A stretch of 64,000 nt of DNA from Gammaproteobacteria bacterium (GTDB taxonomy: Bacteria > Pseudomonadota > Gammaproteobacteria > JAJPIJ01): positions 62,001 through 126,000 of the forward strand of contig JAJVIQ010000001.1 of NCBI GenBank assembly GCA_022071965.1. Reading direction: 5' to 3'. How positions within the stretch are numbered: position 1 is the stretch's first letter; the number at the start of each line of letters is the position of its first letter. The notes beneath the pieces are model-generated. The model was given only the letters and a program-made list of their open reading frames with translations. It did not search any database and was not told where the DNA came from. This document shows positions 1 through 64,000 of this stretch, piece by piece. A program made the position numbers and the translations under genes.

Positions 1-124
1 CGAGCAGTGGCAGAACGGCGGGAGTCGCACGCCGACAGGAGGCGGCAAATCGTCGCGTCGCCGCCGGTTCGCGATTGCACGAGTATGTCCTGTATGTCTC
101 TCGGTGGTCGTCAGTCTCTCGCAT
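1..124 (-). CDS. Possible 5' end of a protein gene leaving the window
   Basis: An open frame of 41 codons runs from an ATG at 124 to the window edge without a stop. An AAGGA-type ribosome binding site lies about 7 bases upstream of this ATG; a second in-frame ATG at 130 is too close to it. The visible residues are polar and Arg-rich, then turn hydrophobic (AVLPLL) at the edge, as before a first membrane helix. No family is recognisable. The call rests only on the open frame and the binding site. Confidence 0.25.
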   Translation of the reverse strand, partial: MRETDDHRETYRTYSCNREPAATRRFAASCRRATPAVLPLL

Positions 125-706
125 GGTCATATCCTTGTCGGTAGATCTCAGGTTCCCCCAATGAAGTGAGGACTCGTCGTCCCGGGCCGCGCCGCACATC
201 CGGGCGCCCGCGCATCCTGCGGCTGTCTCAGGGCATCCGCGGACATGATGCACAGCCAGGTGTTCGCGGCTGCCCGTCTGCGTACCGCTGTTCACTTCGG
301 CTAGAGAGGTTAGTGGCAGGCATCCCCGCCAATGTTGACGACGGTCTCGAATACGCGCGTCAAGAATCCGCCGTAAGAAGGTCGGTCGGGGAATCGATCT
401 GGTCTCGCGCCTCGGACCTGCATGAGAGCGATCGGAGTTTGGTCCCGCCCGCGCCCCCTTGCGGTCGTGTCCTTCAGGAGTGGTGATCGGCGAGCCGCTG
501 CGGCGCTTTCCTACGACCAGTTTTTGACAGCCGTTAGTGTGACGAATTGTGCATCGGCCTGCCGGACGTCGAATTACAGTTGCCCTGAAGGTCGTTTGTT
601 ATGCCGGCCCGCGCGCAACGCTGGACGGCGGTCGCAATCGAAGCGGCACATGCGCAGTCAGGTGCCGGCAATCCACCGGGAATTCATGGCGAACTGGAGC
701 AGAGAG
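125..706. other. Leader region with no convincing gene
   Basis: The open frames here are Arg/Pro/Ser-rich and look like GC-rich chance frames. A TTGACA hexamer at 524-529 could be a -35 element for the gene at 707, but no good -10 lies 16-18 bases downstream. The region probably holds the divergent promoters of the partial gene at 124 and the PEP-CTERM-like gene at 707. Confidence 0.4.
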
Positions 707-1366
707 ATGAGGACAGCAACGAAGCACAGAAATGCGGCTCTGGCATTGCTTGCCGGACTGGGATGGGCGAACGCCCCTGTCGTCGGCGCGGCAATGCTCA
801 ATTTTGACGATATCCTGCCGGCAACCTCCGACCAGCCGGTGCCGGTCGGCTATGGCGGATTCGACTGGGAGTCCAGTCCGTTTATACCCGCGACGATGCA
901 GAATGCCGACTACATGGACGCCACCACCGGGTTCGGAAACAGCTACGGGGCCCCCTCGGGCACCACTGCGATCTATACCAACGCGGAGCTCATCATCAAG
1001 CGCGCGGAGGACTTCACCTTCAACAACGTCTATCTGACGTCGTTTTCGGGGTTCGATGCGGCATACGGCTCGTCGGCCGGCGGTGTCCAGGTGAGAGGCT
1101 TCAATAACGGCGTCGAGGTGGGCTCACAGTCGGTCGTCCTCGCCAACGACAAATACTCTCCCTTCGATTTCTCCACGTTCGGGGTCGTCGACGAGCTGCG
1201 CTTCCTGCCGACCGCAGGCCTCAACAGCGGGCTGTACTTCCTGCTCGACAATCTGTCCTATGACATCCAGCCCGCGGCGGTGCCGCTGCCTGGCGCAGTC
1301 TGGTTGTTGGGCGGTGCGCTCGCAGGCTTGATGGGCAGTGCGCGTCGGCGACGTGCCGGCCGTTGA
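707..1366 (+). CDS. PEP-CTERM-like secreted/surface protein
   Basis: The 219-residue protein has an N-terminal signal peptide (basic start, hydrophobic stretch, cleavage likely after VVGA). It ends with VPLPG, a hydrophobic helix (WLLGGALAGLMG) and an Arg cluster, the three-part C-terminal signal read by exosortase/archaeosortase-type enzymes. PLPG replaces the usual PEP, a known VPLP variant of gammaproteobacterial members. The middle is Gly/Asn/aromatic-rich, as in matrix-associated proteins. The ATG at 707 is chosen because GGAG sits 7 bases upstream and the signal peptide follows directly; the frame stays open upstream to 422. No exosortase gene is in the window. Family membership by tail is firm; function is unknown. 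Confidence 0.82.
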   Translation: MRTATKHRNAALALLAGLGWANAPVVGAAMLNFDDILPATSDQPVPVGYGGFDWESSPFIPATMQNADYMDATTGFGNSYGAPSGTTAIYTNAELIIKRAEDFTFNNVYLTSFSGFDAAYGSSAGGVQVRGFNNGVEVGSQSVVLANDKYSPFDFSTFGVVDELRFLPTAGLNSGLYFLLDNLSYDIQPAAVPLPGAVWLLGGALAGLMGSARRRRAGR

Positions 1367-1571
1367 GCAGAACCCGGCCTCATTTCCTTCGCAACATTCA
1401 CCAGGCTCGTCCGGGGACACGTCCCGTGCTCCCCCGGCGGACCGTCTCGCCCGTTAATCGAAGGCCGTGTCATGCGGCGTGGGTTTGCGTAGCCGCTATG
1501 CGGGCATAGCGGGCAATCGGAAAGTTCAACAAGGCAGACGAAGGTTCCGCAGGATGCCGCCTGCGCAGTGG

Positions 1572-2210
1572 CTACCGGGGTTGCCGGCCGGCGCGTCGGC
1601 GGCGAAGCAGACCCAGCACGCCCATACCGCCAAGCATGGCCAGATACGCGCCGGGCAGCGGTGTCGGGATCGGATCCCCCGAGACATTGAACTCGTAGTT
1701 GTAGTTGAAGGTGCCGAAGGCGGTGTCCTGTACCCAGAATGCATAGGTTCCGGGCCCGAGGGGACCGGTGAATCCCGTCGTGCCGGGATGCAGTATGTTG
1801 TTGCCGATATCGTCCAGTATGTTCGTGTCGACCTGATTGAGACCGTAAAGTGCATAACCCAGGAGCCCGGCAGGACTGCCTCCGGTCGGATTGACCGTGA
1901 CCTGATTGCCGGACTGCACGCCGATGAACGACACCTGGCTGCCCACCTCCGTTACCGGACGCAGAAAGATGGAGTCGAGCTGCTGCCCGGCGGAGAGCGT
2001 GAAATAGAAGTAATCGCGATCGACGATGGCGGTGAAGCCGGTGGTACCGCGTATAGTGTTCACGCCCCCATCGAGGGCGATCAGTGTCGGATTCAGGCCG
2101 TCGTTTGAGAACAGGTCGCCGCCCGCGGGTTCGGCCCACATGGCCGCATTGGTCGCGTACGATGCGGTACAGGCCATGGTGATGGTCAGCGCGGAAACGG
2201 CGAGTCGCAT
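1572..2210 (-). CDS. PEP-CTERM-like secreted/surface protein
   Basis: The 212-residue protein starts with a signal peptide (cleavage likely after TNA or nearby) and ends with PTPLPGAYLAMLGGMGVLGL followed by RRRRAGR, again the PLPG-type variant of the exosortase sorting tail. The body (VDRDYFYFTL, GPGTYAFWVQDT, YNYEFNV) resembles the beta-rich domain of secreted proteins whose text often reads 'PGTYTFWVQ'. The start has a TGGAGG binding site 5-6 bases upstream. It converges on the similar gene at 707-1366, and both probably use the same sorting enzyme encoded elsewhere. Confidence 0.82.
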   Translation of the reverse strand: MRLAVSALTITMACTASYATNAAMWAEPAGGDLFSNDGLNPTLIALDGGVNTIRGTTGFTAIVDRDYFYFTLSAGQQLDSIFLRPVTEVGSQVSFIGVQSGNQVTVNPTGGSPAGLLGYALYGLNQVDTNILDDIGNNILHPGTTGFTGPLGPGTYAFWVQDTAFGTFNYNYEFNVSGDPIPTPLPGAYLAMLGGMGVLGLLRRRRAGRQPR

Positions 2211-2716
2211 GGTGGCCTCCAGGCAAATAGTTCAAGGTTGTTGGAGAGCGCACGCGACACAGACCGACCCCGCCGCCGCTTCCCGGGGTCCCGGGGTGTC
2301 GGCGCGGGCGCGTGTCTGCTCCTGACGGGTAAGTTAATTCGCCGGCGAGTCTCAAAACGTGAAGGTCTGCACATCGGCGCGTGCCAATAAGCCGACGGGA
2401 AGGCCAGCGGTGCAGACCGCGCGCGACCGTGGTTCGATGGGATGCAACGGAGGACCTGCCGCGGGCGGCGTGCCCGGGATCGCGAAAGACAGGGCCGCAA
2501 CGTTTCCGTCCGGCGATGCCGTCGCGGCGGACCGGACAGGGGTGCCGAGATCCACGGTCCCACGAGCGCATGCCGACTCTGGTGCGTCTGGGCGACCGGC
2601 GTGCCGAGATCCACGGTCCCACGAGCGCATGCCGACTCTGGTGCGTCTGGGCGACCGGCGTGCGCATCCGCGTGACGCCGGTCGCGGGCAGTCGAAACCA
2701 TGGGGCTGTTACGGTT
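2211..2716. other. Intergenic region, no gene, holds a tandem repeat
   Basis: The frames in this stretch are Arg/Ala/Pro-rich and include the antisense of the adjacent tRNA, so none is called. The only clear structure is the 59-bp direct duplication at 2542-2659. Leader sequence of the gene ending at 2210 must lie at the low end. Confidence 0.5.
2542..2659. repeat. Perfect 59-bp tandem duplication
   Basis: Two adjacent identical 59-bp units occupy 2542-2600 and 2601-2659; the first bases of a third unit (gtgc) follow at 2660. Identity at every position implies a recent duplication or active maintenance. The unit length is not a multiple of three, and no reading frame here looks coding. Confidence 0.95.
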
Positions 2717-2793
2717 TGGTCGGGGTAACACGATTCGAACGTGCGACCTTCTGCTCCCGAAGCAGACGCTCTACCAGGCTGAGCTATACCCCG
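2717..2793 (-). tRNA. tRNA-Pro (anticodon CGG)
   Basis: On the minus strand the acceptor CGGGGTA pairs with TACCCCG. The D arm reads AGCTCAGCCTGG, the anticodon loop TTCGGGA gives CGG, and the T arm reads GTTCGAATC. The discriminator A and an encoded CCA complete 77 nt. It lies 10 bp behind the ispB stop on the same strand, so it may be co-transcribed. Confidence 0.95.
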
Positions 2794-2803
2794 ATGAACG
2801 GAT

Positions 2804-3772
2804 TTATGAGCGGCGACTGACCGCGAAGTCGGCCAGGGCCAGCAGCGCATCCTTGAACTGCGAGGCGGGCAGGGGATGCAGCGCGGCCGCGGCGAGCCGT
2901 GCCTGCTCCGCGGCGAGCGACGCAGTGTACGCGATGCCCCCGGTCGATTCAATCGCCGCCCTGACCTCGCCGATGAACTCCAATCCGCCCTTCTCGATGG
3001 CCTGGCGCAGCCCGCTCGCCTGCGCACCCTGGCTGTTCCAGAGCGCATGCAATACCGGCAGCGTCGGTTTGCCCTCGGCCAGATCGTCGCCGATGTTCTT
3101 GCCGATCTCTTCGGCGGAGGCGCTGTAATCGAGGACGTCGTCGATGAGCTGGTAGGCCGTGCCCAGATGCCGACCGTAGGCGGTCAGCGCCTGCTCCACG
3201 ATCCGATCGCTGCCGGAGATGACGGCGCCCAGTTGAGCGGCCGCCTCGAACAGCTTGCCGGTCTTGGCATGGATGATCGCCATATACCGCTCCAGCGTGG
3301 TGTCCGGATCGTGACAGTGCGTGAGCTGCATGACTTCGCCGGCGGCGATGGTATTGGTGGCGTCGGCGAGGATCTCCATGACCCGCATGTTGCCGATGGC
3401 GACCATCATCTGGAACGCCCGCGAATACAGAAAATCCCCGACCAGCACGCTGGCATTGTTGCCCCAGACCAGATTGGCGGTCAGGCGGCCGCGGCGCATG
3501 TTGGAGGCATCGACGACGTCGTCGTGCAGCAGGGTCGCGGTGTGGATGAACTCAATGATGGCCGCCAGGGAGACGTGATCCTCCCCGCGGTGATCCGCGG
3601 CGCGGCCGGCCAGGAGTGCCAGCAGCGGGCGCAAGCGCTTGCCGCCGCTGTTGATGATGTAGTGGGCCAACTGATCGATGAGCGCTACGTCGGAGTGGAG
3701 CGAGCGCTCGATGAGGCGATCGACTGCCTCCATGTCCTCGGCGATCAGAGCCCGGATCGCCGGCACGTCCAT
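2804..3772 (-). CDS. ispB: Octaprenyl (polyprenyl) diphosphate synthase
   Basis: This is a trans-isoprenyl diphosphate synthase that elongates farnesyl diphosphate with isopentenyl diphosphate to make the ubiquinone side chain. The first Asp-rich motif is in LLHDDVVDASNMRRGR and the second in LIDDVLDY; GGKRLRPLL provides the substrate-binding Lys/Arg. The ATG at 3772 gives 322 residues and matches the family start (an 'AEDM' helix before SDVALI). The frame stays open upstream to 3892, adding a Pro/Ala-rich stretch probably not translated. No strong ribosome binding site marks either choice. tRNA-Pro follows on the same strand. Confidence 0.93.
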   Translation of the reverse strand: MDVPAIRALIAEDMEAVDRLIERSLHSDVALIDQLAHYIINSGGKRLRPLLALLAGRAADHRGEDHVSLAAIIEFIHTATLLHDDVVDASNMRRGRLTANLVWGNNASVLVGDFLYSRAFQMMVAIGNMRVMEILADATNTIAAGEVMQLTHCHDPDTTLERYMAIIHAKTGKLFEAAAQLGAVISGSDRIVEQALTAYGRHLGTAYQLIDDVLDYSASAEEIGKNIGDDLAEGKPTLPVLHALWNSQGAQASGLRQAIEKGGLEFIGEVRAAIESTGGIAYTASLAAEQARLAAAALHPLPASQFKDALLALADFAVSRRS

Positions 3773-3973
3773 GGCCGGGCCAGTGGCATGGGGGCGTACG
3801 GCGGCGTCAACGGCTTTGACATGCGGCATCTGGGGCGGTCCGGGCTGGGGAGCAGAGATCATGGGCGCACGGTAACCCGGATTGTACTGCAATTGTCTTC
3901 GGGGTGGTCTTGCGCCGCGTCAGGCGGGCGCCGGACGGCGCGGCTGGCGCCAGGGACTCCCCCCGACGCGGAG

Positions 3974-3995
3974 CCGGCGGCGGAACCGCCGCCGG
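3974..3995. terminator. Strong hairpin at the 3' end of the kinase/GTPase operon
   Basis: CCGGCGGCGG and CCGCCGCCGG form a perfect 10-bp inverted repeat separated by AA, just past the FIST stop codon on the minus strand. There is no T run, so it may act as a factor-assisted terminator or an mRNA 3' stabiliser. Confidence 0.4.
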
Positions 3996-4004
3996 GGTCA
4001 CCCC

Positions 4005-5231
4005 CTACTGGGAGATCAGTTCGTCGCCGATGACCAGCACGGTCGCGGTCTGATTGTAGTGCCCGACGGCGCCGCCCAGCGTAATGCCCTGCTCGCCGAA
4101 GGTGTTGAACCCTATGACCGGCACATCCTCGCCCAGGGTCTCCCTGATGATGCTGGTATCGCACACGTCCATGCGCGTCTTCAGCAGGTGGCGCAGTATA
4201 CAGTTGAAGATGACCACGGCGCCCACCTTTTTCGGGCTGCCGGCGTCGTTGACGGCTTTCTGCAGCGTGCTCCTGAAGCTGGCGATGGCGAAATTGCGGT
4301 CGGTCTGCATGTGGCGGAGGTAGGCGCCTTCGGGGATCTCCGCGAAGAAGGTGAGGCTGCCGTCCTCGCCGTGCTGGGCCACGCTCTTGACCGTGTATTC
4401 CGCGAAAACGTCCGAGGACTTGATGCCGAAGGGATTCTTGGCGAACACCTCGCTATTGAGCTCGTTGATGCCGAGCATCTCCTTGACCACCTCGGTGGCC
4501 GGGCGCCTGTTCAGCTCGTACACGGTGCGGCCCTGTGAACGGGTCACGACCGCGCCCTTGGTACCCGGGAAATACGGATGTCCCATCGCGGTTCCGAGCT
4601 TCAGCCCACTGCTGATGGTCGCCAGAACCGCGGCGTTCTGATAGACCCCATTGCCGAACTGGAAGGTCGTGCTGGCGTTGAAGTCGTGAGCGGTGGAGCC
4701 ACCGACGATCTGCGCCACCGTGCCGGTCTCCTTGATGAGGGCGCGCATGAAGGGCTCCTCCTGCGCCGTGGACCCGTCGGGGATGATGACGTTGACGAAC
4801 GGCTTGAGGCGTGAGGCCTCGGAGGCATTCTTGCCGTCGAGCGCGATGGCCATCAGCGACATGACCGTGGGGTTGGATTTCAGCGACTTGTGCGCCCCGG
4901 CGGCAGCCTGCTCGGCGGCGGCCTTCGGATCGGTAGAAAGGTTCTCGCCCACGCCCACCCCGATGCTCAGATAGGAGCTCTGCAGCGTCATTACCGCGAC
5001 GCTGTCGTTCTGCGGACCCTGCAGGGCGCTGGTGATCTCCCCGCAGGAGGTCCCGCCGATAATCGCGGAATTGCCGACCATCGAGCGGATGGCGTCATAG
5101 CTCTCCTTCGGGTTCTTGCCGAAGGCGCTGAAGGCGATCGTGAGGTCCGGCTTCGGCGTCTTCTGCATCGCCGTCTCGGCGGCCTCGCGTGCGGTCTTTG
5201 CGTGTCCAATGCCAACTCTCAATACAGCCAT
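4005..5231 (-). CDS. FIST domain sensory protein
   Basis: The 408-residue soluble protein matches the FIST N and FIST C architecture: an N-terminal half (about 20-215) with VGNSAIIGGTSCGEI and a C-terminal half (about 225-395) ending in PVIGFNTFGEQG. FIST domains are proposed small-ligand (amino acid) sensors, found with chemotaxis, kinase and cyclic-di-GMP modules. There is no signal peptide or membrane segment. It is the last gene of the minus-strand operon starting at 9903, 50 bp after a roadblock gene, which suggests it supplies ligand input to, or is an effector of, the kinase-GTPase. The ligand cannot be told from sequence. Confidence 0.85.
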   Translation of the reverse strand: MAVLRVGIGHAKTAREAAETAMQKTPKPDLTIAFSAFGKNPKESYDAIRSMVGNSAIIGGTSCGEITSALQGPQNDSVAVMTLQSSYLSIGVGVGENLSTDPKAAAEQAAAGAHKSLKSNPTVMSLMAIALDGKNASEASRLKPFVNVIIPDGSTAQEEPFMRALIKETGTVAQIVGGSTAHDFNASTTFQFGNGVYQNAAVLATISSGLKLGTAMGHPYFPGTKGAVVTRSQGRTVYELNRRPATEVVKEMLGINELNSEVFAKNPFGIKSSDVFAEYTVKSVAQHGEDGSLTFFAEIPEGAYLRHMQTDRNFAIASFRSTLQKAVNDAGSPKKVGAVVIFNCILRHLLKTRMDVCDTSIIRETLGEDVPVIGFNTFGEQGITLGGAVGHYNQTATVLVIGDELISQ

Positions 5232-5281
5232 GGGGGGTCTCCAGATCGATGTTTGGTGCCGGTCTCGTACGAACGACGGAC

Positions 5282-5644
5282 CTACAGCAGCTTGGCGATG
5301 CCCTCGGCGGCGCGCCGGGCGTCGAGGAAGATGAGGCCGAGCTTGGCACTCGGCCGCGCGAGCACGGACAGCACCGCGTCTTCGCCCGCATGGGTCATCA
5401 GGATGTAGCCATCCTTGCCCTTGACCATCACCTGCTCGAGCGCTCCGCAGCCGAGCTCCGCGGCGCTGCGGTCGCCGAGCGTCAGCATCGCGGCGTTCAT
5501 GGCACCGACTCGGTCCTCGTCCATGCTGGCGGGCAGCAGGCTGGCGATCATCAGACCGTCCGTGGAGATCACCGCCGAGGCAGTGATGTCGGCGGAGCTG
5601 CCGTTGAGGTCGCTCAGAATGGAACGGATCATTTCTTCACGCAT
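5282..5644 (-). CDS. Roadblock/LC7 domain protein
   Basis: The 120-residue single-domain protein has the roadblock pattern: helix MIRSILSDLNG, strand ASAVISTDGLMIAS, a long helix (VGAMNAAMLTLGDRSAAEL), then the strand pair QVMVKGKDGYILMTH and AVLSVLARP, and a final helix. Proteins of this family (MglB, CvnB) dimerise and bind small Ras-like GTPases, as activators or exchange factors. The ATG at 5644 has GGAG about 9 bases upstream; the frame is open to 5725. It lies between a second roadblock gene and the FIST gene, and the GTPase domain encoded at 6343-7845 is the obvious partner. Confidence 0.85.
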   Translation of the reverse strand: MREEMIRSILSDLNGSSADITASAVISTDGLMIASLLPASMDEDRVGAMNAAMLTLGDRSAAELGCGALEQVMVKGKDGYILMTHAGEDAVLSVLARPSAKLGLIFLDARRAAEGIAKLL

Positions 5645-5675
5645 ACGATGTGGCTCCGGGTTTCTATTCCAGTGA

Positions 5676-6350
5676 CTATTTCCTGATGGTGCTCGCGCGG
5701 CGCGAGGTGTCGTGTTCACCGGCATATCGGCGCGTGAGCCCCCACACCAGGTGCGCGAAAGCGGTGCGGTGCAGGCATGGCTCGCCGCTCACCACGAGCA
5801 CGAAATGCTGGTTGCCTATGAACAGCGGCCAGAATCCCATGCGGCTGTGACCGGCCGCGTCGACCACGGACCAGGCGGCCGAATCGATACCGAGGTTCTC
5901 GCGGACCAGATCGTCATGGCGCGAGGCCACGACGCCGATGTCCGCGGCCAGGGCGCCCAGCGCCTCGGCGGTCTCGTGGGTGAAGCCGCTGGCGGAGAGG
6001 AAGAATCCCTGCGAATCGGCGAGCAGCGCGCGGCCGTCGACTGCCAGTTCCTTCAGCAGGCCGGGAACGTCGCGTTCCATGTGCGTCTCCGGCGCGGTCT
6101 GCGCGGCGCGCAGCCCCTTGATCCAGCCCACGCTCTGCATCCGGTACAGCAGCTCCGCGGCTTCGTCTTCGTTGTTGGTCTGCGCCCACTGGCAGACCTT
6201 CTCTGCCGACAACGTCGGTGTCAGCGATTGCGCCATCAGCGCGAACAGCAGCGTTCGCGCCGCGGTGGGTTCGCGGCCCGAGGAGGCGTAATAGGCGCCG
6301 GCGGGAGTGACGCCCACGTGGGCGTTGGAAATCAGTTCGTACTCAGACAT
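5676..6350 (-). CDS. Roadblock-like protein with N-terminal helical/winged-helix region
   Basis: The 224-residue protein has two parts. Residues 1-90 are helical (LSAEKVCQWAQTNNEDEAAE then LLYRMQSVGWIKGL), resembling a small winged-helix fold. Residues about 92-210 look like a divergent roadblock domain (ALLADSQGFFLSASGF, HETAEALGALAADIGVVAS, FVLVVSGEPCL). The start overlaps the stop of the upstream kinase-GTPase gene by 8 bp, so translation is probably coupled. With its neighbour it makes two roadblock proteins in one operon, allowing a heterodimer. The domain call is by pattern and is less certain than for the gene at 5282. Confidence 0.65.
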   Translation of the reverse strand: MSEYELISNAHVGVTPAGAYYASSGREPTAARTLLFALMAQSLTPTLSAEKVCQWAQTNNEDEAAELLYRMQSVGWIKGLRAAQTAPETHMERDVPGLLKELAVDGRALLADSQGFFLSASGFTHETAEALGALAADIGVVASRHDDLVRENLGIDSAAWSVVDAAGHSRMGFWPLFIGNQHFVLVVSGEPCLHRTAFAHLVWGLTRRYAGEHDTSRRASTIRK

Positions 6351-7845
6351 GATAGTCCTTTACGCCAGGGTCGATGGAAAAGAGCAATGCCTGTACCAGC
6401 ATCGACACATCACCGCGCCGACGCGCATCGATCTCGAAGATCGGCGCGTTGACCGTGAACCCGCGCTGCCCGCCGCTCAGGTGACGGTGGTAGTCGTCGA
6501 TGTCGGGCTTGCGTGTGGCGCCGGTGAAGTTGACGCCGACGACGACGCGGCTGCGCTGGATCAGCGACTGGAAGGCATTCAGGAAGAAATCCAGATCCTT
6601 CATCGGCTCCTTGCGGGAGTTGTCGACGAGAATCACCAGTCCAAGTGCGCCAGTCTGCAGGATATCCCACATGAAATCGAACCGCTCCTGCCCGGGCGTT
6701 CCGTACAGGTGCACGCGTTCGGAATCCGATAGGCGCATCAGTCCGTAATCCATCGCCACGGTCGTGGTGACCTTGCGGCTGCGGGTCATATCCCGCGCCC
6801 GCGCGTCGGTGTTGACCAGCGGTATGTCGCTGAGCGCCGATATCGCGGTCGTCTTGCCCGCGCCGACCGGTCCGGCGAACACGATCTTGAAGTTGCGGGC
6901 GGCACGCTTCGGAACGTAGGAGAACGTCGTGCTTGCCGTGACGGGCGGTCCCCTGCCTTCGCCGCGCAGGCGGGCGATCACGTCGCCTACTGACTGCGGG
7001 CGGTTCTCGGCGCGGATCTGCATCATCCAGTCGATGATGCGCAGGAAATCATCATGGTACCGGCCGTTGCCCAGCGTGACTGCAGGCACCAGCGGGTCGC
7101 TCTGGTGCTCCTCGGCCGCCCGCTGCCGTTGCGCCGCGTCGACCGGCGGCCCGACGCTGATGCAACGGTATAGCGTGGCGCCCACGGCGTAGAGATCCGA
7201 CCATGGTCCCTGCGGGGCGTCTGGGGAGTGCTGCTCAATCGGGGCGTAGCCGGGCGTGAGCACCTGCACGTCCTCGGAGCTGCTGCTTCCGAACTCCATT
7301 TCCGCGGCCCCGAAATCGATGAGCACCGGTGTGCCGTCATTGCGGATCTGTATGTTCGCGGGCTTGATGTCGCGATGCAGGTATTTCTTTTCGTGGACGA
7401 TGCGCAGCCCTTCCAGCAGGGGCACGAAGATGGCGCGCAACTGCTGTTCGGGGAGTGGCTCCTTTGCCGCGCGCAGCACCTCGCTCAGGCTCTGCCCGCC
7501 CTCGAAGTCCATGACAATGTAAGCGGTGTGGTTGGCCGGGAAGAATCGCGCCACACGCAGGATGTTCGGGTGCCGGAACTGGGCGAGCACCTGCGCCTCC
7601 GCGATGAAGCGCTGCCGGCCCCATTTGTACAGCTCGCTGAATTCCTCCGATTTCAGCAGTACGCTGCCGCTGCCTTTCGAATCGCGGGTGACGAACTCGC
7701 TCGGAAAGAACTCCTTGATGGCCACCGACGTCTGCAAGTGGGTATCCCAGCCCTGGTAGGTGACTCCGAAGTTGCCCTTGCCGAGCACCTTCTCGATTCG
7801 GTATTCCTTCAAGTTGAAACCGACGGGCAGTGCAGAGCCGGTCAT
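6343..7845 (-). CDS. Hanks-type Ser/Thr kinase fused to a COG2229-like small GTPase
   Basis: The 500-residue soluble protein joins two enzymes. Residues 15-295 are a eukaryotic-like kinase with an intact catalytic set: glycine loop LGKGNFGVTY, Lys44 in VAIKE, HRDIKPAN (Asp159, Asn164), DFG at 177-179 and TPGYAPIEQ as the activation/APE segment. Residues 318-495 are a Ras-like GTPase of the MglA/CvnD (COG2229) type: P-loop GPVGAGKTT at 325-333, switch II YGTPGQERF at 381-389. The G4 motif is degraded (VGVNFTGA where NKxD is expected), so guanine specificity is open. It overlaps the roadblock gene downstream by 8 bp. Kinase control of, or by, the attached GTPase is inferred. Confidence 0.9.
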   Translation of the reverse strand: MTGSALPVGFNLKEYRIEKVLGKGNFGVTYQGWDTHLQTSVAIKEFFPSEFVTRDSKGSGSVLLKSEEFSELYKWGRQRFIAEAQVLAQFRHPNILRVARFFPANHTAYIVMDFEGGQSLSEVLRAAKEPLPEQQLRAIFVPLLEGLRIVHEKKYLHRDIKPANIQIRNDGTPVLIDFGAAEMEFGSSSSEDVQVLTPGYAPIEQHSPDAPQGPWSDLYAVGATLYRCISVGPPVDAAQRQRAAEEHQSDPLVPAVTLGNGRYHDDFLRIIDWMMQIRAENRPQSVGDVIARLRGEGRGPPVTASTTFSYVPKRAARNFKIVFAGPVGAGKTTAISALSDIPLVNTDARARDMTRSRKVTTTVAMDYGLMRLSDSERVHLYGTPGQERFDFMWDILQTGALGLVILVDNSRKEPMKDLDFFLNAFQSLIQRSRVVVGVNFTGATRKPDIDDYHRHLSGGQRGFTVNAPIFEIDARRRGDVSMLVQALLFSIDPGVKDYHV

Positions 7846-7866
7846 GGCGAGGTCCGTGGCCGTTTC

Positions 7867-9135
7867 TCAGGCCACCAGCCGCTTCAGGCGGCCGACGACG
7901 CGATTGATGAAGCTGCGCTCCACGTGCTTGCGCGGCGGGACGCTGGCCAGCAGATTGTCCGCCTCGCGCTTGGCGTGGTTCGCCAGTCCCGCGGCCTGCG
8001 CCGCGCCGTAGAACGCGAAGACGTGGCGTTGCGGGATCTGCAGCGCCTCGGCCACCCGGGGGAGGGCGAGCGGCTGCCCGACCAGCAGGGCGGAGATCCG
8101 CATGGCATCAGGGACGTCGAGCAGGCGCGGCAGATTCGGCCAGCGCCGCAGGTACACGCGTTCCCTGACGGAGGTTCCCGCGGGCAGACGCCCCCGATAC
8201 GTCCACAGTGCCATCTTCCACAGCAAAGCCTCGAGACTCACGGGTTCGCCGAAGGGCCTTGGCGCGGCCTGCGGCGGGTCGGTGGCAATCTCCGTCATGC
8301 GCACCTGGTTGGCAATGAATCGCTTGGAGGCATTGTTCCGCAGTATCTCGTCGCTCAGGACCACTCTGGCGACGCGTTCCATGCTGGAGATGATGGCCAC
8401 GTCCTTGTCCTGGATGTTGAGGCTGATCGCCTTGCGCATGTTGTCGGAGCGGATCTGGGTGCGGCGCAGCCAGTCCAGCAGCGTGCCCTCGGCATCGAAG
8501 GAGCGCTGTCGGACCTGTTCGAGGTCCTCGCAGTTGATATCCGGGAGATGGCCGCAGACGTCGCGGTAATCCCTTGCCGGCTCGGATCCGGACGGCGCGG
8601 CGATCTTCGACGGCGCGGGATGCGAAGCGGGCGGCGGTGAGGCGGCGACCGCGCGGCGGCTCTGCGAGCCGCTGGTAGTCTGCGAGGTCGCCGTCGCTTC
8701 GCGCCTGGAGGGACGAGTCGTGGCCGTGATCCGGGTCGTCGGACCGCCGGGTCCAACGGCTGTCTCGGTCGTCGCCCTCACCGTGATCCCGGGGGCATTG
8801 ATGTCACCGGTCTCAATCCGGCGGCGGATGTCGTCCACGGCGCTCAACAGGGCCTCGATGCGTATCGGCTTGATGAGCACGATAGCCGTCTCCGGCACGG
8901 TGCAGTCATTGAGGGTCAGCAGGACGCTCGGGCGCCGCGGATGCTGGTGACGGTACTTGCTCCATTCCGCGCGCGCGCCGATCCCGTCCAGGTCGACGAT
9001 GACCGCGTCGGCCGCGTCCCCGTTGGCGAACTCGCAACTGCCTCTGGCGCGACCGGCGAAGGCCATCTGCAACGCGTTGCGCGTGCGGACGTTGGCGCCG
9101 ATGAGATCGAAGAGGATGGGCGTGGATGTGGGCAT
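7867..9135 (-). CDS. Receiver-like protein with unknown C-terminal domain
   Basis: The 422-residue protein has an N-terminal region (1-115) that resembles a response-regulator receiver: ADAVIVDLDG places an Asp at the phosphoacceptor strand and LIKPIRIEALLSAV has the conserved Lys-Pro. The N-terminal acidic pair is poor, so phosphorylation is doubtful. A Ser/Thr/Pro/Ala-rich linker (about 118-195) leads to a C-terminal domain (200-422) with helices and a winged-helix-like segment (RISALLVGQPLALPRVAEAL). It is 21 bp upstream of the kinase-GTPase gene in the same operon. It may be a phosphorylation target or scaffold; the function is not established. Confidence 0.6.
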   Translation of the reverse strand: MPTSTPILFDLIGANVRTRNALQMAFAGRARGSCEFANGDAADAVIVDLDGIGARAEWSKYRHQHPRRPSVLLTLNDCTVPETAIVLIKPIRIEALLSAVDDIRRRIETGDINAPGITVRATTETAVGPGGPTTRITATTRPSRREATATSQTTSGSQSRRAVAASPPPASHPAPSKIAAPSGSEPARDYRDVCGHLPDINCEDLEQVRQRSFDAEGTLLDWLRRTQIRSDNMRKAISLNIQDKDVAIISSMERVARVVLSDEILRNNASKRFIANQVRMTEIATDPPQAAPRPFGEPVSLEALLWKMALWTYRGRLPAGTSVRERVYLRRWPNLPRLLDVPDAMRISALLVGQPLALPRVAEALQIPQRHVFAFYGAAQAAGLANHAKREADNLLASVPPRKHVERSFINRVVGRLKRLVA

Positions 9136-9150
9136 GGACGGTAACGGCAG

Positions 9151-9903
9151 CTATCGGCCCGCTGCGGCACCCTCGAGCAGGGACAGTGTGTCCAGCCAGT
9201 CCTTTTCGACGGCGCTGTCCTTGATATCGATCTTGCTGTACATCGACTGGCAGCCGTCCAGGTCGCGTGCGCGCCGGTAGATCTCCAGCAATTCGCGGTG
9301 CATGTCGCTATCCTGTGCGTGCATGGGCAGGGCCGTCTCGAGCACCCGCCTGGCCTCCTCGACCTGCCCGTTCTCCAGGTATTCCCGGGCCTCGCCCAGC
9401 GGCCCGCGCGCGTCGCTGCGGGCCCCGTTCGTTCGGGCGCCCAGCGTGACCAGCTTGGCGGAGCGTTTCGGCGCGAAGCGCGAGGTGGGCAGATCGAACA
9501 TGCTGGTGACGATCTCGGTCACCGCCAGTTGCGCGCGCAGGCTGCTGACCTGAGGTGGCGACAGTACCGGGGCGACTCGCTGCAGAATATCCCTGCGTAA
9601 TTCCAGACCCTTGGTGCCGAGCACCTGGAAGAGGTCGGCCAGAGAGCGGTAAGTGGCCTGGCGGTTGCCGGCCGCAGCCCACAGCAGCACCCGGCGTACG
9701 TGCGCGAGCAGGTCGCGATTCTTTGCCGTGACGTGAAAACCGAGGTGCTCCGCATAGCGCTGCCGCCAGCCGGTGACCGGCAGTGACGGCAGCAGGCGAG
9801 TGCCCGGGGAGAAAAACGCCGGTTCGAAGGGGACCTCGGCCCAGGGGTCGACATGCTCTGCCCGTGCCTTCGGGCGGATGATCGTCAAGCTGTCGTCATT
9901 CAT
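9151..9903 (-). CDS. TPR-like protein, first gene of the kinase/GTPase operon
   Basis: The 250-residue soluble protein has a conserved-looking middle region (about 60-125, YRSLADLFQVLGTKGLELRR) and a C-terminal helical repeat region (165-235: AREYLENGQVEEARRVLETA, then HRELLEIYRRARDLDGC) that resembles the FimV/TPR C-terminal module. There is no signal peptide. It starts the minus-strand operon and is 15 bp before the receiver-like gene. A binding or scaffold role is inferred from the TPR-like helices only. Confidence 0.6.
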   Translation of the reverse strand: MNDDSLTIIRPKARAEHVDPWAEVPFEPAFFSPGTRLLPSLPVTGWRQRYAEHLGFHVTAKNRDLLAHVRRVLLWAAAGNRQATYRSLADLFQVLGTKGLELRRDILQRVAPVLSPPQVSSLRAQLAVTEIVTSMFDLPTSRFAPKRSAKLVTLGARTNGARSDARGPLGEAREYLENGQVEEARRVLETALPMHAQDSDMHRELLEIYRRARDLDGCQSMYSKIDIKDSAVEKDWLDTLSLLEGAAAGR

Positions 9904-10119
9904 CGCCTGGGTCCTCCTCGGTGTCGGTGCTCGCGGACACTGGCCACTGCAGATGTCCCGGACGGCGCACGATCGCGCGCGTTGTCCGGTCCTGAGCGGA
10001 AGTATCGGCCTTGCAATGCAAACCTTTAAAATCTAAAGAAAGCAGTGGGCCCCGGCAGATCCCCGTCTGCCTCGATCCACCCGCTGGGAACGTGGGGTAC
10101 CCGGCCCCCGTCGTTTACC

Positions 10120-10148
10120 TTGTCTGTGCTTAGCAAATTCCGTACAAT
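10120..10148 (+). promoter_or_regulatory. Sigma-70-type promoter of rplU-rpmA
   Basis: TTGTCT at 10120-10125 and TACAAT at 10143-10148 are separated by 17 bp, 41 bp before the rplU start, with a GC-rich segment just after the -10. The rest of the 9904-10189 gap contains a second AT-rich patch (TTTAAAAT near 10025) with no matching -35. Confidence 0.65.
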
Positions 10149-10189
10149 CGCGCCCCTCGTTTACGCACCAGCACGCAGGGGTCCGCGGT

Positions 10190-10501
10190 ATGTATGCCGT
10201 CATACGCACAGGTGGAAAGCAGTACAAGGTCGCCCAGGGCGACACCCTCGACGTCGAGAAACTCGCCGCCGAACAAGGTGCTAGCGTTGAACTGAGCGAC
10301 GTGCTGATGCTGGTGGACGGCGACAAGATCACGGTCGGCACGCCGACGGTCGCCGGGGCGAAGGTCTCGGCCAGGGTCGTCGAGCACGGTCGCGGCGAGA
10401 AGGTCAGGATCATCAAGTTCCGCCGCCGCAAGCACTATCGCAAGCAGGCCGGCCACCGCCAGGGTTACACCCGGCTGGAGATCACGGGCATCTCCGGCTG
10501 A
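10190..10501 (+). CDS. rplU: 50S ribosomal protein L21
   Basis: The 103-residue protein has the L21 start [14 protein letters not shown] and the basic C-terminal signature [16 protein letters not shown], which binds 23S rRNA. Length equals that of E. coli L21. It is followed after 40 bp by rpmA, the standard pairing, and is preceded by a good promoter. Confidence 0.98.
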
Positions 10502-10541
10502 TCCCGTCGAGGCGGGCAGAAACCCGCAGGAGAATCGAGCA

Positions 10542-13096
<2,555 letters not shown>

Positions 13097-13141
13097 GGCG
13101 GCATCGATCGGGCGGCCAGCCGGCCTGCCGCGGCGAGGAAG

Positions 13142-13169
13142 AAAAACGCCGCGTCTGACGCGGCGTTTT
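13142..13169. terminator. Bidirectional intrinsic terminator between proB and rpsT
   Basis: A-rich 5' arm, ACGCCGCGT and ACGCGGCGT with a CTG loop, then TTTT. The symmetric A and T runs let it end transcription from both convergent genes. Confidence 0.88.
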
Positions 13170-13193
13170 CCTGTGGGACTGGGGTCGTGGCCG

Positions 13194-13457
13194 TCAGGCC
13201 ATCGCGCGCAGCCGTGCGGTCAGCCTCGACTTGTGGCGGGCGGCCTTGTTGGCGTGGATGAGGCCCTTGGTCGCCATCCGATCGATGAGCGGCTCGGCGG
13301 ACTTGTAAGCGGCCTCGGCGGCGACCTTGTCCTTGCCGTCGATGGCCTTGATGACATTCTTGATGCAGGTGCGCAGTGCAGATCGGCGGCTCGCATTGTG
13401 CGCGCGGCGGGCTTCGGCCTGGCGCGCACGCTTCTTCGCGGACTTGATGTTAGCCAA
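13194..13457 (-). CDS. rpsT: 30S ribosomal protein S20
   Basis: The 87-residue basic helical protein starts [13 protein letters not shown] and contains [19 protein letters not shown], the S20 signature; length matches E. coli. It binds 16S rRNA early in 30S assembly. It is transcribed away from murJ from its own promoter. Confidence 0.98.
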
Positions 13458-13498
13458 GGGGCACTCCGTAATTCGTTGCCGGGTCGGAAAGGGGCGGC

Positions 13499-13527
13499 AC
13501 TATGCGGGTTTCGGGCCTGATTGTCAA
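13499..13527 (-). promoter_or_regulatory. Promoter of rpsT
   Basis: On the minus strand a perfect TTGACA (13522-13527) is followed after 17 bp by CATAGT (13499-13504), 42 bp before the rpsT start. On the plus strand a TATGAT at 13533-13538 may be the -10 of the divergent murJ. Confidence 0.8.
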
Positions 13528-13619
13528 TCCTGTATGATACCCGCCGCCGGCCGGAATTCGGCGGCAATTCAACGGCTTTTCGAGCTTTCAACTTCGCGGC
13601 TCACCGGGAGATAACGGCC

Positions 13620-15179
13620 CTGGCATCCCTATTCCGCGCGACGGCGACCGTAGGACAGATGACCCTGCTGTCGCGCATCCTGGGATTCGTGCGCGATATG
13701 GTGCTGGCCCAGCAGTTCGGCGCCACCTACGCGGCGGATGCCTTCCTGGTGGCATTCCGCATACCGAACCTCCTCCGCCGGCTGTTCGCCGAGGGGGCGT
13801 TTTCGCAGGCATTCGTCCCGGTGCTGGCGGAATACAAGTCACAGCGCTCGCAGGCGGAGGTCAAGGCCCTGGTGGACCGCGCGGCCGGCACGCTGGCAGC
13901 GGCGGTCCTTCTGGTGACGATCTTCGCCGTGCTGGCCGCGCCCCTCATCGTCTATGTGGTGGCGCCCGGCTTTCGGACCGACGCGGACAAGCTGGCAGTC
14001 ACCCAGCAGATGCTGCGCATCACCTTCCCCTATCTGCTGTTCATCTCCCTGGCCGCCTTCACGGGCGCAGTGCTGAACACCTGGGAGCGATTCTGGGTGC
14101 CGGCCTTCACACCGGTTCTGCTCAATGTCTGCATGATCGTGATGGCACTCTGGGCGGCTCCCTATTTCGCCCAGCCAGTCGTTGCCGTGGCCTGGGGGGT
14201 GTTCCTGGGCGGAGTCGTACAGCTCGCCTTTCAGCTTCCACAGGTGGCCCGGCTGGGTCTGCTGCCACGCCCGCGGTTCGCCTGGCACGACCGCGGTGTC
14301 CGCCGGATCATGGCTCTCATGGGGCCGGCGATCTTTGGCGTCTCCGTCTCCCAGATCAATCTGCTGATCAACACCATGCTGGCCTCGTTCCTGCCGACGG
14401 GCAGCGTGTCGTGGTTGTATTACTCCGATCGATTGCTCGAGTTTCCGCTGGGCATCTTCGGTATTGCGCTCGGCACGGTGATCCTTCCGTATCTGTCCGA
14501 GCGTCATGCGCAGGGCGCCGGGGAGCAGTTCTCCGGGCTGCTGGACTGGGCGCTGCGCGGAGCCGTCGTCATCACGCTGCCGGCGGCCGTGGGATTGACG
14601 ATCCTTGCCGGCCCCATACTTGCCACGCTGTTCCAGTACGGCAAGATGACCCCGCGTGATGTGGAGATGGCGATGCTGAGCACGATGGTCTACGCGCCGG
14701 GCATCCTCGGATTCACGCTGGTGAAGGTGCTTGCGCCGGGGTACTTCGCGCGGCAGGATACGCGTACACCGGTGCGTATCGGCGTCATCTGCGTGCTGGC
14801 GAACTTTTTCATCAACATCGTCATCATCTGGCCGCTGATGAAGCTGGGCATCGGGCACGTCGGTCTGGCCTTCGCGACGGCCTTCACCGGATTCCTGAAC
14901 GCGGCATTGCTGTACGTCGGGCTGCGCCGGCGCGGCATCTACTCGCCGGGCCCGGGGTGGCTGAAGTTCTGGATGCAACTCCTCTGCGCCAGCGCGCTGA
15001 TGGCGGCGGTGGTGTGGGTCGGGCGCGGGGACCTCGATCGGTGGATCGCCTGGACCGCCTGGCAGCGCGCGTGGCATCTGGCGCTCTGGGTCGCCGCGGG
15101 CATGGCGTCGTACTGGATGGCGCTGCGGGTGGTCGGCGTGCGCTGGAAGGATGTGACCGCCGGCGGCGCGCCGGTATAA
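13620..15179 (+). CDS. murJ: Lipid II flippase MurJ
   Basis: The membrane protein of the MVF family moves lipid II across the inner membrane for peptidoglycan synthesis. It has about 14 membrane helices and the signatures MTLLSRILGFVRD, AFRIPNLLRRLFAEGAFSQA and VLAEYK. Homologues begin at the residues encoded from 13620, where a CTG follows GGGAG by 9 bases. The alternative is a TTG at 13521, which adds 33 residues unlike the family and may lie upstream of the transcript start. The protein is 519 residues with the CTG start (E. coli 511). The start codon is the uncertain part, not the identity. Confidence 0.93.
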   Translation: MASLFRATATVGQMTLLSRILGFVRDMVLAQQFGATYAADAFLVAFRIPNLLRRLFAEGAFSQAFVPVLAEYKSQRSQAEVKALVDRAAGTLAAAVLLVTIFAVLAAPLIVYVVAPGFRTDADKLAVTQQMLRITFPYLLFISLAAFTGAVLNTWERFWVPAFTPVLLNVCMIVMALWAAPYFAQPVVAVAWGVFLGGVVQLAFQLPQVARLGLLPRPRFAWHDRGVRRIMALMGPAIFGVSVSQINLLINTMLASFLPTGSVSWLYYSDRLLEFPLGIFGIALGTVILPYLSERHAQGAGEQFSGLLDWALRGAVVITLPAAVGLTILAGPILATLFQYGKMTPRDVEMAMLSTMVYAPGILGFTLVKVLAPGYFARQDTRTPVRIGVICVLANFFINIVIIWPLMKLGIGHVGLAFATAFTGFLNAALLYVGLRRRGIYSPGPGWLKFWMQLLCASALMAAVVWVGRGDLDRWIAWTAWQRAWHLALWVAAGMASYWMALRVVGVRWKDVTAGGAPV

Positions 15180-15226
15180 TTTCGTGGTGATCACGCCCGC
15201 CCGTTCCCGCTGACGGTCCCACGCTG

Positions 15227-16159
15227 ATGGAGCTCATTCGCGGCCTGCACAACCTGCGCGCCCGGCATCGCGGCTGCGCCGTGACGATCGGCAATTTCGA
15301 CGGCATGCACCTTGGCCATCAGGCATTGCTGGCGCAGTTGCGCGCGGTGGCCGCCCGCGACGGTCTGGCACCGGCGGCGGTGATCTTCGAGCCGCAGCCG
15401 CGCGAGTACTTTACTCCCGCGACGGCGCCGTCGCGGCTGACCCGGTTGCGCGAGAAGCTCGAGTTGCTGCGGAAAGGCGGCGCGGGGAGGGTGTTGTGCC
15501 TGCGATTCGACGCGCGGCTCGCCTCTTTGGGGGCGGAGACATTCATCGAGCGGATACTGGCAAACGGGCTGGGCGCGCGCGTGGTCATCATCGGCGATGA
15601 TTTCCGCTTCGGTCGCCACCGGCGCGGCGATCTCGCGCTGCTCGCATCCGAGGGCGAACGTCACGGATTCCGGGTCGAGCGCGCCGAGACCTATCGCATT
15701 GATGGCCGGCGCGTCAGTAGCTCGAGGGTTCGGGCCGCGCTGGAGAGGGGCGACATGAGAGAGGCGGCCAGACTGCTGGGCCGGAACTACAGCATGAGCG
15801 GCCGCGTGGTCCACGGCGAGAAGCGCGGACGGGAGCTCGGCTACCCGACCCTGAACATCGACCTGCATCGCGCGCGCACGGCGGCGGAAGGGATCTTCGC
15901 GGCGCGGGTGCACGGGCTGCAAGCAGGGCCGCTGCAGGGGATGGCCTACATCGGGGATCGGCCCGTCGTGCAGGGCGAGTACAAGCGGCTGGAGGTGCAC
16001 GTTTTCGATTTCGCCGACGAATGCTACGGCCGGCATGTCCGCGTGGAACTGGTGCACAAGTTGCGGGAGGACATGGCGTTCGTCTCGTTGCAGGCGATGC
16101 GGGAACAGCTGCATCAGGACGCCATCGACGCGCGCGCGGCGCTGCGAGCGTCGTCGTGA
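15227..16159 (+). CDS. ribF: Bifunctional riboflavin kinase/FAD synthetase
   Basis: The 310-residue enzyme makes FMN and then FAD. The N-terminal FAD synthetase domain has TIGNFDGMHLGHQ and ends with RVSSSRVRAAL. The C-terminal riboflavin kinase domain has GRVVHGEKRGRELGYPTLNI. The ring after it reads MAYIGDRPVV where homologues usually have a VGTRPT-type motif, a conservative change. It sits between murJ and ileS, the common gammaproteobacterial order. Confidence 0.96.
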   Translation: MELIRGLHNLRARHRGCAVTIGNFDGMHLGHQALLAQLRAVAARDGLAPAAVIFEPQPREYFTPATAPSRLTRLREKLELLRKGGAGRVLCLRFDARLASLGAETFIERILANGLGARVVIIGDDFRFGRHRRGDLALLASEGERHGFRVERAETYRIDGRRVSSSRVRAALERGDMREAARLLGRNYSMSGRVVHGEKRGRELGYPTLNIDLHRARTAAEGIFAARVHGLQAGPLQGMAYIGDRPVVQGEYKRLEVHVFDFADECYGRHVRVELVHKLREDMAFVSLQAMREQLHQDAIDARAALRASS

Positions 16160-16201
16160 ATGAAGGGCGAGGATTGAATTGAGGCTTCAAGGACCAGGCA
16201 G

Positions 16202-19051
16202 GTGGAAAAAAAAGACAAGACCGACAGCCGCTACAAGGGGACGCTGAATTTGCCGCGGACGGATTTTCCCATGCGCGCGAACCTTCCCGAGCGCGAACCG
16301 CAGATCCTGGCGCGTTGGGGTGAACTCAGGCTATATGAGCGGATCCGCACCTCGCGGCGCGGGCGCGAGAAGTTCGTGCTGCACGATGGACCCCCATACG
16401 CAAACGGCGACATCCACATCGGCCATGCCGTCAACAAGGTGCTGAAGGACATCATCGTCAAGGCACGCTCGCTGAGCGGTTTCGATGCGCCATACGTTCC
16501 CGGTTGGGACTGCCATGGTCTGCCGATCGAGCTCATGGTCGAGAAGAAGATCGGCAAGGCCGGGCGCGATATCGGGGCCAAGGAGTTTCGCGCCGCCTGC
16601 CGTGCCTATGCGCGGGAGCAGGTTTCGCGCCAGCGCTCGGACTTCCAGCGCCTGGGCGTGCTTGGGGATTGGGAACAACCTTACCTCACGATGAATCCCG
16701 CCTTCGAGGCGGACATCGTGCGGTCACTGGGGCGTATTATCGCCAACGGACATCTCATCAAGGGTTCGAAGCCCGTGCATTGGTGCATAGACTGCGGCTC
16801 GGCGCTGGCCGAGGCCGAGGTCGAGTACGAGGACAAGCAGTCGCCGGCCATCGATGTGCGCTTCGACGTTCCGGATGTCGAGGCGGTCATGGCCCGGTGC
16901 CGTCATGTCCAGGGGCACGAGGGCAGGGGACCGCTGTCGGTGGCGATCTGGACGACGACGCCGTGGACGCTACCCGCAAACCAGGCGGTGGCCGTACATC
17001 CGGAGTTCGAATATGCCGTGATCCAGTGTGACGGTCCGGCGGGGGCGGAACGCCTGCTCCTGGCCGAGGCGCTCATCAAGGACGTGATGCTGAGGCTGGG
17101 CATCGAGGACCACCGGGTCATCGCCTATTGCCGCGGCGACGCGCTGGAGGGTGTGAAATTGCGTCATCCGTTCTACGATCGCGAGGTGCCGATCGTACTT
17201 GGCGCGCACGTCACCCTCGATGCGGGCACCGGCTGCGTCCACATCGCGCCGGGCCATGGCCAGGACGACTATCTGGTCGGCAGCCGCTACGGCCTGAAGG
17301 TCGACAATCCGGTCGGCGACGATGGCAAGTTCCTGCCGGGCACTCCGTTGTTCGCCGGCGAACACGTGTTCAGGGCGAATGCGCACGTCATCGAGGTGTT
17401 GCACGCGCATGATCGCCTGCTGCATCACGAGACGCTGCGGCACAGCTATCCGCACTGCTGGCGCCACAAGACGCCGGTCATTTTCCGCGCGACGCCGCAG
17501 TGGTTCGTGAGCATGGACGCCCATGGCCTGCGCACGCAGGCGTTGAGGTCCATCGACCCGGTTCAGTTCACTCCCGACTGGGGCCGCGAGCGCATCCAAG
17601 GCATGGTTGAGAATCGGCCCGACTGGTGCGTGTCACGCCAACGGGCGTGGGGCGTGCCGATATCGCTGTTCGTGCACAAGGAGACCGGGGCGCTGCATAC
17701 GGATACGCCCGCGCTGATCGAGCAGGTGGCGCAAAGGATGGAGAAATCCGGCATCGATGCGTGGTTCGAGCTCGATGCGGCGGAACTTCTGGGTGAGGAC
17801 GCCGGGCAGTATCGGATGGTGAGCGACACGCTGGATGTGTGGTTCGACTCTGGCGTCACGCACGAGGGCTGCCTGCGCCGCAATCCCGCATTGAAGTTTC
17901 CGGCTGATCTCTATCTCGAGGGCTCCGATCAGCACCGCGGGTGGTTCCAGTCCTCGTTGCTCGCGTCCGTGGCCATGAACGGCACGGCACCGTACCGCGG
18001 GGTGCTCACGCACGGCTTCACGGTGGACGCGGAAGGCAGGAAGATGTCGAAGTCACGCGGCAACGTCATCGCCCCACAGCAGGTGATGAAGAACCTCGGT
18101 GCAGACGTGCTCCGACTGTGGGTGGCGGCAACCGACTATCGCGGAGAGATGGGCGTCTCGGACGAGATCCTCAAGCGCATGGCGGATGCCTATCGGCGCA
18201 TCCGCAACACCGCCCGCTATCTGCTCGCCAATCTCGACGGGTTCGATCCGGCGCATCACATTGTCGGCACGGACCAATTGCTGACGCTGGACCGCTGGGC
18301 GGTAGATCGCGCCGCGGACCTGCAGCGGCAGATCATCGCCGCCTACGACGGCTTCGAGTTCCATCTCATCTACCAGCTCGCCCATCAGTTCTGCGCGGTG
18401 GACCTGGGAAGTTTTTATGTCGACGTCCTCAAGGACCGCATGTACACCATGCGCAGGGACAGTCTCGGGCGGCGATCGGCGCAGACCGCGATGTACCATA
18501 TCGCCGAGGCGCTGGTGCGGTGGATAGCCCCGGTACTGTCCTACACCGCTGAGGAGATCTGGCGCTATCTGCCGGGTGAGCGTTCGGAGTCGGTGTTCTT
18601 GGAGGAATGGTACCCGGGCCTACCTGCAAGGCCGTCGCAGACTTTCACCTTCGAGTATTGGTCCGACGCCCTGCGGGTACGAGAGGCGGTTTCCAAGGAA
18701 CTAGAGAGGCTACGGGTCGCCGGCGGTATCGGGGCCTCACTCGAGGCAGAGGTGGATCTGTATTGCAATGCGCGCTGGCAACAGGCGCTCAACAGGCTCG
18801 ATGATGAATTGCGGTTCCTGTTTATCGTGTCGTATGCACGCGTTCATGCAGTGGATGCGCGGCCGGACAATGCCGTGCCTGCCGGTGACATCGAGGGGAT
18901 GTGGGTCACGGTGGCGCCCAGCGATCACGCCAAGTGCGAGCGCTGCTGGCACCGCCGCGAGGATGTCGGGAGCGATGACGCGCATCCTACGATCTGCCGC
19001 CGGTGCGTGGGAAACGTCGACCACGGCGGCGAGCGGCGTCTTCACGTATGA
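16202..19051 (+). CDS. ileS: Isoleucyl-tRNA synthetase
   Basis: The 949-residue class I synthetase charges tRNA-Ile. HIGH is at 72-75 and KMSKS at about 614-618. The editing (CP1) domain lies between ([12 protein letters not shown]), and the C-terminal zinc finger reads [10 protein letters not shown] then CRRC. The start is GTG at 16202, with a GGCAGG-type site upstream. It belongs to the ribF-ileS-lspA-ispH run. Confidence 0.98.
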
Positions 19052-19129
19052 AGGCCGTCAGGACAGTCGCACGGCCGCCGCCCACGGCCGCGGCGGTGGG
19101 ACGATGATGCGCCAGGGAGGAATACATCG

Positions 19130-19606
19130 ATGAAATGGTTGTGGTTGTCCGCGCTGGTCGTTGCGCTGGACCAGGCGACGAAATACATCGCCACCTCGGC
19201 ATTGGAGTTGTACGAATCCATCGAGGTGCTGCCGTTCTTCAACCTCACCCTCGTGCACAATTTCGGCGCTGCCTTCAGCTTCCTGAGCCAGGCCGGCGGC
19301 TGGCAGCGCTGGTTCTTCAGCGTGCTCGCTTTCGTGGTCAGCGTGGTCATCATCGTCTGGCTGCCGAGGGTGCGGGATGCGCATATCCACCTGCCGCTGG
19401 CATTGAGCCTGGTGCTCGGCGGCACGCTCGGAAACCTGGTCGACCGCATGGCGCTGGGTTATGTCGTCGATTTCCTTGATTTCCACGCCGGTGGTCGCCA
19501 CTGGCCTGCGTTCAACGTCGCCGATACGTCGATAACGCTCGGCGCGCTTTTCCTCATCCTGGACACGCTTCGCAGGCAGCCGGAGGAGAAATCCTCGCAG
19601 AGTTGA
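19130..19606 (+). CDS. lspA: Lipoprotein signal peptidase (signal peptidase II)
   Basis: The 158-residue inner-membrane aspartyl protease removes signal peptides from diacylglyceryl-modified prolipoproteins. Four membrane helices are visible. The catalytic aspartates are in GNLVDRM and FNVADTSI; NFGAAFS is also conserved. A GGGAGG site precedes the ATG. A client in this window is the AcrA-like lipoprotein at 50821. Confidence 0.97.
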   Translation: MKWLWLSALVVALDQATKYIATSALELYESIEVLPFFNLTLVHNFGAAFSFLSQAGGWQRWFFSVLAFVVSVVIIVWLPRVRDAHIHLPLALSLVLGGTLGNLVDRMALGYVVDFLDFHAGGRHWPAFNVADTSITLGALFLILDTLRRQPEEKSSQS

Positions 19607-19693
19607 CACTACCCGGGGCCGGCCGTAGTGTTGCGGCATGCCGCACAATTCTTTTTCGCTCCGGATCGGAGCGGTCATTTCGGGAAAAACGCC

Positions 19694-20644
19694 ATGCAAA
19701 TCATCCTAGCCAACCCTCGCGGATTCTGCGCCGGCGTCGACCGTGCCATCGGCATCGTCGAGCGCGCACTGGAGCTGTTCGGCGCGCCGGTGTACGTCCG
19801 GCACGAGGTGGTCCACAACAAGTACGTCGTCGATGGACTGCGCGAGAAGGGAGCCGTGTTCGTCGATGAGCTGAACGAGGTGCCGGATGACGCCACTGTA
19901 ATATTCAGCGCCCATGGCGTGGCGAAATCGGTGCGCGAGGAAGCCGCCCGCCGCGGCCTGCGGGTGTTCGACGCGATCTGCCCGCTGGTGACCAAGGTGC
20001 ACATGGAGGTGGGGCATTACCAGAAGGAGGGGCGCGAATGCATACTCATCGGCCATGCGGGTCATCCGGAGGTCGAGGGAACGCTCGGCCAATATCGTCG
20101 CGCCGACGGCAGGGGCGGCATGTACCTGGTGGAGTCGGTCGAGGACGTCGGGAATCTCAGAGTCAAGAACCCGGACTTCCTCGCCTTCGTCACCCAGACC
20201 ACGCTGTCCATGGACGACACTGCCGAGGTGATCGACGCGCTGCGCAGGCGCTTCCCCAACATCGCCGGACCGAAGAAGGAAGACATCTGCTACGCGACCC
20301 AGAACCGGCAGGACGCGGTGAAGAAGCTGGTGAAGCAGTGCGGGCTCATCCTGGTGGTGGGCTCTCAGACCAGCTCGAATTCCACCCGGCTGAAGGAGAT
20401 TGCGGAGAAACAGGGCCTGGCGGCCTATCTCATCGACAGCGCCGATGAGATCAGGCGTGAGTGGCTGGAAGGCATCAAGGTGGTCGGCGTGACCGCCGGC
20501 GCCTCCGCGCCGGAGGTGCTGGTGGAGCAGGTCGTGGCGCGGTTGCGGGAATGGGGCGGCGAGACGGTGAACGAAGCCCCCGGGATCCGCGAACAGGTGG
20601 TGTTCAGCCTGCCCCGCGAGCTCGCCCGCACCGGCACGGGCTGA
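19694..20644 (+). CDS. ispH: 4-hydroxy-3-methylbut-2-enyl diphosphate reductase
   Basis: The 316-residue iron-sulfur enzyme performs the last step of the MEP isoprenoid pathway. Family signatures are [14 protein letters not shown] (first cluster Cys at 12), [42 protein letters not shown] and SQTSSNS. The start at 19694 matches E. coli in length; the frame is open upstream to 19628. Its product feeds the ispB-encoded synthase at 2804. Confidence 0.97.
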
Positions 20645-20676
20645 GGCGACTCACCACAGTTGTGGATTCCGCCTCA
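20642..20676. terminator. Composite hairpin between convergent ispH and pilE
   Basis: Outer arms TGAGGCG and CGCCTCA enclose an inner stem CCACA/TGTGG, covering the ispH stop codon and the 3' end of pilE. There is no T run, so its role as a shared terminator is inferred from position. Confidence 0.45.
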
Positions 20677-20678
20677 CG

Positions 20679-21134
20679 CTACCAACAGGTGGTGGCCGTT
20701 GCGCAATCGCATTGCGCACCGGCTCCACCCTTGGTGCCGCGGCTGTCGATGGTCATCGAAGTGCATTTGCTGTCGTCGCTCTGCCCTCCCTGCGCCGTCG
20801 CGGTCAGCACGTAGCAGGTTGCAATGGTTTCTCCACCGCAGGCCGCCGCATCTACCGAATAGTAGGCGTTCTCGGTGATGGCCGGATCGGTATCGTCCAG
20901 ACCCAGGGCAGTCATGTCGGTCGTGTAGGTGTTGTTGTTCGAAAAGAATTTCTCCTGAAGAGCTGCGGCATTCATCAATTCGCTCTTACCCTCGGCGCGA
21001 TGGGTGCGGCGCACATAGTCGCGGTAGGACGGATAGCCGATGGCGGCGAGGATGGCGACGACCGCAACGACGATCATCAGCTCGATCAGGGTGAAGCCAT
21101 GTTGCCTGCGGTGCGTAGCGTGATTTCCTCGCAT
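20679..21134 (-). CDS. pilE: Type IV pilin-like protein (PilE)
   Basis: The 151-residue prepilin has a basic leader, cleavage after Gly in QHG, and the N-methylated helix start [40 protein letters not shown] is typical of PilE minor pilins. Four late cysteines could form disulfides, including a C-terminal pair near [10 protein letters not shown]. It is the last gene of the minor pilin operon. Processing needs PilD, not in this window. Confidence 0.88.
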
Positions 21135-21210
21135 CGGTTTCGCTCCGGGTTAGGTCCGAGATGGTGTCCGTGCACTGCGCTGCCGGGATGTCGTGGCGGC
21201 GATTCTGCCG

Positions 21211-21747
21211 TCAGTTGTTGAGCGCCGCCCCGGGCTTCCAGGTGCCCTGGTTCAGTATCGCCTCGGCGTTGTTCCCCGCCGCGGCGCCGCTGGCCAGGCC
21301 ATCGGCGCCGGCGCTCATGTTGTTGCCGCCGGTGCTGGTCACGTTGAAATAGTATGCGGCCAGATTGGCGCCCTGATTGGCCTCGGTGCCGGATCCAACA
21401 GGAACCGGGCCCGTGTCGACGAACTCGGCGGTGATGAGCGCGCCGGAGCGGGTCGTGGCGCCCGCATCGTTATTCAGCATCTGCGAGCCGCTCGAGGGCG
21501 GATTGAAAATGAGCGAGGAGAGTGCGGCATTCGGCAGCATCGCGAGCAGACCTTGCGTCAACCCGGACTCCGCCGCGTGAAACGCCCTGTTGTGCTCCTG
21601 GCTGTTGGCAGCCATGCGCTCCTCCAGGGTGGTCGTTCGGAGCGCCGCAACGCCGAGCAGTGTCATCACCAGAAGGAGGATGAGCGCGATCACGAGTGCC
21701 GCGCCACGCTGGCGGAATTCGGCACGAGAGCAGAAAGTGGTTGTCAT
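21211..21747 (-). CDS. pilX: Type IV pilus assembly protein PilX
   Basis: The 178-residue protein has the PilX start: QRGAALVIALILLLVMTLLG, then AALRTTTLEERMAANSQEHN and FHAAESGL. PilX is a minor pilin-like component of the priming complex and is related to GspK. The Glu at position 5 of the mature helix is absent, as usual in this family. It lies between pilW and pilE. Confidence 0.87.
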   Translation of the reverse strand: MTTTFCSRAEFRQRGAALVIALILLLVMTLLGVAALRTTTLEERMAANSQEHNRAFHAAESGLTQGLLAMLPNAALSSLIFNPPSSGSQMLNNDAGATTRSGALITAEFVDTGPVPVGSGTEANQGANLAAYYFNVTSTGGNNMSAGADGLASGAAAGNNAEAILNQGTWKPGAALNN

Positions 21748-21786
21748 GGAATGCCGTTCTCCTGACCGTATCCGGGCGACCGTCGT

Positions 21787-23025
21787 CTATCGTTGATTGG
21801 TGTTGCGCAGCGCCACGGTTGCAAGCAGCATGCGGCGCGTGTGCGTATCATTCGGCGCGACACCGCCAAACAGATCGGTGTCGTTGAGTGCGCGATTCTG
21901 TGCCGCCGTGTACACGAGCGTGTCCGGCTGCAGCGAGCGCGGAAGCTCGGTGCGCGCGAGCAGACCGATGCGCACGCTCACCACCTGCGTGTCCCAGTTT
22001 GCCAGCGAGCCGAGGCTGGCGTCGTCGGCGCGCACGTAGGAATCAGGTACACGGTCGCCGCTCGTATCGATGCCATAGGTAATCTGCATGTTCTCGATGC
22101 CTGCCAGCAACTGCTGGCGGACGACGGTGCCGGAGGCCGAATCCCAGATCTGCCTGAAGAGGGCCGGTCCGGTATTCGCGCAGGTTGCCGTATTGCTGTC
22201 CGTGTCCGGTTCCATGCAACCCAGGCCGATGTAATAAGCCACCGGTGAGAACTTCGAGAGCCTCGACGTCGCGTAATCGACCGCCGTCCCGGCGTCGCTG
22301 GTGAAGCTCTTCTTTTCGCCATACTCGGTATTCAGCTTGGTGCCGCTCACCGGCGTTACGGAAGTCGAACCTTGATTGCCGACCTGGAATACGTCCGCAG
22401 AGTTGCAGTTCGACACGGAGACAAGATCGTCGGCATTGACCGCCACGCCATTGACAGGGGTGTTGTCGATGCTCACGGCACTGGTCAGGCTCGCCATCTG
22501 CGACGTAACTTCCCAATGAACGCCGCCTGCGTGGCGGATGAGGATGGCGTCGGGATTGCCAGTGGATACCGGTGCTCCGAAGGTGGCCGCCGACATGGCG
22601 GCGTTCGATGCTACCGGCGCGGAAACCCAGGCCGAGATGTCAACGCCGCTCGGGTGCCACTCTGCAGTCGCGGCGCTGCCTTCCCAGCCTTCGATGCCGC
22701 CGCCGGAAATGTCGATGATGTGATTGGCGTCGGTGATCAGGCCCGCCGGTATGGCGCTGTGGAGCTTGGTCGGACTTGCCGCGGTAGCCGGGACGTCGGT
22801 GTTGGCGCAGCCATAATAGCCGGCCATCCGGACGTCGTGCGTGAGTATCTCGCTGGCGAACCGCAGATTCTCCTGCAGGCGCGAGGACACTTCATTTTCG
22901 TTGTAGGTCCGCTTGCTGTTGGTGAAAACCGTCACCGCTCCGAACATCAGGAATATGCCGATGGCCATGGCCACCATGAGTTCCACGAGGCTGAAGCCGC
23001 GTTGGGTACTGTTTTGCGTCGTCAT
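21787..23025 (-). CDS. pilW: Type IV pilus assembly protein PilW
   Basis: The 412-residue minor pilin starts MTTQNSTQRG/FSLVELMVAM (cleavage after Gly) and is followed by SRLQENLRFASEILTHDVRM, the PilW signature. The long C-terminal part is predicted beta-rich and includes YYIGLGCMEPD. The ATG at 23025 directly precedes the prepilin leader; the longer open frame upstream overlaps pilV and is not coding. It is related to GspJ. Confidence 0.88.
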   Translation of the reverse strand: MTTQNSTQRGFSLVELMVAMAIGIFLMFGAVTVFTNSKRTYNENEVSSRLQENLRFASEILTHDVRMAGYYGCANTDVPATAASPTKLHSAIPAGLITDANHIIDISGGGIEGWEGSAATAEWHPSGVDISAWVSAPVASNAAMSAATFGAPVSTGNPDAILIRHAGGVHWEVTSQMASLTSAVSIDNTPVNGVAVNADDLVSVSNCNSADVFQVGNQGSTSVTPVSGTKLNTEYGEKKSFTSDAGTAVDYATSRLSKFSPVAYYIGLGCMEPDTDSNTATCANTGPALFRQIWDSASGTVVRQQLLAGIENMQITYGIDTSGDRVPDSYVRADDASLGSLANWDTQVVSVRIGLLARTELPRSLQPDTLVYTAAQNRALNDTDLFGGVAPNDTHTRRMLLATVALRNTNQR

Positions 23026-23036
23026 GGCGCGGGTGC

Positions 23037-23582
23037 TCACGGTTGGAAGGAGACCATCACGGGGGTGGCCGGAGCGCCGCCGGCTGCGCGATTTACCCAG
23101 CTCAGGGTCACCTGGTAGATGTCGTTGTTGGGATTGCCGTCGTTGTTGCAGGGATTGCAGGTGACCGTGCCGTCCGTTCCGCCAGGTAGCGTGCGATCGA
23201 TGTCCAGCTGCCAGCACTCGAGCTCCTCGGCGACGTCGGTGCTGCCAGGGTCGCACGCGCCGTCGGTATTGGCGGCAGTCGTGGTATAGAGCAGCATGGC
23301 ATCCTCCAGCTTGTTCTTGTCGGGATCGTTGCTGAGTGGATAGGAACGGGTGCGCATGCGGTCGATCACATCGTATGCGAGTATGGTGGCCTGGGTGCGC
23401 GCGTAGGCATCGGTGTTGTACTGCATGCCGCGCGCCTGCAGGGCGGCGATGCCGAGCATGCCGACGGCCAGCACCACCAGGGCAATCAGCACCTCCAGTA
23501 GCGTGAAGCCGCACTGACGGCGCCCGCCGGGTGCGGGCGATGCGCAGATCGGATTGCAGTAGGCGTTCTGTTTCATGGGCAT
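23037..23582 (-). CDS. pilV: Type IV pilus modification/minor pilin PilV
   Basis: The 181-residue prepilin has the leader ending RRQCG, then FTLLEVLIALVVLAVGMLGI and AALQARGMQYN, typical of PilV. Two in-frame ATGs (23582 and 23576) are possible; the first overlaps the end of the upstream fimT-like gene by 10 bp. The mature region has several cysteines (CDPGS, CWQLD, CNPC). It is part of the pilin priming complex. Confidence 0.86.
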   Translation of the reverse strand: MPMKQNAYCNPICASPAPGGRRQCGFTLLEVLIALVVLAVGMLGIAALQARGMQYNTDAYARTQATILAYDVIDRMRTRSYPLSNDPDKNKLEDAMLLYTTTAANTDGACDPGSTDVAEELECWQLDIDRTLPGGTDGTVTCNPCNNDGNPNNDIYQVTLSWVNRAAGGAPATPVMVSFQP

Positions 23583-24103
23583 TTCACGTCGTTGTTCGAG
23601 GAGTCCTTGGTGTTGCTGGTCTGCACCTGCCCGACCAGCGAGACGGTGACGACACGGCCCACCACGCCGGACTTGCACACTTCCGTGATCAGCGGCGCGG
23701 CGTTGGCGATGGTGCCGTTGGGATTGAAACGCAATGCCGCGGGCGAGGTGGTCACAGAGCTCGGCGGCTTGATGGTGTAGCCGGATGCCTGCGCACCCTG
23801 GGATCGCAACAAGGTTTCCGTGCTGTCGACGGCGTTGTCCGCGTCGGTGTCCATCCAGACGTTCCAGCCGCCACTCCAATCGGTGCCGGTGGCGCCGATC
23901 GTGACGACGGCATTGCGCCGCAACGCCTCGCTGCGGGCGTAGTGCAGCCCGGCGACCAGGGAGTTGACCTCGGTGGTGAGCCGATTGTTGATAATCATCT
24001 GTTGCAGGTTCGGCGCGCCGAGCGAAATCAGCACGGCAAGGACGACGATCGTGATCATCAGCTCGACAATCGTGAAGCCGCCTGATCTCCGGCGCTTGAT
24101 CAT
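23573..24103 (-). CDS. fimT: Minor pilin FimT/FimU (GspH family)
   Basis: The 176-residue prepilin has the leader MIKRRRSGG, then FTIVELMITIVVLAVLISLG and APNLQQMIINNRLTTEVNSL, with YARSEALRRN, the FimT/GspH signature. The ATG at 24103 has GGGAG 7-8 bases upstream. It is encoded 46 bp after pilY1 and overlaps pilV. Some FimT members bind DNA during uptake, which this protein alone does not show. Confidence 0.88.
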   Translation of the reverse strand: MIKRRRSGGFTIVELMITIVVLAVLISLGAPNLQQMIINNRLTTEVNSLVAGLHYARSEALRRNAVVTIGATGTDWSGGWNVWMDTDADNAVDSTETLLRSQGAQASGYTIKPPSSVTTSPAALRFNPNGTIANAAPLITEVCKSGVVGRVVTVSLVGQVQTSNTKDSSNNDVKCP

Positions 24104-24149
24104 GGCCCTTCTCCCCCGGGTACCCGCGTATTGTGCCATCGAAGACTGC

Positions 24150-27100
24150 CTACTGCTCATACCAGTAGGTACGGCGCCACAGCTCGCTCTCCGCCAGCTC
24201 GATGGATTCGCTGATGGACTGCGGCCCGCCTGTTATCGCCGTCACCGTACCGTCGCCGAAGGCGAACTGGGGAGTGGAGCCTATACCGCCCGTCGTCGTT
24301 ACCGCCACGCCAGTCGAATCATAGTTGGGATTCTGGCCCGAGGTGTCGTAGGTCGCGAAGGCAGCGCCGCTGTAGAGGTTCAGCTTGTAGATGCGATTAG
24401 TGCCCTCCTGTGGCTGGCAGGCATTGACCGACTCGGTGGTCAGGGGCGCGAAGGTGGTGAAGAGCAGCGTTCCAGCCAATGCGCGCGCGCGACCGACCAC
24501 CTTTTCGCCTGTGTTTGTGAGCGCCAGTCGCCAGCCGCGACCCGCCTGCAGCGCCTCGAGCTTCGCCAGCTGCGAGGTACTGAAGGTCGGCTCTCCGGTG
24601 GACGGGTTGATTTCCGAAGGCACGAGATCGGACGGGGTGATCACCGTGAGGCCGTTCGGATCGGTCGGGCCGCTCTGATCGCCGGTGACGGTGATGTAGG
24701 TGGAATCGACCACGCCGTCCGCGTCGGCATCCAGGGTTCCGACAGCGTAATCGCGGATGGCAAAGAAGCTGTTCAGCACGACCTCGTCCTTGGGATGGTT
24801 GCGGTGGCCGCTGCCTATGAGAACCAGATCGTAGCGCGGTTTGCTCGGATCGCTGAACGTCAGCTCATTGGCCTGGACGATGGTCGGTTCGAAGTAGAAG
24901 GCACGCGTGTCTGCGTCCAGCGGAACCGGGGCACCGCTGACGTTGCTGACCGGGTTGAGATCGGCCAGCTTGCCGGCCAAACCTACATCCGTGCCCGTCG
25001 AACTCGCGGTCAGCGTGCGCTTGAGATCTACACGCCAGACATTCCCGCCGAGGTCGCCGAAGTACAGTCGATCCGTATTGCTGTCCCCGTCGGTGTCCAG
25101 CATGGCGATGTTGGAGGGGATGGGATAATTCATCCCGACCACCTTCAGCCTGGCGTTGGTACCCACGCCGCCGATGGACGTGATCAGGCTGCCGTTGGTC
25201 GCATCGACGATATAGACAATGTTGCCGCGGTTGTTGGTGCTGTCGCCGTTGACATCGACCGTCTCGTTGCCGAACTGGTCGTTCAGTTCATAAATGTTGC
25301 CGCCTCCGAAGATGAGCGCATGCGTGGAGGTTTCGCTCGAGCCGGTGCGCAAGCGTGTCTTTTTCGGCTCCGACCAGGTATTGGCCAGGGCCTGGAATGG
25401 ATCCGTAGCGTCGGTCGCGCCATCGCCGCCCGTGATTCGCCAGAGCAGCGACGGATTCACCGTCACACTGGTGCAGGCCGCGCCGCAGGTTGCGGTCGGG
25501 TTGAGCTCCAGTGCCCAGTAGTGCGTGCCGCCGTCGCGCTGACCGAGGAACAGGGCGACGAAGTCATCGGTATCAGCCGTCGTGTTTTCGTTCGCAACGC
25601 TGCCGCCTGCCGCGATGCGGCCGTCGCCGTTCTGGTCGTTGAACCAGATTACGGGAGTCGCGTCGAGACCGTACTGGCGGTTCCCGACCGGCGTGCTGGT
25701 ATTGGCGCGCACGATCTTCTGGAATGGCAGCAGTTCCTGGGGGATGAACATCCACTCCTCGACACCGCCATTGGAGGTGTCCTTGGGCTCCGAGGCGGGG
25801 CCGGCGATGCTGGCCGCGTTGAACATGTGCAGCCCGCCACCGTTGGTCGGCAGGAAGACCTTTTCGATCGGAGCGCTGGAGGCGCCGCCGTAGGAGACGA
25901 CCACTGCCTGCGCGTGCAGCGGGTCGGCGATCATGTGGCGCGTCGTGGTCGTGGCATCCTCGTCCTCGTCGTCCACGTCGACGCCACGGATCCAGTCGAT
26001 GAGCGTCTTGCGCTCCGTGTCGTCGGCGACGTCGAGCATGGCGTTGGTCAGGCTGGGATTGGTGATGGTCCCGGCAACCGCGTCGGCCGCCACGAGATTG
26101 ACAGCGTTGCTCAGATCCGTGGTGCCGGTCGCCACATTGCCGGAGTAAGCGCCGGTGAAGGTGTAGACGTTTCGGCTGGCCGGCGCGGGCATGCGCGACA
26201 GCGCGCCGCCGGTCCCGGTCTCTCCGCCGTTATCGGGATCCGACGGACTCCAGAAGCTCTGCGTCGTGCTGTCGATGAGTCCGGTACTCGCATTGAGGAG
26301 CGGCTGTTCGTCGGCGGAATAGTACTCGCCCTGGCTCAGCGTCTGGCCTCCGACGGTGCAATTGGTCTGCAGGCAGATCTTGTATTTCTTGAGGTTGCCC
26401 TGCCAGTTCTGGGTCATGGCGGGCTTGAACAGCGAGACGTAGACGTTGTCGCGATTCTCCAGGGGGCTGAAGGAGTTGATCGTGAGCGCCGGGGGGTTGA
26501 AGGAACGCGACTCGTCCAGCGCGCCGCCGAGGATCGACAGAAACACGTCCACCAGCTGGCTCGCGGTGCTCGCGGAGTAGTTCTGACCGCCGCCGGCCGC
26601 AGCGATGTCCTCGAGGAATGTCTGGCCTGCCGTGTTATCCAGATTGAAACCGATGGTGTCGACGATGGCGTACTGCTTGCCGTCGACGTCCGCGCGCAGG
26701 TCTGTCTCGAATAAATGCTGTGCGATCTCCACGCCGCATTCGTAGTTGTTGTTAATATTCGGGCAGGCTGTGCCGCCGCGGAATTGTGAGGCGACGTTGT
26801 TGATTACCGTGGTCGAGTATTGGGTCGGTTCACCGTCGGTGAGGAAGATGACGTAGTCGGCCTGCTTGCACTGTTCGTCGAGTTCGCTTTGGGGGATGCT
26901 CGCGTCCGTTGCATTCGGAAGTCGCGCGATGTCCAGCGGGCTCTTGTAGACAGGGGCGCCCGAGTAGTACTCGCATCCGACGCCTGTCAGCGCGTTGCAG
27001 CCGCTGGCGGCGCCGATGGCATTCACAACTGTCCCGCCGGTCTGTGACGCGACATGGCTGATACCCTGGTTGGGCGATTGACCGAGATAGCTGGCGCTTT

Positions 27101-27692
27101 GGCTGCCGAGCTCGACACTCAGCCCCTTGTAGTAGCGGGCCGCTTCATAAAGCGTCGGGACGATCGGCGTGCCACCGCTGGGCGTCGTGGCCTCGATCAG
27201 TTCCACGATGCGATCGCGCGCGGTCTTGGTGGTATCGGTGCCGCCTTCGACCGTGCTGTTCAGTGCCGTGAGTTCGGTCACCGGGTACGCGATCGGCTGC
27301 TGATTATGAAAACCACTGAAGATCAGCAACCCCGCGTTGATCCCCTGAAAGATCTTCTCATTGCGGAGAATGCCTGAATTGTCGCGGCCACCGCTCGCGA
27401 TTGGATTTCCGATCATCGCGCGCTTCAAGTTCTCAAGGCGGTTTGCGCCGGTGCCCGCGACGGTTTGCGACATACTCCCGGATCGGTCGAGAATGAACAG
27501 CACCCGCGGCTTGTTGGTGGCATTCGGCTCCGGAGTGGCCTCGCCGGCGATCAGCACCTCGGTATCGTCGGTCGTCGCCAAGACCGGCCGGGGCGACGAA
27601 AGGGCGGCGATCGTGCCGAGGATCGCGGCGGCCGCAAGGTGCCGGATTCGGGGGGGGACGGTATTGGATGCGTCAGTGCGGGTGGTATTCAT
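24150..27692 (-). CDS. pilY1: Type IV pilus tip adhesin/biogenesis factor PilY1
   Basis: The 1180-residue exported protein has a signal peptide (residues 1-39, ending PRPVLA). A von Willebrand A domain carries the metal site DRSGS at 69-73. A C-terminal PilY1 beta-propeller holds an Asp-rich calcium loop (DTDGDSNTDRLYFGD) and SGHRNHPKDE. PilY1 caps the pilus, supports extension and mediates attachment and surface sensing. The ATG at 27692 is chosen because the signal peptide follows; the longer frame upstream is not coding-like. Here it is the first gene of the minor pilin operon, whereas in Pseudomonas it follows pilX. Confidence 0.92.
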   Translation of the reverse strand: MNTTRTDASNTVPPRIRHLAAAAILGTIAALSSPRPVLATTDDTEVLIAGEATPEPNATNKPRVLFILDRSGSMSQTVAGTGANRLENLKRAMIGNPIASGGRDNSGILRNEKIFQGINAGLLIFSGFHNQQPIAYPVTELTALNSTVEGGTDTTKTARDRIVELIEATTPSGGTPIVPTLYEAARYYKGLSVELGSQSASYLGQSPNQGISHVASQTGGTVVNAIGAASGCNALTGVGCEYYSGAPVYKSPLDIARLPNATDASIPQSELDEQCKQADYVIFLTDGEPTQYSTTVINNVASQFRGGTACPNINNNYECGVEIAQHLFETDLRADVDGKQYAIVDTIGFNLDNTAGQTFLEDIAAAGGGQNYSASTASQLVDVFLSILGGALDESRSFNPPALTINSFSPLENRDNVYVSLFKPAMTQNWQGNLKKYKICLQTNCTVGGQTLSQGEYYSADEQPLLNASTGLIDSTTQSFWSPSDPDNGGETGTGGALSRMPAPASRNVYTFTGAYSGNVATGTTDLSNAVNLVAADAVAGTITNPSLTNAMLDVADDTERKTLIDWIRGVDVDDEDEDATTTTRHMIADPLHAQAVVVSYGGASSAPIEKVFLPTNGGGLHMFNAASIAGPASEPKDTSNGGVEEWMFIPQELLPFQKIVRANTSTPVGNRQYGLDATPVIWFNDQNGDGRIAAGGSVANENTTADTDDFVALFLGQRDGGTHYWALELNPTATCGAACTSVTVNPSLLWRITGGDGATDATDPFQALANTWSEPKKTRLRTGSSETSTHALIFGGGNIYELNDQFGNETVDVNGDSTNNRGNIVYIVDATNGSLITSIGGVGTNARLKVVGMNYPIPSNIAMLDTDGDSNTDRLYFGDLGGNVWRVDLKRTLTASSTGTDVGLAGKLADLNPVSNVSGAPVPLDADTRAFYFEPTIVQANELTFSDPSKPRYDLVLIGSGHRNHPKDEVVLNSFFAIRDYAVGTLDADADGVVDSTYITVTGDQSGPTDPNGLTVITPSDLVPSEINPSTGEPTFSTSQLAKLEALQAGRGWRLALTNTGEKVVGRARALAGTLLFTTFAPLTTESVNACQPQEGTNRIYKLNLYSGAAFATYDTSGQNPNYDSTGVAVTTTGGIGSTPQFAFGDGTVTAITGGPQSISESIELAESELWRRTYWYEQ

Positions 27693-28015
27693 TGCTGTCC
27701 TCGGTACGCTCTCAGTCCGGTGGCGCCGGTCCCTGCTACGGGCAGGCGCGGGCCATGACACCATGGATCCGTGAGCATAGGTATAGCAGCGGCCATCTTG
27801 GCCGCCCATGCCGGGTCGACCGACGGTGGCGATCCGCCGATGAGCGGGCGCGCGCTGCACCGATACTGTGAACTGGTCCGCGGGCAGGTGTGCATGCCGG
27901 CGACGGGCCCGCCTGCGCGGAGGGCGCCCCCGCAGAGGGGGCCTTCGTCGTGCCACCGGAGGCTTGAATGGCGCGCCCCCCGTAAACGGAGGCATGCAGC
28001 ATGCCCTGTCGATAC
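27693..28015. other. Divergent intergenic region between pilY1 and the Fur-family gene
   Basis: It must contain the pilus operon promoter (minus strand); a TATACC-like box near 27780 is the best -10 but has no clear -35. A GC-rich hairpin (CCCCC/GGGGG around 27926-27941) and a small one (GGCAT-GCAGC-ATGCC, 27991-28005) are visible. No coding frame is convincing. Confidence 0.4.
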
Positions 28016-28044
28016 TTGGGTCGTTCCGGCGGCCGGGTTATACT
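28016..28044 (+). promoter_or_regulatory. Promoter of the Fur-family gene
   Basis: TTGGGT at 28016-28021 and TATACT at 28039-28044 are 17 bp apart, 22 bp before the start codon. The short hairpin at 27991-28005 lies just upstream and could be an operator. Confidence 0.65.
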
Positions 28045-28066
28045 TCGTACAAGCAGGAGGACGATT

Positions 28067-28477
28067 ATGGTCCGAGAAGAGGTTGGCAAGCTGTTGGAGG
28101 CAAAGGGCATACTCGCCACCCCGCAGCGGATGGAGATCGCGGCGCTGATGCTGTCCTGTCACCAGCACCTGTCGGCCGATCAGGTCCTGGCGCGGGTGAA
28201 CCAGAACGGTGCGGCGGTCTCGAAGGCGACGGTCTACAACACCCTGGGACTTTTCGCGGAGAAGGGCCTGCTGAGACAGGTCATCGTCGACCCGACCAAG
28301 GTATTCTACGACTCGAACGTGTCCACGCATCATCATTTTTACAACGTGGACAGTGGCATGCTGACCGATATCGATGTGGCGGAGTGCACTGTCGGGAGGT
28401 TGCCGGAGCTGCCGCCGGGCACGGTCGCCGACGGCGTCGACGTAATCGTGCGGATTCGCAACGCGCGCGCCGCTTAG
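28067..28477 (+). CDS. Fur-family transcriptional regulator, Irr/PerR-like
   Basis: The 136-residue regulator has the Fur winged helix (TPQRMEIAALML, HLSADQVLARVN, VSKATVYNTLGLF) and the metal-binding segment THHHFYNVDSG. The CxxC pairs that hold structural zinc in many Fur and PerR proteins are absent; only two isolated cysteines remain. This matches the Irr-like branch, whose text often reads HHHFY. The start at 28067 has GCAGGAGG about 6 bases upstream. It may regulate iron, haem or peroxide genes; the target is unknown. tRNA-Thr follows 52 bp downstream. Confidence 0.88.
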   Translation: MVREEVGKLLEAKGILATPQRMEIAALMLSCHQHLSADQVLARVNQNGAAVSKATVYNTLGLFAEKGLLRQVIVDPTKVFYDSNVSTHHHFYNVDSGMLTDIDVAECTVGRLPELPPGTVADGVDVIVRIRNARAA

Positions 28478-28529
28478 CCGACCCCCATCTCGCTGTTTCG
28501 GGCGCAGGCCCTCTGGCTGTACTCAAACT

Positions 28530-28605
<76 letters not shown>

Positions 28606-28695
28606 TCTGCTGCAGCCAATCTTGTGTGTCAAAGGGCGGGGCCCGACGACCGGCGCGTTCGGCCCGCTGCGGTCCGTGCGTGCCCGCGGAAAGGC

Positions 28696-29427
28696 CTACT
28701 GTATCGTCGAACTGTTGAGGTGCTCTTCCAGGACCAGCCGCTCGCGCTCGCTGATATTCCTGTCCTCCAGGCGGGCGCGCACAAAATCCATCGGCACCAG
28801 ACCGCGCTTCAGGAGCTTGCGCTTTTCCTCCGGCAGCACGGTATCGCGGAAAAAAATATCGCCGACCGGCATGAGTTTGGTGTCAACGATGATGCCAACT
28901 TCGTTGATGAGTGCGCGAAATCCGCTATGCGTGTTGCTGAGGCGAGCCTCGGCGAAATCGATCTGCGCGATGCCGGATGCGTAGATGGCGTGCATCTCCT
29001 TCTTGTAGCGCTCGATAACCAGAGGATTCACCGTCGTCTCTATGTGCTGCTCGATGCCCGCGAGTCGCCGGGGCAGCAGGTACTGCATCATGTCGATAAG
29101 CGCGTACTGACTCTTGATAGCCTCGTACAGAGCCAGGATATCCTCGATGCTCAGCTTGACATACACGTCCTCGACGAAGGCGGTGTTGCGCTCCTGCGCC
29201 AGTTCGTCATAGCTGCGATAGCCCAGCGCGTCGATGACGTCCGGAAGTCTCGTGATGGTCGGGTGAAATCCGATTCCGCACAGTATCTGCGTGGACCGCA
29301 TCCCCAGTTTGTAGGCGACGCGCCGTATGCGTTGCTTGGGCGTGAGGCTGGAGCGGCCGGCGACGCCGTACAGGAGATTGATCAGGCGTTCGGCTGAGGC
29401 CGTCAGTATGTCGGTGATGGTCGCCAT
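28696..29427 (-). CDS. Conserved-looking protein of unknown function
   Basis: The 243-residue soluble protein shows no family that I recognise. It has an early basic region (LTPKQRIRRVAYKLGMRSTQ), a central helical region (SIEDILALYEAIKSQYAL) and an acidic/basic C-terminus. There is no signal peptide, membrane helix or obvious catalytic motif. Composition and codon use look like a real gene, and no competing frame is better. It is 36 bp upstream of nothing on its strand but follows the Sel1-SPOR gene, which ends transcription towards it (29464) with a 36-bp gap, so the two may form an operon. Confidence 0.75.
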   Translation of the reverse strand: MATITDILTASAERLINLLYGVAGRSSLTPKQRIRRVAYKLGMRSTQILCGIGFHPTITRLPDVIDALGYRSYDELAQERNTAFVEDVYVKLSIEDILALYEAIKSQYALIDMMQYLLPRRLAGIEQHIETTVNPLVIERYKKEMHAIYASGIAQIDFAEARLSNTHSGFRALINEVGIIVDTKLMPVGDIFFRDTVLPEEKRKLLKRGLVPMDFVRARLEDRNISERERLVLEEHLNSSTIQ

Positions 29428-29463
29428 CGAGGAGAACGGGCCGCGGCTCTGTGTGATGGCGGG

Positions 29464-30714
29464 TCAATTCCGGGAAGGCTGCTCTATGAGGCCCTGAATG
29501 GCGCCAAACTGTCTGATCCATGGGTTTGCCTTGCGTAACTCGGCCGGAAGCTGGCCGCGCGCGGCCTCTGCATCCGCCTGGCTGGCGAACACGCCGTAGA
29601 TCGCCGAATAACGAGTCTGACCGTTCACGTTGGCACGGAAGTAGGCAACATCGCCGCTCAAGGACTGGCGTCGCAACAAATCTAGCAGGGCATCTTCACG
29701 GCTGCTAGACATGATCTGCAAAGTGTAGTGGTCTTTGGGCTGCGCGGCGATCCAGTCCTCGCGCTGTATCCCGGCGGATGTGCTCGGAACCGGCGAAGAG
29801 GCGGCCGTGGGTGCGCCCGGCGCGGCGCTGTCCGGCGGTGGGGAGGCGGGTGCCGCAGCGTCGGGGGCCGCCGCCTTTGCGGCCATGGTAGGCTGGGCAG
29901 CTGCCGCCGCGGCCGGCGGCGGAGTCGTGCCACTGCTTCCCTGCAGCGCGGCGAGTTTGCGAGTCGCCGTCTCGAGACCCTGATTGGCGGCAAGCGTGTA
30001 CCATTTCCGCGCCTCATCGGGGTTCTTCTCGACTCCCTGGCCGTTCTCGTAGAGTACCCCCAGGTTGTATTGTGCCTGAGCCATGCCCTGCTCGGCGGCC
30101 TTGCGAAACCACTGCGCAGCCTGCGCGAAATCCACCGGAACGCCCTTGCCGAAGGCGTGCATCACCGCGAGGCTGTATTGCGCAAAGATGTGATTCTGGG
30201 CTGCCGCCTTGCTGTACCACGCCAGGGCCTCCTTGTCGCTCGCCGGCACGCCGAGACCGCGTGAATACATGTATCCGAGGTTGTACTGGGAGTCGGCGAG
30301 CCCGTTCTCGGCCGCCATGCGCCACCATTTGGCCGCCTGTTCGTAGTCCTGGGTGACGTCCTGCCCGCGGTAGTACTTCACGCCGAGGTCGTGCTGGACC
30401 GCCGGGATGCCTTGTTCGGCCGCCTTCTTGTACCAGGCGATGGCCTTGCCGACGTCCTTCTCCACGCCGTAACCGTAGTCGTACATGATGCCGAGAGTGA
30501 CCTGTGCCTTGGCGTCACCGCTCTCGGCCAGGGGTTTGAGGACCGCGAATGCGCGGTCATACTCCTTCGCGAGGTAGGCGGCTCGACCCTCCTCGAAGGA
30601 GCCGGAGGTGGCGTTGCCGGGTCGAGCCGCTGTAGGTGGCTCAGCGGCCGGCAGGACAGCCGAAGATCCCAGCCACAGGCACAGCACTCCCAGGACGCAA
30701 CGGATCGACGTCAT
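29464..30714 (-). CDS. Sel1-repeat periplasmic protein with C-terminal SPOR domain
   Basis: The 416-residue exported protein has a signal peptide (cleavage likely after VLPAA). About six Sel1 repeats follow (roughly 40-260; pattern AQYNLGVLYENGQGVEKN). Then comes a Pro/Ala/Ser-rich linker (about 265-325) and a C-terminal SPOR domain (330-405: YTLQIMSSSREDALLDLL, YSAIYGVFASQADAEAA). SPOR domains bind glycan strands lacking stem peptides at septa, so a peptidoglycan-associated scaffold is likely. It is probably co-transcribed with the unknown gene at 28696. Confidence 0.88.
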   Translation of the reverse strand: MTSIRCVLGVLCLWLGSSAVLPAAEPPTAARPGNATSGSFEEGRAAYLAKEYDRAFAVLKPLAESGDAKAQVTLGIMYDYGYGVEKDVGKAIAWYKKAAEQGIPAVQHDLGVKYYRGQDVTQDYEQAAKWWRMAAENGLADSQYNLGYMYSRGLGVPASDKEALAWYSKAAAQNHIFAQYSLAVMHAFGKGVPVDFAQAAQWFRKAAEQGMAQAQYNLGVLYENGQGVEKNPDEARKWYTLAANQGLETATRKLAALQGSSGTTPPPAAAAAAQPTMAAKAAAPDAAAPASPPPDSAAPGAPTAASSPVPSTSAGIQREDWIAAQPKDHYTLQIMSSSREDALLDLLRRQSLSGDVAYFRANVNGQTRYSAIYGVFASQADAEAARGQLPAELRKANPWIRQFGAIQGLIEQPSRN

Positions 30715-30784
30715 GCTGCCGTATACCTCCTGTGGCGGGGTTTGTGTTTCAACTAAGCGCTATTGTAACGCTCCATCCCGGGCT

Positions 30785-31648
30785 TTAGACGGTTCCGACC
30801 ATCTCCTTGGCCAGGGCGTAGATCTGCGGGGCGTCGAACACCTGATTGTTGGCCTCGAAGAGCTTGCCGATGCAGCGACGGTGCAGGTTCAGCTTCAGAT
30901 TGCCCACACCGAGCGCGCCCCAGCAGAGCTTGCCGTTACGGTTCTCGGCCTTGTCCTTGGCCTTCACACCCTGGATCCCGAGCGGCGGGGTCGCATTGGC
31001 GTCGGACAGGGCCACGATGCTGGGGTGGTTCTTCCACATGTCCTCCGACATCAGCTCGATGCCGGCGGCGCCGGTGGCGAGCACGATGTGCGTGCCCTCG
31101 AGGAGGTCCGCGGTGGATGCCTTGTCAGCGGCGGCGGCGGCCGTCATATTGACGCCGAAGGCCTTGTTCATCGCGTAACAGGCGGCCTGTGCGCGATCGA
31201 CCTTGCGCGAGGTGAGGATCACCTCAGCGCCCTCCTGCGCCATCATCACGCCCCCGCGCTGACCGACTGGCCCGGTGCCCGCGAGTATGACCGCGCGCTT
31301 GCCCTTCAGCGGGATCTCCTTGGCCAGCAGGGCGACCATGGCGGCGGCCGTGGTGTTGCTGCCGTTGCTGTCGATCATGATCGAGACACGGAAGTCACCG
31401 AAAAACTGGCGCTTGACCGCCTCGAACAGTTCCTCGCCCGCCTGCATGTTGCTGCCGCTCACGAAGATGGCGGAGTTCTTCTTGTCGCCACGGGTGAAAA
31501 TTGTGCCGGCCACCAATGGCGTCACGTTCTCCGTGGTGACCCCGCCGTACCCGTGCACGTGATCGGCGCCACCGTCGTAGGCAACGACCGTATCGAAGAC
31601 GCTCGGCATCGGGTCGGTATCGAGGTGGAACAGCAACTTCTTGGCCAT
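30785..31648 (-). CDS. mtdA: Methylene-tetrahydrofolate/methanopterin dehydrogenase, MtdA type
   Basis: The 287-residue enzyme oxidises methylene-H4F or methylene-H4MPT with NADP. It closely follows the MtdA pattern known from Methylobacterium: MAKKLLFHLDTDPMPSVFD, VAYDGGADHV, DSNGSNTTAAAMVAL, the Rossmann loop VILAGTGPVGQRGG and the late LGVGNLKLNLHR. A GAGGAG site lies 8 bases before the ATG. It is divergent from fchA, the next enzyme of the H4F branch. Substrate preference (H4F versus H4MPT) is not decided by sequence here. Confidence 0.93.
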   Translation of the reverse strand: MAKKLLFHLDTDPMPSVFDTVVAYDGGADHVHGYGGVTTENVTPLVAGTIFTRGDKKNSAIFVSGSNMQAGEELFEAVKRQFFGDFRVSIMIDSNGSNTTAAAMVALLAKEIPLKGKRAVILAGTGPVGQRGGVMMAQEGAEVILTSRKVDRAQAACYAMNKAFGVNMTAAAAADKASTADLLEGTHIVLATGAAGIELMSEDMWKNHPSIVALSDANATPPLGIQGVKAKDKAENRNGKLCWGALGVGNLKLNLHRRCIGKLFEANNQVFDAPQIYALAKEMVGTV

Positions 31649-32000
31649 GTAAGGATCTCCTCAAGCAGACTGGTCAGACTTGGACGATTAATACCTCAAG
31701 AACGCGGCTTTGCGCGGCCGCGCTGCGGGCCGTCGACCGATGATAATGGTTTCACACGGGAAACATGGCGGGTCTGCGCAGCCCTGCCCAGGAAAACCGC
31801 CGCCTCAGGAAGGCAGCCGGATGGGGCGACCGTGGAAGTCGCATAACCTTAACGCATCGCCGTTTGCCCGACAACCGGGCCGGATCACGTGCCGACGACG
31901 ATTCGGTGGCTGCGGACGGCCTCGCGACAATATAATGCGCGCCCTGTACCGACCCGCCTGAGCGCACGGGCGGGAGACCAACCTGCTGGAGCATTCCGAG
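31649..32000. promoter_or_regulatory. Divergent mtdA/fchA promoter region
   Basis: A perfect TATAAT at 31931-31936 is the likely -10 of fchA; no good -35 is seen at the right distance, which may mean an activator is needed. For mtdA, a TATTAAT-like patch near 31688 on the minus strand is a candidate. No coding frame is convincing in this 352-bp gap. Confidence 0.5.
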
Positions 32001-32624
32001 ATGATGAAAGACAAACCCGTACAAGTTTTCCTGGACGAACTGGCGAGCAAGGCCTCCACCCCGGGCGGCGGCAGCGCTGCGGCGATCATGGGCGCGATGG
32101 GCGCGGCGCTGGCCAGCATGGTGGGCAATTTCACTATTGGCAAGAAGGGCTACGAGGCGGTGGAGCGGGAGATGACGGACCTGCTCGCCAAGATCGAGGC
32201 ACTGCGCGCGAAGCTCACCGACATGGTGCGCGCGGACGTGGAGGTCTTCGATCAGGTCATGGGCGCCTATGGCATGCCGAAGGACACCGATGAGCAGAAG
32301 GCCAAGCGCTCCGAGGCGGTCCAGGCGGCGCTGAAGGCGGCGACCGATGTACCCCTCGCCTGCGCACGGGCCTGCGCCGAGGTCATCGACCTGTGCAAGC
32401 CCGTGGCGGAGAAGGGGAACAAGAACGTCATCAGCGATGCGGGCGTCGCAGTGCTGGCAGCCTACGCCGCGCTGCGCAGCGCAGCGCTGAACGTGTATAT
32501 CAACGCCCCCGGGATCAAGGACCGGCAGTTCGTCGAGAGCCGCACCGCCGAACTGGAAGGCATCCTGAAGGGCAAGGAGGCCCGGATGGAGGAGATCTAC
32601 GGCATCGTGAAGAGCCGTCTTTAG
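32001..32624 (+). CDS. fchA: Methenyltetrahydrofolate cyclohydrolase, FchA type
   Basis: The 207-residue protein belongs to the cyclodeaminase/cyclohydrolase family and interconverts methenyl-H4F and formyl-H4F. Signatures are FLDELASKASTPGGGSAAAI, MGAALASMVGNFTIGKKGY, KATDVPLACARACAEVIDL and SDAGVAVLAAYAALRSAALN, all in line with Methylobacterium FchA. The pairing with mtdA makes a C1-H4F module usually seen in methylotrophs or formate assimilators. Confidence 0.94.
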   Translation: MMKDKPVQVFLDELASKASTPGGGSAAAIMGAMGAALASMVGNFTIGKKGYEAVEREMTDLLAKIEALRAKLTDMVRADVEVFDQVMGAYGMPKDTDEQKAKRSEAVQAALKAATDVPLACARACAEVIDLCKPVAEKGNKNVISDAGVAVLAAYAALRSAALNVYINAPGIKDRQFVESRTAELEGILKGKEARMEEIYGIVKSRL

Positions 32625-32640
32625 GTCCCACGGGCCTGGC

Positions 32641-32680
32641 CCCGCCGGGGGCGCTGCCGAGCGGCGGTGTCCCCGGCGGG
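32641..32680. terminator. Inverted repeat between convergent fchA and nadC
   Basis: CCCGCCGGGG (32641-32650) and CCCCGGCGGG (32671-32680) are perfect 10-bp complements separated by 20 bases. No T run follows. Position between convergent genes suggests a shared, factor-assisted terminator. Confidence 0.4.
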
Positions 32681-32722
32681 CGCGAACACCGGATGCCGGC
32701 GCCGGGGTTCCGTCGCCCCAGG

Positions 32723-33553
32723 TCAGGCGTCGATACGCATCGACAGGTCAATCGCGCGCAGGTGCTTGGTCAGCGATCCCACCGAGATGTAATTCACTCC
32801 GGTCTCGGCGATTGCCCGGATCGTCCCGCGATCCACTCCGCCGGAGGCCTCGAGCTTTATGCGACCGGCGTTCATGGTGACGGCCTCGAACATCATGTCG
32901 AGGGTGAAGTTGTCCAGCAGCGCGCTGTCGCTGCCGACCTCGATGGCCTCCTCAAGCTGGCCGATGCTTTCGACCTCGACCTCAACCGGCTTGCCGGGAT
33001 TCAGCCGGCGCGACGCGCGCACGGCCGCGGTGATCGAACCGCACCCGGCGATGTGATTCTCCTTGATGAGGACGCCATCGTGCAGCCCCATCCGATGGTT
33101 GGTCCCCCCGCCGCACCGTACCGCGTACTTCTGGGCGCAGCGCAGGCCCGGGATGGTCTTGCGCGTGTCGAGCAATTTCGCATGCGTGCCGGCGAGGAGT
33201 TCCACGTACTGCCTGACCACGGTCGCCGTGCCGGAGAGCGTCTGCAGGAAATTGAGCGCCACACGCTCCCCGGTCAGCAGCGCGCGGGCCGGCCCATCCA
33301 GCCGACAGATCTCCTGGCCGGCCTGCAGCACGTCGCCGTCGCAGACATGCCATGCGACCGTGACGTGCTCGTCGACCTGGCGGTAGACCTCGTCGAACCA
33401 CGGTACTCCGCACAGCACGGCGGGCTCGCGCGTAATGACCCTTGCCTGCGCCCAGGCATCGGCGGCGAGGAGTTCGGCGGTGATATCCCCGCCCCCGACA
33501 TCCTCGCGGAGGGCGGCCGCGACGTTCTGTTCAACACAGGCGAGCAAATCCAT
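32723..33553 (-). CDS. nadC: Quinolinate phosphoribosyltransferase (decarboxylating)
   Basis: The 276-residue enzyme converts quinolinate and PRPP to nicotinate mononucleotide in de novo NAD synthesis. Signatures: [12 protein letters not shown], the catalytic [40 protein letters not shown] and EASGG. The ATG at 33553 gives the family length; the frame stays open upstream into ampD antisense. The divergent ampD start is only 34 bp away. Confidence 0.96.
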
Positions 33554-33587
33554 GGCGTGTGGCGGTTGCGTGTTCGAGGAGAATTCA

Positions 33588-34190
33588 GTGGAATGGCGTG
33601 ATGGTAAAGACGCTCTGCCGCCACTATACCAGCGAGCGCGACCCGTGAGACTCGATCGCGAGTCCGGGTGGGTCTTCGGCGCACGCCACGTGCCCTCGCC
33701 CAACCACGACGATCGACCGGTCGGGACGAGCGTGAACCTGCTCGTGATCCACGGCATCAGCCTTCCGCCCGGCCGTTTCGGCGGAGATTGCGTCGAGCGC
33801 TTTTTCACCAACGCGTTGCCGCCGGGCGAGCATCCCTTCTTCCGCGAGATCGCATCCATGCACGTCTCTGCACACCTGTTCTTGCGCCGCGACGGGGCGC
33901 TCCTGCAGTTCGTCTCGTTGCACAAGCGTGCCTGGCACGCAGGTGTGTCGTCGTTCCTGGGCCGCGAGCGCTGCAATGACTACTCCATCGGCATCGAGCT
34001 GGAGGGCACCGACACCGTGGCATACACCGCACGTCAGTACCGGCGCCTGGCGACGGTGGGACGGCTGCTCATGCGACACTATCCGGCGATTACGCCGGAC
34101 CGAATGGTCGGCCACAGCGACGTTGCGCCGGGGCGCAAGACCGATCCCGGTCCGGCCTTTGACTGGCAGCGTTTCAGAGCCGCCCTTTAA
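33588..34190 (+). CDS. ampD: 1,6-anhydro-N-acetylmuramyl-L-alanine amidase AmpD
   Basis: The cytoplasmic zinc amidase recycles anhydromuropeptides and keeps AmpR-type beta-lactamase induction low. Zinc and active-site segments are [42 protein letters not shown] and [19 protein letters not shown]. The GTG at 33588 has GAGGAGAA 5 bases upstream and gives 200 residues. A GTG at 33645 would match the E. coli start more closely (181 residues) but lacks a good binding site. ampE follows. Confidence 0.95.
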
Positions 34191-34246
34191 CGGTTAGGAT
34201 CGGGGCAGTACGGCAACCCCCGGGAGAGCCTCGAGTAACCGCCGCC

Positions 34247-35110
34247 ATGAGACTCATCATCATCGTCATCGCGTTCCTCGCGGAGCAGCATCTCGGTTCT
34301 CTGGAGCGCTGGCGCGACTGGCGCTGGCTGCACTGGCTGGCGGACAAACTCCATGCCGCGTTCGCGGAACGCTCGTTCTGGGCCGGATCGCTGGGCGTGA
34401 TCGCCACGCTCGCCCCGCCGCTGCTCGTTGCCAAGGCGGTCTTCAATTACTCCCATGAGCACATGTGGCTCATCTGGGTGCTGTTGCAGGTGGCGGCACT
34501 GCTCTATTCGATGGGACCTCACGACCTCATCAACCTCGTGGATCGATACGTGAGGGCGTTGAAAGGCGGCGATACGGCGGACCTGAATGCCACGGCGGCG
34601 GAACTCACCGGGCAGGCGGAGTTTGCGGCGGAGCAGCGGCCGCAGGCGGTACTGGAGTCCATCTTCACTGGCGCCAACCGGCGTCTGTTCGCGCTTTATT
34701 TCTGGTTCGCCGTCCTCGGTGGCGTGGGGGCGTTGCTGATGCGCGGCCTGGTGGAGCTGCGGCCGGTTTCCACTTCCCGCACGTTGGGCTTCTCGCATGC
34801 CGCCGATCGGTTACACGCGCTGATGATGTGGTTCCCGACACGCCTGTTCGCCCTCGGCTTCGCGCTGGCGGGCAGCCTCACGCATACCTTCGATCGCTGG
34901 TCGGTTGGACAGACCATGCATGCTGATGAGAACGACAACCTCGTGAAGACAGCCGGGCTCGGAGCCCTGCAATTCGATCGTGCCGGGCAGGCGCTGACCG
35001 CGGAGGAGGAGCGTGAATGGGTCGAGCAGGCGCGCGGCCTGGTCGGGCGCACTCTCCTGGTCTGGCTCACCGTCCTCGGCCTGATGACGCTGGCCGGCTG
35101 GGCCGTCTGA
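34247..35110 (+). CDS. ampE: AmpE-like inner-membrane regulatory protein
   Basis: The 287-residue protein follows ampD in the usual order. It has an N-terminal hydrophobic start (LIIIVIAFLAEQHLG), two central membrane helices (about 44-62, 70-90), another near 145-165 and one at the C-terminus (LLVWLTVLGLMTLAGW). It is related to CobD/CbiB. In enterobacteria AmpE takes part in beta-lactamase regulation; its biochemical role is not settled. Confidence 0.9.
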   Translation: MRLIIIVIAFLAEQHLGSLERWRDWRWLHWLADKLHAAFAERSFWAGSLGVIATLAPPLLVAKAVFNYSHEHMWLIWVLLQVAALLYSMGPHDLINLVDRYVRALKGGDTADLNATAAELTGQAEFAAEQRPQAVLESIFTGANRRLFALYFWFAVLGGVGALLMRGLVELRPVSTSRTLGFSHAADRLHALMMWFPTRLFALGFALAGSLTHTFDRWSVGQTMHADENDNLVKTAGLGALQFDRAGQALTAEEEREWVEQARGLVGRTLLVWLTVLGLMTLAGWAV

Positions 35111-35230
35111 GTTCGCCGTGCCGCATCAGCACGCGCACCCCCAACCGCCCGCACGGGCGCGGCGCCACCGGGCGCGCCTGGCGGGCGCGGGCAGGATCGC
35201 TCGACAGGTCTGTCGAATCGTTGTTGCGAT

Positions 35231-35971
35231 CTAGTCGGGGCCCGCGAGGAATTCGCCGACCGGCATCAATCGCTGGCTGGCGGCATCGCAGACCAGCACC
35301 GAGTCCCGTACGTACCAGTCGCCAAGCACGATGCGACGCGCCGGCTCGCCGTCGAGATCGAAGTCGTGGATGGCCGGACGGTGGGTGTGGCCATGGATGA
35401 GCAGGCGCACGCCGTGCGCGCGCATGGCGGCCTCGACGCTCGCCTGATCGACATCGATGATGTAATCGGCCTTGCGCCGCGAGGCGTGGCGACTGCGCCA
35501 GCGCGCGTAGTGGCCGATCGCCTTGCGCACCCACAACGGCCGGCTGAGGAATCGCTGTTGCCAGGGCGGGGCGCGTACCTTCTGCCTGAAGGCCTGATAA
35601 TCGGTGTCCTGGGAGCAGAGCAGGTCGCCGTGCATCAGCAGCACACGCGTTCCGTAGAGGTCGGCGGCGTGCGGATCGGCGAGCAGCGTGCATCCGGTTT
35701 TACCAGCGAAGGCCCCTCCCATGAAGAAATCGCGGTTGCCGTGCATTACGTACAGAGGCGTGCCGCGGCCGCTGAATTCGCGCATCGCGTTGAGGATTTC
35801 GGGGTTGGGCGGCGTATCGTCGTCGTCGCCGACCCAGACCTCAAACAGGTCGCCGAGTATGTACAGGGCCTCGACCCGGCCGGCCGCGCGACTCAACAGA
35901 GCCTGAAACGTTTGCAGTTTTTCCGGCCGCTGGCCGCTCAGATGCAGATCCGAAATGAAGATCGTTCTCAT
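35231..35971 (-). CDS. lpxH: UDP-2,3-diacylglucosamine diphosphatase LpxH
   Basis: The 246-residue calcineurin-like enzyme cleaves UDP-2,3-diacylglucosamine to lipid X in lipid A synthesis. The metallophosphatase motifs are complete: SDLHL, GDLFEVW, GNRDFFMG, HGDLLC and HGHTHRP. It is peripheral on the cytoplasmic face of the inner membrane. It converges with ampE over a 120-bp gap that shows no clear terminator. Confidence 0.96.
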   Translation of the reverse strand: MRTIFISDLHLSGQRPEKLQTFQALLSRAAGRVEALYILGDLFEVWVGDDDDTPPNPEILNAMREFSGRGTPLYVMHGNRDFFMGGAFAGKTGCTLLADPHAADLYGTRVLLMHGDLLCSQDTDYQAFRQKVRAPPWQQRFLSRPLWVRKAIGHYARWRSRHASRRKADYIIDVDQASVEAAMRAHGVRLLIHGHTHRPAIHDFDLDGEPARRIVLGDWYVRDSVLVCDAASQRLMPVGEFLAGPD

Positions 35972-36013
35972 GGGGGCCGCCGGGATGGCGCTGTCGCTGC
36001 GCAGCGCGTGGTC

Positions 36014-37414
36014 TCAAATCTCGATGACATCATTCAGTCCCGGCACGACCGACTCGATCCGGGCCGCGCGCCGCATCGCGTTCTGCAGGGTCGAGAGGGC
36101 CTCTTCTTCACCATGCACGAGGTAAAAGCGCGGCTTGCCCTTGAAATGCCGCGCCCAGTCAAGTAGCTGCGCCTGCCCGGCGTGAGCCGAGAATCCGCCC
36201 AGGGTGTGAATCGCGGCCTTGACGGCAATGTCCTGCCCGAAGAGCCGAACCGAGGCCGCGCCGTCGACGATGCGGCGGCCCAGTGTGCCCTGCGCCTGGA
36301 AGCCGACGAAGATGAGATGCGTCTGCCGGCGCCACAGATTGTGTTTGAAGTGGTGCCGGATGCGACCGCCCTCGCACATGCCGCTGCCGGCGATGATGAT
36401 GGCGCCGCTCTGGAAGCGGTTGATCGCCATGGAATCCTCCGGCGTGCGTGCCAGGCGCAGGAAATCCAGCGCCTGCTTGAAATGCCTCCCGCCGCCCAGT
36501 TTCGCGAGGTCCTCGGGATCGAGCAGTGCACGGTGACGCTGGTAGAGCTGGGTGACGTCGATGGCCATGGGACTGTCCAGCACCACGAACGACTGCTTCA
36601 GTCGTCCGGTACGATGCAGGCGCGCGAGGTGAAACAGCACCTCTTGCGTGCGTCCAACGGCAAAGGCCGGGATGAGCACATTGCCGCCGTCGCGATGCGC
36701 GGCTTCCAGCGCCTCGACGAATTCCGCAACCGTCTCGGCGTATGGTCGGTGATCGCGATCGCCATACGTGCCTTCCATCAGCACGACGTCGGCGCTCTCC
36801 ATGGCGGTAGGCGGCGGCATCAACACCGATTCGGCGTTGCCGAGATCGCCCGAGAACACCACGCGGCGCGACCTGCCCTCCCCGGCAATCTCCAGCTCGA
36901 CGATGGCCGAACCGAGGATGTGCCCGGCATCGTGGAAGCGCAGCGTAATGTCCGGCGATACGATCGTCGCCTCTCCATAACCGACTTCCACGCACAGCTT
37001 CAGAACGGCCTCGCAGTCCTCGGGCATAAACTGCGGCTCGAGCAGCGGCTTGCCTGCCCGCTCACGCCAGTGATTTTCCGACTGGATGTCCTTCAGGTGC
37101 AGGAACACCGCGTCCATGAGCAGAACGCGCAGCAGATCCGCGGTCGCGGGCGTGCAGTAGATCGGACCCTGGAAGCCCTGCCTGGCGAGGCGGGGCAGGG
37201 CGCCCGAGTGGTCCAGATGGGCATGCGAGAGGATGACGGAGTCGATATGGCTGAACGCTGCCGGCAACTCGTCGTGATCTTGCCGATCCGCCTCTTCCGC
37301 CTCGCGGCCCTGGCGGGCGCCGCACTCGAGCAGCACACGGCCGCCGCGGGTGCGGAGCAGGTAGCAGGAGCCGGTCACCTCCCGCGCCGCACCAAGGAAC
37401 TGTAAGGTCGCCAC
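36014..37414 (-). CDS. MBL-fold/beta-CASP RNA metallo-hydrolase
   Basis: The 466-residue protein has the metallo-beta-lactamase motif SHAHLDHSG at 63-71, GHILGSA and FSGDLGN, then beta-CASP segments (IPAFAVGRTQEVL, GSGMCEGGRIRHH, GFQAQGTLGR, LGGFSAHAGQ). It is the bacterial CPSF-73/YsfC-like family, expected to be an RNA endo- or exonuclease. The GTG at 37414 gives the family start (ATLQFLGAAREVTGSCYLL); the frame is open upstream to 37579. RNA substrates are unknown. Confidence 0.92.
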   Translation of the reverse strand: MATLQFLGAAREVTGSCYLLRTRGGRVLLECGARQGREAEEADRQDHDELPAAFSHIDSVILSHAHLDHSGALPRLARQGFQGPIYCTPATADLLRVLLMDAVFLHLKDIQSENHWRERAGKPLLEPQFMPEDCEAVLKLCVEVGYGEATIVSPDITLRFHDAGHILGSAIVELEIAGEGRSRRVVFSGDLGNAESVLMPPPTAMESADVVLMEGTYGDRDHRPYAETVAEFVEALEAAHRDGGNVLIPAFAVGRTQEVLFHLARLHRTGRLKQSFVVLDSPMAIDVTQLYQRHRALLDPEDLAKLGGGRHFKQALDFLRLARTPEDSMAINRFQSGAIIIAGSGMCEGGRIRHHFKHNLWRRQTHLIFVGFQAQGTLGRRIVDGAASVRLFGQDIAVKAAIHTLGGFSAHAGQAQLLDWARHFKGKPRFYLVHGEEEALSTLQNAMRRAARIESVVPGLNDVIEI

Positions 37415-37602
37415 TGTCGCGTTCTCTCGCCGATGGAGTCCGTCGCATCCTAAGCGTTGATCTGCGCCGGTGCCACCCGACGACGTCAGAGCGGCCGCTG
37501 GCCGGGCCTGCGGACCAATCGACGTAACGGCCCGCGCGCGGGCCGGACAGCCACGGTGCCTGCTATAATCAGCCGACATCTTTTAGAGACGCCACAGGCG
37601 CC

Positions 37603-37965
37603 GTGCGCATCGACAACGCCAGATCGATTCACTGCCCCCCGACCTGGGAGGCCCCGGCCGGTGTCCGACTGCGGACGCGTGCCGTGGTTGCGCTGCGGCA
37701 AGAGGCGCCGGCCTTCGAGGAGCACCGGCGTTGCCTGTACGAAGGTGTCATCAGCCGTGACCAGGCTGCGCGGGGTGCCGCAATCGGTCAGTATGTGCGA
37801 ATGGCGATTGCGCATGCGGACGAGCGCGGTATCAGCGATGCCACCGCGGACGTCGAGATCACCTCAGCCGTCCTGCGCCACGACCTGATCGGGATCATGC
37901 TGCGCTCGATGACGGGTGAGGATGGTGAGCAGGAGCGCGGCAGATACGTCCGCGACGTTGTCTGA
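37603..37965 (+). CDS. Small protein of unknown function
   Basis: The 120-residue frame starts at GTG. A TATAAT at 37564-37569 could be its -10, with no good -35. The C-terminal two thirds (EEHRRCLYEGVISRDQAARG, then EITSAVLRHDLIGIMLRS) look like a folded helical protein. No family recognised, and the ribosome binding site is weak, so the start could be further in. Antisense frames here look less coding-like. Confidence 0.45.
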   Translation: MRIDNARSIHCPPTWEAPAGVRLRTRAVVALRQEAPAFEEHRRCLYEGVISRDQAARGAAIGQYVRMAIAHADERGISDATADVEITSAVLRHDLIGIMLRSMTGEDGEQERGRYVRDVV

Positions 37966-37993
37966 ATCACACACACGCCCGAATTCCTTACCA

Positions 37994-38027
37994 GGACGGC
38001 CACCTCGCCGAGGCGTGGTGGTCGTCC
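37994..38027. terminator. Imperfect hairpin between convergent genes
   Basis: GGACGGCCACC and GGTGGTCGTCC-type arms with a GAGG-centred tip lie between the small gene ending at 37965 and the Sel1 gene ending at 38029. No T run is present. Confidence 0.35.
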
Positions 38028-38028
38028 G

Positions 38029-38568
38029 CTATGGCTGCTGCAGGGCGGCCTCGTCGGCCTTGATGGGATCGGTCTTGCCGTCGGCATCCTTCTTCGGTGT
38101 GCCGTACTTGGTCGTGTATTCGGCGGCGAGCTTCTCGGCCTCCGCCAACTCCTCCGGCGACAGCTTGCCGTCCAGCGACGTCAGCGCGGTCGGCGCCAGC
38201 TTGCTGCCCAGCTTGTCCGCGACCTTCAACCAGGCATAGGCGTTCTCCAGGTCCTGCGGCACGCCCTGCCCGTCGCGGTAGGCCACACCCAGCCGGTACT
38301 GGGCCGGTGCGATACCTTTTTCCGCGGCAGATCGGTACCACTTGGCGGCCTGCTCGGCGCTCTGATCCACGCCCTGGCCCTTCGCGTACATGTTGCCGAG
38401 GAAATATTGCGCCAGCCCATCGTCCGCGGTTTCGGCGAGCGGGATAAGCTGTTGGGCCGCGGTGCTGTAATCGCCGCGCATGTAGGCGGCCACACCGCTG
38501 TTGAAATCGGCCACGGCCACGGAACACAATGCGACGGTGAATAGCGCAACAGCTACCAGTTTCGTCAT
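38029..38568 (-). CDS. Exported Sel1-repeat protein
   Basis: The 179-residue protein has a signal peptide (cleavage likely after SVAVA) and about three Sel1 repeats (25-130; FLGNMYAKGQGVDQSAEQAA, YRLGVAYRDGQGVPQDLE). A charged C-terminal tail follows, rich in Lys/Asp/Glu. Sel1 repeats mediate protein contacts. It shares the repeat type with the larger SPOR protein at 29464 but lacks a SPOR domain. No operon partner is evident. Confidence 0.85.
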   Translation of the reverse strand: MTKLVAVALFTVALCSVAVADFNSGVAAYMRGDYSTAAQQLIPLAETADDGLAQYFLGNMYAKGQGVDQSAEQAAKWYRSAAEKGIAPAQYRLGVAYRDGQGVPQDLENAYAWLKVADKLGSKLAPTALTSLDGKLSPEELAEAEKLAAEYTTKYGTPKKDADGKTDPIKADEAALQQP

Positions 38569-38797
38569 GACTCCAGACTCCCAATATGCTCTTGTTCGTA
38601 TCGCCCGGCCGGTTGGTCAGACGGTGACGGCATGCTATTGATGCCTGCTCGCGGCCGCATCCTCTGCTTGTTCAGCATCGACCCGCCGTGCCATCGCCAC
38701 CCCGGCGGGGCGCAAAGTGTACCCGGTTTGCAGCGGCCACGAAATTAGGCCCGGTCCGGCGGCCGGAGTTCCACCCATCAATCCCTACCAGGCTGAT

Positions 38798-39796
38798 ATG
38801 CCAAAGACCTTCCGAGTACTCCGTGCCGTCCGGACCGACGGACGCATCGCCGCGGCCATTGAATGGGCGAGGCTCGAAGATCTGTCCCCGGGAGAGGTCG
38901 TGATCCGCGCCTGCTACTCCGACGTAAATTACAAGGACGCCCTCGCCGCCACCGGGCGCCATGGCATCATTCGCCAGTTCCCGCGCATCCCCGGCATCGA
39001 TGTCGCGGGCGTGGTCGAGTCCTCCTCGGACCCGCGTTTTCGCAGCGGCGAGCCGGTCGTCGTGACCGGCTACGAGTTCGGCACCGGCCACGACGGCGGC
39101 TACGCGGAGTACGTGCGTGCCCCCGCAGAGTGGGTCGTCCGGCTGCCCGCCGGTCTGAGCCTGTACGAGGCCATGGCATTGGGAACGGCGGGATTCACCG
39201 TGGCCTTGTGCGTGAAGCGGCTGGAGGAAAACGGCCAACGGCCCGAACTCGGGCCGATCGCCGTGACCGGCGCGACGGGCGGGGTGGGGAGCGTTGCCAT
39301 CGATGTGCTCTCGGGGCTTGGATACTCGGTGACGGCCATTACCGGCAAGGCCGCCGACGGCGATTACCTGCGCATGCTTGGGGCGGCCGAAGTGCTGGTT
39401 CGCCAGTCGATCGTGTATGGAAACCAGCCACTGGAGCGCGCCATATGGGCCGGCGCGATCGACAGCGTGGGCGGCGAGTCGCTGGCGTGGCTGACGCGCA
39501 CGGTAAAGCCCTGGGGGAACGTCTGCGCGGTCGGACTGGCCGCCGGTACCGAGCTCAACGCGACCGTGCTTCCATTCATTTTACGCGGTGTCGCCCTGCT
39601 CGGCGTTACGGCATCCAACTGCGTTCCGCAGTGGCGCGAAGGCCTTTGGCGGCGCCTCGCGACGGATCTCAAACCGCGTCATCTGGCAGCGATGGTGAAG
39701 CGTGAGGTGACCCTCGATGAGTTGCCTGCGGTGTTCGATGCCATGCTGGCCGGAACGCTGACCGGTCGCACCGTCGTACGCATCGCCGAACCCTGA
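38798..39796 (+). CDS. acuI: Acrylyl-CoA reductase/quinone oxidoreductase, AcuI/YhdH family
   Basis: The 332-residue protein is a zinc-free medium-chain dehydrogenase/reductase. It has [23 protein letters not shown], the NADP loop [12 protein letters not shown] and a C-terminal TGRTVVRI, matching AcuI/YhdH. Those enzymes reduce acryloyl-CoA to propionyl-CoA with NADPH and protect against acrylate. The ATG at 38798 gives the family start (FRVLRAV). The physiological substrate here is inferred from the family. Confidence 0.88.
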
Positions 39797-39933
39797 TCCG
39801 GGGTGCCGCAGGGGGCCTGGCACAGCGCGGTGCTATACTGGCATCCCCGCTGTCATGCTGCGGTCCGTGTCGTCCTGGCATATGCCGGCGGCGGGACTTG
39901 ACACCAGGCCGACCCGATATCAGCTTTCGAGAC

Positions 39934-41337
39934 ATGGCTGCCCGTACGCTATACGACAAACTGTGGGATGCGCACGTCGTGCGCCACTTCGATGACGGAT
40001 CGTCGCTCATCTACATCGATCGCCATCTGGTGCACGAGGTGACCTCGCCTCAGGCCTTCGAGGGCTTGAGACTCGCAGGACGCAGGCCATGGCGCAAGGA
40101 TGCCAATCTCGCCGTCTTCGATCACAACGTTCCGACCGATGATCAGAGCCGCATCGACGACCCGATCTCGCGGCAGCAGCTGGAGACGCTGGAGCAGAAC
40201 GTCGTCGCCTGGCAGATCCCGAATTTCCGCATTCGCGATCCCCGCAACGGCATCGTGCACGTGGTCGGGCCGGAGCAGGGCGCTTCGCTGCCGGGCATGA
40301 CGATCGTGTGCGGCGACTCGCACACCTCGACCAACGGCGCGCTTGGCGCCCTGGCCTTCGGGATCGGAACCTCGGAGGTCGAACACGTGCTGGCGACGCA
40401 GACACTGGTGCTGCGCAAGGCCAGGAACATGCTGATCGACGTCCACGGTGCCCTGCCGCCGGGCGTGACCGCCAAGGACATCATCCTCGCCATCATCGGC
40501 AGGATCGGGACCGCCGGCGGCACCGGATACACGATCGAGTACGCGGGCGAGACCGTGCGCGCGATGTCTGTCGAGGAGCGCATGACCATGTGCAACATGG
40601 CCATCGAGGCGGGCGCGCGCGCCGGCCTCGTCGCCGTTGACGAGAAGACCATCGGGTACGTGCACGGGCGTCCAAGTTCGCCGCGGGGCCCGATGTGGGA
40701 GAAGGCCGTCGAGGCGTGGCGCGATCTGCATTCCGACACCGGCGCCAGATTCGACGCCGTGGTGGAGATCGACGCGGGGTCGCTGAAGCCGCAGGTGACG
40801 TGGGGCACGTCCCCGGAGATGGTCATTGCTGTGGACGCCTGCGTGCCGGATCCGGCCGCCGAAGCCGATCCGGTCAGAGCCGATGGCATGCGCCGAGCAA
40901 TGGAATACATGGGCCTGGCGCCCGGCACCCCGATCACCGCGATCGCCATCGACAAGGTTTTCATCGGATCCTGCACCAATTCCCGCCTGAGCGATCTGCG
41001 AGCGGCTGCCGCGGTGGTGCGCGGGCGCATGGTCGCATCCAGCGTAAAACAGGCGCTGGTCGTACCCGGTTCCGGGCTGGTCAAGCAACAGGCGGAGGCC
41101 GAGGGGCTGGACCGGGTCTTCCGCGACGCCGGCTTCGAATGGCGCGAGCCAGGCTGCTCCATGTGCCTGGGCATGAATCCCGACCGGCTTTCACCGGGCG
41201 AGCGCTGCGCATCGACTTCGAACCGGAATTTCGAGGGGCGCCAGGGGCCGCGGGGCCGTACGCACCTCGTCAGCCCGGCCATGGCGGCGGCGGCGGCAAT
41301 CGCGGGACATTTCACCGACGTGCGCGAATTGTCCTGA
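39934..41337 (+). CDS. leuC: 3-isopropylmalate dehydratase large subunit
   Basis: The 467-residue aconitase-family subunit interconverts 2- and 3-isopropylmalate in leucine synthesis. Signatures are the start [37 protein letters not shown] and cluster cysteines in [12 protein letters not shown] and [10 protein letters not shown]. The ATG at 39934 gives the family length. Its partner leuD starts 3.8 kb downstream, with two kinase-like genes between, an unusual split. Confidence 0.97.
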
Positions 41338-41646
41338 CGACCAGGGACCCGCGCCTGTCGTCGCACCTCGCACCTCCACGGTGCATCGGCTCACCAATTC
41401 ATGGTAGGTCGGCCATTCAAGCGCACCACGTTCGCGGGGCGACGACCGTCGTGGACTCCACGCCGCAGCATGCGTGGCACTGTTATTGAGTTCGCAATTG
41501 TCCCGCCTTTCGCGATCCATTGAGAAACTGTATTGCGCAGGCAGTCGCAGTGACGGCGGCTGACCCTGGCCGATATCGAATCGCGTTGATAACTTCGTCC
41601 GCATGTCAGTGCCGCTCTTCCGATCGCCGACATCTCGCGCACGCGT
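41338..41646. other. Spacer between leuC and the pseudokinase gene
   Basis: This 309-bp stretch has lower GC patches and a short palindrome (ACGACCGTCGT near 41442), but no terminator with a T run and no convincing gene. It may hold a promoter for the kinase-like genes; none is clear. Confidence 0.35.
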
Positions 41647-42540
41647 ATGAACAGGCCGCGTCGCCGCCATCCGGGCGCGCGGGCCGAGGTCGACCCGCCG
41701 CCAGTCGTATACCTTTCATCCGGCCGTCGCCTGGCGAGGTACACCGTGCTGGACGTCGTCCACTACGACGGCTTCGTGGCCACATATTGCGCGCGCCGCG
41801 TGCGGCACGGCAGCAATGTGCTGTTGCGGGAATACTTCCCCGCGGCCTGTGCCGCCAGGAACGACGATGGATCGATCGGGCCGTCGGCCCCGGAGCAGGA
41901 GGCCGAGTATGCGCGTGGACTGGAGCGATTCCTGAAGCTCGCCAGCAGGCTCGCCGGGGTCCGGCACGCCAACGTCGCTGAGGTTGCCGATGTAGTGGCG
42001 CTCAATGGCACGGGCTATCTGGTGACCGCGGAGAGCGGCACGGAAACCGTCGCGCAGCGTTTTGCGGACCGACAGCAAGTCCCGGCGGATGAAGTGCTCG
42101 CCTTGGCACTCGAGCTGTTGGGCGGTCTGGAAATGCTGCACCTCGCCGGAATGGTGCATGGCGATATCGCGGAGGGCAGTGTCCGGTTCAAGCGGGGAGT
42201 TCCGCAGCTCGTTCACTCACCGGCCGCTCTGCTCACCAACTTTCGGAAGATGGCCGTGATCGTGCCATCCATCGATCCGCGGCTCGATCCGGCGACCGCG
42301 GATCCCGACTGCACACAGGATTTGTACGAATTCGGTCTGTTGTTGCATCGCCTGGCGAAAGGCAAGTCCGCGCGCCACGAAACCGTGCTTGACGATCCGC
42401 GCAGCGCCCTGATGCGCGCCGTGCTGCGGGTGATCGAGCGCGCGTTCTCAGGTCCTCGGGAATTCCGGCCGCGCAGTGCCGGGGAATGGCGTCGGGAGTT
42501 CGAGATGATCCGCGAGTTCCCGGGGGCTGAAGCGTCCTAG
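41647..42540 (+). CDS. Pseudokinase of the Hanks Ser/Thr kinase family
   Basis: The 297-residue protein aligns along its length with the kinase encoded next to it but has lost every catalytic signature. The Lys of AIKE is Arg61 (VLLREYFP), HRD is HGD at 171-173, the catalytic-loop Asn is Ser178 (HGDIAEGS), and DFG is HSP at 190-192. The glycine loop is also lost (VVHYDGFVATY). No membrane segment is seen. ATP phosphotransfer is unlikely; a binding or regulatory role towards the neighbouring kinase is inferred. It begins the two-gene insertion between leuC and leuD. Confidence 0.85.
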   Translation: MNRPRRRHPGARAEVDPPPVVYLSSGRRLARYTVLDVVHYDGFVATYCARRVRHGSNVLLREYFPAACAARNDDGSIGPSAPEQEAEYARGLERFLKLASRLAGVRHANVAEVADVVALNGTGYLVTAESGTETVAQRFADRQQVPADEVLALALELLGGLEMLHLAGMVHGDIAEGSVRFKRGVPQLVHSPAALLTNFRKMAVIVPSIDPRLDPATADPDCTQDLYEFGLLLHRLAKGKSARHETVLDDPRSALMRAVLRVIERAFSGPREFRPRSAGEWRREFEMIREFPGAEAS

Positions 42541-42794
42541 GCCGGCACGCGCGGCAGCTTGGGGACGCTGGACACCGCATCGGTATCGGGGCACCGCCGC
42601 AGCGACACGCCGGCGGCATATCTGTGTGTGACCGCCCGCATTCAGCGCATGTAAATCTGGCGGGCGTAAATTCCTCATGGCAGGCTGAAATTTGGATCCT
42701 CGTGCCCAGCACCGCATCCGCCCGATTCGGCTGGGGGTTTGATACGCCGCTGCGCCTCCTTCGGCCAAAGACCAAAGACAGGAGTTTCTATCTC

Positions 42795-45002
42795 GTGAGC
42801 CCCCGCGCCCTGCCTCCCGGTACAACGCTCGGCCGTTATCGGGTCGTGTCCCTGCTCGGGCAGGGACCGTTCGGTCTGACGTACCTGGCCAGCGACCCGG
42901 CGTCCGGCGCAATGTTCGCCATCAAGGAATATCTGCCCGCCGCCTATGCACTGCGAAACCCGGACCGCTCGGTATCCCCGATCTCGGATTTCGAGGAGGA
43001 CGACTTCGAGTTCGGCATGGAGCGCTTCCGCGCCGATGCGCAGGCGCTGCAGCGGACCGTGCATCCATGCCTCGTCGGGGTTCGGGACGTTTTCGATGCC
43101 AATGGCACCGTGTGCATGGTCATGTCCTACGAGGACGGTCCGTCGCTGGCGGAGGTCTCGAACCGCGAGCCGACCCTGACGGAGCGGGAACTGCTGACTA
43201 TCGCCGTGTCGTTGATTGACGCATTCAAGACGCTGCACGGCGCCGGACTCATTCACCGCGACGTCAAGGAGGCGCATATCAAGTTGCGCCGCGACCGTAC
43301 CCCAATCCTGCTTGATTTCGGCGCCGCGCGCATCGGACTGCTTCGACGACGGCTTGCCATCGGAAACGGCGACCCCGGGCTCGATCCATCGAAGCTCGAC
43401 GGCTCGGCCGGTCCATGGACCGACATACACGCGCTGGCAGCCATGCTGTTCAGGATCGCCAAGCGGCTGGGCGCCTCCTGTTCGCCGCGGGTGATTGACG
43501 CCATACGCGCGGGAATCTCGGTGCAGCCGGCGGATGTCGCGCCATTGACGGCGCAATGGTCCGAGCGGATCGACGCGCTGCTGCGGGAGTTGCCCGTCCC
43601 CGAGTGGCCGGCTGCGGCCGCGCCGCCCGAGGGATCATGTGCCGGGCCGGTGCCGGCTGTGCCGGCCCAGGACAGGGGAACCTGCGCCGCAGCCGTAGAT
43701 GCGGATACAGACACCTTCGAAATCCGCGCCCGGCAGGGCGAGGAGGCGCCCGCGCGCGTGGAGGAGGCAGAAACGGCACCCGAGCCGGCCGCACAGCCGT
43801 TTCGAGAGGCGTCAGTGGCGCATGCCGAATCCGCTGCAGCGCAGTCGACTGATTGCGATGGCGCGTACTCGTTCGACCGCAACGATACCGAGACCGCGAG
43901 TGACTTCGCTGAATCCGACGCCATGCCCGAGCCGTCGCGTGCGGAGATTGCGCTCGCGATCGAGCGGCCGCACCTGCCTGGGTGTCCATCCCCGTCCGCC
44001 ACCCATTCCCCCGAACCGATCGAAGGAGCGGGCAAGACGTCGGCGCCGGCCAGCCAGGATACTCTCGCCTCGGCGTCTGCGCGTCTTCCAGATTCGCGAC
44101 CGCAGGCATTCATGGTGCCACGGGCGTCTGCGGCCTCCGCCGATCCCGAGGCGATACTTGACCTGGATCGGCTGACGAGGTGGGTCGCGGCTGCCGCGGT
44201 CGTTGCAGTCGTTTTAGGTATCGTGATGTGGAGCCTGAACGCGCGCACGCCCGTGCCGTCGACCGCGGCGGTTCGGCCTGCACCGCCAGCTGCCCCCACG
44301 ATCGACGCCCCTGGGCGGCCCACCCGCCCGGCGCGTGATACCGTGGTGGCCGCAACGCCGCCGACGGCCGCCCTGGAACAGTCCGCGCCGCGTGACACAT
44401 CGTCGCCCGAGACGCCAGCCTCGACGACCGCCGCCATGACCATTCCGCTGCCGCCGGATTTCCCCGCGGACACCAATGCGGGATCGATCGTCGCGGGCGG
44501 CGCCGCCATGACCATTCCACCGCGGCCAGAACCCCCCGTGAACGCAGAGATTGATGGCCTGTTGGCCGAGGCGGCGAGGGATCTGGCGGCGTTGCGGCTG
44601 ACCACCCCGCGTGGCAGCAACGCGGTGGAGAAATACGAGGCCGTACTCGCACTCGACCCGGGCAATGACGCGGCACGGCAGGGCCTGAATGCCGTGAGCG
44701 ATCGATACGTGGATCTGGCAACCACCGCGCTTGCCCGCGGACAGCTCGCCGCTGCGCGCCGCTATCTGGAGCTTGCTCAGTCGATTGCGCCGGACAATGC
44801 CAAGGCTCAGTCGCTGCATCGTGAACTGGAGCTCCGCCAGCAACAGCCAGCACGCCGGAGCGCGGAGGAGACCGTCGCAGCCGAATGGCGTGGCGGGCTG
44901 TACGATCGGGTGCAGAGCCTCCTCGAGCGCAACCAGGCTCGCCCGCCGCGGCCGCCCAGCCGGGCCGAACAGATCCCGGATCGCCTGGGCGGCCAGCGCT
45001 AG
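42795..45002 (+). CDS. Membrane Hanks-type kinase-like protein with C-terminal TPR-like region
   Basis: The 735-residue protein has a kinase domain at 12-265: glycine loop [10 protein letters not shown], Lys44 in AIKE, HRD at 154-156, DFG at 174-176. But the catalytic-loop Asn is His161 (HRDVKEAH), and the activation segment lacks a TPGYxPPE-type motif, so activity is doubtful. A long Ala/Pro/Glu-rich region precedes one membrane helix (about 463-481). Beyond it lies a Pro/Thr-rich stretch and helices like TPR repeats (about 590-690: [20 protein letters not shown]). The GTG at 42795 has AGGAG about 10 bases upstream. The gap from 42541 to 42794 shows no gene. Confidence 0.87.
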
Positions 45003-45120
45003 GCGTTTCGAATTCGCGCGCCGCGCTTGCAGCGCGGCCCGGCATTCGGTAGAAAGGGAATCCCCGATTCACACGCGCCGTGTCCGCCCGCGACCCGGCG
45101 CTCGGACGCCGGAGCTTCCT

Positions 45121-45771
45121 GTGCAACCCATCAGGCAAATCGAGGGCATCGTCGCGCCCCTGGACCGACCCAACGTAGACACCGATCAGATCATTCCCAA
45201 GCAGTTTCTGAAGTCAATCGGGCGTACCGGCTTCGGGCCCTATCTGTTCGACGAGTGGCGCTATCTCGATCGCGGCGAATGGGGCCAGGACTGCAGCAAG
45301 CGGCCGTTGAACGGGGATTTCGTGCTGAATCAGCCGCGGTACCGCGGCACGCGCGTTCTGCTCGCCCGCGAAAATTTCGGTTGCGGCTCCTCGCGCGAGC
45401 ACGCAGCGTGGGCGATGCTCGACTTCGGCATTCAGTGCGTCATCGCGCCGAGTTTCGCCGACATCTTCTTCAGCAATTGCAGCAAGAACGGCCTCCTGGC
45501 CGTGACGCTGCCGGCAGGGCAGGTCGACAGCCTGTTCAGGGAGGTGTTCGCGCAGCCGCGCTATGTGTTGAAGGTCGATCTCCCGGCGCAAACCGTCACC
45601 ACCCCATCGGGAGTCATGCATGGATTCGAGTTTCCGCCGAGCCTCAAGCACCGGTTGGTCGAAGGGCTCGACGAGATCGGTGTGACGCTGCAGTATGCGG
45701 AGGATATCCGCGCCTACGAGGCGCGCGGCGCCTCGGAGGCGCCGTGGCTGCATCCGCAGACGCCGCCATAG
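45121..45771 (+). CDS. leuD: 3-isopropylmalate dehydratase small subunit
   Basis: The 216-residue swivel-domain subunit pairs with LeuC. Signatures are [47 protein letters not shown] and [15 protein letters not shown]. The start is GTG at 45121; the larger open frame upstream runs antisense-like through the kinase gene and is ignored. It ends 19 bp before the convergent LysR gene. Supply of leuD message may depend on a promoter inside the kinase insertion. Confidence 0.96.
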
Positions 45772-45789
45772 GCCGCGCCCGCAGGCATA

Positions 45790-46695
45790 TCAATCCTCGA
45801 GATAGGTCCTGCCGCTGAAACGCTCCTTCAGAAATTCAACGAAGCTGCGTACCTTCGCCGGCAGGTGGCGACGATTCAGATAGACCACGTGCACGCCGAT
45901 GCTCGGCGTCTCGTAATCGGTCAGCACCGGTTCGAGTTCCCCGTCTCGCAGCTCCTTGCCCACCATGTAGGCGGCCTGCAGGATGAGGCCCAGACCCCGC
46001 TTGGCCGCCGCTCGCGCCACGTCGGCGACGTTGGATTCGAGGTTGCCGCCGACCGTCACCTCGAAATGTTCCTTGCCGGACTTGAAAGTCCATGTGTCCT
46101 GATGCATCGGCGAGGAGTGCCAGCACAGGCAGTTGTGCCTGAGCAGATCGTTGGGATGCTGCGGCTTGCCGTGCTTGCGGAAGTACTCCGGCGAGCCGCA
46201 GACGAGCGTCGGCGCATGCGAGAGGGTGTGCGCGATGAGCCCGGAATCCTTCAGGTCGCCGAGGCGGAACGCGACATCCAGCCCTTCGGCGGCAAGATCG
46301 AGCCAGCGATCACTCAGCGTGAGCGAAACGTCGACCTCGGGATAGGCCATGATGAAATCGGCCACCGCCGGCGCGACCTGAAGCAGACCGAACGACGGCG
46401 GCGCGGCGACGTTCAACGTACCGCGTGGGACCGAAGTCGAATTGGTGGCCTGCCGTTCGGCGTCATCGAGGTCCTCCAGGATCTGCGAGCAGCGCTCCAG
46501 GTAGGTCTCGCCAATATCGGTGAGGCTGAGCGATCGCGTCGTCCTGTGGAGGAGACGCACACCGAGTTGATCCTCGAGGTTCTTGAGCTGCTTGGTGACC
46601 ATCGAACGCGAGATGCCGAGCTGGTTGGCCGCGTTGGTCAGGCTGCCGCTGCGCGCCACGCGCACGAAGGTGCGGATGCAATCGAACTTGTCCAT
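45790..46695 (-). CDS. LysR-family transcriptional regulator
   Basis: The 301-residue regulator has the N-terminal winged helix (1-60; SLTNAANQLGISRSMVTKQL) and a substrate-binding domain with AAPPSFGLLQVAPAVADF. It resembles the CrgA/AaeR-type branch, with start MDKFDCIRTFVRVARSGS. It converges with leuD and is not obviously linked to it. The target genes are unknown. Confidence 0.92.
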   Translation of the reverse strand: MDKFDCIRTFVRVARSGSLTNAANQLGISRSMVTKQLKNLEDQLGVRLLHRTTRSLSLTDIGETYLERCSQILEDLDDAERQATNSTSVPRGTLNVAAPPSFGLLQVAPAVADFIMAYPEVDVSLTLSDRWLDLAAEGLDVAFRLGDLKDSGLIAHTLSHAPTLVCGSPEYFRKHGKPQHPNDLLRHNCLCWHSSPMHQDTWTFKSGKEHFEVTVGGNLESNVADVARAAAKRGLGLILQAAYMVGKELRDGELEPVLTDYETPSIGVHVVYLNRRHLPAKVRSFVEFLKERFSGRTYLED

Positions 46696-46781
46696 GAAAG
46701 TCGCTTCTTCAGGGTAGTCGAAACGTTACCACGCCGGGTGCGGTTTCGATGCCGATTCCGATCAGGATGCCAGGAAGGAAA

Positions 46782-46856
46782 TGGTGCGCGGTACTGGGAT
46801 CGAACCAGTGACCCCTGCCGTGTGAAGACAGTGCTCTCCCGCTGAGCTAACCGCGC
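46782..46856 (-). tRNA. tRNA-Val (anticodon CAC)
   Basis: Acceptor GCGCGGT pairs with ACCGCGC; D arm TAGCTCAGCGGG; anticodon loop TTCACAC in the CTGTC/GGCAG stem gives CAC; T loop GGTTCGATCC; discriminator A and encoded CCA; 75 nt. Confidence 0.95.
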
Positions 46857-46869
46857 ACTGGGGAGGGAG

Positions 46870-46898
46870 ATATTACGGTCGGGGCAGTTCGCGGTCAA
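46870..46898 (-). promoter_or_regulatory. Promoter of tRNA-Val
   Basis: Reading the minus strand, TTGACC (46893-46898) and TAATAT (46870-46875) are 17 bp apart, 14 bp before the tRNA, with a pyrimidine/GC-rich discriminator. A TATACT at 46916-46921 on the plus strand is a possible -10 for gltX. Confidence 0.75.
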
Positions 46899-46958
46899 TC
46901 GCAGCGCCGGGCTGATATACTGCCGCGCCTCGTTTCCCCGGTGATCCCAGACACTCGC

Positions 46959-48368
46959 ATGACTGTAAGAACCCGGTTCGCTCCCAGCCCTACGGGCTAT
47001 CTGCACATTGGCGGCGCGCGCACGGCGCTGTTCTCCTGGCTGTACGCCCGACGCCACCGCGGCACCTTCATCCTGCGTATCGAGGACACCGATATCGAGC
47101 GCTCCACGCAGCAGGCGGTGGACGCCATCCTCGAGTCGATGGACTGGCTGGGCCTGGGCTACGACGAGGGTCCCTACTACCAGACCAGGCGCTTCGATCG
47201 CTACCGCGAGGTCATAGAGCGCATGCTGGCGGCCGGCACGGCCTACCGTTGCTACTGTTCCAGGGAGAAGCTCGAGGCGATGCGCGCCGAGCAGATGGCG
47301 CGCAAGGAGAAGCCGCGCTACAACGGTTGCTGCCGCGACCGCACCGATCCGCCGCGACCCGGTACCCGGCCGGTGATCCGCTTCAGGAATCCGAGCGATG
47401 GCGAGGTCGCGGTTAACGATCAGATCCATGGCCGCGTGGTCTTTGACAACAGCGAACTCGACGATCTCATCATCGCCCGCGGTGACGGCACGCCAACCTA
47501 CAACTTCACCGTTGTCGTCGACGACATGGACATGCGCATCACGCACGTCATCCGCGGCGACGACCATCTCAACAATACCCCGCGACAGATCAATATCCTG
47601 CAGGCGCTCGGTGCCACACCGCCGCTGTACGCGCACGTGCCGATGATCCTGGGGCCCGACGGCAAGAAGCTCTCCAAGCGCCACGGCACGGTGAGCGTCA
47701 TGGAGTTCGAGAAGGAGGGCATACTGCCGGAGGCGCTGCTCAATTACCTGGTGCGCCTCGGCTGGTCACACGGCGACCAGGAGGTGTTCTCCATCGAGGA
47801 ACTGACCGAGATCTTCGACGCCGCGCACGTGAACAAGTCGGCGGCGGCGGTGAATCCCGAGAAGCTGTTGTGGCTAAACCAGCACTACATCAAGGCCCTC
47901 CCGGTCGCCGTCGTCGCACGTCGCCTCGAGGTCTACGTGCGCCGCATCGGGTTGAACCCGGAGAACGGTCCGCCGCTGACCGATGTCGTGGAGGCATTGC
48001 GCGAGCGGGCCAAGACCTTGGTGGAGATGGCCGCAGCCTGTCGCTGTTTCTATGCGGATTTCGAGCACTACCACGAAGAGGCGGCGCGCACCCACCTGAC
48101 CGCCGCGGTGCTGCCGGCGTTCGAGGCCCTGCACGCACGGCTGGCCAAGCTCGAGCCATGGTCCGTGGCAGGAGTCCACGAGGCCGTGGCTGCCGCAGCG
48201 GAGGTCCACGGCCTGACACTCGGCAAGCTCGCCCAGCCATTACGGGTGGCCGTCACCGGGGGCACGGTGTCGCCCCCGATCGACGCCACCGTCGCACTGG
48301 TCGGCCGCGAGCGCGTGTCGAGCCGCCTCGGCCGCGCGATTGAGACCATACGCAGGCTGCCGGGGTGA
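46959..48368 (+). CDS. gltX: Glutamyl-tRNA synthetase
   Basis: The 469-residue class I synthetase charges tRNA-Glu. It has APSPTGYLHIGGARTAL (HIGH-like), FILRIEDTD and the KMSKS-like KLSKRHGTVS, with a helical C-terminal anticodon-binding domain. The ATG at 46959 is preferred over the GTG at 46941 from homology. tRNA-Glu itself lies 237 bp downstream. Confidence 0.97.
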   Translation: MTVRTRFAPSPTGYLHIGGARTALFSWLYARRHRGTFILRIEDTDIERSTQQAVDAILESMDWLGLGYDEGPYYQTRRFDRYREVIERMLAAGTAYRCYCSREKLEAMRAEQMARKEKPRYNGCCRDRTDPPRPGTRPVIRFRNPSDGEVAVNDQIHGRVVFDNSELDDLIIARGDGTPTYNFTVVVDDMDMRITHVIRGDDHLNNTPRQINILQALGATPPLYAHVPMILGPDGKKLSKRHGTVSVMEFEKEGILPEALLNYLVRLGWSHGDQEVFSIEELTEIFDAAHVNKSAAAVNPEKLLWLNQHYIKALPVAVVARRLEVYVRRIGLNPENGPPLTDVVEALRERAKTLVEMAAACRCFYADFEHYHEEAARTHLTAAVLPAFEALHARLAKLEPWSVAGVHEAVAAAAEVHGLTLGKLAQPLRVAVTGGTVSPPIDATVALVGRERVSSRLGRAIETIRRLPG

Positions 48369-48425
48369 GGCATCGGGAACACGCGCCGGCTCCGCCTAAG
48401 GGTTTGCATCGGAACGGTTTCCGCC

Positions 48426-48454
48426 TTGACAGGGGCGGCGCCGGCCCGTAAATT
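48426..48454 (+). promoter_or_regulatory. Promoter of tRNA-Ala
   Basis: A perfect TTGACA (48426-48431) and TAAATT (48449-48454) are 17 bp apart, followed by a GC-rich discriminator (CGCGCTCC) of the kind seen at stringently controlled promoters. The tRNA begins 16 bp after the -10. Confidence 0.82.
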
Positions 48455-48469
48455 CGCGCTCCTGTTCCC

Positions 48470-48545
<76 letters not shown>

Positions 48546-48553
48546 ATTTCCAA

Positions 48554-48583
48554 AAAAGGCTGGCTCCCCAGCCTTTTGTTTTT
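48554..48583 (+). terminator. Intrinsic terminator between tRNA-Ala and tRNA-Glu
   Basis: AAAAGGCTGG and CCAGCCTTTT form a 10-bp stem with a CTCC loop, followed by GTTTTT. It ends the tRNA-Ala transcript 22 bp before the next tRNA starts. Confidence 0.85.
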
Positions 48584-48604
48584 ACGCAATTCGGCCGCCA
48601 CTAC

Positions 48605-48680
48605 GTCCCCATCGTCTAGAGGCCTAGGACATCGCCCTTTCACGGCGGTAACCGGGGTTCGAATCCCCGTGGGGACGCCA
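48605..48680 (+). tRNA. tRNA-Glu (anticodon TTC)
   Basis: Acceptor GTCCCCA pairs with TGGGGAC; D arm CGTCTAGAGGCCTAGG; anticodon loop CTTTCAC gives TTC; T loop GGTTCGAATC; discriminator G and CCA; 76 nt. No good promoter fits in the 21 bp after the preceding terminator, so read-through or an unusual promoter is needed. Confidence 0.95.
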
Positions 48681-49088
48681 ATTCCTGAAGACGCCCTCGC
48701 TTCGGGAAACGCGGTAATGGCTATCAGAATGCCAGACCGCGCCGGTGCGGTGGTCCCAACTACACCGGCAGCATCGTCGCGACAGTTCGCATTTTTCGCC
48801 GCACAAGCTGGCCGCGGCTACGCCGTCCCGACCGGCGGCGATGTATCCAGAGATCGGAATTCTTCGGGCAGAATCGCCGTGCTTCAGGCTTGTCTGAACG
48901 GAAGCTAAACGAACTCGGCGCAGTAAAACCGATAGTCGTGCGTCAGTCACAATTTGTGTTCCAGGCGATTGAGTGCGCCGACAAAATCTTCCTTACTTAG
49001 TCACATGCGACTGTTTGCCGCGACGTCGGCTGTAAACGGCGTGGCAGGCAGGCAGGTGGTATCCGAATATCAACACAGGAGTTGGCTG
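48681..49088. other. Gene-free leader after tRNA-Glu
   Basis: This 408-bp stretch shows no convincing frame. GC is a little lower than around it. It probably contains the promoter of the secreted-protein gene at 49089, but no clear -35/-10 pair is seen. Confidence 0.4.
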
Positions 49089-49604
49089 ATGAATATGAGT
49101 GCTGCGAAGCTCAAGAACGTTTTCGGTCTGGCGGCTGGCGGTTTGATCTTTATTTCGTTTGGCGCCGTCGCAGGTGGTCCGATAGGGGCGTCGTTCCAGA
49201 CAAATGTGAACGAACAGACCGCGCTTGGTGGTGTCGATGGTAATGCCGATCCGGTCGTCGTCAGCGTCCTACTCACTCAGAACAACGGACTTCCGACTCC
49301 TCGACTCGGGGAGAACAATACGCAGGACCTCCCGGCGGGCTGGTACTTCCGTTCGGACTTCAACGGCCAGGACATCCCCGGCTGTAAGCTGGATGTGTCC
49401 AATTTCTTGAACAAGAGCTGGGGCATCTACACGTTTGAACTTGCGCCCGTCTCGAACAACGCCGGGACCTGTACCTGGACCCCCGGCGAGTACCATTACG
49501 CACTCACCATCAATAGGGTCGGGCAGGGCGGCGGCCGTTATCGGGGAAGCGCGCTGGGATCGTTTGTGATCCCGGAGGCCCCGCCCGCAGCTCCTACCCC
49601 GTAG
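49089..49604 (+). CDS. Secreted protein of unknown family
   Basis: The 171-residue protein has a signal peptide (LKNVFGLAAGGLIFISFGAV, cleavage likely after AVAG or nearby). The mature part is Asn/Gly/Thr-rich with two cysteines (GCKLDVS, TCTWTPG) that may form a disulfide, and ends in a Pro/Ala tail. AGGAG lies about 8 bases before the ATG at 49089; the frame is open upstream to 48954. No family recognised. It stands alone in a sparse region between tRNA-Glu and the efflux repressor. Confidence 0.78.
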   Translation: MNMSAAKLKNVFGLAAGGLIFISFGAVAGGPIGASFQTNVNEQTALGGVDGNADPVVVSVLLTQNNGLPTPRLGENNTQDLPAGWYFRSDFNGQDIPGCKLDVSNFLNKSWGIYTFELAPVSNNAGTCTWTPGEYHYALTINRVGQGGGRYRGSALGSFVIPEAPPAAPTP

Positions 49605-50125
49605 ACACGTGGCATACTGGCCGGCATTCCGATGTCGTGGCTGGTCTGAATCGAGTTGCCTGAGGCCGGCGGAGCGGCCTCAGGCGCCATCGACGGTGAG
49701 GTGATTTGGGCGGACGTAACTCGGTCCGTTGCTCCGCAAACGGGCAGCCCGGGTTGACTGGCGGCACAGCCGACTCAGTTTTTTAACGCCCCCTTGGCCA
49801 GCTTGCCTGCATTGCGCATTTCTGCCCGGCAGACTTCGGCGAGATCGAACAGGGTGTTCCCAACGTGCCCGAACGACTTGGTGCTCCTGGTCACCTGACG
49901 CATCGCGCAAGGATTCTCACCTGCCACTCAATGCGGGCAAGCAGGATTTCAGTGGCGCGTATCCTGTGCTGCTATCCAGGATAATTCGATCGAAAGCCCA
50001 TTCGCTGCCGTAACCGGAGTTGGAAACCCGCTGGTGATGTCAGTCTGGGCCTTGCCGCCATGTGTTCGCCGGGAGGCGTACCGTTTCCGGGTATTGGTAT
50101 TGTCGAACTGCTCATCGCCGGCGCC
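49605..50125. other. Sparse region with a hairpin and a possible small gene
   Basis: A perfect 10-bp inverted repeat (GCCTGAGGCC at 49658-49667, GGCCTCAGGC at 49676-49685) with an 8-base loop follows the secreted-protein gene and is probably its terminator, though no T run follows. A candidate 50-codon frame lies at 49775-49927 on the minus strand. Nothing else is recognised. Confidence 0.45.
49775..49927 (-). CDS. Candidate small protein
   Basis: A 50-codon frame starts at GTG (49927) with an in-frame ATG at 49903 and ends TGA at 49775. The text from the ATG (SFGHVGNTLFDLAEVCRAEM, then RNAGKLAKGALKN) is amphipathic and not obviously a GC-rich chance frame. Ribosome binding sites are weak at both starts. 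No family recognised. Confidence 0.22.
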   Translation of the reverse strand: MAGENPCAMRQVTRSTKSFGHVGNTLFDLAEVCRAEMRNAGKLAKGALKN

Positions 50126-50743
50126 TCAGGGGTTGCGCAGGCCCGCGATGTAGGCGCTGACCACGGTCTCCGCCACGGCGCCGATTGCGAACTCCTCGGG
50201 CTTCAGCAGCCAGCTCGAGACCAGTCCCTCCACCAGCGCGTGCAGACCGATGGCTGCGTTGCGCGGCGCGACGCCCTTTCTCAGCTGTCGCAGCGCCTTC
50301 GCGGCACGAAAACCACGCTCCATGGTCTCCATGCATCGACCGCGACACTTCAGATAGGGCTCGCGGGCGACCTCCATGTCGTCCACCAGCTCGCACTTGT
50401 TGATCAGTATGTCGAACACACGCTGCGTCTGCCTGTCCGTCGAGACCCGCCGCAGCATCTGCACGGTCCTGCGTTGCAGGTCGCCAAGGGGGTCTTCGGA
50501 ACCGGCGGCGGGCGGGCTATTGACGATCTCCTGCATCGGCAGCGAGACGCGCTCCAGCATCGCCTCGATGAGGTCCACCTTGTTGTTGAAATGCCAGTAG
50601 ATCGCACCGCGCGTGACGCCTGCGTGGCTGGCGATGTCCGCGAGGGTTGCACGGGCGACCCCGAGTTCAAAAAAAACGACCTCCGCAGCATCCAGGATCT
50701 GGCTGCGCGTGGCTTCAGCTTCTATCTTGGTTCGACGCACCAT
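50126..50743 (-). CDS. acrR: TetR-family repressor of the RND pump, AcrR/TtgR type
   Basis: The 205-residue repressor has the TetR helix-turn-helix (residues 12-60: TRSQILDAAEVVFFELGVAR, DIASHAGVTRGAIYWHF), nearly the AcrR text (VTRGAIYWHFKDK). The C-terminal ligand domain is typical. It is divergent from the acrA-acrB genes, and the shared gap holds a near-perfect AcrR operator. It should repress the pump and itself and release on binding hydrophobic compounds. Confidence 0.93.
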   Translation of the reverse strand: MVRRTKIEAEATRSQILDAAEVVFFELGVARATLADIASHAGVTRGAIYWHFNNKVDLIEAMLERVSLPMQEIVNSPPAAGSEDPLGDLQRRTVQMLRRVSTDRQTQRVFDILINKCELVDDMEVAREPYLKCRGRCMETMERGFRAAKALRQLRKGVAPRNAAIGLHALVEGLVSSWLLKPEEFAIGAVAETVVSAYIAGLRNP

Positions 50744-50752
50744 GACCCTGTT

Positions 50753-50776
50753 TACATACAGACGTGAATGTATGTA
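50753..50776. promoter_or_regulatory. AcrR-type operator overlapping the acrAB promoter
   Basis: Inverted repeat TACATACA-N8-TGTATGTA matches the E. coli AcrR box in both half sites, and the spacer differs in only a few bases. It overlaps a TTTACA (50751-50756) and TAGAGT (50775-50780) pair 18 bp apart that would drive acrA, so bound repressor would block the polymerase. Confidence 0.88.
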
Positions 50777-50820
50777 GAGTACCCGGAAACATCAACAACT
50801 CCAAGCTTGAAAGGTTCCCG

Positions 50821-52152
50821 ATGGGTGCGAACGTGGCTTTGGCTCGTCGTAGCAACGCGACGGTAGGGTTGACGGTGCTGTTGTTAGGCGTCCTCGTCGC
50901 CGGCTGCAAGCCGCAGGGGACGGCGCAGGCCCAGGGCGCGGAAGGCGGCGGGGCGCCGCAGATGCCGCCACCGGCCGTGAGCGCCGCCGAAGTGTTGTCG
51001 AAGGAAGTCGCGGAATGGGACGAGTTCCCCGGCCGTCTGGAGGCCGTGGACAGCGTCAACATCCAGCCGCGCGTAGCCGGCTATATCGAGAGCGTGAACT
51101 ACAAGGAGGGCGCGGAGGTGAAGAAGGGCGACGTGCTCTTCGTCATCGATCAACGCCCGTTCAAGGCCGAGTTGGCGCGCGCGGAGGCGGAGCTTGCGCG
51201 CGCCCGCGCGCAGGCGCAACTGGCCGATGCGCAGGCCGTGCGCGCTCGCCGGCTGCTTGCCACCAACATGATCTCGCAGGACGAGGCCGACGAGCGCTAT
51301 GCCGCGCAGACGCAGGCGGCCGCGGACATCCGTTCCGCCGAGGCGAACGTCGCCGTCGCGAGGCTCGACATGGAATACACAGTCATCCGATCCCCGATCA
51401 ACGGCCGCGCCGGCAGGGCGATGGTGACGCCCGGCAACCTCGTCAGCGGCGGGGAGATGGTGCCGAACGCGACGCTGCTGACCACGGTGGTCTCGCTCGA
51501 TCCGATGTACGTCTACTTCGATGCCGACGAGCAGACCTATCTGCGCTATGGCGCGATGGCCCGGCGCGGCGAACGGCCGAGCTCGCGCGAGGTCGCGAAC
51601 CCCGTTCAGATCGGGCTTGCCAACGAGGAGGGTTTCCCGCACGAGGGACACATGGACTTCGTCGACAACGCCCTGGATCCGGCCACCGGAACGATCCGCG
51701 CGCGCGCCGTTGTCGACAACAAGGATCGGATCTTCACGCCGGGACTGTTCGCGCGCGTGCGCGTGCTCGGCAGCGGCAAGTTCCAGGCGATCCTGATCGA
51801 CGACAAGGCGATACTCACCGATCAGGACCGGAAGTATGTCTACGTCCTCGGGCCGAACAACGTCGCGGAGCGCCGTGACATCAAGCCCGGCCGCATCGTC
51901 GACGGATTGCGGATCGTCACCGAGGGGCTGAGTGCCGGCGACAGGGTCATCGTCCACGGCGTGCAGAAGGTGTTCTTCCCGGGCATGCCGGTGGCGCCGC
52001 AGATGATCAACATGGGCGATCCGCCGCCGGCGGCGATGAGCGGACCGCCGCCGGCCGCAGCCGGTGAGGAGAACAAGGACTCCGCCCCGGCGCCTGGCGG
52101 CACGGGCGAGCCCGCGGGCGAGGGGGCGAACGCGGCAGGGCCCGGCGCATGA
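50821..52152 (+). CDS. acrA: RND efflux periplasmic adaptor lipoprotein (AcrA/MexA type)
   Basis: The 443-residue adaptor links the inner-membrane pump to an outer-membrane channel. It has a lipoprotein signal with lipobox VAGC (Cys29), the barrel-sandwich segment NIQPRVAGYIESVNYKEG, an alpha-hairpin rich in Ala/Arg/Glu (LARAEAELARARAQAQLADA) and ending Pro/Ala/Gly-rich. The ATG at 50821 has AAAGG 7 bases upstream; the frame is open to 50764, inside the operator. It overlaps acrB by 4 bp. Confidence 0.95.
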   Translation: MGANVALARRSNATVGLTVLLLGVLVAGCKPQGTAQAQGAEGGGAPQMPPPAVSAAEVLSKEVAEWDEFPGRLEAVDSVNIQPRVAGYIESVNYKEGAEVKKGDVLFVIDQRPFKAELARAEAELARARAQAQLADAQAVRARRLLATNMISQDEADERYAAQTQAAADIRSAEANVAVARLDMEYTVIRSPINGRAGRAMVTPGNLVSGGEMVPNATLLTTVVSLDPMYVYFDADEQTYLRYGAMARRGERPSSREVANPVQIGLANEEGFPHEGHMDFVDNALDPATGTIRARAVVDNKDRIFTPGLFARVRVLGSGKFQAILIDDKAILTDQDRKYVYVLGPNNVAERRDIKPGRIVDGLRIVTEGLSAGDRVIVHGVQKVFFPGMPVAPQMINMGDPPPAAMSGPPPAAAGEENKDSAPAPGGTGEPAGEGANAAGPGA

Positions 52153-55100
52153 AGGACTTCTCGGCGTTTTTCGTAGACCGGCCGATCTTTGCCGCGGTAC
52201 TGTCGATCATCATCTTCACGGCGGGCCTCATCGCGATCCCGCTGTTGCCGATCAGCGAGTATCCGGATGTCGTACCGCCATCGGTGGCCGTGCGCGCCGT
52301 CTACCCCGGCGCCAATCCGAAGGTGATCGCCGAGACCGTCGCCACGCCGCTGGAAGAGGCCATCAACGGCGTGGAGAACATGATGTACATGAAGTCGGTG
52401 GCGGCCTCCGACGGCGTGCTCACGCTCACCGTCACATTCAGGCCGGGCACCGACGTCGACCTGGCGCAGGTGCAGGTGCAGAACCGGGTGAATCAGGCGC
52501 TGCCCCGCATGCCGGAGGACGTGCGCAGGATGGGTGTGACGACCGCCAAGCAGTCGCCCAACCTGACCATGGTCGTGCATCTGCTGTCGCCGGACGAGCG
52601 CTACGATGCCTTGTACCTGCGCAACTTCGCGACGCTGCGGGTTAAGGACGAGCTGGCGCGCATACCGGGCGTCGGACAGGCAGAGGTATTCGGGGCCGGG
52701 GACTACTCGATGAGGATCTGGCTGGACCCGGAAAAGGTCGCAGCGCGCGGCATGACGGCCGGCGAGGTGGTCAACGCCATCCGCGAGCAGAACGTCCAGG
52801 TATCCGCCGGCGCGATCGGCGCGCCGCCACAGCCTCACGCTTCCGATTTCACGCTGTCGATAAACGCTCAGGGAAGATTGGTCACGGAAGAGCAGTTCCG
52901 CGATATCGTGATCAAGACCGGCTCCGGCGGCGAAGTGACGCGGCTGCGCGACGTGGCGCGCATCGAACTGGGCGCGTCTGACTACTCGCTGCGCTCGCTG
53001 CTCAACAACCGGCAGGCGGTGGCAGTGGTGATCTTTCAGGCTCCCGGTTCCAACGCCATCCAGCTGTCAGACGAGGTGCGCGCGAAGATGACCGAGCTCG
53101 CGCGCTTCTTTCCGCAGGGCGTGGAGTGGAAGGTCGTCTATGACCCGACAGTGTTCGTGCGCAACTCGATAAAGGCGGTGGTCACGACCCTGGTCGAGGC
53201 GGTGATGCTGGTGGTTCTGGTGGTCATCCTCTTCCTGCAGACGTGGCGCGCCTCGATCATTCCGCTGCTCGCGGTGCCGGTGTCCATCATTGGCACGTTC
53301 GCGGTGCTGCTGGCGCTCGGTTTTTCCATCAACACGCTCACGCTATTCGGCATGGTGCTGGCGATCGGCATCGTGGTCGACGACGCGATCGTGGTCGTCG
53401 AGAACGTAGAGCGAAACATCCAGAATGGCCTTGCCCCGCTGGCCGCCGCGCACCAGGCCATGCGCGAGGTCAGCGGACCCATCATCGCCATCGCCCTGGT
53501 GCTGTGCGCCGTGTTCGTGCCTATCGCCTTCCTCTCCGGCGTGACCGGCCAGTTCTACCGCCAGTTCGCCGTGACGATCGCGATCTCGACGGTCATCTCC
53601 GCGACGAATTCGCTGACCCTGTCGCCGGCACTGGCGGCGGCGCTGCTGAAGGCGCGCGACGCCAGGCCGGATTGGCCCACGCGCGTGATCAACGTGCTGT
53701 TCGGCTGGGTATTCAAGCCCTTCAACTACCTGTTCAACGGCGCGGCGCACCTCTATGCGCGGGCGGGCCGGCCGGCCCTGAGGTTCGCACCGCTGATGCT
53801 GTTGTTGTACGTGGGGCTCGTGATCGCCGCATTCAAGCTGTTCCAGATCGTGCCCGGCGGGTTCATCCCCATCCAGGACAAGCTGTACCTGATCGGCGGC
53901 GTCAAGCTGCCCGAGGGTTCCTCGCTCGATCGCACGGAGGCCGCGGTGCGCAAGATGGCCGATCTTGCCTTGAATACCGATGGCATCACCAACGCCGTGC
54001 AATTTCCCGGCCTGAACGCCCTGCAATTCACCAACACGCCAAACACCGGCACCATCTTTTTCAATCTCGAGGACTTCGACAAGCGGGAGCGGACGGCGGA
54101 GGAGATAGTCGGTGAGCTGGCGATGAAGTTCAGCACGATCCAGGAGGGGTTCGCGTTCGCCATCGCGCCGCCAGCCATCCTCGGCATCGGTACCGGCTCG
54201 GGGTACTCGCTCTACATCGAGGATCGCAATGGCATGGGATACGGCGAGCTGCAGAACGCGGTAACGACGTTCTCCGGTGCGCTGTCACAGGTGCCGGGCA
54301 TGAGCTTCCCCATCAGTTCGTATCAGGCCAATGTGCCGCAGTTGCAGGCGGAGATCGATCGCACCAAGGCCAAGACCCAGGGCCTGGCGATGACCGACGT
54401 GTTCGAGACGCTTCAGGTCTATCTTGGTTCGGTGTACGTCAACGATTTCAATCGCTTCGGCCGCACCTTCCAGGTCTTTGCCCAGGCCGACGCCCCATTT
54501 CGTGATGAACCGGAGGACGTGACCGAGCTGCGCACGCGCAACGCTGCCGGCGAGATGGTGCCTATCGGCAGCGTCGTGCAGGTCGGGCGCACCTACGGGC
54601 CCGACCCGGTCATCCGCTACAATGGCTATCCCGCCGCGGACATCATCGGCGAGGCCGATCCCCGGGTCATGTCCTCGGCGCAGGCGATGCAGACCATCGA
54701 GGCCATGGCGCCGCGGATCCTGCCGGCGGGCATGGACTTCGACTGGACCGACCTCAGCTATCAGCAGGCCAACGAGGGCAAGGCCAACCTCGTGGTGCTT
54801 CCGCTGTGCGTGCTGCTGGCGTTCCTGGTGCTGGCGGCGCTGTACGAGAGCTGGGCGTTGCCCCTGGCCGTGATCCTGATCGTGCCGATGTCGATGCTCG
54901 CGGGGCTGTCCGGCGTCGCCTACGTCGGTGGCGACAACAACGTTTTCGTGCAGATCGGGCTGGTCGTGCTGATGGGGCTGGCCTGCAAGAACGCCATCCT
55001 GATCGTCGAGTTCGCGCGCGAGCTCGAATTGCAGGGCATGGGCATCATCGATGCGGCGATCGAGGCTTGCCGCCTACGGCTGCGGCCCATCGTCATGACC

Positions 55101-55325
55101 TCCGTGGCGTTCATCGCCGGTGTGGTGCCGTTGGTGCTCTCGCACGGCGCTGGCGCCGAGGTTCGCCGAGTGATGGGCATCACCGTGTTCTCGGGCATGA
55201 TCGGCGTGACGCTGTTCGGCCTTCTGCTCACACCGGTGTTCTACGTGAAGATACGGCAGTGGTTCTCCGGTCGTCACCGCGAGCCGCGGGTCGAAGGCGC
55301 CGCACACGGGCACGCCGGACACTGA
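52149..55325 (+). CDS. acrB: RND efflux transporter, AcrB/MexB (HAE1) type
   Basis: The 1058-residue proton-driven pump has the start FFVDRPIFAAVLSII and the pair of Asp in helix 4 (GIVVDDAIVVVENVER) that carries protons. About 12 membrane helices and two large periplasmic loops are present. NAILIVEFARELE marks the second repeat. It exports many hydrophobic drugs in homologues. No outer-membrane channel gene follows; gspG comes next, 199 bp on. Confidence 0.97.
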   Translation: MKDFSAFFVDRPIFAAVLSIIIFTAGLIAIPLLPISEYPDVVPPSVAVRAVYPGANPKVIAETVATPLEEAINGVENMMYMKSVAASDGVLTLTVTFRPGTDVDLAQVQVQNRVNQALPRMPEDVRRMGVTTAKQSPNLTMVVHLLSPDERYDALYLRNFATLRVKDELARIPGVGQAEVFGAGDYSMRIWLDPEKVAARGMTAGEVVNAIREQNVQVSAGAIGAPPQPHASDFTLSINAQGRLVTEEQFRDIVIKTGSGGEVTRLRDVARIELGASDYSLRSLLNNRQAVAVVIFQAPGSNAIQLSDEVRAKMTELARFFPQGVEWKVVYDPTVFVRNSIKAVVTTLVEAVMLVVLVVILFLQTWRASIIPLLAVPVSIIGTFAVLLALGFSINTLTLFGMVLAIGIVVDDAIVVVENVERNIQNGLAPLAAAHQAMREVSGPIIAIALVLCAVFVPIAFLSGVTGQFYRQFAVTIAISTVISATNSLTLSPALAAALLKARDARPDWPTRVINVLFGWVFKPFNYLFNGAAHLYARAGRPALRFAPLMLLLYVGLVIAAFKLFQIVPGGFIPIQDKLYLIGGVKLPEGSSLDRTEAAVRKMADLALNTDGITNAVQFPGLNALQFTNTPNTGTIFFNLEDFDKRERTAEEIVGELAMKFSTIQEGFAFAIAPPAILGIGTGSGYSLYIEDRNGMGYGELQNAVTTFSGALSQVPGMSFPISSYQANVPQLQAEIDRTKAKTQGLAMTDVFETLQVYLGSVYVNDFNRFGRTFQVFAQADAPFRDEPEDVTELRTRNAAGEMVPIGSVVQVGRTYGPDPVIRYNGYPAADIIGEADPRVMSSAQAMQTIEAMAPRILPAGMDFDWTDLSYQQANEGKANLVVLPLCVLLAFLVLAALYESWALPLAVILIVPMSMLAGLSGVAYVGGDNNVFVQIGLVVLMGLACKNAILIVEFARELELQGMGIIDAAIEACRLRLRPIVMTSVAFIAGVVPLVLSHGAGAEVRRVMGITVFSGMIGVTLFGLLLTPVFYVKIRQWFSGRHREPRVEGAAHGHAGH

Positions 55326-55524
55326 TTCAGGGTCATCTGCGGTGGTGGACGCGCAAGGCTGCACGTGCCTTGACCGCAGCCTGCATGCGCTCTCCGGAGG
55401 GGCGCCGCTGTGCCGGCCGGGATCGCCGCCAGCAGAGGCAAGCGATGGCCGTCACCATTTCTTCATTGCCGACAGCCGATTGCGGGGTTGGCGGGACCGG
55501 GGGGCTGTGAGACGATCACTGCCT

Positions 55525-56004
55525 ATGGCAAAGCACATCGATATCCTCCGCCGGCAACGCCACGCGACCGGCTTTACCCTCATCGAAGTCATGGTCGTCG
55601 TGGTCATCCTCGGAATTCTGGCGGCGATCGTCGTGCCGCGCATCATGAGCCGCCCTGACGAGGCCCGCGTCATCAAGGCACAACAGGACATCCGCGCCGT
55701 GGAGGCCGCGCTCAGCCTTTTCAAGCTCGACAATTTCGAGTACCCGACCACCGACCAGGGGCTGGAGGCCCTGGTGAGCAAGCCGGACAATCTTGCACCC
55801 GGCGCCAAGTGGAAGGAGGGAGGCTACCTGGATCGGCTGCCCAAGGACCCATGGGGAGCGGACTATCAGTATCTGCGCCCGGGCACGCATGGGGAGTACG
55901 ACCTCTACTCGCTGGGTGCCGATCGGGCCTCCGGAGGTGAGGGCATCAGCGCCGATATCGGTAACTGGGGTCTGGATGGCGGCCAGAAACCAGGCGGAAA
56001 GTAG
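55525..56004 (+). CDS. gspG: Type II secretion major pseudopilin GspG
   Basis: The 159-residue prepilin has leader cleavage after Gly in HATG, then FTLIEVMVVVVILGILAAIV and a body that closely follows GspG (YPTTDQGLEALV, LPKDPWGADYQYLRPG, GEYDLYSLGADRA). GspG forms the pseudopilus that pushes substrates through the secretin. The ATG is at 55525; the frame is open upstream. It starts a plus-strand run of seven gsp genes. Confidence 0.96.
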   Translation: MAKHIDILRRQRHATGFTLIEVMVVVVILGILAAIVVPRIMSRPDEARVIKAQQDIRAVEAALSLFKLDNFEYPTTDQGLEALVSKPDNLAPGAKWKEGGYLDRLPKDPWGADYQYLRPGTHGEYDLYSLGADRASGGEGISADIGNWGLDGGQKPGGK

Positions 56005-56030
56005 AGCCCGGCGCTGACAGCCGGAGGCGC

Positions 56031-56621
56031 ATGATCGCGATGACGGCGAGCATGCCACCCGCGACGTCGCGCCTGGCCCGCGAGCCCGCGCGCGCCCGGC
56101 CGCACTCCTCGGGCTTCACCCTCATCGAAGTCATGGTCGTTCTGACCATCATCGCCGTGCTGGCCGGAATGGTGGCGCTGCGTCTCGGCAATCGCGGCCG
56201 TGAGGTTCAGCACGAACGCGAGCTTCGGCGCCTGCAGCAGGCAATCACTCTCGCCGTCGAGGAGGCGATCATACAAGGGCGGCCATACGGCCTGGCGATC
56301 TCGGCGCGCGATTACCGCTTCTGCCGCCGCGAACAGGGAAGCTGGAAACCCATCGAGACGGATCGCGGACTCAGGCCCCACGATCTTCCAGAGAACCTGC
56401 TGCTGCAGATCGACTCGGAGCTGCCGCAATCGTCTTCCGAAGGAAGCGAGAGCGATACCGAGGAGAGCTGTCCGATGATCCGGCTGTTCCCGAGCGGCGA
56501 GGCCGAACCCCTGCAGCTCACGCTGAAAGACACCAGCGGCGAGCGGCAGGCCACGCTTGCCCTCGCCGTAACGGGCAAGGTGGCGCAGCTTGCCGATCGC
56601 CGCGCGGAGTCCGGGAAGTGA
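56031..56621 (+). CDS. gspH: Type II secretion minor pseudopilin GspH
   Basis: The 196-residue prepilin has a longish Ala/Arg/Pro-rich leader ending SSG, then FTLIEVMVVLTIIAVLAGMV and the GspH region RELRRLQQAITLAVEEAIIQ with YRFCRREQGSW. It begins the tip complex by joining the pseudopilus to GspI-J-K. It follows gspG after 26 bp and overlaps gspI by 4 bp. Confidence 0.93.
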   Translation: MIAMTASMPPATSRLAREPARARPHSSGFTLIEVMVVLTIIAVLAGMVALRLGNRGREVQHERELRRLQQAITLAVEEAIIQGRPYGLAISARDYRFCRREQGSWKPIETDRGLRPHDLPENLLLQIDSELPQSSSEGSESDTEESCPMIRLFPSGEAEPLQLTLKDTSGERQATLALAVTGKVAQLADRRAESGK

Positions 56622-57019
56622 GGCGCGGAGGACGGTATCGGCAGGCCCGCGGATTCACCCTGCTGGAGGTGCTGGTCGCCCTGGCGGTCGTTGCGATCGC
56701 CCTCGGCGCGGCGCTTACCACCGCGTATCGCCAGACGCACACGCTGGTCGAGTTGCGTGATCGCACCTACGCGCACTGGGTCGCGATGGACCTCGTGGCC
56801 GCCTGGCGGCTCGGACTGCAGAGCGATGGCGGCGGCAACGTCAACGGCTCGATGCAGATGGACGGCAGGACTTACTACTGGTCATTCAATCGTGCGCGTT
56901 CCGCCGACGCCAACGTGCTGCGCACGGAGGTGCAGGTACGCATCGACGGTGAGGAGGGACCCGTCCTTGCCACCGAGACGGCATACCGGCTGGTCCCGGC
57001 TGCCGCGAAGAATTCCTGA
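56618..57019 (+). CDS. gspI: Type II secretion minor pseudopilin GspI
   Basis: The 133-residue prepilin has leader cleavage after RG, then FTLLEVLVALAVVAIALGAA and the late WVAMDLVAAWRLG, typical of GspI. The GTG start overlaps the gspH stop, so coupling is likely. It forms the tip with GspJ and GspK. Confidence 0.93.
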   Translation: MRRGGRYRQARGFTLLEVLVALAVVAIALGAALTTAYRQTHTLVELRDRTYAHWVAMDLVAAWRLGLQSDGGGNVNGSMQMDGRTYYWSFNRARSADANVLRTEVQVRIDGEEGPVLATETAYRLVPAAAKNS

Positions 57020-57022
57020 ACC

Positions 57023-57619
57023 GTGCGCCGGCAATACCGTCATCGGAATCTCGGTGCCGGCTTCACCTTGCTGGAACTGCTGGTGGCGATGCTGGTCTTC
57101 GCCGTTCTGTCCGTCATGACCTATGGCGGGCTGCGCAATGTCATGAACACCGATCGCCAGAGCGAGGCCGCCTCCGGCCGGCTCGCCGATCTCGAGATGA
57201 CCTTCATGTTCATCGGCCGCGATCTGGGGCAGGCCGTCGATCGCACCGCGCGCGATGCCCTGGGCACGCCGATGCCCGCCTTCACGGGCGACTCCATGAC
57301 CATGGCCTTCACCTGCTACGCGGGCGGCGACGGCGAGGTCGGCCGCGTGGAATATTTCCTGCGAGGAGGTTCACTGCGACGCGGGCGCTGGCCGGTTCTC
57401 GATGCCACGCAGGAGACGGAGCTTCAGCACTCGGAACTCCTGGGCGGGGTCACCACATGGCGGGTTCGTTATCTCGCCAGCCAGTGGGCCGAGACCTGGC
57501 CGGCGCCGAACGTGAACACGACCCTGCCGCGTGCGGTGGAGATCACCCTGAAACTCGAGGACGGCACCGAGTTCCGGCGGCTGTTCGAGCTGCCAAACGT
57601 CGAGGAGCCGCCATCGTGA
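57023..57619 (+). CDS. gspJ: Type II secretion minor pseudopilin GspJ
   Basis: The 198-residue prepilin has leader cleavage after AG, then FTLLELLVAMLVFAVLSVMT and the GspJ text LADLEMTFMFIGRDLGQAVD and RDALGTPMPAFTG. It starts with GTG 3 bp after gspI and overlaps gspK. Confidence 0.94.
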   Translation: MRRQYRHRNLGAGFTLLELLVAMLVFAVLSVMTYGGLRNVMNTDRQSEAASGRLADLEMTFMFIGRDLGQAVDRTARDALGTPMPAFTGDSMTMAFTCYAGGDGEVGRVEYFLRGGSLRRGRWPVLDATQETELQHSELLGGVTTWRVRYLASQWAETWPAPNVNTTLPRAVEITLKLEDGTEFRRLFELPNVEEPPS

Positions 57620-58584
57620 TCAAACGCATCGGCCGGCGCGATGCGCCTCGTCAGTCCGGTGTCGCGCTCATCACCGCCCTGATCGTGGTGTTCCTCGCCA
57701 CCGCCGCGGCGGTGGCGATGTCGGAGCGACAACTGTTCGATCTGCGCCGCGCCGAGAACCTGCAGCGTCTCGACCAGGGCATGCTCGCGATCAAGGGGGC
57801 CGAGGCATGGGCCCAGGGGGCGCTGCGTGCGGACCTTCTCGCCAATGCCGGCACGGCGCGCGCGGGCCGGCCGTGGATCCTGCCCACGACGGAGATCCCG
57901 GGCGGCACGGTCAGCGCCGAGATCCGCGATGCCGGCGGCTGCTTCAACGTCAACAACCTCGTTGATGGCGCCGAGCCCAGCGCCGCCGACCTGGAGCGGT
58001 TTCGCCGGCTGCTACTCGCGCTGTCGATAGATCCCAAGCTTGCCAACGCCGTGCTTGACTGGATCGACGCAGACTTGAACACTACCTTGCCAGGCGGCGC
58101 GGAGGATGACTACTACACGCGACTCGATCCGCCCTATCGAAGCGCCAACCGTCCGATCGCTTCGCTCGGCGAGCTGCTCAAGGTCAACGGAATGGATGCA
58201 CGAACGCTCGAGCGCCTGCGGCCCTATGTCTGTGCGCTGCCCGGGCGCACCACGATCAACGTGAACGCGGCCAGCACGCTTGTGCTGATGAGCCTCGCCG
58301 AGGGTATCAGCAAATCCACCGCGGTATCGATCATCGCCATGCGCAACAGCCGCCCGTTCGCACAGGTGGAGGACTTCCTGAAGCGCCTGCTGACGGTTCA
58401 GGTCGAGGTGTCGCCCGATAACCTCGATGTCCAGAGCCAGTACTACGAGGTACTCGGCCGGGTGAAAGTTGGCAGGGTGGAGGTGCGTGCCGCCACGCTG
58501 ATGGCGCGTTCGGATGCGGGCGTGCAGGTCGTCTCGCGGCGTCTTGGCGACGAGGACCTGACGACGGTGGATGCGAATGAGTGA
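57616..58584 (+). CDS. gspK: Type II secretion minor pseudopilin GspK
   Basis: The 322-residue protein has the start SGVALITALIVVFLATAAAV, without Glu at the usual fifth mature position, and the late KVNGMDARTLERLRPYVCAL with INVNAASTLVLMSL (helix-hairpin-helix-like). GspK caps the tip and blocks further addition. The GTG overlaps the gspJ stop by 4 bp, and the 3' end overlaps gspL. Confidence 0.94.
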   Translation: MIKRIGRRDAPRQSGVALITALIVVFLATAAAVAMSERQLFDLRRAENLQRLDQGMLAIKGAEAWAQGALRADLLANAGTARAGRPWILPTTEIPGGTVSAEIRDAGGCFNVNNLVDGAEPSAADLERFRRLLLALSIDPKLANAVLDWIDADLNTTLPGGAEDDYYTRLDPPYRSANRPIASLGELLKVNGMDARTLERLRPYVCALPGRTTINVNAASTLVLMSLAEGISKSTAVSIIAMRNSRPFAQVEDFLKRLLTVQVEVSPDNLDVQSQYYEVLGRVKVGRVEVRAATLMARSDAGVQVVSRRLGDEDLTTVDANE

Positions 58585-59761
58585 GGCAGTGCTGATCAGA
58601 CCGGCGGGTATCCCGGATGTGTGGGAATGCGCCCGCCTGGCCGTCGATGCGGCGAAAGGCGCCGCCCGCGGGTCGCTCGAGGAGGTCGCGCGGCTCTGCC
58701 GCGGCCAGCGCGTGGTGGCGCTGGTGCCGGGCACCGCCGTCACGCTGCACCACGTGCAGGTGCCGGCGCGCAGTGCGAGCGAGATCCGCATGGCGGTGCC
58801 GTTCGCGCTCGAGGAGCAACTGGCGGGCAAGATCGAGGGTCTGCATTTCGCCATCGGGCCGAAGGCGGCCGACGGCATGGTGCCGGTGGCAGTCATGAAC
58901 GGTGACGCCCTGCGCGCGTTTCTCAAGCCGCTGCAGGAGGCCGGCATCACGCCGGACGCGGTGCTGCCGGAGCCGCTGGCCCTGCCCTGGACAGACGGCA
59001 CGCGCAGCGTACTCATCGATCATGGCAATGCCATCGTCCGCACCGCCATCACCGGCGGGTTCGCGATCGAGGCAGGGCTTCTGCCCTCCGTATTGCAGCG
59101 CTTCGGTGATGCGCAGGCGCCGGTCAGGCTCTGGCATGACCCCGAATCGGTGTCCGCCGCGGAGGTGGCGAAGATCGCGGCGGAAATGGGCAAGCCCGTG
59201 GAGCAGCAGGTTCTGCCACCGGTGCTCGCCGCCGTGTTCGCGCAGGCGCTGCACAGTCAACCGTGCAATATCGACCTGCTGCAGGGCGAGTACCGGGCAC
59301 GGAAGGGCGGGGCACTGCAGCGATTCCTCCCGGCGATTGTGCTTGCCCTGGCGGCCCTGCTTGTCCACCTCGGATGGTCGGGCTGGGATCTGTATGCACT
59401 GAAGCGCACGACTGCGGACCTGGATCGTCGTAGCGAGGAGCTGTTTCGCAAGGCCTTCCCGGAGGTCAAGCGCGTGGTGAACATGGATGCCCAGGCCGAT
59501 CAGGCCCTCGCCGCCCTGCGCAGCGGCTCCGGCGCCGGCGACTTCCTCGATCTCTATGCGCAAGCGGCCTCCGTGCTGCAATCGACGCCCGGTTTGGAGA
59601 TCGACAGCATCATGTTCAGGGATGGGCAGCTCAGCCTCGCGGTCCGGCCGGGCGATAAGGCGGCGATCGGACAGATCGCCGAACGGATCGCGGCGGCCTC
59701 TGGCGTGCCCACGACGGTGCAGGACGACACGCGGATCGTCATGCATGGAGGCGCCCCATGA
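58571..59761 (+). CDS. gspL: Type II secretion assembly protein GspL
   Basis: The 396-residue inner-membrane protein has an actin-like cytoplasmic domain (1-245; ALVPGTAVTLHHVQVPARSA) that holds the GspE ATPase, one membrane helix (about 252-270, FLPAIVLALAALLVHLGW) and a periplasmic ferredoxin-like end. The start overlaps gspK by 14 bp and the end overlaps gspM by 4 bp. Confidence 0.93.
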   Translation: MRMSEAVLIRPAGIPDVWECARLAVDAAKGAARGSLEEVARLCRGQRVVALVPGTAVTLHHVQVPARSASEIRMAVPFALEEQLAGKIEGLHFAIGPKAADGMVPVAVMNGDALRAFLKPLQEAGITPDAVLPEPLALPWTDGTRSVLIDHGNAIVRTAITGGFAIEAGLLPSVLQRFGDAQAPVRLWHDPESVSAAEVAKIAAEMGKPVEQQVLPPVLAAVFAQALHSQPCNIDLLQGEYRARKGGALQRFLPAIVLALAALLVHLGWSGWDLYALKRTTADLDRRSEELFRKAFPEVKRVVNMDAQADQALAALRSGSGAGDFLDLYAQAASVLQSTPGLEIDSIMFRDGQLSLAVRPGDKAAIGQIAERIAAASGVPTTVQDDTRIVMHGGAP

Positions 59762-60243
59762 GGGAATGGTGGGAGAATCTGGCGGAGCGGGAGCGGCTGT
59801 TGCTGTCCATCGGTGTGCTGGTGCTGGCGTCGTTGCTGGCATACCTCTTTGCCGTGGAGCCACTGCAGAACGAACTGAAGTCGGCGACCGCGGAGCGTGA
59901 CGCCAAGATCACGCTGTTCCACAGACTCCAGAACGCCGCCGCGCAGGCCGATGACCTGCGGGCGCAGCAGGTCGTGGCGGGTTCCCTGCCGGACGGCGCT
60001 GATGCGCAGACCCTCGTGCGGGAGAGCGCCGCGGCGGCAGGGTTGGAAGAGCAGGTCAAGGATCTCGGTTCCGGGGAGGCCGGCGGCGTCCGGCTCAGCC
60101 TGGAGGAGGCGCGGTTCGACACGGCCTTGCTCTGGCTGGCGACGCTGCGTCAGCAATATGGGCTGCGAGTTGAAACGTTCAGCGCCACGCGCGGCTCGGA
60201 GCCCGGCAATGCCGACATCGACCTCACGCTTGGTATTCGCTGA
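59758..60243 (+). CDS. gspM: Type II secretion assembly protein GspM
   Basis: The 161-residue protein has a short cytoplasmic start (MREWWENLAERER), one membrane helix (about 14-33), a coiled-coil-like stretch (LQNAAAQADDLRAQQ) and a periplasmic domain. GspM partners GspL in the inner-membrane platform. It is the last gene of the plus-strand gsp run; no gspN or gspC follows. Confidence 0.92.
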   Translation: MREWWENLAERERLLLSIGVLVLASLLAYLFAVEPLQNELKSATAERDAKITLFHRLQNAAAQADDLRAQQVVAGSLPDGADAQTLVRESAAAAGLEEQVKDLGSGEAGGVRLSLEEARFDTALLWLATLRQQYGLRVETFSATRGSEPGNADIDLTLGIR

Positions 60244-60258
60244 GCTCCCTGGCCACCT

Positions 60259-60279
60259 CGCCGACGCCCGGCGTTTCTT
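60259..60279 (+). terminator. Weak terminator-like hairpin after gspM
   Basis: CGCCG and CGGCG arms with an ACGCC loop are followed by TTTCTT, just after the gspM stop and before the convergent gspF. The stem is short. Confidence 0.35.
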
Positions 60280-60401
60280 CCTGAGGATGCGTCGCCTGTT
60301 GTCAATTCGCTGAACGGTCGCGCAGCCGCTCCCCGCCGCGGATCCTCAGAATCGACCCGTCACTGACGGAGTAATGCCACCGAGACCCGGCACCCCGGCG
60401 G

Positions 60402-61619
60402 TCACACGAGCGTGTTGAGGTCGAAGATGGGCAGCAGTATGGCGACTACGATCAGGCAGACGACGACGCCCATGGTGAGGATGAGCAGCGGCTCCAGCAG
60501 CGCCAGCAGCGTCTGCAGCGTGGTCTGCACGTTGCGCTCGTGCGTGCGCGCCGCCGTCTCCAGCATGGCCTCGAGATTGCCGCTCGCCTCGCCATTGGCG
60601 ATGAGGTGCGCCGTGAGAAGCGGGATGCGCTTGGTCTGCCGTATCGCCTGGTGCAGGGAGACGCCCTCGTGCACGTTGGTGGCAGCCGTCGCGATCGCCT
60701 CGCGCATGGGCACCATCACCAGCGCCTTGGAGGTGATGCGCAGCGCCTCGAGCATCGACACGCCGCTCTGAAGCAGCACCGACAGGGTGCGTGCGAAACG
60801 CCCGGCGTCGGCCTCGCGCAGGACCCGGCCGACGATCGGCAGTCCCATCAGAAACAGGTGCCAGCGCCTGCGCGGGGCCGGACGCTTGACGATATGCTTG
60901 AAGATGACGAATGCGCTCACCGCCGTGAGCAGCACGTACAGCCCCCAGTGCTTGACGAAATCGGCGACCGCGATGAGGCCCACCGTCAGCAACGGCAGCT
61001 TCTGGTCCATGTTCTCGAAGATCTTCACCACCTCCGGCACCACGTAGGTGAGCAGGCCGGCGATGACGAGCACCGCGACAATCGTCAGGATCGCCGGATA
61101 GAGCATGGCGAGCTGAAGCCTCTGCCGCATCTGCTGCTGATCCTCGATATAGTCCGCAAGCCGTTCGAGGATCATTCCGAGGCGCGGCGACTGCTCGCCG
61201 GCGCTGACCGTGGCGGTGTACAGCTCGGGGAACACACCGGGCATGGTCTGCATGGCGTCGGCGAGACTCTGGCCTTCCAGCACGCGCGCGCGCACCTCCA
61301 TCATCACGCGCCGTGTCGCTGCGTGCTCGGTCTGCTCCGAGGCGGCGTAGAGCGCATCGTCCAGCGGCAGGCCGGATCGAATAAGCGCCGACAACAATCG
61401 GGTGAGCATCGCGAGGTGGTCTCCGCGCAGGCGCGGCGAGAACAGCTTGAACCCGCCCTTCTTGGCGGTCGTCTTGCGCTGCGAGAGTTCCGCAATCGTG
61501 AGCAGCGTGAGGCCCTGCTGCCGGATCTGCTGGCGCACCATCCGATCGCTGTCGCCTTCCAGGACGCCGCGGCGGCGGCGACCGGCGGTGTCCAGCGCCA
61601 CGAATTCATACGCGGGCAT
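60402..61619 (-). CDS. gspF: Type II secretion inner-membrane platform protein GspF
   Basis: The 405-residue protein has the start YEFVALDTAGRRRRGVLEGD, two repeated GspF domains and three membrane regions (about 165-190, 215-240, 375-400). LSALIRSGLPLDDALYAASE and LSVLLQSGVSMLEALRI mark the two repeats. It links the ATPase to the pseudopilus. It follows gspE by 89 bp on the minus strand. Confidence 0.95.
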   Translation of the reverse strand: MPAYEFVALDTAGRRRRGVLEGDSDRMVRQQIRQQGLTLLTIAELSQRKTTAKKGGFKLFSPRLRGDHLAMLTRLLSALIRSGLPLDDALYAASEQTEHAATRRVMMEVRARVLEGQSLADAMQTMPGVFPELYTATVSAGEQSPRLGMILERLADYIEDQQQMRQRLQLAMLYPAILTIVAVLVIAGLLTYVVPEVVKIFENMDQKLPLLTVGLIAVADFVKHWGLYVLLTAVSAFVIFKHIVKRPAPRRRWHLFLMGLPIVGRVLREADAGRFARTLSVLLQSGVSMLEALRITSKALVMVPMREAIATAATNVHEGVSLHQAIRQTKRIPLLTAHLIANGEASGNLEAMLETAARTHERNVQTTLQTLLALLEPLLILTMGVVVCLIVVAILLPIFDLNTLV

Positions 61620-61708
61620 CGGGCGTGGCGGGCGTTCGTATGGAGCGGAAAGGCGCGGGAGCGTTGAGGCGTGACGTCATGGCATGGCTTCTTGGCAGAG
61701 GCCGCGCG

Positions 61709-63205
61709 TCAGCTGTCGCGAATCACGCGCAGGACTTCCTCGGGCGAGGTGATGCCGGCGAGCACCTTGTCGCGGCCGCAGTCGCGCAGGCTGCGGGTGC
61801 GGATGCGGGCGCGCCCTTCCAGGGCGTGCTCGGTTTCGCCGTCATGGATCATGCGGCGGAATTCGTCGTCGACGATCACCAACTCGTAGATGCTGGTGCG
61901 GCCGCGATAGCCTGTCTGGTTGCAGAGCGAGCAGCCTTTCGCCTGGAAAAGTTTCGGGGCGGCGAGATGCGGAATGGTGAGCGCGTTGAGCTCGCTGATG
62001 GGGCCGCGCCAGGGCTCGCGGCACTGCGTGCAGAGAACACGCACCAGCCGCTGCGCCAGCATGCCGATAAGGCTCGAGGCGAGCAGGAAGGGCTCGACAC
62101 CCATGTCGCGCAGACGGGTGACGGCGCCGATCGCCGAGTTGGTATGCAGGGTCGAGAGCACGAGGTGACCGGTGAGGCTCGCCTGCACGGCAATCTCGGC
62201 GGTCTCGAGATCGCGGATCTCGCCGACCATCACCACGTCGGGGTCCTGGCGCAGGATGGCGCGCAAGCCGCGCGCGAAGGTGAGCTCGACCTTGGTGTTC
62301 ACCTGCGACTGCGCGATACCATCCAGATAGTATTCGATCGGATCCTCCACCGTCATCACGTTGCGGCTCGCGTCGTTCAGGCGCGAGAGCGCGGCATAAA
62401 GGGTGGTTGTCTTGCCGGACCCGGTGGGGCCGGTCACCAGCAGGATGCCATGCGGGCGGCGGATGAGTTCGTCGATCGACGCACAGGTCTGCTCATCCAT
62501 GCCGATTTCTTCCAGCCGCAGCCGTCCCTCCTGCTTGTCGAGTATTCGCATGACCACGCGTTCGCCGTGGCCGCACGGAAGCGTCGAGACGCGCACGTCC
62601 ACCGGCCGGTTGGCGATGCGAACGGAGATGCGGCCGTCCTGCGGGAGGCGCTTCTCGGCGATGTCGAGCTTGGCCATGATCTTGATGCGCGAGCAGATAA
62701 GCGGCGCGATGAGCCGCGGCGGCTCCAGCACCTTGCGCATCACGCCGTCGACGCGGAAGCGCACGGCAAGCCGGCCCTCGAACGGCTCGATGTGAATGTC
62801 CGAGGCGCCCTCGCGGATGGCCTCGGAGAGCATGGCGTTGATGAGGCGGATGATCGGCGCTTCGTCGGCGTTCTCCAGAAGGTCGGTGGGTTCTGAGAGC
62901 TGCTGCGCGGCGGTGGAGAGGTCCAGTTCATCGCCGATGTTGGCGACCATTTGTTGGCTTTGGGTTGATTGCTCCTCGAAGCTCCGCTGCAGCATCTGGT
63001 CGAAACTGCCGGCGTCGACCTCCACGAGTCTGAATGGGCGGCCGAGCAGGCGCCGCAGCTCGAGCAGGGCCTGCGCGGGGGTATCGGCCTTGCAGGTCAC
63101 CTGCGGCACCCCCGCCTCGCCTTCGGCCACCAGCACGCCGTGCCGCTTCGCGAAGGCGAAAGGCAGTCGCGTGAATTCATGGGTGTACGGGGCGTCGGTG
63201 GTCAT
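61709..63205 (-). CDS. gspE: Type II secretion ATPase GspE
   Basis: The 498-residue ATPase powers pseudopilus assembly. It has the N-terminal docking domain, Walker [16 protein letters not shown] (about 256-270), the Asp box [11 protein letters not shown], Walker [13 protein letters not shown], and a zinc-binding four-Cys region (CTQCREPW and [12 protein letters not shown], about 392-430). Length and motifs are complete. It is cytoplasmic, held at the membrane by GspL. Confidence 0.96.
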
Positions 63206-63367
63206 GCGGATGCGGAACGGGTATGGCCCGAGACCTGAGAATAACGGCAGGGAAGGGCCGTTGTCAGCAGACTGGCGTCGTATGTTTGCGGGCGCGCATG
63301 GCGAGGGCCATGCTGCGGGCCCGGGACGAGCAGTGCGCCCGCCCGAAAAGGGTCGCGAATCGGGGTT

Positions 63368-64000
63368 TCAATTCCGGCGGGATGAGAGGAAGCCGGGGAC
63401 CCGGGGCTCTTCGCGCTTCGGCTCGGGTTCCTCCGGCACGCCGCCGGGGCCGGTCGATTCGGCGACGGGGAAGGCGGCCGAGGTGGCGGCGCGACTCGCA
63501 GCGCGGGTGTCAACCGGCGCGGGCTGTGGCACGCTCGCCGACGCGGGCACCGGTTCAGCGATCGCGAAGGTGCGGGCGGAATCGGCGGCGGTGTCTGCTG
63601 TCGCCGCCGCCGCGCCGGTGGCGGCGGGGCTGGCCGACAGCGGCGGCGCCGACAGCCGCAGCTCCTGGCCCTGCCCGCCAGGCGGCAGCGGTGCGGCCGC
63701 ACCCGGCGGGGCGTTCAGGTACTGCTCCTTCTGCAGACTCTGCACGGGCGGCGGCATCTCGCCATCCCTGAGTTGCGGCATGGAGTACGCCGGCAGCTTC
63801 GGTGCCTGTACGTCGGGCAGCAATTGCACGTGATTGAACGGCTCCACGAGTTGCTTGTCGCGGATCAGGCTGTATTTGCCCATCGTCAGGTTGTTCGCCG
63901 TGATCATGTCGCGAACGATGGTCGGTTGCAGGAAAACCATGAGGTTGGTCTTCGCCACGTCGCTGCGGCGATTGCGGAATGCGTTGCCGATGATCGGGAT
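63368..64000 (-). CDS. gspD: Type II secretion secretin GspD, C-terminal part (partial)
   Basis: The frame enters at the window edge and encodes the end of the secretin gate domain: IPIIGNAFRNRRS, then KTNLMVFLQPTIVRD, the last beta strands of GspD. A C-terminal extension rich in Pro and Ala (about 120 residues, PPLSASPAATGAAAA) follows and ends RRN. Such extensions often bind a pilotin. The start and most of the protein lie beyond 64000. gspE begins 162 bp downstream of its stop. Confidence 0.93.
   Translation of the reverse strand: MPIIGNAFRNRRSDVAKTNLMVFLQPTIVRDMITANNLTMGKYSLIRDKQLVEPFNHVQLLPDVQAPKLPAYSMPQLRDGEMPPPVQSLQKEQYLNAPPGAAAPLPPGGQGQELRLSAPPLSASPAATGAAAATADTAADSARTFAIAEPVPASASVPQPAPVDTRAASRAATSAAFPVAESTGPGGVPEEPEPKREEPRVPGFLSSRRN

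Follow-up and report, generated by a model that had tools for sequence, protein, structure and literature searches.

A 500-residue protein encoded in the 64,000-nucleotide stretch of gammaproteobacterial DNA analysed here (the window) carries a Hanks-type Ser/Thr kinase and an MglA-family (COG2229) GTPase on a single chain, within an operon that resembles the Group 3 MglA systems. The explanation that we favour overall, though tentatively and at a little short of even confidence, is that this protein would be a kinase with a tethered MglA switch, which cycles with MglB-type partners and has been freed from strict guanine recognition. The features of the locus are collected in Table 1.

Table 1. 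Genes, domains and motifs of the kinase-MglA fusion locus, in window coordinates.
Feature	Position	Strand	Basis
TPR protein, 250 aa, first gene of the operon	9151..9903	(-)	weak TPR matches; orthologue in most loci
Candidate receiver-like/winged-helix-like protein, 422 aa	7867..9135	(-)	orthologue 5' of the GTPase in nearly all loci
Kinase-MglA fusion, 500 aa	6343..7845	(-)	open reading frame, Pfam matches, 12 other distinct full-length fusions
Hanks-type kinase domain, PpkA-like, residues 15-283	6997..7803	(-)	PF00069, PpkA matches, motif table
MglA/COG2229 GTPase domain, residues about 318-489	6379..6894	(-)	ATP_bind_1, identity to unfused relatives
G1 P-loop GPVGAGKTT, from residue 325	6847..6873	(-)	conserved, 11 aligned fusions
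G2 TTVAMD	6748..6765	(-)	conserved, 11 aligned fusions
G3 GTPGQ, residues 382-386	6688..6702	(-)	Gln, Gly and Pro invariant, 11 aligned fusions
G4 NFTG, residues 439-442, replacing T[QR]MD	6520..6531	(-)	gapless column
G5 DAR, residues 473-475	6421..6429	(-)	invariant, 11 aligned fusions
First MglB-type roadblock protein, 224 aa	5676..6350	(-)	start overlaps the fusion stop by 8 bases
Second MglB-type roadblock protein, 120 aa	5282..5644	(-)	Robl_LC7 E 1.5e-14; Asp-Gly pair invariant
FIST sensor-type protein, 408 aa	4005..5231	(-)	FIST E 2e-31, FIST_C E 2e-25

A sequence-only reading of this DNA had proposed the two-domain chain, and it is upheld both by Pfam and by recurrence in relatives. 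Pkinase (PF00069) matches residues 15-283 with an E-value of 2.6e-35 and ATP_bind_1 matches residues 324-428 with an E-value of 2.7e-12, and the plus strand across the gene (6343-7845) is interrupted by stops. The AlphaFold2 model of the fusion has a mean pLDDT of 84 and a pTM of 0.67, indicating that the domains are modelled fairly well and that their placement relative to each other is unreliable. Because the best 50 Foldseek matches to the whole fusion are kinases only, the GTPase fold is judged from sequence alone. An assembly chimera or a sequencing error could in principle have produced the fusion or its unusual NFTG motif, and a local assembly error was one of the outcomes that the sequence-only reading had named as its own refutation. 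We found nothing in favour of such an artefact. A sister species has the same fusion and the same NFTG, at 92% identity and a dS of about 0.3, and 11 more fusions are known, one of them from a 3-contig genome. With 13 distinct fusion proteins across 11 genomes, assembly error is ruled out and we give the artefact practically no weight. Comparison of the two nearest species (window versus locus L019) shows purifying selection on the kinase (dN/dS 0.113) and on the GTPase (0.125); the value is 0.34 for the linker and 0.00 for the second roadblock protein. The interdomain linker, at about residues 297-317 of the window protein, contains in many fusions a stretch rich in Thr that carries a conserved FxYxPR-like element and is only a candidate phosphorylation region.

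The kinase half has a full catalytic set, including AIKEFF (beta-3 Lys), FIAEAQ (alpha-C Glu), HRDIKPAN and DFGAA, and the residues picked out by the sequence-only reading are in place (Lys44, Asp159, Asn164 and DFG from residue 177). Catalytic residues are intact in 13/13 fusions, with HLD in place of HRD in L028. PpkA is a kinase linked to type VI secretion. It is the nearest solved kinase structure by sequence (5hnv; phmmer E 2e-60, next best 6e-21) and also the nearest fold (Foldseek rank 1, E 6e-30). The likeness lies in kinase sequence and fold; the protein described here differs in its GTPase tail, and no type VI secretion component was found among the 7 proteins scanned at the fusion locus. 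Elsewhere in the window, two kinase-like genes (41647-45002, plus strand) lie between leuC (39898-41337) and leuD (ORF 44731-45771), as named from aconitase-family matches and gene order. One is a pseudokinase, in which the beta-3 Lys is Arg, HRD is HGD and DFG is missing, and the other encodes a kinase-TPR protein whose P+1 loop is degenerate.

The nucleotide-binding motifs of the GTPase half are, apart from G4, well preserved. G1, the G2 Thr, the G3 Gln and the G5 DAR are unchanged or nearly so in the 11 aligned fusions, and the P-loop and switch II noted by the sequence-only reading are present, from residues 325 and 382. Identity of the domain to unfused relatives is mostly 54-62%. Wuichet and Sogaard-Andersen (PMC4316618) described Group 3 MglA/MglB systems from beta- and gammaproteobacteria, and the window system shares with them GTPGQ at G3, DAR at G5, a Thr instead of an Arg beside the G2 Thr (TTVAMD), a Lys-less G4, an upstream candidate for the receiver-like/winged-helix-like protein, and one or two MglB genes at most 4 genes away, here two roadblock proteins directly downstream. 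It differs in that the GTPase is fused to a kinase within a 500-aa protein, rather than being a small single-domain protein of at most 240 aa; in the loss of the terminal G4 Asp of unfused relatives; and in the attached FIST gene. By most features tested, the fusion system would belong with Group 3 MglA, single-domain size and the G4 Asp being the exceptions; the relatives compared were Methylococcales, Thiothrix and others, with the published Neisseria and Xanthomonas Group 3 reference sequences left out.

The fusion gene is the third in a minus-strand run of six, which encodes a TPR protein, the 422-aa protein, the fusion, the 224-aa protein, a roadblock protein and a FIST protein, and which on its gene content would be a Group 3-type MglA system (TPR, receiver/winged-helix-like protein, GTPase and two MglB-type roadblock proteins) with FIST added. 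The 422-aa protein fits the receiver-like/winged-helix-like protein described beside Group 3 MglA (PMC4316618), as far as its sequence can indicate. D50 and K89-P90 near the N-terminus are invariant in its family, which also has a conserved C-terminal block with WPN; Pfam gave no family match for 22 of these proteins. In other lineages a single polypeptide that lacks a kinase joins the receiver-like protein directly to the GTPase (L165 4137-5675, plus strand; L082 about 4756-6630, plus strand), which indicates that the two are functionally linked; this second kind of fusion is clear in L129/L165 and is read from an open frame in L082. We also asked whether a Ser/Thr-rich linker in this receiver-like protein is a kinase substrate peculiar to the fusions, an idea rejected because there was no difference (0.19 vs 0.18).

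Both proteins encoded directly downstream of the fusion are of the MglB type. The 224-aa protein has no Pfam match above cut-off, Robl_LC7 is weak in 7/19 members of its family, and a profile comparison between it and the 120-aa roadblock protein gave no signal. A structural search showed it to be MglB-like: MglB provides the best Foldseek matches (E 1.8e-4) to its AlphaFold2 model (pLDDT 86). Its family adjoins most of the GTPases surveyed. Only the window, the sister species and L023/L011 have a FIST gene next to the cassette; the window's FIST protein has a distant similarity, below cut-off, to the NO sensor NosP, and may be a signal input. Most unfused relatives (Methylococcales, Thiothrix, Halothiobacillus) have a kinase-free version of the cassette with the gene order unchanged. 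This setting, a Group 3-type operon that supplies two MglB-type partners, narrows down the mechanism further than the fusion does by itself.

How often did the fusion arise? A scan of 84,980 genomes returned ten full-length fusions (L019-L028), followed by a sharp drop to kinase-only or GTPase-only matches; its query patterns were derived from the window protein, so that distant fusions may be missed. Genome sampling gave two further fusions (L136/L164 and L130/L163), for a total, with the window protein, of 13, two genomes having two each. In a GTPase tree calculated with the G4 columns excluded and with genome G136 (L130/L163) left out, the 11 fusions then known group together with two tandem GTPase duplicates in one clade (99/98), and all 13 fusion kinases likewise form one clade in the kinase tree (92/88). 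A single fusion event is the simplest reading of one clade in both trees, which points to a single and old origin of the kinase-GTPase fusion. In L026 (1630-2157) and L027 (7448-7990), a second GTPase gene overlaps the fusion and directly follows it; these genes have long branches and a G4 of VSFMD or VNFHG.

The G4 motif is where the fusions depart from their relatives. VNFTG does occupy the expected NKxD site, from residue 438, as the sequence-only reading stated. NKxD itself is not the local norm, because close unfused relatives with the same cassette read T[QR]MD, or more broadly T[QRKH]MD. That reading had also allowed for a proper G4 elsewhere in the domain; this is rejected, since NFTG falls into the G4 column of an alignment with about 100 relatives, a column free of gaps, and leaves no better candidate. 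At the fourth position, 90 close unfused relatives have Asp in 87 cases, Glu in 2 and Asn in 1, and the 11 aligned fusions have Asp in 3 and Gly, Thr, Ala and Glu in 2 each. Beyond the alignment, L136 has Ala and L163 has Asp (THTD), so the Asp is missing from 9/13 fusions. The first two positions are N-F in 9/11 aligned fusions and T-R in the remaining 2, and two fusions read NFME. A clade of all NF-type fusions is not rejected (p-AU 0.79), the tree itself leaving this grouping unresolved.

These counts bear on two suggestions of the sequence-only reading. It had asked whether NFTG is a subfamily feature: an altered G4 does mark the fused subfamily, but the key fourth residue is variable. It had also raised an altered nucleotide specificity, which in that form is not supported, as the Asp site is G, T, A, E or D among the fusions. 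Such varied replacements look more like relaxed constraint than like one particular new specificity, as judged from 13 related and non-independent proteins; the GTPase tree requires only about 4 changes of Asp state. By comparison, the changes of T to N and of Q/R to F, common to 9/11 fusions, look like selection for something and not like pure decay. Fusion alone does not cause loss of the Asp, because some fusions keep TRMD. Four unfused GTPase paralogues (L138, L140, L141 and L142) have a strongly altered G4 (VGRLP, VGRLV or VGRME), so fusion is not the sole route to G4 variation.

One member of the family has lost much more than the G4 Asp. In the fusion of genome G136 (L163 7862-9310, minus strand), the P-loop position reads GTEGAGKRS, the G2 and G3 motifs are gone and the G4 THTD is kept; the kinase is intact with all its residues, and the upstream 422-aa receiver-like protein is retained. 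A search of this genome (98% complete) for MglB-type proteins of both families found none. Since G136 lost G1-G3 and the MglBs yet kept the kinase, the kinase is separable from the GTPase cycle, and since THTD was kept while G1-G3 were lost, decay of G4 and decay of G1-G3 are not one series of steps. The coincidence of GTPase-cycle loss with MglB loss is suggestive, in a single genome. The window retains G1-G3 and both MglBs, and its predicted GTPase therefore most likely still cycles.

Established here are the architecture, its single origin, the catalytic motifs, the conservation of the partners, the variable G4 Asp and purifying selection. In the mechanism that we propose, a PpkA-like Ser/Thr kinase would have gained, in a single ancient event, the MglA GTPase of a Group 3-type operon at its C-terminus. 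An active kinase would then be the catalytic output that has been conserved. The GTPase domain probably retains the ability to bind and hydrolyse a nucleoside triphosphate, and the two MglB-type proteins would be its putative GAP, exchange factor or regulator. This domain could be a docking switch, dependent on nucleotide, by which the kinase reaches its targets, for which the MglBs or the receiver/winged-helix-like protein are candidates, or it could be a gate on the kinase. Control may run from kinase to switch or from switch to kinase; autophosphorylation in cis is one option. After tethering, selection for guanine recognition may have weakened, allowing the G4 Asp to drift, and the window domain would probably bind GTP with reduced base selectivity.

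Other accounts of the G4 change have to be weighed against this tethered and relaxed switch. The domain might be an ordinary guanine switch in which the G5 DAR and main-chain contacts suffice and loss of the Asp has little effect. Group 2 and Group 3 MglA already deviate at G4 and the Group 2 protein CvnD9 is still GTPase-active (PMC4316618), and the Arg of DAR, invariant in the aligned fusions, has been suggested to make up for the absent Lys (PMC4316618). On the other hand, the near-constant Asp of the unfused relatives (87/90) shows that this residue matters in the family, and a change of the Ras Asp to Asn alters specificity (as cited in PMC7952092), so we regard an unaffected guanine switch as rather unlikely. 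Less likely again is a switch to another nucleotide, most probably ATP, which would give both domains one ATP pool. There are precedents, in that SpoIVA, without NKxD, became an ATPase (PMC7952092) and YchF/Ola1 has NxxE and an altered specificity (PMC8779481); the two NFME fusions and the N and F common to 9/11 aligned fusions would fit. However, selection for a new specificity should have fixed the fourth G4 residue, which instead varies within the clade (G, T, A, E, D), and G5 remains DAR without an SxE-like change. We attach the same low probability to a version in which the switch reads ATP or any purine triphosphate, kinase and switch share a nucleotide pool and the MglBs regulate a non-guanine switch.

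At the other extreme, the GTPase domain could be a non-cycling scaffold that only docks the kinase onto its roadblock and receiver-like partners. In its favour, the G136 fusion has a destroyed G1-G3, but in this sole case of G1-G3 loss the MglBs are missing too. The window domain has an intact P-loop, G2 Thr and G3 Gln, a dN/dS of 0.125 and both MglBs; loss of phosphate-binding or catalytic motifs, by which pseudo-GTPases are recognised, is found only in L163. Thus, we think it improbable that the window protein is a pseudo-GTPase, and continue to favour a relaxed switch that cycles with its MglBs.

Coupling of kinases to MglA in trans is already known. In Myxococcus, the protein kinase MasK binds and genetically interacts with the MglA GTPase (PMC3546991), but there the two are separate proteins and MglA is of Group 1. 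The actinobacterial conservons CvnA-D similarly encode, in one operon, a kinase together with a roadblock protein and a GTPase of the MglA family (PMC13343842, PMC4316618), but their kinase is separate and histidine kinase-like, whereas here a Hanks kinase is on the same chain; for Cvn8 the kinase target is still unidentified (PMC13343842). SpoIVA and YchF/Ola1 are, like the domain described here, GTPase-class P-loop proteins with an altered G4, and in them this change accompanies a reported new base preference (PMC7952092, PMC8779481); in the fusions the fourth residue varies from one family member to another. The literature searched yielded no account of a kinase-MglA fusion, an absence that is not proof.

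In conservon-like operons, where a kinase is paired with a switch of the MglA type, the coupling between the two is a standing question. The covalent fusion sets the pairing of kinase and switch at 1:1, making their coupling directly testable. The family also forms a natural series, from fusions with a TRMD G4, through those with a degraded G4 that keep G1-G3 and the MglBs, to a destroyed G domain without MglBs, and this series can reveal what a small GTPase tethered to a kinase needs, and whether loss of the Asp alters the nucleotide used.

Follow-up and report, generated by a model that had tools for sequence, protein, structure and literature searches.

Two degenerate kinase genes separate leuC from leuD in one gammaproteobacterial genus

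Why do the genes for the two subunits of isopropylmalate isomerase lie 3.8 kb apart in this gammaproteobacterial genome, and do the genes between them have anything to do with leucine? An earlier note on the window (the whole 64,000-nucleotide stretch of DNA analysed here) had placed two same-strand kinase-family genes between leuC and leuD, and that description is accurate: positions 41338-45120 run exactly from the leuC stop to the leuD start, with all four genes on the forward strand (Table 1, where the intervening genes are named K1 and K2). Profile searches found a single leuC and a single leuD above curated cut-off in the genome. The K2 reading frame is open from 42624, and the protein of the congener (G001) matches only from about the GTG at 42795; since this GTG is common to both genomes, with a GGAG upstream in each, the K2 start was set there. 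Downstream of leuD are lysR and gltX, and no mobile gene was identified by Pfam among five flanking genes.

Table 1. Features of the leuC-leuD region (window coordinates), with profile support for genes and conservation in the congener G001 for gaps
Feature	Coordinates	Strand	Support or conservation
leuC, isopropylmalate isomerase large subunit, 467 aa	39934..41337	+	TIGR00170 746.6 bits (cut-off 560.25); Pfam Aconitase 587 bits
leuC-K1 gap, 309 bp	41338..41646	+	conserved block 41476-41550, 72/75 identical in G001
K1, predicted soluble pseudokinase, 297 aa	41647..42540	+	Pfam Pkinase 20.3 bits (below cut-off 31.7)
K1-K2 gap, 254 bp	42541..42794	+	conserved block 42613-42687, 69/75
K2, degenerate PpkA-type kinase, 735 aa	42795..45002	+	Pkinase 64.1 bits (above cut-off)
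K2-leuD gap, 118 bp	45003..45120	+	45015-45109, 91/95 identical in G001
leuD, isopropylmalate isomerase small subunit, 216 aa, GTG start	45121..45771	+	TIGR00171 231.2 bits (cut-off 116.25)

To place this spacing in context, leuD and leuC profiles were searched in the same 143 genomes, this one included. leuD scored above cut-off in 105 (38 were without it), and leuC was found on the same contig and strand in 97 of these, on another contig in seven, and in one was not among the matches listed. The gap between the two profile matches had a median of 26 bp (n = 97), and was at most 100 bp in 74 genomes, at most 250 bp in 90 and at most 600 bp in 94, which bears out the premise of the earlier note that the two genes are normally adjacent. 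Gaps above 1 kb occurred in only three genomes, namely this one (3792 bp), its congener (3720 bp) and the distant genome G100 (3037 bp), so that leuC and leuD do not form the usual adjacent pair either here (3.8 kb apart) or in the congener (3.7 kb). The last of the three (L104 2126-7178) is a separate case, its 3-kb split holding a Fic gene and a DUF488 gene along with two overlapping frames that have no Pfam match; the DUF488 frame closes with a tail resembling that of leuC (KGYLFSTI at the end of both), as though an element had inserted at the 3' end of leuC and duplicated it.

Gene order was compared in the four genomes sampled from the order: this one, the sole congener sampled, and two other family members (G002 and G003). 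On contig C4 of the congener the order is leuC-K1-K2-leuD as here, with K1 78% and K2 71% identical, and a K1 scan of a public genome collection returned one record, JAJVHZ010000026.1 (a MAG), which we take to be that contig. Since this order recurs in the congener, and gaps stay within 600 bp in nearly all genomes searched, the split by K1 and K2 is not a matter of chance. Relatives thus divide on the spacing to which the earlier note had pointed, as G002 and G003 share the order Sel1 (reverse strand), ADH, leuC, leuD with this genome minus K1 and K2, an empty site at which the leuD ATG follows the leuC stop by 2 and 11 bp. The leuD of G002 is 75% identical to the one here, and 3' of leuD both genomes carry carA, unlike the lysR and gltX found here. 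The Sel1-repeat gene itself (window 38029-38568, reverse strand), which is strongly constrained (dN/dS 0.04), adjoins ADH-leuC in all four family genomes.

Beyond the family, a 349-genome phylum sample yielded, among the matches listed, no K1 match outside this genome above its own paralogue on contig C27 (133.5 bits, the best other match reaching 91.5), and, at an E-value of 1e-55, nothing for K2 except K2 itself and its own paralogue C13. Because the number of candidates scored per genome was limited (16 for K1 and 7 for K2 in the first search, 6 and 3 in the phylum sample), absence elsewhere means absence at that sensitivity; the same holds for the pair away from leuCD, an occurrence that the earlier note had proposed to look for and that did not appear among the matches listed. 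Among the genomes sampled, a single genus has this arrangement, which is unusual but local, and a real insertion. The simplest reading of these comparisons would be an insertion into a tightly spaced leuCD in the genus ancestor. A recent horizontal acquisition was considered and rejected, as GC3 is close to that of the neighbours (K1 0.78 and K2 0.77 vs. 0.80-0.86), none of the five flanking genes identified is a mobile gene, and no flanking repeat pair of at least 14 nt was found. The arrangement goes unreported in those parts of the literature on leuC/leuD with a kinase, split leuCD, bacterial pseudokinases, and PpkA with a pseudokinase that were available to us.

What the two inserted genes encode was judged against a comparison set of frames matching K1 or K2 in the loci compared; these 81 frames (53 non-identical) left 46 kinases once six subject genes and one near-copy were removed. 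All 46 have the beta3 Lys, the HRD Asp, the Asn of the catalytic loop and, at the APE position, an EQ motif, and 45 have the DFG Asp. K1 departs from this pattern almost throughout (beta3 Lys to Arg, HRD to HGD, Asn to Ser, DFG to HSP, no APE-like EQ motif), so that the HRD Asp alone is kept and the catalytic motifs of an active Hanks-type Ser/Thr kinase are lacking; the altered residues are identical in the congener. An AlphaFold model gives K1 a two-lobed kinase fold (mean pLDDT 78), and we infer a predicted soluble pseudokinase. K2 keeps the beta3 Lys, HRD Asp and DFG Asp in both genomes, and its catalytic-loop Asn is His in both; the activation segment is shortened and has no EQ/APE-like motif, 27 alignment columns are missing from the C-lobe, and the altered residues are again the same in the congener. 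Residual ATP binding or activity of K2 is thus possible, since the Lys, HRD and DFG are kept. Its layout comprises a kinase domain (about aa 1-265), a disordered linker that is poorly conserved in the congener, a hydrophobic membrane helix (about aa 463-481) and a C-terminal TPR-like helical domain (about aa 580-714; TPR models at 24.3 and 20.1 bits, slightly under the Pfam cut-offs), and the same four parts (kinase domain, disordered linker, a single membrane-type helix, helical C-terminal domain) are seen in an AlphaFold model of low confidence (overall pLDDT 58). From this modelled architecture and the lost residues, K2 would be anchored in the membrane, its pseudokinase domain facing the cytosol and its TPR-like domain the periplasm. 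The "kinase/pseudokinase pair" of the earlier note is right as to kinase family, but as K2 too lacks the Asn and the EQ motif, the pair is better described as two degenerate kinases.

Among solved structures, both proteins are closest to the N-terminal kinase domain of PpkA (PDB 5hnv, 5x1r), by sequence and by fold. Searched with its own sequence, K1 matches PpkA at 51 bits (next best 25) and K2 at 113 bits (next best 53); the fold match of K1 is modest (TM 0.64, rmsd 7.3), and PpkA is also first in a profile search whose profile included canonical paralogues. The alignments have in common a stretch past beta3 (KEY(L/M)P / REYFP) and, with K2, GPWTDI as well, whereas PpkA carries HRDISLDN, and EQY within its activation segment, and K1 and K2 have neither that Asn nor that motif. 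By this closest homology among solved kinases, both fit a PpkA-type kinase lineage. A T6SS role is described for PpkA in the available part of one source (PMC3953482); the T6SS sheath gene PF05591, one marker of that system, was found in none of the four family genomes.

A third degenerate kinase, a K1 paralogue, is encoded on contig C27 of this genome (L108 2503-5016), and in the congener on contig C50 (L111). It shares the losses of K1 and goes further (HGQ), such that the catalytic-loop Asn and the EQ/APE-like motif are absent from all three proteins; its long C-terminal part looks coiled-coil by eye and has no strong hydrophobic segment. The gene lies downstream of a pdxH-like gene. K1 is 35% identical to this paralogue and only ~27% identical to K2, figures on which a recent tandem duplication was rejected as the source of the pair. 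In a 52-row tree K1 groups with the paralogue (support 100/98), and the branch parting K1, the paralogue and K2 from the 46 others has support of 98/93, with the bootstrap not fully settled; a reduced tree also unites the three (support 100). When K2 was left out, K1 and the paralogue fell with canonical kinases, in an unstable placement. The three thus probably form one clade in these sequence trees, which may be partly an artefact of long branches, and given those branches and the regrouping without K2 a shared ancestry is likely but falls short of proof. Contig C9 of this genome encodes an STK-TPR paralogue that, aligned with K2 over 742 columns with the C-terminal domain included, is 31% identical to it, and unlike K2 it has canonical catalytic motifs. 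Another kinase belonging broadly to this family, at window 6346-7866 (reverse strand), has canonical motifs and, C-terminally, a GTPase/ATP-binding-like region (Pfam ATP_bind_1, weak Roc); the congener has it too, at a similar distance from leuC.

Described pseudokinases offer some points of comparison, taken here from the available part of one source (PMC12599244). EssB/YukC of the Firmicutes T7SSb is a membrane protein with a cytosolic degraded kinase domain and a short activation loop that acts as a scaffold, and we liken K2 to it solely as an analogy for how such a protein may work; K2 differs in keeping the Lys, HRD and DFG, and EssB belongs to a Firmicutes system. In the DYD family the beta3 residue is Arg and DYD replaces DFG; K1 shares the Arg, but where DFG would be it reads HSP, and it lacks the Asn, and so falls outside that family. 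Partner domains of the CP1 and DLHK families were not found in K1 or K2 by Pfam, and K2 is set apart from the DYD, DLHK and CP1 families by its membrane helix. PADLOC matched kinase-domain models such as PD-T4-6, which we read as generic, and an anti-phage kinase was thus rejected.

Evolutionarily, both genes are maintained. The ratio of non-synonymous to synonymous changes (dN/dS) between this genome and the congener is 0.36 for K1 and 0.41 for K2 (0.28 for the K2 kinase domain), as against 0.18 for leuC, 0.17 for leuD and 0.04 to 0.30 for the five flanking genes measured, and the K1 and K2 frames are intact in both genomes. By these sequence comparisons K1 and K2 are under purifying selection, though over their full length the constraint is looser than in the neighbouring genes. 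Since only two genomes carry the pair, and these are 85-89% identical in DNA across the region, retention is weak evidence on function or coupling.

The earlier note had proposed that shared transcription could couple the pair to leucine synthesis, and the intergenic gaps are where such a proposal can be weighed. In each gap one block is more conserved than the sequence around it or than fourfold sites. With windows chosen as the best of each gap, the conservation of the leuC-K1 block was reached by none of 2000 gap shuffles, that of the K1-K2 block by one, and that of the K2-leuD block by 26, the last because conservation spans nearly the whole gap and the block is not sharply localised; 40-base windows were less striking (48, 3 and 316 of 2000). 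Whole-gap identities are 0.79, 0.72 and 0.92, respectively, the first two gaps being poorly conserved outside their blocks, and fourfold-site identity in the four genes is 0.71-0.86, a level that the K1-K2 block exceeds modestly (uncorrected binomial 0.001). This genome and the congener each have one copy of the block before K1 and one of the block before K2, neither of which was found in G002 or G003. A repeated regulatory motif was rejected, as these two blocks occur once per genome and matches to the leuD block elsewhere are short and weak. An RNA element was rejected as well, for Rfam at E ≤1 returned nothing but a tRNA at 46785-46856, and the blocks fold no more strongly than shuffles (z -0.74 for K2-leuD, 0.80 and 1.41 for the other two). 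The stretch 45015-45109 before leuD is conserved like coding sequence and holds a perfect GC-rich hairpin with no T run.

Separate promoters and terminators, which the earlier note had named as the mark of independent units, did not rise above chance level in the gaps: the promoter scan gave one promoter-like site, on the opposite strand, and the terminator scan three terminator-like sites, the same number as in shuffles. The blocks nevertheless look like control regions placed before K1, K2 and leuD. At 309, 254 and 118 bp the gaps are longer than is usual within an operon, and as each holds a conserved block, independent control fits better than one operon; separate transcription of K1, K2 and leuD is favoured, not proven. 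Coupling by shared transcription found no positive support, and the gaps hint at separate control.

Could a single transcript from the leuC promoter nonetheless run through K1 and K2 into leuD, with the pair made when leucine is short, LeuD supplied by read-through over 3.8 kb, and leucine synthesis thereby coupled to signalling? All four genes do share a strand, and terminator-like sites between them do not exceed chance; both genomes of the genus have the arrangement intact; and since the genome has no other leuC or leuD above cut-off, this leuD has to be expressed in some way. Yet the long gaps with a conserved non-coding block in each speak against one transcript, as do the two overlapping terminator-like sites at 41458-41478 in the leuC-K1 gap (at chance frequency, and with one stem pair changed in the congener), and relatives that lack the pair have an ordinary leuCD. 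Pfam and TIGR profile searches found no domain tying K1 or K2 to leucine, which again argues against such coupling, and we consider the single transcript unlikely. A variant in which a non-catalytic heteromeric pair, soluble and membrane-bound with a periplasmic TPR sensor, had been recruited into the leuCD transcript, so that pair output or the LeuC:LeuD balance would track leucine demand, seems to us highly improbable.

Eukaryotic kinase/pseudokinase pairs offer an analogy for another possibility, that K2 is an active, unusual kinase and K1 its pseudokinase regulator or substrate. The retained Lys, HRD and DFG and the tighter constraint on the K2 kinase domain than on the whole protein would agree with activity, but the Asn is His, the activation segment is short and without the EQ/APE-like motif (all 46 comparison kinases have both the Asn and the motif), and part of the C-lobe is missing, which makes an active K2 quite doubtful. 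The neutral insertion entertained by the earlier note, with a decaying pair on its way out and its place within leuCD meaningless, would sit well with presence in one genus only among the matches listed, with the lost catalytic residues and poorly conserved K2 linker, and with whole-gene dN/dS values above those of leuC, leuD and the five flanking genes; intact frames, dN/dS well under 1 and the same altered residues in both genomes disfavour it, and we rate it very unlikely.

We lean, at slightly better than even confidence, towards an insertion in the genus ancestor of a degenerate pseudokinase pair that was kept by selection, is separately controlled, and serves as a membrane/soluble scaffold or sensor unrelated to leucine. 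As the comparison of genomes suggests, a 3.8-kb segment with two genes of one degenerate PpkA-type lineage would have entered an almost touching leuC/leuD, and both genes would then have been kept under purifying selection. K2 would sit at the membrane, its pseudokinase domain in the cytosol and its TPR-like domain in the periplasm, with K1 soluble; the two may work without phosphotransfer, as a scaffold or sensor pair in which K2 probably recruits K1 or another client to the membrane. A control region of its own would lie upstream of each of K1, K2 and leuD, and the pair would be functionally unconnected to leucine synthesis.

The locus provides a clean natural case in which an almost touching gene pair for one enzyme was split with both halves kept, and for which the empty site survives in the sister genus. 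K2, and then K1 with the third paralogue, are genus-specific degenerate kinases with graded losses, useful for the question of how a kinase becomes a scaffold. Were coupling to leucine true, leucine synthesis would be controlled in a new way, and recruitment into the leuCD transcript, if true, would mean that pseudokinases connect the state of the envelope with the synthesis of branched-chain amino acids.
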